From: Pyrinomonadaceae bacterium
Lineage (GTDB): Bacteria; Acidobacteriota; Blastocatellia; Pyrinomonadales; Pyrinomonadaceae
DNA: 33,534 nt
Direction: 5' to 3'
NCBI GenBank assembly: GCA_023717605.1
Contig: JAMQPH010000451.1
Location: 1 to 33,534 of the forward strand
The notes beneath the pieces were generated by a model that searched no databases, was not told where the DNA came from, and saw nothing but the letters and a program-made list of their open reading frames with translations. Positions 1 to 33,534 of the stretch are shown in pieces (positions within the stretch are counted from its first letter, which is position 1; each line of letters begins with the position of its first letter). A program made the translations under genes and the position numbers.

Positions 1-199
1 CGAGTTCAACAAGGCGTTTGTGCTCATGCAGTACTACGGTTACCTGCTTCGGAACCCAAACGATTCGCCCGACTCTAACTTTAGTGGCTTTGACTTTTGG
101 TTGGCGAAGCTTAATCAATTCAACGGAAATTTCGTCGAGGCCGAGATGGTCAAAGCTTTCCTCACCTCGAGCGAGTACAAACAGAGGTTTGGTCCGTAA
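1..199 (+). CDS. C-terminal end of a DUF4214-domain protein (partial)
   Basis: The open frame enters from the left edge (first full codon at base 2) and stops at TAA 197-199, leaving 65 residues. The piece has the DUF4214 pattern: an aromatic-rich start (YYGYLLRNP), then FWLAKLNQFNGN, then a closing helix with AEMVKAFLTSSEYKQRFG. In acidobacteria this domain commonly closes large secreted proteins carrying Calx-beta, IPT/TIG or repeat domains. The upstream domains are outside the window, so the function cannot be named. It converges with the minus-strand GNAT gene, and the inverted repeat at 248-354 lies between the two stops. Confidence 0.8.
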   Translation, partial: EFNKAFVLMQYYGYLLRNPNDSPDSNFSGFDFWLAKLNQFNGNFVEAEMVKAFLTSSEYKQRFGP

Positions 200-247
200 G
201 AGGCCAGCTCAAGCCCGCTACTTGCAGGTTAGGTAGGGCCGGAATTA

Positions 248-354
248 TTAGCCGCGGATACACGCGGATTAGCGCGGATCTGAAACAGCAACAAGCAAAC
301 CGATTGGAATAGTCTTTTCATGATCCGCGTTCATCCGCGTAGATCCGCGGCTAA
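248..354. repeat. Inverted repeat of 10-bp CGCGGAT units, 'hollow' copy
   Basis: The left arm (248-284) reads TTAGCCGCGGAT and then repeats CGCGGAT-type units every 10 bases. The right arm (322-354) is its reverse complement with a few mismatches and ends CCGCGGCTAA. Only about 37 bases separate the arms, with no room for a gene. The same arms enclose the GxxExxY gene at 13135-13734. The element lies between two converging genes and would form a strong hairpin in RNA from either side, so a secondary terminator role is possible. No clear target-site duplication is visible. Confidence 0.85.
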
Positions 355-375
355 AAATTCGGTGAAAGTGGACAA

Positions 376-888
376 CTAGGAACTTGTTTCGACTGTCAGG
401 CGAGGCAGCACGCGCTTTTGACCATCAATTTCTGAGGAGACTTCGCCAATTCTGCGCGCTCCCATTCTTTTGTAGAAACCTTCGGCATTAGGGTCGGCGG
501 TAATCCCAACCTGAGAGACGTCATCCCCAGCGGCTGTCTGCATTGCGTGAATGAAAAGTTCTTTGCCGACGCCTGTGCCGATGTATGCGGGAGCAACCCA
601 CATATGTTCGAGTTCGGCTTGCTGACCTCCGACAACCAGAGCGTAGAAACCAACAATCATGTTTTCATGCTCTCCGACATAGACCAGGTTGTTGCTGATG
701 AAATCGGAGGATATCGTGAGGTCCTCTTGCCAATGCTGAATCCAGTTCTCGGGATAACCCCAATGCCGTTTGGCGTCGTGAGCAATCTGAGTTAGAACAG
801 CTGCTTCTTCGGGTAGACTTGGGCGAATTTTCACAACTGATCCGTCGCTTAAATTTAGCTCTTGCTGGCTGAATGAGAGTGGAAACAA
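376..888 (-). CDS. GNAT-family N-acetyltransferase
   Basis: The 170-residue protein has the GNAT fold pattern. A beta1 region (VVKIRPSLPEEA, about residues 18-30) is followed by an N-terminal helix pair and a central beta4 strand (ELEHMWVAP). Motif A, the acetyl-CoA pyrophosphate-binding loop (IGTGVGKELF, G104-G108), follows, and a C-terminal FYKRMGAR segment is typical of the family. It should transfer an acetyl group from acetyl-CoA to an amine; the substrate cannot be told. The start is TTG at 886-888, three bases after the upstream gene's stop, so translation may be coupled. No good in-frame ATG was seen near the N-terminus, so the start is uncertain by a few codons. Confidence 0.85.
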   Translation of the reverse strand: MFPLSFSQQELNLSDGSVVKIRPSLPEEAAVLTQIAHDAKRHWGYPENWIQHWQEDLTISSDFISNNLVYVGEHENMIVGFYALVVGGQQAELEHMWVAPAYIGTGVGKELFIHAMQTAAGDDVSQVGITADPNAEGFYKRMGARRIGEVSSEIDGQKRVLPRLTVETSS

Positions 889-891
889 GCC

Positions 892-1509
892 TTAAGGAAT
901 TTGCCATACCGAGCCATCGGAGTATTTTACGCGAACGATTATCACTTGTTCCTCAAACCCGACTCTCTCGTTCTTGTCGAGCGCGTACACGCTAATGCGT
1001 TGAGTCGGCGGCGCTGACAGCATAAACGAAAGCTCCTTGCTCTTGCCCGGCCCGATGGTTTCGACGCTCGTGAACTGGCGCCGGCCAAATTCCTCCCCGG
1101 TCACGGCATCGAAAAAGACATAGTCCCAGTCAATTTCCTTGATTGTCTTTTCGCTCGTGTTTTTGATCGAAGTTTTGTAGAGAAAAGTGTAACGGGGCGG
1201 TCCCTTCTTCTGGCGCTCGGCCTGGATTATGGCGGCGTCGGTGCGCGCATCTTTTTCGAGCTTGCTTGCGTCCGGCGAGTTTGCACGTCTTGCATCGCTG
1301 GCGCGCTTCTCCGCCCTCGCGCGAAACTGCATCTCATGAAAATTCTCGGTTGGACCACCGAACGGATTCTGTTGCCAATTAATTCGCTCCTTGCTCCAAT
1401 TGAATTTGACGACCTGAACTTCTGCCGTGTCCACGAGTGCCGTAGGCGTTTGCGCCTGCGATGCAAGCGCAACCAACAGAAGCAAACTTGATAGGAGAAT
1501 CGCTTTCAT
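892..1509 (-). CDS. Secreted protein of unknown function
   Basis: This 205-residue protein begins with a clear signal peptide: MKAI, a leucine-rich core, then ALASQAQ with likely cleavage near residue 20. A charged segment rich in Arg, Lys and Ala (about residues 62-100) follows. The C-terminal half looks like a small beta-sandwich, with SIKNTSEKTIKEIDWDYVFFD and then FTSVETIGPGKSKELSFML. That pattern recalls export-destined proteins with an NTF-like or Ig-like module, but I cannot assign a family. The start is supported by GGGAGG seven bases upstream of the ATG at 1507-1509. It is co-directional with the GNAT gene three bases downstream; the functional link is unknown. Confidence 0.8.
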   Translation of the reverse strand: MKAILLSSLLLLVALASQAQTPTALVDTAEVQVVKFNWSKERINWQQNPFGGPTENFHEMQFRARAEKRASDARRANSPDASKLEKDARTDAAIIQAERQKKGPPRYTFLYKTSIKNTSEKTIKEIDWDYVFFDAVTGEEFGRRQFTSVETIGPGKSKELSFMLSAPPTQRISVYALDKNERVGFEEQVIIVRVKYSDGSVWQIP

Positions 1510-1633
1510 CGCTTGGCCTCCCTTCGGACTTCAAAAAGACTCGCACTAAGGCTCGGACGGCGAAAATGTGTTGGACTTGTCTAGCCGCCATTATTGCACA
1601 AGCTCGACATGTTCGCCGTTAGGAAAAGCAAAT

Positions 1634-1658
1634 GGCCGGAGAAACTTCTTCTCCGGCC
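1634..1658 (-). terminator. Rho-independent terminator after the TonB-receptor gene
   Basis: A perfect 10-bp stem, GGCCGGAGAA paired with TTCTCCGGCC, encloses a 5-base loop. On the minus strand it is followed by ATTTGCTTTTCC. Two further GC-rich hairpins lie between it and the receptor stop at 1725. The position, 67 bases past that stop, fits transcription end of the receptor gene. Confidence 0.7.
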
Positions 1659-1724
1659 AAAAGTCCGCCGCGAGGCGGCTTCGGACGACCCTTCGGCCCG
1701 AAAGGCCTTCCGAAGTGTTGGTGT

Positions 1725-4700
1725 TTAAAACACGTACCGGAGACCGAGCACGATGCGTCGGTTGCCGCCATTCGTTCCCCATTGATTGAGGAAGTTCGTG
1801 GAATTGACGCGACCCTCCGGAATACCGAAGTCGCGCGTGTTCGTCGCGTTGTTAAACTCGGCGCGAAGCTGGATCTTTTGATTCTCTCCGATCCGCGTGT
1901 TCTTGAAAATGCCGAAGTCCAGGTTGTTGATGCCATCGGCGCGCAGGATGTTACGTCCCGCATTGCCCACTCGCTGCGCAGCAGTGATTCTCTGGAACAG
2001 ACTCGCCCCGCCAGCCGCAATTATTTCAGGGATTGCCATGCCGCCAAGCGCCAAATTAGTGACGACGTTCGGGCGGATGGCATCGCCCACCAGGGTGTTG
2101 ATGCCAGCCAGAGCCCCGGCCGGGTCAGAGCCATTCAGCACTGTGAATGGTGCGCCACTTTGAAAGGTGAAAAATCCGTTGACCTGCCAGCCGCCTAGCA
2201 GGTGGCCAACGAAGCCCTGCTGGTTCTGGTACCACGGTAACTCATAAACGAAGTTGCCGGCGAAGCGGTGCGGACGGTCGTAGGTAGAGCGGGCGCGGTC
2301 GGTGCTGCGGTTAAAAGAGTCCTGAGAGACGGCCACCTCACCGCTCGACGGGTTGAATATCTCGGAAGCCGCATCAATAAATGAACTCCAAGTGTAATTC
2401 ACGCCCGCGCTGAAGCCGCGGCTAAGGCGCTTCTCGACGCTGGCCTGCATAGAGTGGTAAATCGAAGAAGCCGCGTTAGCGCGCAGGCGGACCACTGCGG
2501 CGGTCCGATTAACACGACAGCTATCTGGATTTGTGCCTGTGAATGTGGGCGTGCATGTGTTTGGAGCCAGGGTTCCTAAGCGGCGCGGGTTGCCGTCAAG
2601 CGTCTGGAACAGCGCCGAACCTTTCGAACCGACGTATCCAAGTCGGAAGACGACGTCTGTTCCAAATTCACGCTGCCCCTCGAAGCTAAAACTCTGGTAG
2701 TAGGGCGAGCGGAAATCCTCGCCGACGATCGTCCGCGTAAACTCGTTCGGATTAACGCCCGCGTTAGAAACATTCGGCAAGCGGATGAAAGCGTTTGGAA
2801 CGGACAGGGCTCCGGCAAAGTTTGTATTCGCCGCCAAGCTCACCGCCGCAACAAATGGGAATGAGCTGGCGACGTTCAAGGCAATGTTGGTGAAAGTGTA
2901 GTCGTGCGTGACAGAATATCCGCCTCGGAACACCAGCTTATCGCCACCGGTTAGAAATCCGATGAGGCCATCTGAATCGGTCCGCGGGTTCCAGTTGAAA
3001 CCGATGCGCGGCTGGAAGTTATTCCTATCCAGCTTGGGGACAGGTGACAGTGCAAACCGCTGATCGCCGCCGGCGACCGCTACGATTCTTTCATTGGCGG
3101 GCAGAAGACTGAGCGTAGCCTCGCCCGGACGCTCGTAACGCAGCCCATAAGTCAGCGTGAAGTTGGGCCTAATCTTCCATTCGTCCTGGCCGTAGAAATG
3201 AAGGTCTAACCACTGGTAATTGTTAATCGCCTCGCCACCCGGCAGGGGCTTGTTGATGTTTGCAGCTTCGGCAAAGTCATTGACAAAAGAATTCAGCGTC
3301 GCATACCGGAGCAAGCCGCGAATGGTTGGGAAGAAGAAGCTCTGGATGCGGTTCTGAATAATGTTAGTGCCCACCTTCACGACGTGGTTACCGCGCGTCC
3401 ACGACAGGTTATCCTGGATCTGGTAGATGTTATTTGTGCGGAACTGTGGCAGGTTAACTGCGAGGCCAATAGCCGTCCTGCTCGCTGCCGCATTGAAACC
3501 GATCAGACCAAGTTGGGAAATCTCCAGAGACGGTATCTCCTCGGAGACAGGATCCGACGCGCTGGTGTTGGTTGCAAAACGTTGGTAGCCGAGCCGGAGC
3601 TCGTTAACCAGCGTGGGCGTGAAAGTGTCGACGAGTCCGAACGCTAGCGTCTGTTGGCGGGCGACGTTCTTGGTGGTCAGTCCAGGGGGTGTTGCCTGGC
3701 CAGTTCCGCCAGTATCGGAGTCGCTGAACAAGTAGCGCCCCGTCAAGATGTGATCGCCCGAGAAGTTGTGGTCGACGCGATACGAAGCCTGATGATTGTC
3801 GAAGAAGAAGGCCGTGGAGCCCGTTAGCGAGCCAAGCGGGACAGTGAAGGTTTGCCCGTTACGCGTAAAGGTGGCGCTCTGGCTGATCGGTGCCTGCGCC
3901 GCCGGCAAATGCCTCAGGAGTGCCCGAACCTGCGGCAGGTCGCCTGCCGCTGCTTGAAGGACTTGCCGGCCTGCTTCAGTCGGCGCGCCGTTCAACGTCG
4001 TGCCCGAGCCGAGCTGGCGGTCGCTCCAGCGCTGGTAGGAGCCAAAAAAGAATGTTCGATCACGTCCACGGATGAGCGAGGGCCCTCCTTCACCAAACCG
4101 CGGCAGATTGAGCGGGCCGCCGATTGTGAAGCCCATCTGATTCTCAATGCGAAACGGGGCATGGCGGCGTGATGGGTTGGCCGAGTTCGGATTGCAGAAG
4201 CCCGCATTCTTATCTGTGTTGCTACACGCGTTCAAGGCGTTACCGTTGTAGAACCAAAATGCGGAACCGTGGTAGTTATTGGTCCCGCCCTTGGTAATGG
4301 CATTAAAAACCGAAGAGGAGTTACGACCATACTCAGCAAGGAATTGGTTGGTAATAAGGCGCACTTCCTGGATCAGGTCAGGGTTGTTCAGAGGCTGGGC
4401 CGCGCCGGACACGCCAGGCTCATTATTGTCTTGGCCGTCGATCATAAAGTTGTTTGATCGGACGCGACCACCGTTGGAAGAGTAGCTGATACCCGCCGCG
4501 AACCCGGTCTGACCCGCGCCGAGTTGGCTGACCCCGGGCGCCGAAAGGGCAACGGTGAGAACGTTCCGGGTAGGGCCGAGCGGCAACTCGGACAGCCGTC
4601 GTGAATCAAATCGCGTGGCAACCTCGGCGTTGCTGGTGTTGATTAATGCAGCATTCTCCACCACGTTCACTACTTCTTGAACACCGCCGGGTTTGAGAGT

Positions 4701-5021
4701 GACATCAATTACGGCTGACTGGTTCAATAAAAGAATAATCCCAGACTGAACATGCTTGGCAAAACCAGACGCCTCGACAGTCACTTCATAAGGTCCGACC
4801 GGCAAGTTCTCAAAGCGATATCGGCCATCACTATCTGTTTGTACCGTGCGTGAGATGTTGGTCTCGGTACTGCGGGCAGTCACGGTGGCGTTGGGTATCA
4901 CGGACTGCTTCTCATCTGTAACGGAGCCGAAGATGTTGCCGGTCGTCTGAGCGGCGACTGGGAGGGACAAATATGCAAACAATGCCACTAAAATCAGCAG
5001 TTGCCTGGTTGCTTTATTCAT
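1725..5021 (-). CDS. TonB-dependent receptor, Oar-like, with carboxypeptidase-regulatory-like N-terminus
   Basis: The 1,098-residue outer-membrane protein starts with a signal peptide (hydrophobic core, ending PVAAQ near residue 25). An Ig-like CarboxypepD_reg domain follows (GNIFGSVTDEKQ ... DGRYRFENLPVGPYEVTVEASGF, about residues 28-110). Next is a plug-like domain with SNNFMIDGQDNNEPG and ALNACSNT regions, then a long beta-barrel ending in an aromatic C-terminus (LGLRYVF), the usual signal for barrel assembly. The length and layout match the Oar-like receptors that are expanded in acidobacteria. The substrate is unknown; peptides or oligosaccharides are typical guesses. The start is firm, with AAGGAG seven bases before the ATG at 5019-5021. 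It is a single gene followed by a strong terminator. Confidence 0.93.
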   Translation of the reverse strand: MNKATRQLLILVALFAYLSLPVAAQTTGNIFGSVTDEKQSVIPNATVTARSTETNISRTVQTDSDGRYRFENLPVGPYEVTVEASGFAKHVQSGIILLLNQSAVIDVTLKPGGVQEVVNVVENAALINTSNAEVATRFDSRRLSELPLGPTRNVLTVALSAPGVSQLGAGQTGFAAGISYSSNGGRVRSNNFMIDGQDNNEPGVSGAAQPLNNPDLIQEVRLITNQFLAEYGRNSSSVFNAITKGGTNNYHGSAFWFYNGNALNACSNTDKNAGFCNPNSANPSRRHAPFRIENQMGFTIGGPLNLPRFGEGGPSLIRGRDRTFFFGSYQRWSDRQLGSGTTLNGAPTEAGRQVLQAAAGDLPQVRALLRHLPAAQAPISQSATFTRNGQTFTVPLGSLTGSTAFFFDNHQASYRVDHNFSGDHILTGRYLFSDSDTGGTGQATPPGLTTKNVARQQTLAFGLVDTFTPTLVNELRLGYQRFATNTSASDPVSEEIPSLEISQLGLIGFNAAASRTAIGLAVNLPQFRTNNIYQIQDNLSWTRGNHVVKVGTNIIQNRIQSFFFPTIRGLLRYATLNSFVNDFAEAANINKPLPGGEAINNYQWLDLHFYGQDEWKIRPNFTLTYGLRYERPGEATLSLLPANERIVAVAGGDQRFALSPVPKLDRNNFQPRIGFNWNPRTDSDGLIGFLTGGDKLVFRGGYSVTHDYTFTNIALNVASSFPFVAAVSLAANTNFAGALSVPNAFIRLPNVSNAGVNPNEFTRTIVGEDFRSPYYQSFSFEGQREFGTDVVFRLGYVGSKGSALFQTLDGNPRRLGTLAPNTCTPTFTGTNPDSCRVNRTAAVVRLRANAASSIYHSMQASVEKRLSRGFSAGVNYTWSSFIDAASEIFNPSSGEVAVSQDSFNRSTDRARSTYDRPHRFAGNFVYELPWYQNQQGFVGHLLGGWQVNGFFTFQSGAPFTVLNGSDPAGALAGINTLVGDAIRPNVVTNLALGGMAIPEIIAAGGASLFQRITAAQRVGNAGRNILRADGINNLDFGIFKNTRIGENQKIQLRAEFNNATNTRDFGIPEGRVNSTNFLNQWGTNGGNRRIVLGLRYVF

Positions 5022-5387
5022 CGAGATTCTCCTTATTTGTAAACCCGTCTGGGTTGTCTGTGTCCGCTGGTTTAGAAGTAGTTTAAAAAGCCGGAATGTG
5101 AAAAGCAGTAACCTGCTTCAATTTCATGCAACACATATTCCACTATCCAGGATTTTAGTCCCGAATTCTGTTTCTGAGTGGTAACTCAAACTTATGTAAG
5201 AATTAGGTTAAGTAGGCGCGGTGGTGTCATGGTGGCACAAACCCCGAGGACTGAGCGTTTTGTTCAAATTAATGGATACAATCCGAAGCATCGTAAAAAC
5301 CGATGGGGCTCGACCTGGGTGCAGCTCACAAAGTCTCGGCAGATTTGTCTGGAGTTAAACGATCACCTCGCAAAGCAGGAATGTGAC
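5022..5387. other. Intergenic region between the divergent receptor and dehydrogenase genes
   Basis: If the dehydrogenase starts at TTG 5388, these 366 bases hold no gene I can support. The left side carries the receptor's Shine-Dalgarno and an AT-rich stretch suitable for promoters. The right side (from 5178, or from ATG 5229) stays open in frame with the dehydrogenase, but the encoded residues resemble no known domain. I see no repeat or riboswitch here. Confidence 0.5.
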
Positions 5388-6341
5388 TTGAACATAGAAC
5401 GAATTGTCTTCCTTGAGCGCGACACATTCCACGCTGAATTCCGACGACCTCGGTTTGGCCATGAGTGGATCGAATACGGCGAAACGGACCAAGGCCAGAT
5501 CGCAGAGCGGTTACGGGATGCCACAATTGCGATCTGCAACAAGCTGCCCCTGCGTGAGCCGGACTTGTCGCGACTGCCCAAACTGAAGCTGATTGCTGTA
5601 GCTGCCACGGGCGTCGACAACATCGACCTTGGTTGTTGCAAGATTCGAGGTATAGCCGTCTGCAATACGCGAAATTATGCCCAACACTCATTGCCGGAAC
5701 ATGTACTGATGCTGATGCTGGCCCTGCGAAGAAATCTGGTTGCCTACCTCCAGGATGTCCGCGATGGCAAATGGAAACAGGCCAAACAGTTCTGTTTGCT
5801 CACCCATACAATCCACGATCTGCAAGGCAGCAGAATTGGAATCATTGGTTACGGTTCGCTTGGCAGGGCCGTAGCCGCTCTGGCTGGGTCGATTGGTATG
5901 CAGGTGCTTGTTGCCGAACGAAAACATACCACCACTACTCGAGAAGGACGCACAGAGTTTGGAGAGGTTCTACGGCTAAGCGATGTGCTCACCCTCCACT
6001 GTCCCTTGACCGAAGAGACCAGGAACCTGATTGACGAACGGGAGTTTCAAATGATGAAACGTGAGGCGATCCTGATTAATACAGCTCGCGGTGGTCTGGT
6101 AAGGGAAGGGGCAATAGTCGAAGCACTACAGACTGGAACAATCGCCGGCGCGGCCTTTGACGTACTGAGTGAAGAGCCTCCCCGACAAGGTAACATCTTG
6201 CTTGAGCAGCAACTTCCAAATCTGATCATCACACCCCATGTTGCCTGGGCCAGCCGTGAAGCCATGCAAACGCTTGCAGATCAACTTATCGAGACCATTG
6301 AGGCGTTCATTCGGGGCGAGCCCAGGAATCTTGTCGTCTAG
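5388..6341 (+). CDS. D-isomer-specific 2-hydroxyacid dehydrogenase (NAD-dependent)
   Basis: With the TTG start the protein is 317 residues, the usual size for the family. The N-terminal half has the substrate-domain signature ATGVDNIDL and an NYAQHSLPEHVLMLMLALRR helix. The Rossmann loop is GYGSLG (G154, G156, G159). Catalytic residues are visible as Arg234 in NTARGGLV, Glu263 in DVLSEEPP and His284 in TPHVAW. It should interconvert a 2-keto acid and a D-2-hydroxy acid; the sequence is nearest glycerate/hydroxypyruvate reductases, but the substrate is not certain. I chose TTG 5388 because AGGAA sits six bases upstream and family members begin just before the IVFLERDT strand. An in-frame extension to 5178 would add 70 unmatched residues. 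Confidence 0.85.
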   Translation: MNIERIVFLERDTFHAEFRRPRFGHEWIEYGETDQGQIAERLRDATIAICNKLPLREPDLSRLPKLKLIAVAATGVDNIDLGCCKIRGIAVCNTRNYAQHSLPEHVLMLMLALRRNLVAYLQDVRDGKWKQAKQFCLLTHTIHDLQGSRIGIIGYGSLGRAVAALAGSIGMQVLVAERKHTTTTREGRTEFGEVLRLSDVLTLHCPLTEETRNLIDEREFQMMKREAILINTARGGLVREGAIVEALQTGTIAGAAFDVLSEEPPRQGNILLEQQLPNLIITPHVAWASREAMQTLADQLIETIEAFIRGEPRNLVV

Positions 6342-6747
6342 AGGAGTCTGCCGTTAGGACCCCGGGCGGCGGCCCATTTTCGAAGGGCTGGGGGATGCGG
6401 TTATCCCGGACATTAAGGAGCCTGGGTTTTCACCCCGTAGGGCTGAGAATGTTTATAGCTCCTCCCAATGCCGCACCCTCCCGGCTCCGTTCGGAGGAGC
6501 GGGGCGTTGCTCGAGCAGTGCGCATCTAGTTGAGTCCCCGCTCCTTCGAACGGAGTTGGTAGTCGGGCTGCCGGCAGAGTCTATAGACATTTCACTCCTA
6601 ACCGGAGTGAGGAAGCGGCCGTGCAGTTGATTCAGGTTTCTAATTCGTTAGGAGAGAAAGTGTCGTTAGGAGTGATTAAATAATCGGCCCCGCAAAAGCG
6701 GCTCATCCCTGGCTAAAAACTCTTACCGCAGCATGTAACCTTTCACC
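6342..6747. other. Non-coding region dense in palindromes
   Basis: The 406 bases between the dehydrogenase and the 88-residue gene hold no convincing reading frame. They are filled with GC-rich inverted repeats, the clearest of which is listed separately at 6447-6593. GTTAGGAG motifs recur near 6649-6675, echoing the CTCCTAAC at 6595-6602. The two flanking genes converge, so part of this may serve as a bidirectional terminator. Confidence 0.6.
6447..6593. repeat. Nested inverted repeat (REP/MITE-like palindrome)
   Basis: The outer arms are GAATGTTTATAG (6447-6458) and CTATAGACATTTC (6581-6593), inverted with one mismatch over the shared 11 bases. The inner arms are GGCTCCGTTCGGAGGAGCGG (from 6483) and its near reverse complement beginning CCCCGCTCC (6536 to about 6557). 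The centre is about 31 bases. The symmetric, GC-rich layout resembles dispersed palindromic elements. No encoded protein is present, and no second copy was seen in this window. Confidence 0.6.
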
Positions 6748-7014
6748 CTACGACGAAGCCGCTTCGGTGGCTCCTAACGCGGGCGTTTCATCGTGATGCT
6801 CGGTTGTGTAAAGGCGAAGGATGTCCTGTCCCTGGCGGGATCTGGGATCGATGGTACGAATGTGCTTGCGACCCTGCATCTCCCAAATTGCTGTTACCTG
6901 CCCATCTTTCTCGACTGCGTGATACGAAATGTCTTCCGCCGGTTCAGTTGGCGCCTGGTCTCCGCTGCCCGCCTCAGGCGCGGCGTCAGTTGGCGCAATT
7001 TCATTCTCTAACAT
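6748..7014 (-). CDS. Small acidic protein downstream of the subtilase, unknown function
   Basis: The 88-residue frame has a low-complexity acidic N-terminus rich in Ala, Pro and Glu (about residues 1-29). A more ordered core follows: ISYHAVEKDGQVTAIWEMQGRKHIRTIDPRS. The tail is acidic. There is no signal peptide or membrane segment. It lies 92 bases downstream of the subtilase on the same strand, so co-transcription is plausible. GAGGAG occurs about 11 bases before the ATG at 7012-7014, slightly far but usable. I do not recognise the family. A role as inhibitor, chaperone or substrate of the protease is possible by position only. Confidence 0.6.
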   Translation of the reverse strand: MLENEIAPTDAAPEAGSGDQAPTEPAEDISYHAVEKDGQVTAIWEMQGRKHIRTIDPRSRQGQDILRLYTTEHHDETPALGATEAASS

Positions 7015-7106
7015 TAACGCTCAAACTCCTCTCACAAACTAATTGGTGCTTTGGTTTGATGAATTGTTGCACACGCGTTACTCGCAAGTCCAACGTCGGG
7101 GACCTC

Positions 7107-8471
7107 TCACGATCTCAACGACTGGGCTACCACAACTGCTCGTCCGGGAGAAACCACACCCCAGCCCTGACGTTCCACCTCAATGCCTGTTACTCGCTCG
7201 GCCGTGTCTATCAGAATTCGTTTCACCTGCTGGGGAGTCAACTTGGGATTCGCCTCGAGCATGCAGGCAATGGTCGATGCGACGATAGGGGACGCGAACG
7301 ACGTCCCATCAACGTATTTGTAATGTTGGTTAATCACGTTACCTTCGTGGAGTTTAATCGTAATCAGCTGTCTCAAGAGTGGTACGGGTAAGGCTCTGGC
7401 TTCGTCCAGGTCCTTGTCAACTCCGATGTGCGTCTCAATGATCGATAGCAGCTTCTCATCCGCCGCAGCGTCCAGATCAGAATAAAGCCGGGCCTCATCT
7501 GCGGTGGGTGTATGCGGGAGTATCGGGGCTGCAACCCAGATGCTCGGAGCAATGACTTCTGGTTTTTGCAAACCGTCAATCGTTGGGCCGTACGAAGAGC
7601 GGTACATGCCCCGCTTTGCCCGATCGAGCGAATTCTGATCGTCCAGTCCGCCTACCGAAATCGCGGAAGGTGAACTCGCGGGGGGAAGCACCGGGTGTCC
7701 CGGCGCCATCCCAGCGTTACCAACGGCGCAGACCACAATCAGCCCTTCGCTCACTGCACGCTCGACGGTCTGGCACAAGGGGCTGGTTAAGTAGGACTTC
7801 TCAAAATCTCCGCCGGCGGAAATGTTAACTACTTGAATGCCGTACTCCTTGCGGTGTTTGAGGACCCACTGCAACCCGCGATCGATATGCTCGTCAGGAA
7901 TGTGTCGAGCATTGCCAATCTTAACGAGCACTAAATTGGATTCATGTGCGAGACCGCGATAAAACCCGTCCGAGAGGTAACCGTTTCCGGCCGCCACAAC
8001 GGAGGTCATCATTCCGTGCCAGCTTGAAACATCAGTCGTCTTCAAGGACGTCGGATCGTCAGTTGAATCAAAGATGCTGTGGTATGCAAGGATTCGATTC
8101 ACCGGCTGCGTCAAGTCCGGGTGTGCATAGAAACCGGAATCGAGGAAGGCAATAGTGACACCACGACCGGTGAACCGTTCGTCAGCATTCATGCGCAGTG
8201 GCGTCGGCAACACAAAGCTGGTTTGCTCGAAGACTGCGGCGTGAGATTCTATCTGCCGCTTAGCCCGATTGAACAACTCCACGCACTGATGACAAACTGC
8301 CGAGGACTTCACGCCTGGCAAATTAGCCTCGACAAGCAGGCGCAGATCTTTGTCCAGCAGAGAGAGATCTATGAGCGTCTTTTTGGGAGTGCGTCCACAA
8401 ACGGGACAGATTCCTGTCGCTGCTTCGGTGGTAAGGTTGGGTGTTGGCTCGGTAATGATTATTTCCGACAT
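7107..8471 (-). CDS. Cytoplasmic S8 (subtilisin-like) serine peptidase with N-terminal Cys pairs
   Basis: Numbered from the ATG at 8469-8471, the 454-residue protein holds a full subtilase triad: Asp111 (AFLDSGFY), His152 (SSWHGMMTSVVAAGNG) and Ser391 (GTSFASPIVAS). The oxyanion Asn252 sits in CAVGNAG. Before the catalytic domain, two Cys pairs (C22-PVC-25 and C60-HQC-63) could bind zinc. About 80 residues are inserted between PEVIAPS and the catalytic Ser. There is no signal peptide, so it probably acts inside the cell. An in-frame GTG at 8511-8513 would add 14 residues but lies inside an intergenic repeat, so I prefer the ATG. The small gene at 6748-7014 follows it. Confidence 0.88.
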   Translation of the reverse strand: MSEIIITEPTPNLTTEAATGICPVCGRTPKKTLIDLSLLDKDLRLLVEANLPGVKSSAVCHQCVELFNRAKRQIESHAAVFEQTSFVLPTPLRMNADERFTGRGVTIAFLDSGFYAHPDLTQPVNRILAYHSIFDSTDDPTSLKTTDVSSWHGMMTSVVAAGNGYLSDGFYRGLAHESNLVLVKIGNARHIPDEHIDRGLQWVLKHRKEYGIQVVNISAGGDFEKSYLTSPLCQTVERAVSEGLIVVCAVGNAGMAPGHPVLPPASSPSAISVGGLDDQNSLDRAKRGMYRSSYGPTIDGLQKPEVIAPSIWVAAPILPHTPTADEARLYSDLDAAADEKLLSIIETHIGVDKDLDEARALPVPLLRQLITIKLHEGNVINQHYKYVDGTSFASPIVASTIACMLEANPKLTPQQVKRILIDTAERVTGIEVERQGWGVVSPGRAVVVAQSLRS

Positions 8472-8507
8472 GTCAGATTTGGAGTTTACCTGATTCTCGA
8501 GGAATCT

Positions 8508-8618
8508 ATCCACAGATTACGCAGATTGCACAGATAAGAAACAGACTGGCAGCAAGGGTTTTTTCTACGTCGTCTTAACTGACTGAATGGTTCTGCGTAA
8601 TCTGTGTAATCTGCGGAT
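8508..8618. repeat. Inverted repeat of 9-bp CAGATTACG-type units
   Basis: The left arm (8508-8537) runs ATCCACAGATTACGCAG and continues with CAGAT units every 9 bases. The right arm (8589-8618) is its inverted counterpart, with CTGCGTAATCTGTGTAATC. About 50 bases separate them, including a T-run. The architecture matches the CGCGGAT element at 248-354, but the unit and period differ. It lies between two divergent genes and overlaps the alternative GTG start of the subtilase. Confidence 0.8.
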
Positions 8619-8692
8619 GCCATTTGTGATCCGCTGGGGGCGCGTGTAAGGTATTCGCAAAACGAAACGACAACTGGATGAGGGCGTACTCA

Positions 8693-9121
8693 ATGGCTGA
8701 AGAACAGATAAGCACTGCTGATCTCTTTCGCTGGGCCCAGGCTCTGAGGCGCGAGAACCCGCAGTTGTCATACAAGGAAACTAAGGAGCGACTCGTCCGC
8801 GAATTCCAGGGGAAGCCCTTTCCACCGCTTTATAATCTGACCATTCCCGAGCAGGATGCGCGGGCCCCGGAAGAAGACTGGTCAGCTGGTTTGTCTCTAG
8901 TCAGACGAGGAATCCAGTTCAAGGACTGGGGCGACATCGCAGATGGCATAGTCCTGAGTCTCGAGCAAACCGAAAACTATGAAGGCGAGCGTGGTCCCGA
9001 AGGAACACGAGATGAATGGCACGATCGTTCACACGGAATTGCGGAAGCGGAAGCAAAAGCCGTCGGCAAGTGGATGCCGGAAGAACTGATGAAGCTGGCC
9101 GAGCGACAGATGAAGAAGTAG
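8693..9121 (+). CDS. Protein of unknown function, 142 aa
   Basis: The ATG at 8693-8695 is preceded by GAGGG at a usable distance; an upstream in-frame start at 8678 would add five residues. The protein is soluble, with no signal or membrane segment. The N-terminus has a helical stretch (LFRWAQALRREN, then KETKERLVREF). The middle has WSAGLSLVRRGIQFKDWGDIADGIVLSLEQ, and the C-terminus is a charged helix ending AERQMKK. I do not recognise a family. It is followed by a repeat-filled gap and then the molybdoenzyme gene on the same strand. Confidence 0.6.
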   Translation: MAEEQISTADLFRWAQALRRENPQLSYKETKERLVREFQGKPFPPLYNLTIPEQDARAPEEDWSAGLSLVRRGIQFKDWGDIADGIVLSLEQTENYEGERGPEGTRDEWHDRSHGIAEAEAKAVGKWMPEELMKLAERQMKK

Positions 9122-9300
9122 TCAGTTGTCAGTGGTCCGTTGGCGTTTGTGCTTTGTACTTGTGCTTTGTACTTGGTGCTTTGTGCTTTGTACTTGGATG
9201 TTATGAGATTGCTCCCTGCACCGAACACCGCGGTGACGCTAAATTCAAAGTACTAAGCACCAAGCACCAAGTACTACCACGAACGACTGACCACTGACCA
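9121..9300. repeat. Inverted repeat of GTGCTTTGTACTTG-type units
   Basis: The left arm (about 9121-9198) starts GTCAGTTGTCAGTGGTCC, then has four imperfect copies of TGCTTTGTACTTG. The right arm (about 9241-9300) has the complementary AAGTACTAAGCACCAAGCACC and ends in GACTGACCACTGACC. About 40 bases lie between. It occupies almost the whole gap between two plus-strand genes. This is the third unrelated arm sequence in the window with the same tandem-within-inverted layout. Confidence 0.8.
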
Positions 9301-9305
9301 ATACA

Positions 9306-9989
9306 ATGAGTTTTCTAGGTAGCCTATTCAACGATCCAAAATACCAGCCTGGCGATCCGCGCAAGCCTGAGGAGATAGCGGATCCTGACGTAATCATAAG
9401 TCCCAACACGCAACTACCGAATCGCATTCCTCCCGGGCAAACACGGACGCGCAAGTGGCCAGTACTCGACGCTCACGGAACCCCGGACGTCGATCTGGCA
9501 TCGTGGTCATTCGAGGTTGACGGGCTGGTTGAACGTCCGCAGAAATGGTCGTTCGACGAGTTTATGCAGTTGCCGGCAGTTCGGGTCTTTGCCGACTTTC
9601 ACTGCGTCACGCGCTGGTCGCGGCTCGACAATGTTTGGGGTGGAATACCAACACAGGAAATCGCTCGCATTGCCGGCGTCAAGCCCGAGGCGAAGTTTGT
9701 CCTGGCTTCCGCTTACGACTCCGGCTGGACAACAAACCTTCCCATCGAGTTTTTTCTGAAAGAAGATTCATTGCTGGCCTGGTCACACGATGGGCAGCCA
9801 ATACCACCGGAACACGGCGGACCGGTGCGTCTGATCGTCCCGCAACTCTACGCTTGGAAATCTGCGAAGTGGGTTAAGGGCCTGCGCTTCCTGGAACACG
9901 ACCAGGCAGGCTATTGGGAAGAGGGCGGTTACCACATGCGCGGCAACCCGTGGACAGACGGGGACGGCGAACGTTTTAGGTGGTCTTGA
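9306..9989 (+). CDS. Sulfite-oxidase-like molybdopterin oxidoreductase
   Basis: The 227-residue protein is a single molybdopterin-domain member of the SUOX/YedY family. It has the FEVDGLVERP strand, then the FADFHCVTRWSRLDNVWGG motif in which Cys100 should be the molybdenum ligand. The PIPPEHGGPVRLIVPQLYAWKSAKWVKGLRF signature closes the cofactor pocket. There is no twin-arginine signal and no C-terminal dimerisation domain, so it is probably cytoplasmic, unlike YedY/MsrP. The physiological substrate is unknown. The downstream NUDIX-MBL gene follows almost immediately, and its possible GTG start overlaps this gene's last codons, suggesting an operon. Confidence 0.88.
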   Translation: MSFLGSLFNDPKYQPGDPRKPEEIADPDVIISPNTQLPNRIPPGQTRTRKWPVLDAHGTPDVDLASWSFEVDGLVERPQKWSFDEFMQLPAVRVFADFHCVTRWSRLDNVWGGIPTQEIARIAGVKPEAKFVLASAYDSGWTTNLPIEFFLKEDSLLAWSHDGQPIPPEHGGPVRLIVPQLYAWKSAKWVKGLRFLEHDQAGYWEEGGYHMRGNPWTDGDGERFRWS

Positions 9990-10018
9990 AAGACTTGCTC
10001 AATAAGAATGCAGGAAGA

Positions 10019-11533
10019 ATGCAGGCCTCGATTCCCTCGATCCCCAAAGACGCCTCGGCCGTAATCCTTCTTCGACAAAACACCGATCCTGCTGACCCGG
10101 AAGTGTTCCTGGTGCGACGTAGCGAAAAGCTCGCCTTCCTTGGAGGCTTCAGTGCGTTTCCCGGTGGACAGTTAGATGCTTCCGACGCGGAGGTTCAGGT
10201 CAGCAATTCAACCGATGCTGAAACTGCCGCGGCAATCAGTTGCGGCGCTCGGGAACTTTTCGAGGAACTGGGTGTACTAGTCGCTCGGGGTGCCGAGTCG
10301 TTAACAAAGGGCCAGCGAGTCTCGCTGCTCGACGATCTCGAATCCGGACGCATGTCGTGGCCAGAGCTGATACGACACTACAATCTTCGTCTTGATGCCA
10401 ACGATTTTACGTTTGTGGGCCGCTGGGTGACTCCGCCTTTCAGCGCTCGCCGATTTGATACGTGGTTCTTTCTCGTCAACTGTCCTCCGAAACAGGAACC
10501 CAAGGTCATCCCGGGCGAACTCTCCTCAGGAGAGTGGATTCCGGCGGGCCGAGCTCATAAACAATGGCAGCGGTCAGAAATCCTGGCTGTGCCACCGACG
10601 CTCCATGCACTGAAAACGATAGGCGATGGACTGACGCCCGATCTTGTTAAGCGCTTCCTGGCAATTCCCCAAACCCATAGAGAACCGGTTCGCAGCATCG
10701 AATTTCGTCCTAACTACATCTGCTTCCCGGTTCGCACCCCTACCAAACCGCCCGCTACGCACACCAACTGCTATTTGATCTACAACTCGCGGGAGATCCT
10801 GCTGATTGATCCGGGCTCGCCTTATGAAGATGAGCAACAGGCGCTCGCAGCCGCGGTCGACGATCTGGTGCGCGAAGGACGATCAGTGCGCGAGATTATC
10901 CTGACCCACATGCACCCGGACCATGTGGGCGGAGTAAGTTCACTTCTAGAACACCTCGGCGGCGGCGTGAAAGTTGCGGCCCATCTTTTCACTGCAGAGC
11001 CGCTGGGCAATACAGTGCGCGTAGATCGTCTGATCGAAGACGGAGACGTCATCGAACTAATGGGTTCAACCCGAATTGCGTTGCGAGCGATGCACACCCC
11101 CGGGCACGCGCGTGGTCACCTCTGCTTCTATGAAGAACGTACCGGTACGCTGATCTCAGGCGACAACATCGTGGGGCTGGGATCCGTCCTGATCGATCCG
11201 CCTGAGGGCAACATGCGTGAATACCTGGCATCGCTGGGGCAAATGCGCGCGCTGCCGAATCTAACGGTTATTTTTGGAGGCCATGGTCCGGCGATCGCAA
11301 ATCCCTATGCGAAGCTTGATGAATATATCTCGCACCGGCTTGAACGCGAGGTGAAGATTCTGGAAGCTGTGCGGGAGGGAGCTAAGACTGCTAAGGATAT
11401 CGTCGCCCGCGTCTATACCGACGTCTCTCCCAAAGCGCATGCGATGGCCGAACGCGCCGTGCTTGCGCACCTGGAAAAGCTTGAAGCTGACGGTCACGTT
11501 TTTAATGATCAGGACGGTTGGCGTGCCCTGTAA
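10019..11533 (+). CDS. NUDIX hydrolase-metallo-beta-lactamase fusion
   Basis: The N-terminal part (about residues 5-200) is a NUDIX domain: SAFPGGQLD, then the diagnostic REXXEE at R78-E83 (ARELFEELGV). The C-terminal part (about 225-430) is a metallo-beta-lactamase fold with the THMHPDH zinc motif (H297, H299, D301, H302), MHTPGHARGH, SGDN and FGGHGP. The tail resembles the winged-helix end of LACTB2-type hydrolases. A nucleoside-diphosphate-linked substrate plus an ester, thioester or phosphodiester bond is a reasonable guess, but the substrate is not known. I chose the ATG at 10019 because AGGAAG lies just upstream. A GTG at 9980 overlaps the preceding gene and would add 13 residues. Confidence 0.88.
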   Translation: MQASIPSIPKDASAVILLRQNTDPADPEVFLVRRSEKLAFLGGFSAFPGGQLDASDAEVQVSNSTDAETAAAISCGARELFEELGVLVARGAESLTKGQRVSLLDDLESGRMSWPELIRHYNLRLDANDFTFVGRWVTPPFSARRFDTWFFLVNCPPKQEPKVIPGELSSGEWIPAGRAHKQWQRSEILAVPPTLHALKTIGDGLTPDLVKRFLAIPQTHREPVRSIEFRPNYICFPVRTPTKPPATHTNCYLIYNSREILLIDPGSPYEDEQQALAAAVDDLVREGRSVREIILTHMHPDHVGGVSSLLEHLGGGVKVAAHLFTAEPLGNTVRVDRLIEDGDVIELMGSTRIALRAMHTPGHARGHLCFYEERTGTLISGDNIVGLGSVLIDPPEGNMREYLASLGQMRALPNLTVIFGGHGPAIANPYAKLDEYISHRLEREVKILEAVREGAKTAKDIVARVYTDVSPKAHAMAERAVLAHLEKLEADGHVFNDQDGWRAL

Positions 11534-11662
11534 ACCCCATTTTGGAGTTCTGGCTTAGAGTCTTTCCTCTCAAAGTATTAAGATAGTGATACGCAAGGCT
11601 GTTGCTCCCCGACACACCATATGATTCTCTTACAAATATTCCGATAGTCAGGTAATCATTCG

Positions 11663-13132
11663 ATGCAACTACCAGCAACACTGGGCGAACTGAAAGCAAG
11701 CGGTTACAAGCGCTCCTCGGTAAAAGATGAGCTGCGCGCGAACCTCATCAAGAAACTGCGGGCAGGCGAAACGCTCTTTCCAGGAATCGTTGGCTACAGC
11801 GAGACCGTTATTCCACAGCTCGTAAATGCGATCCTCGCCCGACACAACATCATCCTGCTGGGTCTGCGCGGCCAGGCCAAGAGTCGCATTATTCGGCAAC
11901 TAACCGAGTTGCTTGATGAACGCATTCCGGTGATCGCCGGCTCTGAAGTAAACGACGACCCCTTCCAACCTATTTCTGCTTATGGTCGCGGGCAGCTTGA
12001 ACTCCACGGCGATCAATTACACATCGCCTGGGCCAATCGCGATCAACGATTCGTTGAGAAGCTCGCGACACCGGACGTAACTATTGCCGACATTATTGGC
12101 GACGTCGATCCAATCAAAGCCGCCAAAGGCGGACACCTGTTGAGCGACGAGCTGACGATTCACTATGGGCTGCTGCCTCGCGCTAATCGGGGTATCTTCG
12201 CGATTAATGAGCTTCCGGATCTGGCCGGCAAAATTCAAGTCGGTCTCTTCAACATCATGCAGGAAGGCGACGTGCAGATTAAGGGTTACCCGGTCAGGCT
12301 ACCACTCGATGTTATGCTTATTTTTTCTGCCAACCCGGAGGACTACACTGCGCGAGGGAAGATCATCACGCCGTTAAAGGATCGCATCGGTGCTGAAATC
12401 ACCACTCACTACCCTGCGGAGTTGCCAACCGCGATCCAGATCACGCGCCAGGAAGCGTGGGTGGAGCGGGACGGATTGAAGGAACGCCTGCACATCCCCG
12501 AGTTTTTGCGAGAAGTAGTCGAACAAATCGCCTTCGAAGCTCGCGACGACCAGAGGGTCGACAAACACTCTGGTGTCTCACAACGTCTGCCCATTACGGT
12601 TATCGAATCAGTAATCTCAAATGCCGAGCGGCGTGCGCTCCTGACCGGCGAAGATAAGATTGTGCCTCGCGTATCCGATGTCTATGCGGCAATTCCTTCC
12701 ATGACCGGCAAAATGGAACTTGAATACGAGGGTGAACAGATTGGCGCGACCCGCATCGCCAAGGATTTGATCAAACGCGCGGCCGGCGAGATCTTTGAAG
12801 GCTATTTCGTGGGCATCGATTTCGCCCGCACTGTGCAATGGTTTGACGAGGGAAACAACCTGCGCCTGGCGGACACGGCTTCGGCAGAGGAATGCAGAAG
12901 GCTGCTCGACTCGGTCCCAGACTTGATCGAAACCTCGCTCATTCCATTTGACTTCAAAAAGTCGGACCAGGCGCAGCTAGTCGCCGCCTGTGAGTTTGTA
13001 CTTGAAGGCCTATATGCTGGTAACAAGATCAGCCGTAACGAAGAAGGCGGCTACACGGCGGTTACGAAGGCGAAGAAAGATCGCCGCGGCATGATTTATG
13101 ATGACCTCACGGAGACTAGCAAATACAGCTGA
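11663..13132 (+). CDS. MoxR/ChlI-type AAA+ ATPase
   Basis: The 489-residue protein carries an AAA+ core of the magnesium-chelatase ChlI/MoxR type. Walker A is a GLRGQAKS variant (G67-S74). Walker B is GIFAINE (N182-E183, Asn in place of the usual Asp). The sensor region is LIFSANPEDYTARGKI, and LKDRIGAEI carries a likely Arg finger. A large C-terminal helical part follows. Such ATPases work with a VWA-domain partner to remodel or load metal into other proteins; the gene at 13764 encodes that partner. The two would normally be adjacent, but a repeat-bounded GxxExxY gene stands between them. The true substrate is unknown. Start: ATG 11663 with AGGT about 10 bases upstream. Confidence 0.88.
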   Translation: MQLPATLGELKASGYKRSSVKDELRANLIKKLRAGETLFPGIVGYSETVIPQLVNAILARHNIILLGLRGQAKSRIIRQLTELLDERIPVIAGSEVNDDPFQPISAYGRGQLELHGDQLHIAWANRDQRFVEKLATPDVTIADIIGDVDPIKAAKGGHLLSDELTIHYGLLPRANRGIFAINELPDLAGKIQVGLFNIMQEGDVQIKGYPVRLPLDVMLIFSANPEDYTARGKIITPLKDRIGAEITTHYPAELPTAIQITRQEAWVERDGLKERLHIPEFLREVVEQIAFEARDDQRVDKHSGVSQRLPITVIESVISNAERRALLTGEDKIVPRVSDVYAAIPSMTGKMELEYEGEQIGATRIAKDLIKRAAGEIFEGYFVGIDFARTVQWFDEGNNLRLADTASAEECRRLLDSVPDLIETSLIPFDFKKSDQAQLVAACEFVLEGLYAGNKISRNEEGGYTAVTKAKKDRRGMIYDDLTETSKYS

Positions 13133-13134
13133 TT

Positions 13135-13734
13135 TAGCCGCGGATTAACGCGGAGAAACGCGGATCTGAAAAACGCAAGAAAAGAAAAGCAATCCTCATC
13201 AATTGCGAAGGAGTCCTCACATGAAGAGCGAAAGTGCGCTGAAGCATCAAGAGCTTACACAGAAAGTTATCGGAGTGTTCTTTGAGGTTTACAATGAACT
13301 TAGTCATGGGTTCCTAGAGTCTGTGTATCAAAAATCGTTTGAGCTTGCTCTTAGGTCAAAAGGCCTGAGGGTTTTTAGAAAGATAGAAGTTCCGGTTTGG
13401 TTTCGCGGACATCAGGTAGGTGAATTCGAAGCGGACATTCTGGTTGAGAAGTGCCTCTTACTGGAATTGAAAGCAGTTCGCGCCCTAGACTCTGCACATA
13501 TGGCGCAGTTGTTAAATTATCTTCGAGCTACCGAGATTGAAGTCGGGTTATTGTTCAACTTCGGTATTAAGCCAGATTTTAAGAGAGTGGCATTTGATAA
13601 CACGCGAAAGCATAACTGTCAGCGGACCAACCTATTGGATGCGATGCTGAAAGCTGATAAACGGGACGATTAGTTTCTCATATTGTTCTTCTTGTTCCTT
13701 CTGATTCGCGTTAATCCGCGTTCATCCGCGGCTA
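13135..13734. mobile_element. Inverted-repeat unit enclosing the GxxExxY gene (proposed)
   Basis: The left arm (13135-13167) begins TTAGCCGCGGATTAACGCGG, with CGCGGA units every 10 bases. The right arm (13703-13734) is inverted and ends CCGCGGCTA. Arm similarity appears to continue inward as a purine-rich left and pyrimidine-rich right flank. Between them lies only the GxxExxY gene. The same arms occur without a gene at 248-354. There is no transposase. Calling this mobile is inference from the full/hollow pair and from its position splitting the AAA+/VWA pair. Confidence 0.55.
13221..13673 (+). CDS. GxxExxY protein (PD-(D/E)XK-like)
   Basis: The 150-residue protein shows the family's naming motif at G30-F-L-E33-S-V-Y36 (HGFLESVYQKSF). 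A nuclease-like core follows: D72 (FEADILVEK) and E82-L-K84 (LLELKAV). Then come MAQLLNYLRAT and VGLLFNFG, all diagnostic of the GxxExxY/PDDEXK_3 family. The fold predicts metal-dependent nuclease chemistry, but no activity is established that I know of. Start: AAGGAG seven bases before the ATG at 13221 is the best ribosome site in the area. The gene is enclosed by inverted repeats and separates the AAA+ ATPase from its VWA partner. It is probably a passenger rather than a component of that system. Confidence 0.9.
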   Translation: MKSESALKHQELTQKVIGVFFEVYNELSHGFLESVYQKSFELALRSKGLRVFRKIEVPVWFRGHQVGEFEADILVEKCLLLELKAVRALDSAHMAQLLNYLRATEIEVGLLFNFGIKPDFKRVAFDNTRKHNCQRTNLLDAMLKADKRDD

Positions 13735-13763
13735 GTTTTGATTTCCGTCGCTAGTTTTGGTTT

Positions 13764-15098
13764 ATGAAGTTCACTCGGTACTCAAAATTTAAAGGCCTAG
13801 ACGTCTCATCCATTAACCTGGGCGACCTGATGGAGGGACTCTCTGATTCACTACTCTCTTCCGGCTACGACGACGACTACTATTGGACCAGTGAACGCCG
13901 CCCGCAAGACACCTCTTTGGATGCGCTGCGGCAAGCACTGCTGCAAGCGCTGATGGACCAGGGCCTGCTCGATGAACATCAGGTTCAGGAGATGCTCGCT
14001 GACAATGACGGAAAATTTAAAGGCTCGGCGCTGGAAGAGATGCTCAACCAACTAATCGAGCGGTTAATTGAAGAAGGTTACCTGACCCTTCACGAAGAGC
14101 AGGTTAGACAACAACAGCAGCAACGAGGGAACGGCAATCCGGAAATCTCCGAACCCCTCCCGCGCAACATCAAGTTTGAAGTAACCGAGAAGGGGTTGGA
14201 TTTTCTGGGTTACAAGACCCTGAGAAACTTGCTGGGAAGCCTTGGGAAGAGCTCTGTCGGTCGTCATGACACTCCACAGCTCTCCACCGGCGTGGAAGCC
14301 GCCGCGGCCAGCAAAGCCTATGAGTTTGGCGACACGATCAACCTTGACGTGAACACCACTTTGTTATCAGCGATTCAGCGCGAAGGTTTGCAGGTGCCGC
14401 TTAATCTTGAGTACAGCGACTTGCATGTCCATCAGTGCGACTACCAATCATCTTGCGCGACTGTGGTAATGCTTGACTGTTCGCATTCCATGATTCTTTA
14501 TGGCGAAGATCGGTTCACCCCGGCCAAGAAGGTTGCCCTGGCGCTGGCCCATTTGATTCGTACACAGTACCCGGGCGACGCTCTCAAACTCGTGCTCTTC
14601 CACGACAGTGCCGAGGAGTTGCCACTGGCAAAACTGGCCACCACGCAGGTTGGGCCGTACCACACCAACACCGCTGAAGGTCTGCGACTCTCGCGACGAA
14701 TTCTGCAGTCGCAGCGGAAAGAGATGAAGCAGATCGTCATGGTTACCGACGGAAAACCGACTGCTTGTTTTCTCGAAGGCAATTCATCGTTCAGCGGATC
14801 TTCGCTGCGTTCTACAAAGGCGCCGGCAATTCCGTCGTCGCCAGGGCGCCGGCTTTACAAAAACTCGATGGGTGGCGATCCCTTTGTAATGGATCAGACG
14901 TTCAAGGAGGTCCAGGCCTGCCGCAAGGCCGGTATAATGATCAATACGTTCATGCTGGCAAGCGACTATTATCTCGTTGAGTTCGTAAAGCAGATGACCG
15001 CAATGACAAACGGTAAAGCCTACTTCGCAAACCCAGGCAATCTGTCGCAATTTGTCTTGATGGATTTTCTTCGGCGAAGAACCAGCCGTGTTCGCTAA
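13764..15098 (+). CDS. VWA-domain protein, partner of the AAA+ ATPase
   Basis: The 444-residue protein has a helical N-terminal region of about 230 residues, including a Gln-rich linker (VRQQQQQRG). A von Willebrand A domain follows. The metal-ion-dependent adhesion site is intact: D238-C-S240-H-S242, a Thr in NTAEGLRLS and Asp in MVTDGKPT. There is no signal peptide or membrane segment, so it acts in the cytoplasm. By analogy with ChlD/CoxE-type proteins it should bind the AAA+ ring encoded at 11663. No clear Shine-Dalgarno precedes the ATG. The inverted-repeat right arm ends 29 bases upstream, so its native leader may have been disrupted by the GxxExxY unit. Confidence 0.88.
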
Positions 15099-15192
15099 TT
15101 ACAGTTAGGGGTCTGTTTCACCAAGTCTCAACACTGAGATCTCAAATCCGAGATCGGAAGCACGATTTACTGTCGATTACGCCTGCGGTGCA

Positions 15193-17628
15193 GTGATTAA
15201 ACGAAAGAACTACTCTCCAATGTCTAAATACGTGAATCACCGCTCTGAGCGCCCTCGTACTCCTTACCTGTTTCTCACGGCCGGATTGCTCTTCACGTTT
15301 GCTGTCTCATATCACTTGAACAACGTTGCCAGGTCACAGGATCAAAGCTGGGCACCCTACACACTGGCGGCCGGGTTGTTTTTCAGCTTCCTCTTCTTCG
15401 CGGTAACGCAAATACGAGCCCGCACCAGGGCGGAGCGCTCTGCGGCAGAAGTTCGTGAGTCAGAAGCAACAATGCGCACTATTCTTGCCGAGCGCGAGCG
15501 GGTTGAAGATGAGCTGCGAGAGAGCGAGGAGCGTTACCGTGAACTGGTAGAAAACGCCAACGATATCGTCTTCACGTTGGATCTCGCCGGTAACATGACT
15601 TCGGTCAACAAAGCCGTGGAGTTGGTCACGGGTTATTCCCGAGCGGAGTTGGTCGGCATGAACCTCGCCGACTTTCTGACTCCCGACTCCGCCGCCAGCG
15701 CCCATCACATGACACAGCGCAAGTTGGCGGGTGAAGAACGAACCAACTATGAAGTCGACGTGAAGACGAAAGCTGGCCAGCTGTTGACGCTGGAAATCAG
15801 CAGCAGGCTACTGCTGAGGAAAGGCGAACCCGCAGGTGTCCAGGGTGTCGCGCGCGACATTACAACCCGTCGTCGCTCAGAGGAAGCATTACGCGAAGCT
15901 GATCAGCGAGCATTGTCTGAATACGAACGCTTGCTTGAAAGAATCTCGTGCCTGGCCCAAGCCCTGGGAACTGCGCGCGATCTGGTCACGATCTTCCGGG
16001 CCCTCCAACAGTTCACCGAAGTATCCGTCCCCTCCGACGGCATCTTCATCTCTTTGTACGATCCGGTTCGCGATGTCCGCACCGCGTGCTTTGCCTGGGG
16101 CGACGGGCTCGAATTCGACGTTTCCGAACTTCCGCCCATGCCGGTTAACGCATCAGGACCAAATAGTCGCGCGGTTAGAACCGGCCAGGTAATAATCACA
16201 GATGACTATATGAACATAGCGCGTGGCCATCCGTCGGTAATCGTAGGACCTGAAAATGGACTGCGACCACAATCGTCCCTTGCGATACCAATGGCGGTGA
16301 TGGGGCGCATCATCGGCACGATTGAAGTGCAAAGTTATCAGAAGGCCGCCTTTCGGGAAGAACATGCAACGGCAATGCGCCTGGGTGCCAACCTAGCGGC
16401 CGTGGCAATTCAAAACGTTCGACTGCTGGAGCGGGAAAGCACTGCCAGAACGGAGGCAGAAGAGTCGAATCGATTGAAAGACGAGTTCCTGGCTACCGTT
16501 TCCCACGAATTGCGGACCCCGTTGACCGCTATTCTGGGTTGGTCGCGAATGCTCGAGGCCGGCTCAATTGATGAGCCCATGGCTGCCCGGGCTATCGAAA
16601 CGATCAGACGAAACGCCACCACTCAGTCGAAAATCATCGATGACATTCTCGACGTTTCGCGAATCATTACGGGCAAACTTCACCTTGACCTGCACCCCAT
16701 AAACCTGACGCCGGTGATTGAAGCTGCGGTAAACGTGGTGCGCCCTACTGCTGACGCTAAAGGGATCCGGATAGAAACTGACTTTGGGTCTCAACCCACA
16801 GTAATTACTGGTGATGCAAACCGACTACAGCAGATAGTCTGGAATCTACTTTCAAACGCAATCAAATTCACACCCAGGGGTGGAAGCGTTTGTTTGAGCG
16901 TTCATGAGATTGCTGCACAGGTAGAGGTTAGAGTGGCCGACACCGGTCAGGGAATTAGCCGCGACTTCCTGCCTTTCGTCTTCGACCGTTTCCGCCAAGC
17001 TGACAGTACCAGCACCAGACAACACGGCGGCCTGGGGCTGGGCTTGGCGATAGCGCGCCACCTGGTTGAGATCCACGGCGGCACGATACTGGCCGAGAGT
17101 CACGGAGAAGGAAAAGGCGCTACCTTCTCTGTCAGGTTACCCAGTGTTGGATCCGCTTCCAGTCCGAGCAAGAGTGCAAACGTGGGAGAAAGTACAAGAG
17201 ATAGCTTTAAATTCAACTCACGATTAGCAGGAATACACGTGTTGCTCGTGGAAGACGATCTGGATACATTGGACTTATTGAGCGCCGCACTCAAGCATCA
17301 GAGGGCCACGGTCACCGCCGCCACATCTGCCGCTGAAGCCCTCGCGTCGATTCGAACCTCCATACCTGATATCGTCGTCTCAGATATTGCAATGCCTGGC
17401 GAGGACGGCTATCAACTCATCGAGAAAATTCAGGCGATGGGCTGTGACGGCGATCGGCACATCCCGGTCATAGCCATCACAGCTTACGCGAAAGAGGAAG
17501 ACCGTCAGAAAGCCATAGCTTTAGGCTTCCACAGTTACTTCGCCAAACCACTTGAGTTGTCTGAACTAGTAAGCGCGGTAGCAGATGGAGTCCGAAGTAA
17601 GATAATGGATCAGGAACGAGGAGAGTGA
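15193..17628 (+). CDS. Hybrid sensor histidine kinase (PAS, GAF, HisKA, HATPase, REC)
   Basis: The 811-residue protein has two membrane helices (about 24-42 and 55-74) with only a short loop between them, so it does not sense through a periplasmic domain. A coiled coil, a PAS domain (about 113-235) and a GAF domain (about 260-415) follow. The HisKA box has phospho-acceptor His438 (TVSHELRTP). The HATPase domain has N (LLSNAIKFTP), G1 (VADTGQG) and G2 (GGLGLGLAI) boxes. The C-terminal receiver has Asp731 (VVSDIAMP). The ligand is unknown. Start: GTG 15193 or ATG 15220; neither has a good ribosome site. The next gene begins directly after its stop. Confidence 0.92.
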   Translation: MIKRKNYSPMSKYVNHRSERPRTPYLFLTAGLLFTFAVSYHLNNVARSQDQSWAPYTLAAGLFFSFLFFAVTQIRARTRAERSAAEVRESEATMRTILAERERVEDELRESEERYRELVENANDIVFTLDLAGNMTSVNKAVELVTGYSRAELVGMNLADFLTPDSAASAHHMTQRKLAGEERTNYEVDVKTKAGQLLTLEISSRLLLRKGEPAGVQGVARDITTRRRSEEALREADQRALSEYERLLERISCLAQALGTARDLVTIFRALQQFTEVSVPSDGIFISLYDPVRDVRTACFAWGDGLEFDVSELPPMPVNASGPNSRAVRTGQVIITDDYMNIARGHPSVIVGPENGLRPQSSLAIPMAVMGRIIGTIEVQSYQKAAFREEHATAMRLGANLAAVAIQNVRLLERESTARTEAEESNRLKDEFLATVSHELRTPLTAILGWSRMLEAGSIDEPMAARAIETIRRNATTQSKIIDDILDVSRIITGKLHLDLHPINLTPVIEAAVNVVRPTADAKGIRIETDFGSQPTVITGDANRLQQIVWNLLSNAIKFTPRGGSVCLSVHEIAAQVEVRVADTGQGISRDFLPFVFDRFRQADSTSTRQHGGLGLGLAIARHLVEIHGGTILAESHGEGKGATFSVRLPSVGSASSPSKSANVGESTRDSFKFNSRLAGIHVLLVEDDLDTLDLLSAALKHQRATVTAATSAAEALASIRTSIPDIVVSDIAMPGEDGYQLIEKIQAMGCDGDRHIPVIAITAYAKEEDRQKAIALGFHSYFAKPLELSELVSAVADGVRSKIMDQERGE

Positions 17629-18459
17629 GTGGCACAATTTACCATCGCACATAGCTCGAAGGGTTCGAAGAAAGTTCTGCGCGGAGTGGAGATAGCATAC
17701 GACGATGTGGGCTCTGGTCCTTCTGTGGTGCTGCTTCATGGGTATCCCTTTAATCGCTCGATGTGGCGCGAGCAGGTAGAAGAGCTCCGGAAAAACCACC
17801 GGGTAATTGTCCCCGACTTGCGTGGGCACGGCGAGAGTGCGGTAACGCCCGGACCGGCGACTATGGAAAGCATGGCTCTGGATGTCGCTTCACTGCTTGA
17901 AACCTTGAACATCTCGCGGGCCACCATCGGCGGTCTTTCAATGGGCGGCTATGTAGCCCTGGCTTTTTATCGGCTCTTTCCGCTGCGAGTTCGTTCGCTC
18001 GTCCTCGCTGACACGCGACCCCAGGAAGACACCGAGGAAGCTAAGAAGAATCGCGAGCAGCAGGCAGAAAAGGCCCTGCGCGAAGGGATGGAGGGCATCG
18101 CTGACGCGCTCCTACCGAAGTTGCTCGCCCCCGAAACGGTTGCCGAACGGCCCGATATTGTCCGGCGCGTACGCGAGATGATTGTGGGGACGGAGCCCGA
18201 AGGCGCAGCGTCAGTGCTCCGCGGCATGGCCGTACGCAAAGACCAAACTTCCTTTCTGTCACGCATCATTGCCCCAACGCTGATTGTTGTCGGCAGCCAG
18301 GACGTGCTTACCCCGGTAGCAGATTCCGAACTCATGCGTAAAGAGATCGGTGGGTCGCGGCTACGAATTATGGAAGGGGCCGGGCATGTCTCCAATCTTG
18401 AACGGTCCGAAGACTTCAATCGCGACTTGGTTAAGTTCATAAACGACGTGGAGGCTTGA
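17629..18459 (+). CDS. Alpha/beta-fold hydrolase
   Basis: The 276-residue protein has the canonical fold: the oxyanion region LLHGYPFNRSMW and PDLRGHGES. The nucleophile elbow is GLSMGG with Ser104. The acid is Asp225 in VVGSQDVLTP and the base is His253 in GAGHVSN. It should hydrolyse an ester, lactone or similar bond; the substrate cannot be named. The closest named types are 3-oxoadipate enol-lactonase-like enzymes, but nothing here proves that. Its GTG start follows the kinase TGA without a gap, and AGGAGAG of the kinase end serves as ribosome site, so translation is probably coupled to the kinase. Confidence 0.9.
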   Translation: MAQFTIAHSSKGSKKVLRGVEIAYDDVGSGPSVVLLHGYPFNRSMWREQVEELRKNHRVIVPDLRGHGESAVTPGPATMESMALDVASLLETLNISRATIGGLSMGGYVALAFYRLFPLRVRSLVLADTRPQEDTEEAKKNREQQAEKALREGMEGIADALLPKLLAPETVAERPDIVRRVREMIVGTEPEGAASVLRGMAVRKDQTSFLSRIIAPTLIVVGSQDVLTPVADSELMRKEIGGSRLRIMEGAGHVSNLERSEDFNRDLVKFINDVEA

Positions 18460-18510
18460 GATCCAACTCTTACAGGGAGACATCTCGGGCTTACTCGCGG
18501 CTAAGTATAA

Positions 18511-18939
18511 ATGTCAGGACCCCGCAGATTCACCATTGAAGAGCGCGTGCGCTGGGGTGATGTCGACGCTGCACGCATAATCTTCTACGGCGCTTACATT
18601 CGTTTCTTTGAGATTGCCGAGACGGAACTCTTCCGCGCTGTGGGACTTCCTTACAGTGTAATCTTCGACGAAATAGACCTCTGGCTGCCTCGCGTTCATC
18701 TCGAGTGTGATTTTCATCGCGTGGCGCAGTTGGATGACTTGCTTGAGGTTTCAGCCTACGTGGGTCGGATCGGTAATAAGTCAATGCAGCTAAATTTTGA
18801 GGTGCGCCGCAAAGGCGAAGAGGAGTTGGTTGCCACAGCGCATTTCGTCATGGTAGCAGTACGAAAGGATAAGTTTGAAAGCGTTCCGATTCCCGACCTG
18901 TTGCGCCAGCGACTTAGCCCGTACACTGAAACTCGTTGA
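18511..18939 (+). CDS. Acyl-CoA thioesterase, 4-hydroxybenzoyl-CoA thioesterase-like (hotdog)
   Basis: The 142-residue single-hotdog protein has the family's active-site strand-helix: VRWGDVDAARIIFYGAYIRFFEIAE. Its first Asp (WGDVD) is the usual catalytic residue and the following helix carries a conserved Glu. It should hydrolyse an acyl-CoA, probably as a tetramer in the cytoplasm; chain preference is unknown. YbgC-type enzymes are related. It lies 51 bases after the hydrolase gene on the same strand, likely in the same transcript, and is followed by pdxH. Confidence 0.88.
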   Translation: MSGPRRFTIEERVRWGDVDAARIIFYGAYIRFFEIAETELFRAVGLPYSVIFDEIDLWLPRVHLECDFHRVAQLDDLLEVSAYVGRIGNKSMQLNFEVRRKGEEELVATAHFVMVAVRKDKFESVPIPDLLRQRLSPYTETR

Positions 18940-19030
18940 CTGAGATCGGACTTCTTGGTCCGACCCGTTCGGAGGACCTCCGGCAGCATCCTGGCTTGGC
19001 CTCCGCATCGCTCGACAGGACACAAAAAAC

Positions 19031-19639
19031 GTGACCGACTTAAGCGAATCTAGTGCGCCACGAACCCCTCTGCAGCTCTTCCAAAACTGGTTTGCCGAGG
19101 CACGGCAGCACCCGGAGATCTTGCTGCCGGATGCGATGACGTTGGCGACGGTCGACCACGACTGTCGACCGTCGGCGCGCATGGTGCTGTTGAAGAGCTA
19201 CGATGAGCGCGGCTTTGTTTTCTACACCAACTACAACAGCAGAAAGGCGCGCGAGCTGGAGGCGAACCCCTATGCCGCACTGGTCATTTACTGGTCGCAG
19301 CTCGATTACCAGGTGCGGGTTGAAGGCTCGGTGGCTCGAGTCTCAAATCAAGAGTCAGATGTCTACTTTCAAACTCGCCCGCGTGAAAGCCAGATTGGCG
19401 CCCTCGCGTCGCCGCAAAGCGAAGTAGTCACCAGCAGGGAGGAACTGGAAACTCGCGCCCGCGAACTGGACGCGTTCCACGGAAACCGCCGTATTAAGCG
19501 TCCTGAGCACTGGGGTGGTTACCGCCTGCAGCCGGCACGAATCGAATTCTGGAAGGGACGACCCGGCCGTCTTCACGACCGAATTCTGTATGAGCGACAA
19601 GCTAACGGCGACTGGAGTATTCAACGCCTGGCGCCATAG
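19031..19639 (+). CDS. pdxH: Pyridoxamine 5'-phosphate oxidase
   Basis: The 202-residue protein matches PdxH over its full length. It has [44 protein letters not shown], then [10 protein letters not shown]. Next come [14 protein letters not shown]-like [29 protein letters not shown], and the C-terminal [11 protein letters not shown] with the PLP/FMN-binding residues. It converts pyridoxine or pyridoxamine 5'-phosphate to pyridoxal phosphate using FMN and oxygen. The start is GTG 19031, with AGGA about 11 bases upstream; no better start was found. It converges with the flavoprotein gene at 19668, only 28 bases away. Confidence 0.95.
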
Positions 19640-19667
19640 GTTTTTGGAACGAATGGCTGAAAAGCGA

Positions 19668-20888
19668 CTAGACTGGCCGCAACGCGCTGCGGGCCAGCTT
19701 CTTCTTCAGGTCAACGTACCCTTGCTCGCCGGCAACAAGATCTCCCAGCACGCGCTTGATGCCCCGGTGACCTCGCGCAAACTCGATCATTCTTTCCGTG
19801 AACGGCGCGCCCCAGAAGTTTCCATAGAAGCGTCGACGCATCTGTGAGGCACGCTTTAGATCGCGCCCGAAGTCTTGGCGCCAGCGTCCTTCGTAATCCA
19901 GGGGAGTCTGAGCCAGGAAACTCTCCGCGAACAGTTCAGCTGATCGCAACGCGTAATAGATTCCCTCGCCGGTTACAGGATCGGCAAAGCCGGCCGCATC
20001 TCCGAGAAGGGCCCATCCTTCACCACAGACACGCCTCGCGTCCCACGTCTTATCATTGAGACCGGGAATACGGGCAGCATATCGTTCGGCAGAAGACCCC
20101 AGTTTCGCTTTAATTCGCTGGTCGCGATCACGATCAGTTTTTCGGCTCGCCCATAATTTCGCTCTCGGATCTTCGCGCTGGCGGTAGTAGCCGAGCATGA
20201 AGTCCCAGAGAAGTTTGTCGAGTGGCTGATGCTCAAAAGCCTCCTGTGTAGTGGCAATGCCAAAAGAAATGTGGTCCAAACGCGGGAACGCCCAGGCATA
20301 ACCAATCCATCCAGGTAGAAAGGCGACGACGGTCGGCGATTCTCCGCTCTCAGGCAACGGGGCGCGATAACCAAAAGCGACTTCCATTTCCGACGGCGGT
20401 AACGGCCCCGCGAGCATTCTCGCTACCGAGCTGCCCGCTCCATCGGCGCCCACCAGCATTTCACCTGACCATTCAGCGTCTGAAGCTCCCGCCACTTCCT
20501 TTAGCATCCAGCCATTCTCAGTTCGTTTAATTCCACGCGCGGAGATTTTCGCGGCAAAGACCTCCGCGCCTGCAGCCCTTGCCCGGTCGCGCAAGTAGGA
20601 GTCAAAGGCGATGCGGGAATAGATCGCGAAAGGCTCTTTTAATTTCAGATGAAGACGTTTGCCGGAAGGTGAATACATTTCCAACTCATCGACTGTGCGG
20701 CCAACGGCGTTCAGCAGATGTGGCCACGCTTTCAGTGCTTTTGCGGTAACACCGCCACCACACGCCTTTGGTTCCCCCTCCGGCCGTCCATCAAACAAAG
20801 CTACCTTCACGCCCCTCCTCGCGAGCAACTCGGCCGCAAACGACCCGGCCGGTCCGGCTCCAACAATAAGTGCCTCAAAGTGTTCCAT
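19668..20888 (-). CDS. FAD-dependent oxidoreductase, geranylgeranyl-reductase family
   Basis: The 406-residue flavoprotein opens with the FAD-binding GxGxxG at its N-terminus (EALIVGAGPAGSFAAELLARRG). It has the GGGVTAKAL segment and a second FAD motif, GWALLGDAAGFADPVTGEGIYYAL. This layout is that of the geranylgeranyl-reductase/digeranylgeranylglycerophospholipid-reductase family. It probably reduces double bonds in an isoprenoid chain such as a quinone side chain or carotenoid-type lipid, but the substrate is not known. I prefer the ATG at 20888 because it places the FAD motif about 10 residues in; an upstream in-frame ATG at 20936 would add 16 residues. It is divergent from the MEMO-AMMECR1 gene. 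Confidence 0.87.
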   Translation of the reverse strand: MEHFEALIVGAGPAGSFAAELLARRGVKVALFDGRPEGEPKACGGGVTAKALKAWPHLLNAVGRTVDELEMYSPSGKRLHLKLKEPFAIYSRIAFDSYLRDRARAAGAEVFAAKISARGIKRTENGWMLKEVAGASDAEWSGEMLVGADGAGSSVARMLAGPLPPSEMEVAFGYRAPLPESGESPTVVAFLPGWIGYAWAFPRLDHISFGIATTQEAFEHQPLDKLLWDFMLGYYRQREDPRAKLWASRKTDRDRDQRIKAKLGSSAERYAARIPGLNDKTWDARRVCGEGWALLGDAAGFADPVTGEGIYYALRSAELFAESFLAQTPLDYEGRWRQDFGRDLKRASQMRRRFYGNFWGAPFTERMIEFARGHRGIKRVLGDLVAGEQGYVDLKKKLARSALRPV

Positions 20889-21092
20889 CTTTGGAAGGCA
20901 TGATAGAGGTGTTTGTGGATCGTGCGCAATTGGCATTCATTGCATGGGAACAGGATGGTAGAATACCGGCGTTCCCTGACAGCTTTTCCCTCCAACCGTC
21001 CACGACTCTTAAAACGGGCTGTGGCCAGTTGCTTTGTTTACCTTTCCAACATGTCGGTATTAGCGTTCGTTTCCGATAAGTTGAGGACCACA

Positions 21093-22481
21093 ATGGGAAG
21101 GGAGAGTTCAATAGTTTTCTCGGGTATCGCTCCTCATCCGCCGATTATGGTTCCGGAAGTGGGACGTGAATCGGCAAATGAGGTGCGGGGATCGATCGAT
21201 GGAATGGCGGAGCTTACCAAGCGACTTATCGCCAGCGGAGCCGAAACTGTTGTTTTGATTTCACCTCACGCCCCCCTGGAGCCAGACGCCTTTGTCGCCT
21301 ATCAGGGTCCGGTCCTTCACGGAAACTTCGCAAACTTCCGTGCACCCGGGGTTCGTTTCGAAGCTCCGCTGGACGAAGAGTTGCTCCAGGCAATCTCAGA
21401 CGCCGCAGCTGAGGAAGGCTACGAGGTCGTGGGCCTGGGGCGCGGCCAAAACCTGGACCATGGAACGGCGGTCCCACTCTATTTTCTGCAACGTAACGGC
21501 TGGACCGGTCACGTCGTCGCCCTTGGTTACAGTTTCCTGTCTAACGAAGACCATTTACGTTTCGGCTCCTGCATTGGAAAGGCAATCAACAAAACTCGTC
21601 GAACCGCCGGGTTAATTGCCAGCGGAGATCTAAGTCACCGGCTGAAACCTGATGCGCCCGCAGGATACAACCCAACCGCCTATATTTTTGACACTGAGGT
21701 AGTAGACGCCCTTCACACAAATTCTCCCGAACGTATTATCAACATCGATCAGGATCTACGTCGCAACGCCGGAGAGTGTGGCTACCGCTCGATGTTGATC
21801 GCCCTGGGGGCGACCAGCGAACAGCCATGGGCCTGTGACGTCATTCACTATGAGGCGCCGTTTGGAGTTGGTTATCTTGTTGCGCAATTCACTGGCAAGC
21901 AGCCCGCCTTGCAAGAGTACCAGGAGCAAAGTGTCGCAGGTGATTTCGACGGAGAGACTTTCTGGGCCGCCAGACTGCCTCAACTCGCCCGCGCGGCCGT
22001 GGAGACCTATGTGCTCCGCGGAACACAAATGGATTCTTCTGAAAGCAACGCAGGCCTGCTCGGTGCACGGGCTGCCTGCTTTGTTTCTCTCAAAACACAT
22101 GACGGACAACTACGCGGTTGCATCGGAACCATTGAGCCGGCCAAGGAGACTCTAGCCGAAGAGATCATTGCCAACGCGATCAATGCAGCCGCGCGCGATC
22201 CGCGTTTCTCGCCGGTTTCGGCTCAGGAACTTCCGCAACTGCGCTATTCAGTGGACGTGCTTTCGACGCCCGAGCCGGCCACACTAGACGATCTCGACCC
22301 GGCGGTTTACGGAGTAATTGTTGAGGATGAATCGGGTTCACAACGGGGCTTGCTGTTGCCGGATTTGGAGGGAGTGGACTCGGTAGCCAAGCAGGTAGAG
22401 ATCGCGGCGCGAAAGGCCGGCATTCAGCCGGAAACTCCCATCAAGCTCGCGCGGTTTCGGGTTAGCAGATTTGGTGAGTAG
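21093..22481 (+). CDS. MEMO/LigB-AMMECR1 fusion (AmmeMemoRadiSam A+B-type)
   Basis: The N-terminal domain (about residues 1-270) is a LigB/MEMO-like fold: SGIAPHPPIMVPEVG, VVLISPHAP, NLDHGTAVPLYFL and ASGDLSHRL, where the His and Asp residues would form a metal site. The C-terminal domain (about 290-462) is AMMECR1: ACFVSLKTHDGQLRGCIGTI, AAARDPRFSPV and LRYSVDVLSTPEP. The fusion corresponds to proteins A and B of the AmmeMemoRadiSam set, whose third partner is a radical SAM enzyme. That enzyme is not nearby here. No activity is established for this fusion. Start: GAGGA six bases before the ATG at 21093; the frame upstream back to 20913 encodes nothing recognisable. Confidence 0.87.
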   Translation: MGRESSIVFSGIAPHPPIMVPEVGRESANEVRGSIDGMAELTKRLIASGAETVVLISPHAPLEPDAFVAYQGPVLHGNFANFRAPGVRFEAPLDEELLQAISDAAAEEGYEVVGLGRGQNLDHGTAVPLYFLQRNGWTGHVVALGYSFLSNEDHLRFGSCIGKAINKTRRTAGLIASGDLSHRLKPDAPAGYNPTAYIFDTEVVDALHTNSPERIINIDQDLRRNAGECGYRSMLIALGATSEQPWACDVIHYEAPFGVGYLVAQFTGKQPALQEYQEQSVAGDFDGETFWAARLPQLARAAVETYVLRGTQMDSSESNAGLLGARAACFVSLKTHDGQLRGCIGTIEPAKETLAEEIIANAINAAARDPRFSPVSAQELPQLRYSVDVLSTPEPATLDDLDPAVYGVIVEDESGSQRGLLLPDLEGVDSVAKQVEIAARKAGIQPETPIKLARFRVSRFGE

Positions 22482-22491
22482 TTTAGGCTAT

Positions 22492-22520
22492 CGGGAGCCG
22501 GAAGGCCGGCTCTCGATTTT
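22492..22520. terminator. Bidirectional terminator between the AMMECR1 fusion and gyrB
   Basis: A 10-bp stem, CGGGAGCCGG paired with CCGGCTCTCG (one G-T wobble), encloses an AAGG loop. ATTTTACTT follows on the plus strand. It lies between two converging stops, 11 bases past the plus-strand stop and about 6 bases before the gyrB stop, so it can serve both genes. Confidence 0.7.
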
Positions 22521-22525
22521 ACTTA

Positions 22526-25000
<2,475 letters not shown>

Positions 25001-25057
25001 CTATACAGTTGCTGAATAAGTGTTCTTGTTGGTCGCCCGCTCTCAGACGACTTCTTC

Positions 25058-26191
25058 CTAAGCTAATGCCGTGGAAATAGAGTCCGTTTTCTGTTCGCCG
25101 CTCGTCACATTGCCATCTTCAATTTCATACACACTTGCTCTAGACATGAACGCTTGGACGTGGGATCGTTTCGACGTGGTGACGAACGTTTGAGTTCGAC
25201 CATCAAGGTATTCCAACAGACTATTTATCCTCTCTTCGTCCAGTTCCGCGTCCACATCGTCGATGAGAAAAAGCGGGTAATCATGATGGCAGGAATTATA
25301 CACCGAAATTGCCGCTAAGTCTAATAATAACAATGCGCTACGCTGTTGCCCGGCGCTCCCGTAAACCCTCATCTCGTGCCCCTCCAGAAGTATCTCTAAA
25401 TCGTCGCGATGCGGACCTACGAGAGCCCGGCCAGCCGATATCTCGGCCTCAAGTCGAAGGTGCAACCGGTGGTCGAGCAGCGACTCGTAATCATGCAGAT
25501 TGCCCTTGCCCTCCAGCGACGAAACGTATCGGATCTGGATCTCACGTCGTTCGAACAGTCCGCGCTCCAGTACGTCGTTTATCAACCCAATGTAGTCCGT
25601 TCTAGCCAGGTGTATTTGATTTGCCAGGTTCACCAACTGTTCATTCCAAGGAGCCAGGAGATCTCTTGTCTCGCCCGAACTCATCTCAGTGTCAATGGAG
25701 TCCTGAAGAATTCGGTTCTTCTGTTTAAGCACCCTCTTGTAATCGGAAAGGGTTTGTACATAGGCCGGTCTCAAGGACGCGACTCCACGATCGATGAAGC
25801 GTCTTCTTGCCTCAGGCATCCCCCTAACTACTTCGAGTTCATCTGACGTAAACGCAAAGACCTGCAGTTGACCCAGATATCTAACCAACTGCTCCCTCTT
25901 GCCATTGACCCAAATTGATTTTGTGCTGCCTTGGAGTGTGACCTGTAGATCGCGCCGCAACTCTCCGCTGGAGACCTTGCCGCTTACGTAGGCCATCTGC
26001 TCACCAAATCGTATTGATTCCTGAAGACGCTGAGTGCGAAAGGACTTCGTTCTCGAGAGAAGATAAATCCCCTCCAGCCAATTTGTCTTACCGTGCCCGT
26101 TGTTTCCAAAAATAATATTAAGCCCCGAGCTCCAGAGGATCGTTCCGCTCAAGTTGCGGAAGTGGTGGGCCTCAATAGACTCAAGGATCAT
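25058..26191 (-). CDS. recF: DNA repair/recombination ATPase RecF
   Basis: The 377-residue SMC-like ATPase has the opening HHFRNL, Walker A GNNGHGKTN, the signature GSAGQQRSALLLLDLA and Walker B LFLIDDVDAELD. RecF loads RecA at gaps with RecO and RecR in the cytoplasm. Length and order are normal for the family. It is separated from dnaN by about 146 bases holding a terminator, so it probably has its own promoter. No strong ribosome site precedes the ATG. Confidence 0.96.
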   Translation of the reverse strand: MILESIEAHHFRNLSGTILWSSGLNIIFGNNGHGKTNWLEGIYLLSRTKSFRTQRLQESIRFGEQMAYVSGKVSSGELRRDLQVTLQGSTKSIWVNGKREQLVRYLGQLQVFAFTSDELEVVRGMPEARRRFIDRGVASLRPAYVQTLSDYKRVLKQKNRILQDSIDTEMSSGETRDLLAPWNEQLVNLANQIHLARTDYIGLINDVLERGLFERREIQIRYVSSLEGKGNLHDYESLLDHRLHLRLEAEISAGRALVGPHRDDLEILLEGHEMRVYGSAGQQRSALLLLDLAAISVYNSCHHDYPLFLIDDVDAELDEERINSLLEYLDGRTQTFVTTSKRSHVQAFMSRASVYEIEDGNVTSGEQKTDSISTALA

Positions 26192-26263
26192 GGTGCGAAT
26201 TTTAGCATATGCCCGATGAGGTGTTTCAGACGAAGCACAGAAGTCGCCAGAGCAACAAATACA

Positions 26264-26294
26264 AAGCGCTCCCCTTAACCACGGGAGAGCGCTT
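26264..26294 (-). terminator. Intrinsic terminator downstream of dnaN
   Basis: An 8-bp stem, AAGCGCTC paired with GAGCGCTT, with extra C-G pairs toward the loop. On the minus strand it is followed by TGTATTTGTTG. It sits 44 bases past the dnaN stop and separates dnaN from recF. Confidence 0.65.
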
Positions 26295-26337
26295 CGAAAA
26301 TCATGACGCCTAGTTTAGGACGATAAAGAGGTCTTGC

Positions 26338-27453
26338 TCAGATGCGCATGGGCATCACCACATATTTATACTCATAGTCGCCGCCGTCAGCCGGGCGTAG
26401 TTGAGCTTGGGAGTTTCCGTCTTTGAACTCAAAAGCAACCTTACCGTCTCCCATCACGTTGAGGAAGTCTTGCAAGTATTGCGCGTTAAATCCGATGTCG
26501 GCCTCCTCGCCTGTGTATTCCGCTTGGATTGTCTCGCGAGCTTCTCCCTCCTCGGCGTTCTGCGAGCTGATAACTAACTGATTCGGCTCAAGATGAAATC
26601 GGATTGCGTGCGAACGTTCGTCCGCCATGAGAGCAACCCGGCGAATGGCTTGATTCAGCAGAACACCATCGAACTCAACAGACTTATCGTTGTTCTTGGG
26701 CATTACCATCTCGTAGTTTGGAAACTGCCCATAAAGCATTCGAGAGATTAATAGTCTGGGGCCAACTTCAAAGTAGATATGGTTTTCATCCATCCCTAAA
26801 CTAATCTCAGCGTCAAAACCGGCCGTCAGCTTTGTTAACTCGGCCAAGGTTTTTCGGGGTATTAACGTGTCCAGGGTGTCCCTGTCGCCGTTTTTTGCTA
26901 CCTCTTTCTTTTCCACGTAAGCGAGCCTGTGACCGTCTGTCGTAACCATCCTGGCCCCTGATTTATCCAGGATAAACTTTGCTCCTGAGAGTGTGTATCT
27001 CGATTCTTCCTGCGTTATTGCGAAGATTGTTCGGTCTATTAGCGCTTTCAGAACACTAGCCGAAATCTTTGTAGGTGCAGACTTAAACGTAGGAACCTCC
27101 GGAAATGCATCTCGTCCAACTCCTACCATCTTAAACTTGGACCGATCGCATTTCACGGTAACCCAGTCGTTATCTTCCTTTTTGAAACTCACTGGGGCAT
27201 CGGGAAGCAGTCTGACAATTTCGAAGAGTTTTCTTGCCTGCACGCAGATAGAACCTGGAGCACTAATCTCTTCTGAATCCATATCACAGCGAATGGTTAC
27301 GTCCAGATCCGTTCCAGTGATCCTGATTGTGTTCTCACCGACGGACTCGATCAGAATATTTGAAAGAACCGGGATGGTGTTCTTCTTCTCCACCACTCCC
27401 TGAACAAAACCAAGTTCTTTTTGAAGGTTCTGTTTACTAACAACGAACTGCAT
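26338..27453 (-). CDS. dnaN: DNA polymerase III sliding clamp (beta subunit)
   Basis: The 371-residue protein is full-length DnaN: MQFVVSKQNLQKELGFVQGVVEKK, IRITGTDLDVTI and QARKLFEIVRLLP. Further on come SRYTLSGAKFILDKSGARMVTTDGHRLA and the C-terminal YEYKYVVMPMRI. It forms the dimeric ring that tethers polymerase to DNA. AAGGAG lies about 10 bases before the ATG at 27451-27453. The 347-base gap upstream, before dnaA, holds the proposed origin. Confidence 0.97.
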   Translation of the reverse strand: MQFVVSKQNLQKELGFVQGVVEKKNTIPVLSNILIESVGENTIRITGTDLDVTIRCDMDSEEISAPGSICVQARKLFEIVRLLPDAPVSFKKEDNDWVTVKCDRSKFKMVGVGRDAFPEVPTFKSAPTKISASVLKALIDRTIFAITQEESRYTLSGAKFILDKSGARMVTTDGHRLAYVEKKEVAKNGDRDTLDTLIPRKTLAELTKLTAGFDAEISLGMDENHIYFEVGPRLLISRMLYGQFPNYEMVMPKNNDKSVEFDGVLLNQAIRRVALMADERSHAIRFHLEPNQLVISSQNAEEGEARETIQAEYTGEEADIGFNAQYLQDFLNVMGDGKVAFEFKDGNSQAQLRPADGGDYEYKYVVMPMRI

Positions 27454-27800
27454 GACTTACACTCTCCTTAATCGTTTGAATGCCTTCAGTATCTCTTGCC
27501 TTGAAGAATACTGCTTCTGTTAACTAGAAAGCACTGTCTTTAATTCTAGTAGTAGTAATAGTGCCCTGTTGATTTGAGGAAAACTAACTAAACTTTTTAG
27601 ACTCAGTAGTTTCAACTCCACAGGGGCTGTGAATTAGGAGCCCTTCGAGGGACTCCAAGCTGTAGAAAAAAATTCAAACAGTCCGCACCTCCAAATTCTC
27701 ACCGACAACCAACCGAAGGCCTGTGACATTCGGTTACATAGTAGCTGTTTCCTTTATCTGACCGCCGTTAGACCGGACAATCCTGTGAAAAAGTGCGCCT
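27454..27800. other. Proposed oriC unwinding region between dnaA and dnaN
   Basis: This gap has no gene. At 27547-27561 the plus strand reads TAG-TAG-TAG-TAA-TAG, five triplets in a row. In the dnaA-dnaN coding direction this is TACTAC-type, as in the DnaA-trio element of Bacillus subtilis. A GC-rich patch (GTGCCC, 27561-27566) and a degenerate DnaA-box-like TGTTGATTT (27567-27575) adjoin it, in the expected order. Further box-like sites are at 27614-27622, 27661-27669 and 27784-27792. AT-rich sequence follows on the dnaN side. Hairpins occur at 27619-27631 and 27637-27656. None of the boxes is a perfect TTATCCACA. Confidence 0.65.
27637..27656 (-). terminator. Hairpin in the dnaA-dnaN gap
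   Basis: GGAG-CCCT and AGGG-CTCC pair around a short TTCG-type loop, with one internal mismatch. It lacks a strong T-run on the minus strand, so it may be an origin hairpin rather than a dnaA terminator. The call is weak. Confidence 0.35.
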
Positions 27801-29246
27801 TCATTTCTCAATTCTCTCAGAAAGCTCGTTGACGAGATTGTGAAGACTGGAGTCTTTGGCCTTTAGAGATTCGATTTTAGCAAACGAGTGAATTACGGTT
27901 GTATGGTGCTTACCACCGAAGGCTCGCCCAATCTCTGGATAACTATGTTTTGTTAGCTTCTTACAAAGATACATCGCGATCTGCCGAGGACGAGAGAATT
28001 GGCGGGCATTGCTCTTTGAGATTAGTTCGTCGACTCTCATCTTGAAGTTGTTAGCCACGACTTTTTGAATTTGCTGAATCGTAATTACCCCTGATTCCTC
28101 TTCACCAGCGATGTTGCGAACCGCGTCTTGTGCCAAGACCTTTGAGATTTTATCCCCGCGCAAGGAAGAGATGGCAATGAGACGCACAAGAGAGCCTTCA
28201 AGTTCGCGAACGTTGTTCTTGACTCGTGTGGCGATAAACAGGGCGACATCGTCGGGGATTGTCACCCCCATGATCTCGGCTTTTCGGTTGATGATCGCAA
28301 CCTTCGTTTCAAGATCTGGAGGTTCGATGTCCGCGATAAGTCCCCACTCGAAGCGGGAATGCAATCTTTCTTCAAGCGTAGGGATCTCTCGCGGAGGGCA
28401 GTCGGAACTGATAACTATTTGCTTCTGTTGGTCGTACAGAGAATTAAATGTATGAAAGAACTCTTCCTGAGTACGCTCCTTTCCAGCCATGAACTGGACG
28501 TCATCTATCAGGAGGACATCGACGGATCTGTACTTTTCGCGGAAACCATGCGTCTTGTCATAACGAATGGCGCTAATTAACTCATTCATGAACTTCTCTG
28601 ACGATAAATAGCACAGCTTCAGATGAGGGTTATATTCCTTAATCGCTTGACCGCAAGCATGCATGAGGTGGGTCTTGCCCAACCCGACTCCGCCATAAAT
28701 AAACAAAGGGTTATAGGTTCTGCCAGGGGCCTCCGCTACCGCCAACGATGCCGCGTGAGCAAACTGATTGCAGGAACCGACAACAAAGCTGTCGTAAGTG
28801 TACCTGGAGTTGAGAGACGGCTCAGGAACAGCGCTTAAAGGGGCACGGGCAACCGCGGTAGCAAAGCGGGATGACTCGCGTTCGATTTTGAATGCGGCAG
28901 GTACACCGGATCCAGTCGTGGAAGCGAGTTGGCCCACCAGATCGTTCACGACTGTATTTGGATCAGTAACGAGTTGAGGCGCTTCGTTTGTTACTTCCCA
29001 ACGAATGTTATATCCGCCTAGGTTCACTTCTGATAAAGACTGGTCCAATAGTTCGGAATAGTTGTGCGTTACCCAATCTCTAACGACTTGATTGGGCGCG
29101 CAAAGTCGGACTACATAGCCAACTCTGTCGACTCCTCGAAACTCAATCGAATTGAACCATGTTTCTATAGTCTCCCCGTTGAGCTTCTTTCTGATGGATT
29201 CAAGAACGCCATCCCACACAGTGTCTTCGAAAGTCACACCAGTCAT
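27801..29246 (-). CDS. dnaA: Chromosomal replication initiator DnaA
   Basis: The 481-residue protein is standard DnaA. Domain I is TFEDTVWDGVLESIRKKL, followed by a variable linker. Domain III is the AAA+ ATPase with Walker A GGVGLGKTH and Walker B LLIDDVQF. Domain IV has the DNA-binding signature IGRAFGGKHHTTVIHSF. It binds DnaA boxes and opens the origin. I chose the ATG at 29244-29246 (MTGVTFED) because AGGTGG precedes it and homologues start here; an open frame extends upstream to 29354 but encodes unfamiliar residues. It is followed by the proposed oriC and dnaN. Confidence 0.96.
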   Translation of the reverse strand: MTGVTFEDTVWDGVLESIRKKLNGETIETWFNSIEFRGVDRVGYVVRLCAPNQVVRDWVTHNYSELLDQSLSEVNLGGYNIRWEVTNEAPQLVTDPNTVVNDLVGQLASTTGSGVPAAFKIERESSRFATAVARAPLSAVPEPSLNSRYTYDSFVVGSCNQFAHAASLAVAEAPGRTYNPLFIYGGVGLGKTHLMHACGQAIKEYNPHLKLCYLSSEKFMNELISAIRYDKTHGFREKYRSVDVLLIDDVQFMAGKERTQEEFFHTFNSLYDQQKQIVISSDCPPREIPTLEERLHSRFEWGLIADIEPPDLETKVAIINRKAEIMGVTIPDDVALFIATRVKNNVRELEGSLVRLIAISSLRGDKISKVLAQDAVRNIAGEEESGVITIQQIQKVVANNFKMRVDELISKSNARQFSRPRQIAMYLCKKLTKHSYPEIGRAFGGKHHTTVIHSFAKIESLKAKDSSLHNLVNELSERIEK

Positions 29247-29346
29247 TCCACCTGCAGCTTTCTTTTGTACAGTAGACCTGACACCAAGGAGTGGCAAACA
29301 GCGCTTGCGGTAGAGGTTGCGAGCTTCCCCTTGACTACCGCAGGTT

Positions 29347-29380
29347 TTTTCCACAGGATTTTCCTCAGCTCTGTGGAAAA
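29347..29380. promoter_or_regulatory. Pair of inverted DnaA boxes upstream of dnaA
   Basis: TTTTCCACA on the plus strand (29347-29355) and its exact reverse complement TGTGGAAAA (29372-29380) each differ by one base from the TTATCCACA consensus. They lie about 100 bases before the dnaA start, downstream of a possible -10. They could mediate autorepression or form the second half of a bipartite origin. Confidence 0.65.
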
Positions 29381-29691
29381 TAACCCAACCTTAAGGTGAT
29401 GGTTTAAGTATATGCTTATCAACTACTTAGCGAGAGTTGTTACTCAGGAACTGGGAGACTAACACACAGTTCGTAAGTGATCAAGCGGGTCATCTGGCAT
29501 AAAACACGTGGTTGGGAAAGGCGCCTCGAAGCAGACCAAAACAGTGCTGTTTTGGGGAATTGGATTTTCCGTGCGTCGCCTGCATACGAAGTTCGGCATC
29601 GGAGTAAGTTCCAGCGAGCAGGCGGTTGACGTCTCCGCTAAGGATCCCTGAGCCGAATTCCTATGGACGCCTCGGAACTTTGTTGCCTTTC

Positions 29692-29720
29692 TTGACATAA
29701 ACGACAGCGGCAGTTAGTCT
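29692..29720 (+). promoter_or_regulatory. Sigma70-type promoter for rpmH
   Basis: A perfect -35 TTGACA (29692-29697) is followed by a 17-base spacer and a weak -10 TAGTCT (29715-29720). The rpmH ATG is 35 bases further on. The -35 and spacing are good; the -10 matches the consensus at only three positions. Confidence 0.55.
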
Positions 29721-29755
29721 TACCGTTTTCGCGCAGGAAGGGAGATTTTAATAAG

Positions 29756-29902
29756 ATGGCTAAGCCCACTTTTCAGCCAAACAACAGGCGTCGAGCCAAG
29801 ACCCATGGCTTTCGCTCCAGAATGGCGAGCAAGAATGGCAGGTTAGTGTTGAAACGGAGGCGTGCCAAGGGGCGAAAGCGTCTCACGCCTTCCCATTACT
29901 AA
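29756..29902 (+). CDS. rpmH: Ribosomal protein L34
   Basis: The 48-residue, strongly basic protein begins [20 protein letters not shown] and continues with SRMASKNGR and [17 protein letters not shown]. This is the L34 pattern over its whole length. It is a small protein of the 50S subunit. GGGAG lies about 10 bases upstream of the ATG. It is followed 10 bases later by rnpA, as in nearly all bacteria. Confidence 0.97.
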
Positions 29903-29912
29903 CTGTCGCTTT

Positions 29913-30287
29913 ATGCAAAACAACCTTCGCGGTAGCAACGATTTTCAGCGGGTTTATCGAACCGGAAGGCGTTACGAGGGCCATCTCCTGACGGTCTTTG
30001 TGCTACCGAATTCCCTAACACAACATCGCCTGGGGATCACTGCTTCGCGAAAGGCGCTGGGCAAGGCAGTCGATCGGAACCGGGCCAAACGTTTGCTTCG
30101 CGAGGCCTTTAGGCTGACGAAACCGCGCCTGGATCGATTGAAGAAGAGATACGATTGGGTACTGAACGCCAGGAAGTCACTATTGTCCCTTGAGAGTCGA
30201 CGGCCGTCTTATGAGTTTGAACAGATGATCGCTCGAGTGGAGCGCGAAGAAGCAGCCGACTCTGTGGTTGAAGCACAGCTGGTGTGA
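29913..30287 (+). CDS. rnpA: Ribonuclease P protein component
   Basis: The 124-residue basic protein has the RNase P signature [18 protein letters not shown] and the preceding [13 protein letters not shown] strand. It binds the RNase P RNA and helps process tRNA 5' ends. The start is uncertain: ATG 29913 has no clear ribosome site, while an in-frame GTG at 29862 inside rpmH has GGAGG almost touching it. The ATG places [18 protein letters not shown] at the normal N-terminus. Its stop overlaps the yidD start by four bases. Confidence 0.93.
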
Positions 30288-30493
30288 AGATAATTCTAAT
30301 TTCATTCCTAAGGTTTTATAAACTAGCTCTGTCGCCTCTGCTTCCGCCTGCTTGTAGATTCACACCTTCCTGTTCAGTGTATGCCATGGAGGCCATTGAT
30401 CGTTATGGAGCGCTCCGTGGAAGTTCGCTCGCGCTAAGAAGGTTATTGCGCTGCCATCCCTTCAATCCCGGTGGGTATGATCCTTTGCAGTAA
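30284..30493 (+). CDS. yidD: Membrane protein insertion efficiency factor YidD
   Basis: The 69-residue protein has the YidD core: [35 protein letters not shown] ends in [16 protein letters not shown], with its three conserved Cys. It is thought to assist YidC-dependent membrane insertion at the inner membrane. The GTG start overlaps the rnpA stop in GTGA, giving translational coupling. Confidence 0.96.
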
Positions 30494-30534
30494 GATCGTT
30501 CGCGAAAGGATGGACGCGTCCCCTTCTAACTAAG

Positions 30535-32373
30535 ATGCAACAGAAGCGTTTGATACTGGCATTATTGATTTCCACGGCGATCCTTTTTTCGTGGAGCTAT
30601 CTCTTCCCTGGAAAACCTCCCACTCAGGATAAGCCTGCGGAGACCTTGCCGGCCGCTTCACCCATTGCGACGCCTGCAACTCCCACTGGAAGTCTGGCGC
30701 CAGCGGCACCTAATCAACCTTCGGCTGCTGAGGCTGCTCCGCACGTAGGCCGCCGAACCGTGCGGATTAAGACCCCTCTTTACGAGGCGAAGCTGGATAG
30801 CCTCGGCTCCGAAGTAGTTAGCTGGATTATCAGGAAGAATAAGGACAGCGGCCATGATATCTATTCCGTAGCTTCAGATAAGGTAAAGAAGGTGCCGTTG
30901 GAGTTGGTTTCGACCGAAGGACTAAAGCGCCAACCGCGCGAAGCCCCTCTGCAGATCATTACCGGCGATAGCGCTCTCGACACGCTTCTAGCCATGACGA
31001 ACTACCAGGTCGAGGGAGTAGACACCCCAGAAGGCGATGTTCAGATCACACTCAGTGCGAATGAAAAAAGGTCGATCACCTTTCTGATTCGTGACACCGG
31101 AACGGGATTAAGCGTCACGAAAAAGATTACTTTCGATGCGGAACGGTATAGCACTGACTTAGAAGTAATGGTCAAACGCGGCGACCTGGTCATTCCTCAA
31201 GTTAAGCTCAAAATAGGGCCTAGCGTTGGCGATCAAGGAATCAAACACTACACGTTTTATTCGGTAGCACCTGAAGCAATCGCGGCGGTTGGGGATAATG
31301 TCGAGCGCCATGCTGCGGCAGCAATCAACGCTAACAAAAGCAGCCCGGATCGCATGGGCCTTGCAGGACCAGTTGATTGGGCAGGAGTAGGCGACACCTA
31401 CTTCGCGATGGTGGCGATACCTTCGAAGAGATTAGACGGTGTTGAGTACCGCACGGTCCAATATAACCATAAGACCAATGGGTCACAAGAGAGCAGATAC
31501 CTGGTTTCGGCTTTGGTACCGATCCCCAGCGATGGGTCGAAGAGTGCACTGTATGTGGGGCCTAAGGACCACTACATTTTGACTGGCGCCGGCGAGAAGA
31601 TTCAAGCGTCCGTTGGAAGAAATGTTGATCTTGAAGGCCTGATCGATTATGGCTGGTTCAGTTGGCTGTCGCGTCCTATTGCTGTTCCTATTCTAAAAGC
31701 CATTCGGTTTTTACATCAGCTGACCGGTAGTTACGGTCTCGCAATCATTCTCTTTACCATCGTTATCTACTCACTCTTTTTTCCTCTCAAATGGCGCTCC
31801 TCCAAGGCGATGAAGAAGGCTCAGAAGCTAGCGCCTAAAATGAAGGAGCTGCAAGAGAAGATCAAGGGAATGAAACAGAACGATCCGCGATTGAAGGATC
31901 TCCAGATGGAGCAGTTGCGTCTGATGAAAGAAGGCAATCCGCTGGGAGGCTGCTTGCCTCTGCTCATTCAGATGCCCTTTCTCTTTGCACTTTACCGCGC
32001 GATCACGATCTCTCTCGATTTTCGCCAGGCAAGTTTCCTTTGGCTGCCAGATCTTTCGGCCGGCGATCCCATCCATGTACTCGAGTTTCTGATGGCCGGC
32101 ACGATGATCGTTCTGCAGTTGATTACGCCGGCACCTTCGGCAGATCCTCTGCAACGAAAAATGATGGCCATCGGGATGCCGTTATTTATGCTGTACGTTT
32201 TATGGGGCGCGCCATCGGGGTTGTTACTTTACTGGTTGGTAGGAAACATTGTAGGTTTCAGCCAGCAGTTTCTGATAAATCACCTGACTAAGTCCGAGGG
32301 CGATCAAGAGTCCCCTCCGGAAAAGCGACCGCCGCCAGGATCGACAAAGAAACTAGCAACGTCCAAGGCGTAA
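30535..32373 (+). CDS. yidC: Membrane protein insertase YidC
   Basis: The 612-residue protein has an N-terminal membrane anchor (LILALLISTAILFSWSYLF). A Pro/Ala-rich linker follows, then a large periplasmic beta-sandwich domain (about 75-390). The conserved five-helix insertase core follows, with GLAIILFTIVIYSLFFPLKWRSS, a charged coiled-coil hairpin (KAQKLAPKMKELQEKIKG), NPLGGCLPLLIQMPFLFALYRAI and a final membrane helix ending in a basic tail. It inserts inner-membrane proteins alone or with Sec. The length is typical of Gram-negative YidC with the P1 domain. It is followed eight bases later by jag. Confidence 0.96.
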   Translation: MQQKRLILALLISTAILFSWSYLFPGKPPTQDKPAETLPAASPIATPATPTGSLAPAAPNQPSAAEAAPHVGRRTVRIKTPLYEAKLDSLGSEVVSWIIRKNKDSGHDIYSVASDKVKKVPLELVSTEGLKRQPREAPLQIITGDSALDTLLAMTNYQVEGVDTPEGDVQITLSANEKRSITFLIRDTGTGLSVTKKITFDAERYSTDLEVMVKRGDLVIPQVKLKIGPSVGDQGIKHYTFYSVAPEAIAAVGDNVERHAAAAINANKSSPDRMGLAGPVDWAGVGDTYFAMVAIPSKRLDGVEYRTVQYNHKTNGSQESRYLVSALVPIPSDGSKSALYVGPKDHYILTGAGEKIQASVGRNVDLEGLIDYGWFSWLSRPIAVPILKAIRFLHQLTGSYGLAIILFTIVIYSLFFPLKWRSSKAMKKAQKLAPKMKELQEKIKGMKQNDPRLKDLQMEQLRLMKEGNPLGGCLPLLIQMPFLFALYRAITISLDFRQASFLWLPDLSAGDPIHVLEFLMAGTMIVLQLITPAPSADPLQRKMMAIGMPLFMLYVLWGAPSGLLLYWLVGNIVGFSQQFLINHLTKSEGDQESPPEKRPPPGSTKKLATSKA

Positions 32374-32381
32374 GAGTTTAG

Positions 32382-32867
32382 ATGCATTCGTGGAGTTCAA
32401 CGGAGATGAGTGAGACTTGTGAACGAGCGGGGAATTTTCTTCAGTCCGTCCTGGAAAAAGCTGGCTTTGCGCTTGAGGTATCGGCTGAGCAGACTGAGGA
32501 TCGGTGCATGCTGAACCTGGATGGCAGGGATGCAGAGTTGCTTCAGTTCGAGAGTGGAGAACTGTTGGAGGCGTTGCAACACCTCGTTAACCAGGCCTTT
32601 GGAAGAAGTCTGCCAGCCGGCCAACGAATCGTCTGCGATGTTCACGGGTTCCGCGCCACCAGGGAAACCGAACTTCGAGCGATGGCCATGCACGCTGCGG
32701 CTCAGGTTCGAGCAACCGGAGCAGTTTTCACTTTCGGCTCGATGAATGCGCAGGAACGGAGAGTGATTCACGTTACCCTGGCCGAAAGCGAAGATCTGCA
32801 AACGGAATCAGTAGGGGAAGGCCCAGACCGTAAGCTTCGCGTCGGTTTAAAGAAGAGCAGCACGTAA
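32382..32867 (+). CDS. jag: KH-R3H RNA-binding protein Jag/KhpB-like
   Basis: The 161-residue protein has a KH-like region (about residues 38-90, with LNLDGRDAELLQFESGELLEALQHLVNQ) and a C-terminal R3H domain (ELRAMAMHAAAQVRATGAVFTFGSMNAQERRVIHVTL). It lacks the N-terminal Jag_N domain found in many Firmicutes homologues, which is common outside that phylum. It is a single-stranded nucleic-acid-binding protein, known in some bacteria to act with KhpA on RNA and cell division. The start is ATG 32382 with AAGAG upstream; an internal ATG at 32406 is possible. Position between yidC and mnmE is classic. Confidence 0.9.
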   Translation: MHSWSSTEMSETCERAGNFLQSVLEKAGFALEVSAEQTEDRCMLNLDGRDAELLQFESGELLEALQHLVNQAFGRSLPAGQRIVCDVHGFRATRETELRAMAMHAAAQVRATGAVFTFGSMNAQERRVIHVTLAESEDLQTESVGEGPDRKLRVGLKKSST

Positions 32868-32912
32868 TTTGGACATTCTTCAACATAGCACCTGACCACG
32901 GGATGAGCAGTA

Positions 32913-33534
32913 ATGGACACGATCGTCGCATTGGGGACGCCCGCCGGCCGCAGCGCCATCGGCGTCATCCGACTGAGTGGGCCAGACTCACTCGCAATCG
33001 TTAGATCCGTCGTTGGTGACAATCGTTTCAAACCGGAACCCTCACAGTCTGTTCTAAGAAGTATCCGGTGCAACGGTTCTAATTCGATCCTCGACAGAGC
33101 TCTTCTAACCTATTTCTCAGCACCCAACTCATACACAGGCGAGGACGTGGTTGAGATCAGTTGCCATGGCTCCCCGGTCATTCTGCGGCAGGTAGTTGAT
33201 CTCACTCTGGGGTTGGGCGCTCGTCTGGCTGGTCCAGGCGAGTTCACATTGCGTGCGCTGAGTAACGGAAAGTTAGACCTGAGCCAGGCTGAAGCGATTC
33301 GCGACTTGATCAATGCGCAGACCGAAGCGGCAGCGCAGCAAGCGCTTCGTCAGCTGATGGGGGAACTATCGGCGCGACTTCAGGGACCTCAGCAAAAGTT
33401 GATCCAGACAATAGTTCAACTCGAGTCGGCCTTGGAGTTCGTTGAGGATGACCTGCCGCAGCTAAAGAAGGAGCAGATCGCGGGAGAATTAGCAGATGTT
33501 GCCACCGACCTTGATAGGCTTAGTTCGACATTCG
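32913..33534 (+). CDS. mnmE: tRNA modification GTPase MnmE, N-terminal part (partial)
   Basis: The frame runs off the right edge after about 207 residues. The N-terminal formyl-THF-binding domain is clear: MDTIVALGTPAGRSAIGVIRLSG, FSAPNSYTGEDVVEISCHGS, and AGPGEFTLRALSNGKLDLSQAEA. The helical domain begins with IRDLINAQTEAAAQQAL. The GTPase domain lies outside the window. With MnmG it modifies the wobble uridine of some tRNAs. ATG 32913 is preceded by GGATGAG. It closes the rpmH-rnpA-yidD-yidC-jag-mnmE cluster. Confidence 0.96.
   Translation, partial: MDTIVALGTPAGRSAIGVIRLSGPDSLAIVRSVVGDNRFKPEPSQSVLRSIRCNGSNSILDRALLTYFSAPNSYTGEDVVEISCHGSPVILRQVVDLTLGLGARLAGPGEFTLRALSNGKLDLSQAEAIRDLINAQTEAAAQQALRQLMGELSARLQGPQQKLIQTIVQLESALEFVEDDLPQLKKEQIAGELADVATDLDRLSSTF

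Follow-up and report, generated by a model that had tools for sequence, protein, structure and literature searches.

GxxExxY genes between inverted repeat arms: a candidate mobile unit with a predicted PD-(D/E)XK nuclease

Introduction

Several described systems combine short inverted repeats with a small protein gene. In the REPIN/RAYT system, short inverted doublets are dispersed over the genome, form hairpins and make up a non-autonomous population that is accompanied by a dedicated repeat-associated protein gene (PMC3116915). A second case is the intervening sequence (IVS) of the Coxiella burnetii 23S rRNA, where a hairpin contains a small ORF, the S23p gene, directly preceded by heptamers in tandem, and where a mobile element has been suspected; RNase III excises this sequence (PMC4990558). 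MITEs and classical IS elements likewise show short inverted termini, gene-free derivatives, and presence or absence at orthologous sites. Among proteins, nucleases of the RecB/Cas4-like PD-(D/E)XK type are expected to carry the residue set E-D-ExK-QxxxY.

The GxxExxY family resembles each of these and is identical to none. The GxxExxY unit appears to work like REPIN/RAYT without belonging to that system, since the protein superfamily differs: the RAYT protein is a Y1 HUH transposase (TnpA_REP), whereas GxxExxY is a PD-(D/E)XK protein matching PF13366 and TIGR04256 only. Its arms, unlike REPIN doublets, are built from tandem units of 9-10 nt, about three in each arm. At three quarters of the loci the gene sits inside the arms, and members of the family occur in many phyla and in archaea. 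With the IVS it shares the small ORF inside a hairpin and the tandem short repeats at the ORF edge, but S23p is a four-helix bundle with 7-nt units located in rRNA, while the GxxExxY units examined closely lie between protein genes. With Cas4, RecB and lambda-exonuclease nucleases it has the predicted fold and the residue set in common. Cas4, however, has four Fe-S cysteines and CRISPR neighbours; GxxExxY has arms of its own, no cysteine among its invariant or near-invariant columns, and no Cas gene recognisable by reading among the ORFs of the locus studied here. In contrast to MITEs and classical IS elements, no DDE transposase was found inside the units and no target-site duplication was detected.

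Across the full text of 5.39 million open papers, GxxExxY was found mentioned only twice, both times in passing, and no link of GxxExxY or TIGR02436 with such arms was found in a search of mainly open journal articles. We suggest, with moderate confidence, that the GxxExxY unit is a widespread mobile element made of inverted arms and a single gene for a Cas4/RecB-like PD-(D/E)XK nuclease that would act on these arms.

Materials and Methods

The window, i.e., the whole stretch of 33,534 nucleotides analysed here, is contig 104 of a Pyrinomonadaceae genome (G000), a 7.38-Mb draft metagenome-assembled genome (MAG) with 909 contigs and 5.3% contamination. The survey drew on 169 GxxExxY loci, taken both from relatives within the class and from GTDB genomes that cover many phyla; many of the genomes are draft MAGs as well. 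Flanking sequence was sufficient for 167 of these loci. The 350 nt upstream were aligned with the reverse-complemented 350 nt downstream, and loci with a score of at least 18 were called armed. A reversed, non-complemented version served as control.

Results and Discussion

A Single Gene between Inverted Arms

A sequence-only reading had proposed that a 600-bp unit at 13135-13734 consists of inverted arms of roughly 10-bp CGCGGAT repeats around a lone GxxExxY gene with a good ribosome site of its own. This was confirmed (Table 1). The arm positions given there, 13135-13167 and 13703-13734, were essentially correct; inverted-repeat detection refined them to 36 nt each, 86% complementary and 528 nt apart. 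Each arm comprises three CGCGGATnnn units of about 10 nt at a spacing of 10 nt. The only gene enclosed matches TIGR04256 (1.6e-35, 122 bits versus a cut-off of 35) and PF13366 (PDDEXK_3; 4.5e-37, 127 bits versus a cut-off of 22). No transposase lies within 13135-13734. The claim that gene and arms form one unit is supported.

Table 1. Positions of the features discussed in the text, in window coordinates.
Feature	Position	Strand	Description	Basis
Gene-free hairpin of the window arm family	242..360	.	Arms 242-280 and 322-360	Inverted-repeat detection, arm scan, fold
MoxR-like AAA ATPase gene	11663..13132	+	Upstream; left anchor	Ortholog comparison
Left arm	13135..13170	+	TAGC CGCGGAT TAA CGCGGAG AAA CGCGGAT CTGAA; three 10-nt units	Inverted-repeat detection, arm scan
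Ribosome-binding site	13208..13213	+	AAGGAG, 7 nt 5' of the ATG	Direct sequence reading
GxxExxY gene	13221..13673	+	ATG start, 150 aa, predicted PD-(D/E)XK nuclease; E33, D72, E82xK84, Q96xxxY100	Profiles, AF2
Right arm	13699..13734	-	Inverted copy of the left arm	Inverted-repeat detection
VWA-domain-like gene	13764..15098	+	Downstream; right anchor	Ortholog comparison

The whole window has no match in Rfam. Just beyond the right arm, a small tandem duplication of TCCGCGGCTAGTTTTG occupies 13725-13759 and is missing in the related genome G001. The contig start (1-198) is a repeated C-terminal coding segment with many matches across the genomes of the genus, at about 70-100% identity.

Arms Accompany the GxxExxY Family

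Inverted arms are found far beyond this locus. They flank 126 of the 167 GxxExxY loci, as opposed to 3 of 167 in the control; split by sample, 73 of 92 loci in the relatives and 53 of 75 in the genomes of many phyla are armed. When the windows were shifted within these loci, 3 of 198 reached the threshold, and among ParE genes from the same relatives none of 30 did. Most arms hold about three units, and a period of 9-10 nt was the best lag in 91 out of 124 cases. Unit length ranges from 8 to 11 nt, mostly 9-10 nt, with CRCRGAK as the common form and GCGGAT, CGCGGA, CACAGA, CACGGA and CGCAGA as common 6-mers. A 26-nt three-unit pattern has 405 matches (0 in the control) in 24 genomes and occurs in all of them, including Luteimonas, Anaerolineales, Phycisphaerales and the archaeal Methanosarcinales; these genomes were picked for holding GxxExxY loci, nearly all armed, and the count therefore measures dispersal, not association. 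Across 59 relatives, CGCGGAT/CACGGAT matches are more frequent in GxxExxY-bearing genomes than in those without the gene (p = 0.008), an excess that is not significant outside the genus of the window (p = 0.18), with only two arm types counted. We consider the family-wide association with inverted arms well supported.

Chance or an assembly artefact might be suspected, given the draft state and contamination of the window genome. The reversed-pattern controls exclude this explanation, with no match against 405 here and none against 110 in G000 (see below). In named isolate genomes, moreover, five of seven GxxExxY loci score 23-47 and the other two 14 and 16; Luteimonas terricola BZ92r (L188) and Granulicella rosea DSM 18704 (L202) are examples of isolates with armed genes. 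We assign it a negligible probability.

Gene-Free Hairpins Are Dispersed in the Window Genome

The sequence-only reading had noted the arms without a gene at 248-354, and had suggested a search of the host genome for further copies. The gene-free copy of the window is the hairpin at 242-360, whose arms are 87% complementary with 41 nt between them; its computed folding energy as single-stranded DNA is -40.6 kcal/mol, compared with -16.7 for shuffled sequences (z -9.2). Genome-wide, CGCGGATNNNCGCGGA has 54 + 56 = 110 matches in 7.38 Mb versus 0 + 0 for the reversed pattern, so the arm pattern is not due to chance. The arm consensus, read from the arm scan at about 40 of these 110 places, is close to TTAGCCGCGGATTTACGCGGATGAACGCGGATCTGA.

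The scan found 24 convergent CGCGGAT pairs in G000, nearly all 48-135 nt apart. The window pair (566 nt) is the only one with a GxxExxY gene, so that the CGCGGAT arm family taken alone is mostly gene-free. At the family level, arms are associated with GxxExxY genes beyond this locus, contrary to the outcome that would have refuted the sequence-only reading; drawn narrowly around this one arm sequence in G000, the tie concerns a single hairpin. No DDE or other transposase was seen between the CGCGGAT arms of this genome, a draft MAG in which repeats may be collapsed.

G000 holds two further intact GxxExxY genes and one that is truncated or interrupted. Both intact genes (on contigs C233 and C506) lie between hairpins of like design and other sequence, with units of the types ACAGGATnnn and CACGAAnnn, and dispersed copies lacking a gene occur in G000 for both arm types. 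Some of those of the C233 type match the C233 hairpin at 92-98% identity. These findings point to the armed layout as a feature of the family at large rather than of one repeat.

In G000, the two arms of one hairpin resemble each other at the unit positions no more than arms of different hairpins do, and at the spacers only a little more. This favours sequence recognition over a constraint from pairing alone. A pairing constraint may act as well, since a perfect palindromic arm pair exists in G001 (locus L424, described below).

A Predicted Nuclease under Purifying Selection

A PD-(D/E)XK-like core had been proposed for the protein, in good agreement with our results. E33, D72, E82, K84, Q96 and Y100 are kept in 164-168 of 168 GxxExxY sequences, and the AF2 model (pLDDT 91) has a restriction-endonuclease-like fold. 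The best structure match in the PDB is the Cas4 protein SSO0001 (Foldseek 4.8e-4; Z 9.1, 4.6 A over 103 residues), followed by lambda-type exonucleases and Hjc. The fold class is thus supported by a model with moderate structural scores, and nuclease activity is a prediction. A profile search of PDB sequences gave no meaningful match, and PADLOC returned only weak Cas4/PDC matches with no family fitting well. The gene is under purifying selection, with dN/dS of 0.11 for the window gene versus G001 and 0.05-0.10 for the C506 gene.

Orthologous Sites Are Occupied, Scarred or Empty

We followed the suggestion to compare orthologous loci for empty sites. Occupancy varies at the window site and at C506. 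G000, G001 and G007 carry the unit at C506. From G009 and G010 it has gone, leaving short arm-like scars, and G014 and G006 show no trace of it.

The left anchor of the window site, the AAA ATPase gene, is matched in 51 of 59 relatives, the closest ones being 95-96% identical. The gap between the two anchors (13133-13763) is a variable site within the genus. G000 and G001 hold the CGCGGAT-armed unit. In G006, a related gene extends into its CACAGAT/CACGGAT arms, so that these code for parts of both the N- and the C-terminus. G002 shows nested units (locus L139, G002:C169): an outer left CGCGGAT arm is followed by an inner, CACAGAT-armed GxxExxY gene of the G006 type, and a tandem second GxxExxY copy has an internal deletion. 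The window copy is not canonical, in that its CGCGGAT arms lie outside the position of the inner CACAGAT-type pair of G002 and G006. The AAA gene fragment of G002 is 95% identical to that of the window despite the G006-type GxxExxY gene beside it; gene relationships therefore differ from flank relationships. The gap is taken by a GAGCGGTAGCGACC hairpin in G009 and G010, and by a GCCGATTGCCAATT hairpin in G003, G008 and G012. Further members of the genus have other genes there, some of them toxin-antitoxin-like, or hardly any gap at all. For the solo hairpin at 242-360 no clean empty site was found; G007 has both flanks with unrelated DNA between them, a comparison of little information. Presence/absence behaviour and mobility of the units are well supported.

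Two other explanations bear on this point. The unit might act at the RNA level, its arms pairing in the transcript and its protein binding or processing its own mRNA in an autoregulatory or IVS-like manner, with no DNA mobility of its own. The strong fold of the gene-free copy (computed with DNA parameters) is in line with this, as is the C. burnetii IVS, whose S23p gene behind heptamers and excision by RNase III (PMC4990558) correspond to the layout of the TIGR02436 units treated below. Presence and absence at orthologous sites, scars and the nearly identical dispersed hairpins, however, need a process at the DNA level, and the predicted fold is closest to DNA nucleases. We consider the RNA-level explanation improbable.

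Alternatively, the nuclease might damage genomes that lose the unit, with the arms protecting or regulating, as in restriction-modification or toxin-antitoxin systems. Such selfish retention would fit the strong purifying selection and the nuclease fold, but there is neither an antitoxin nor a methylase between the arms. With one gene in the window unit, and survey distances from arm to core that leave little room for a second, no toxin-antitoxin partner was found. In G009 and G010, moreover, loss of the C506 unit left nothing but short scars, and PADLOC offers no good family match. This explanation appears highly improbable to us, and we return to the mobile element as the preferred reading.

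Ends and Copy Behaviour

Flank comparison of solo hairpins and GxxExxY units revealed no target-site duplication. Direct flank matches average 2.46 at solo hairpins compared with 2.34 after shuffling; the small excess at GxxExxY units (2.19 versus 1.64) is probably due to palindromic flanks. The inverted repeat continues for 4-13 nt outside the first unit into locus-specific sequence, with z-scores of 8.1 and 5.2 for armed genes and 2.6 and 2.0 for gene-free hairpins. The lack of target-site duplications together with the locus-specific palindromic extension suggests joining through hairpin or replication intermediates, or insertion at small palindromes, and not staggered cutting of the DDE type.

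In genomes with several copies, only 2 of 72 GxxExxY copies are most closely related to another copy of their own genome, and the gene thus rarely proliferates inside one genome. In the best recent within-genome pair (L074/L098 in G055), the match stops exactly at the right arm and runs about 110 nt past the left arm. Phages gave no GxxExxY match, and the eight matching plasmid records are all below 60% identity; spread by plasmids or phages is hence not evident. The best explanation is that the gene mostly moves between genomes, or descends, singly, while gene-free hairpins multiply within a genome.

A perfect CGCGGAT arm pair encloses an unrelated small gene in G001 (L424, 497-1047), and arms can thus also move or arise when no nuclease gene lies between them. 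By eye, this gene is SMI1/KNR4-like, a possible cargo.

Arms Follow the Protein

The closer two core proteins are in sequence, the more similar are their arms (Mantel rho 0.46; permutation maximum 0.14); with arms anchored at the first unit, rho is 0.55 (permutation maximum 0.25). The flank from -60 to -10 outside the first unit gives a rho of 0.00, and even protein pairs of 60-80% identity show no more than background identity in the flanks until about 4 nt from the first unit. This covariation delimits a unit with its edge at the arms. Like the intact catalytic residues, it bears only indirectly on binding, cutting or movement; descent of the whole unit would give the same covariation.

A comparable layout was found for genes of a different fold. 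TIGR02436 (S23/bAvd-type four-helix-bundle) has 15 matches in G000, and 26 of 29 TIGR02436 loci in relatives (L238-L267) have flanking inverted arms of tandem units with a clear 7-nt period. This second family strengthens the case for the armed arrangement as such and, its genes not being nucleases, shows that hairpin-armed units can also do with another kind of protein. TIGR02436 units may have given rise to heptamer repeats like those of the C. burnetii IVS, and perhaps to the TAACTGA (PMC4679880) or cyanobacterial heptamers.

This brings up the most serious competitor, in which the arms belong to hairpins that owe their spread to the host (template switching, hairpin repair) or to a different transposase acting in trans. 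GxxExxY would then be a passenger, kept by selection for an unrelated function. The arms around the unrelated gene of G001, the layout common to four-helix-bundle genes, the lack of target-site duplications and the rarity of multiplication within a genome all agree with it. It is at odds with the armed state of three quarters of the GxxExxY loci across phyla when ParE genes have no arms, with arm sequences that follow the protein when the outer flanks do not, and with a unit length specific to each family (9-10 nt for GxxExxY, 7 nt for TIGR02436). We regard the passenger explanation as unlikely.

A Possible Mechanism

Under the preferred reading, that of a mobile element, the GxxExxY protein would bind the repeat units of its own arms and nick or cut at the arm or hairpin. 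Such cutting would move or retain the unit, and in trans also the gene-free hairpins as its non-autonomous derivatives. Joining might proceed via a hairpin or replication intermediate, or by insertion into existing small palindromes. It is likely that the nuclease recognises the arms, and plausible that it drives the movement of the units.

A further-reaching proposal can be made only tentatively, as we believe it somewhat less probable than its opposite. It holds that the units form an unrecognised transposon class of bacteria and archaea, in which a Cas4/RecB-like nuclease recognises 9-10-nt units and moves its own unit and many gene-free hairpins. This would be one of at least two such families, next to the four-helix-bundle units with their 7-nt repeats.

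Conclusions

TIGR04256 is a named NCBI family, and arms that track the protein give it a testable function. GxxExxY units offer a source for the hairpins of the CGCGGAT, CACAGAG and ACAGGAT types that environmental genomes, many of them, contain in scattered form. Given their heptamer arms, the similarity to S23-type genes would join intervening sequences, heptamer repeats and GxxExxY hairpins as one kind of element. If true, the reading as a new transposon class would also explain some of the long-known heptamer repeats.
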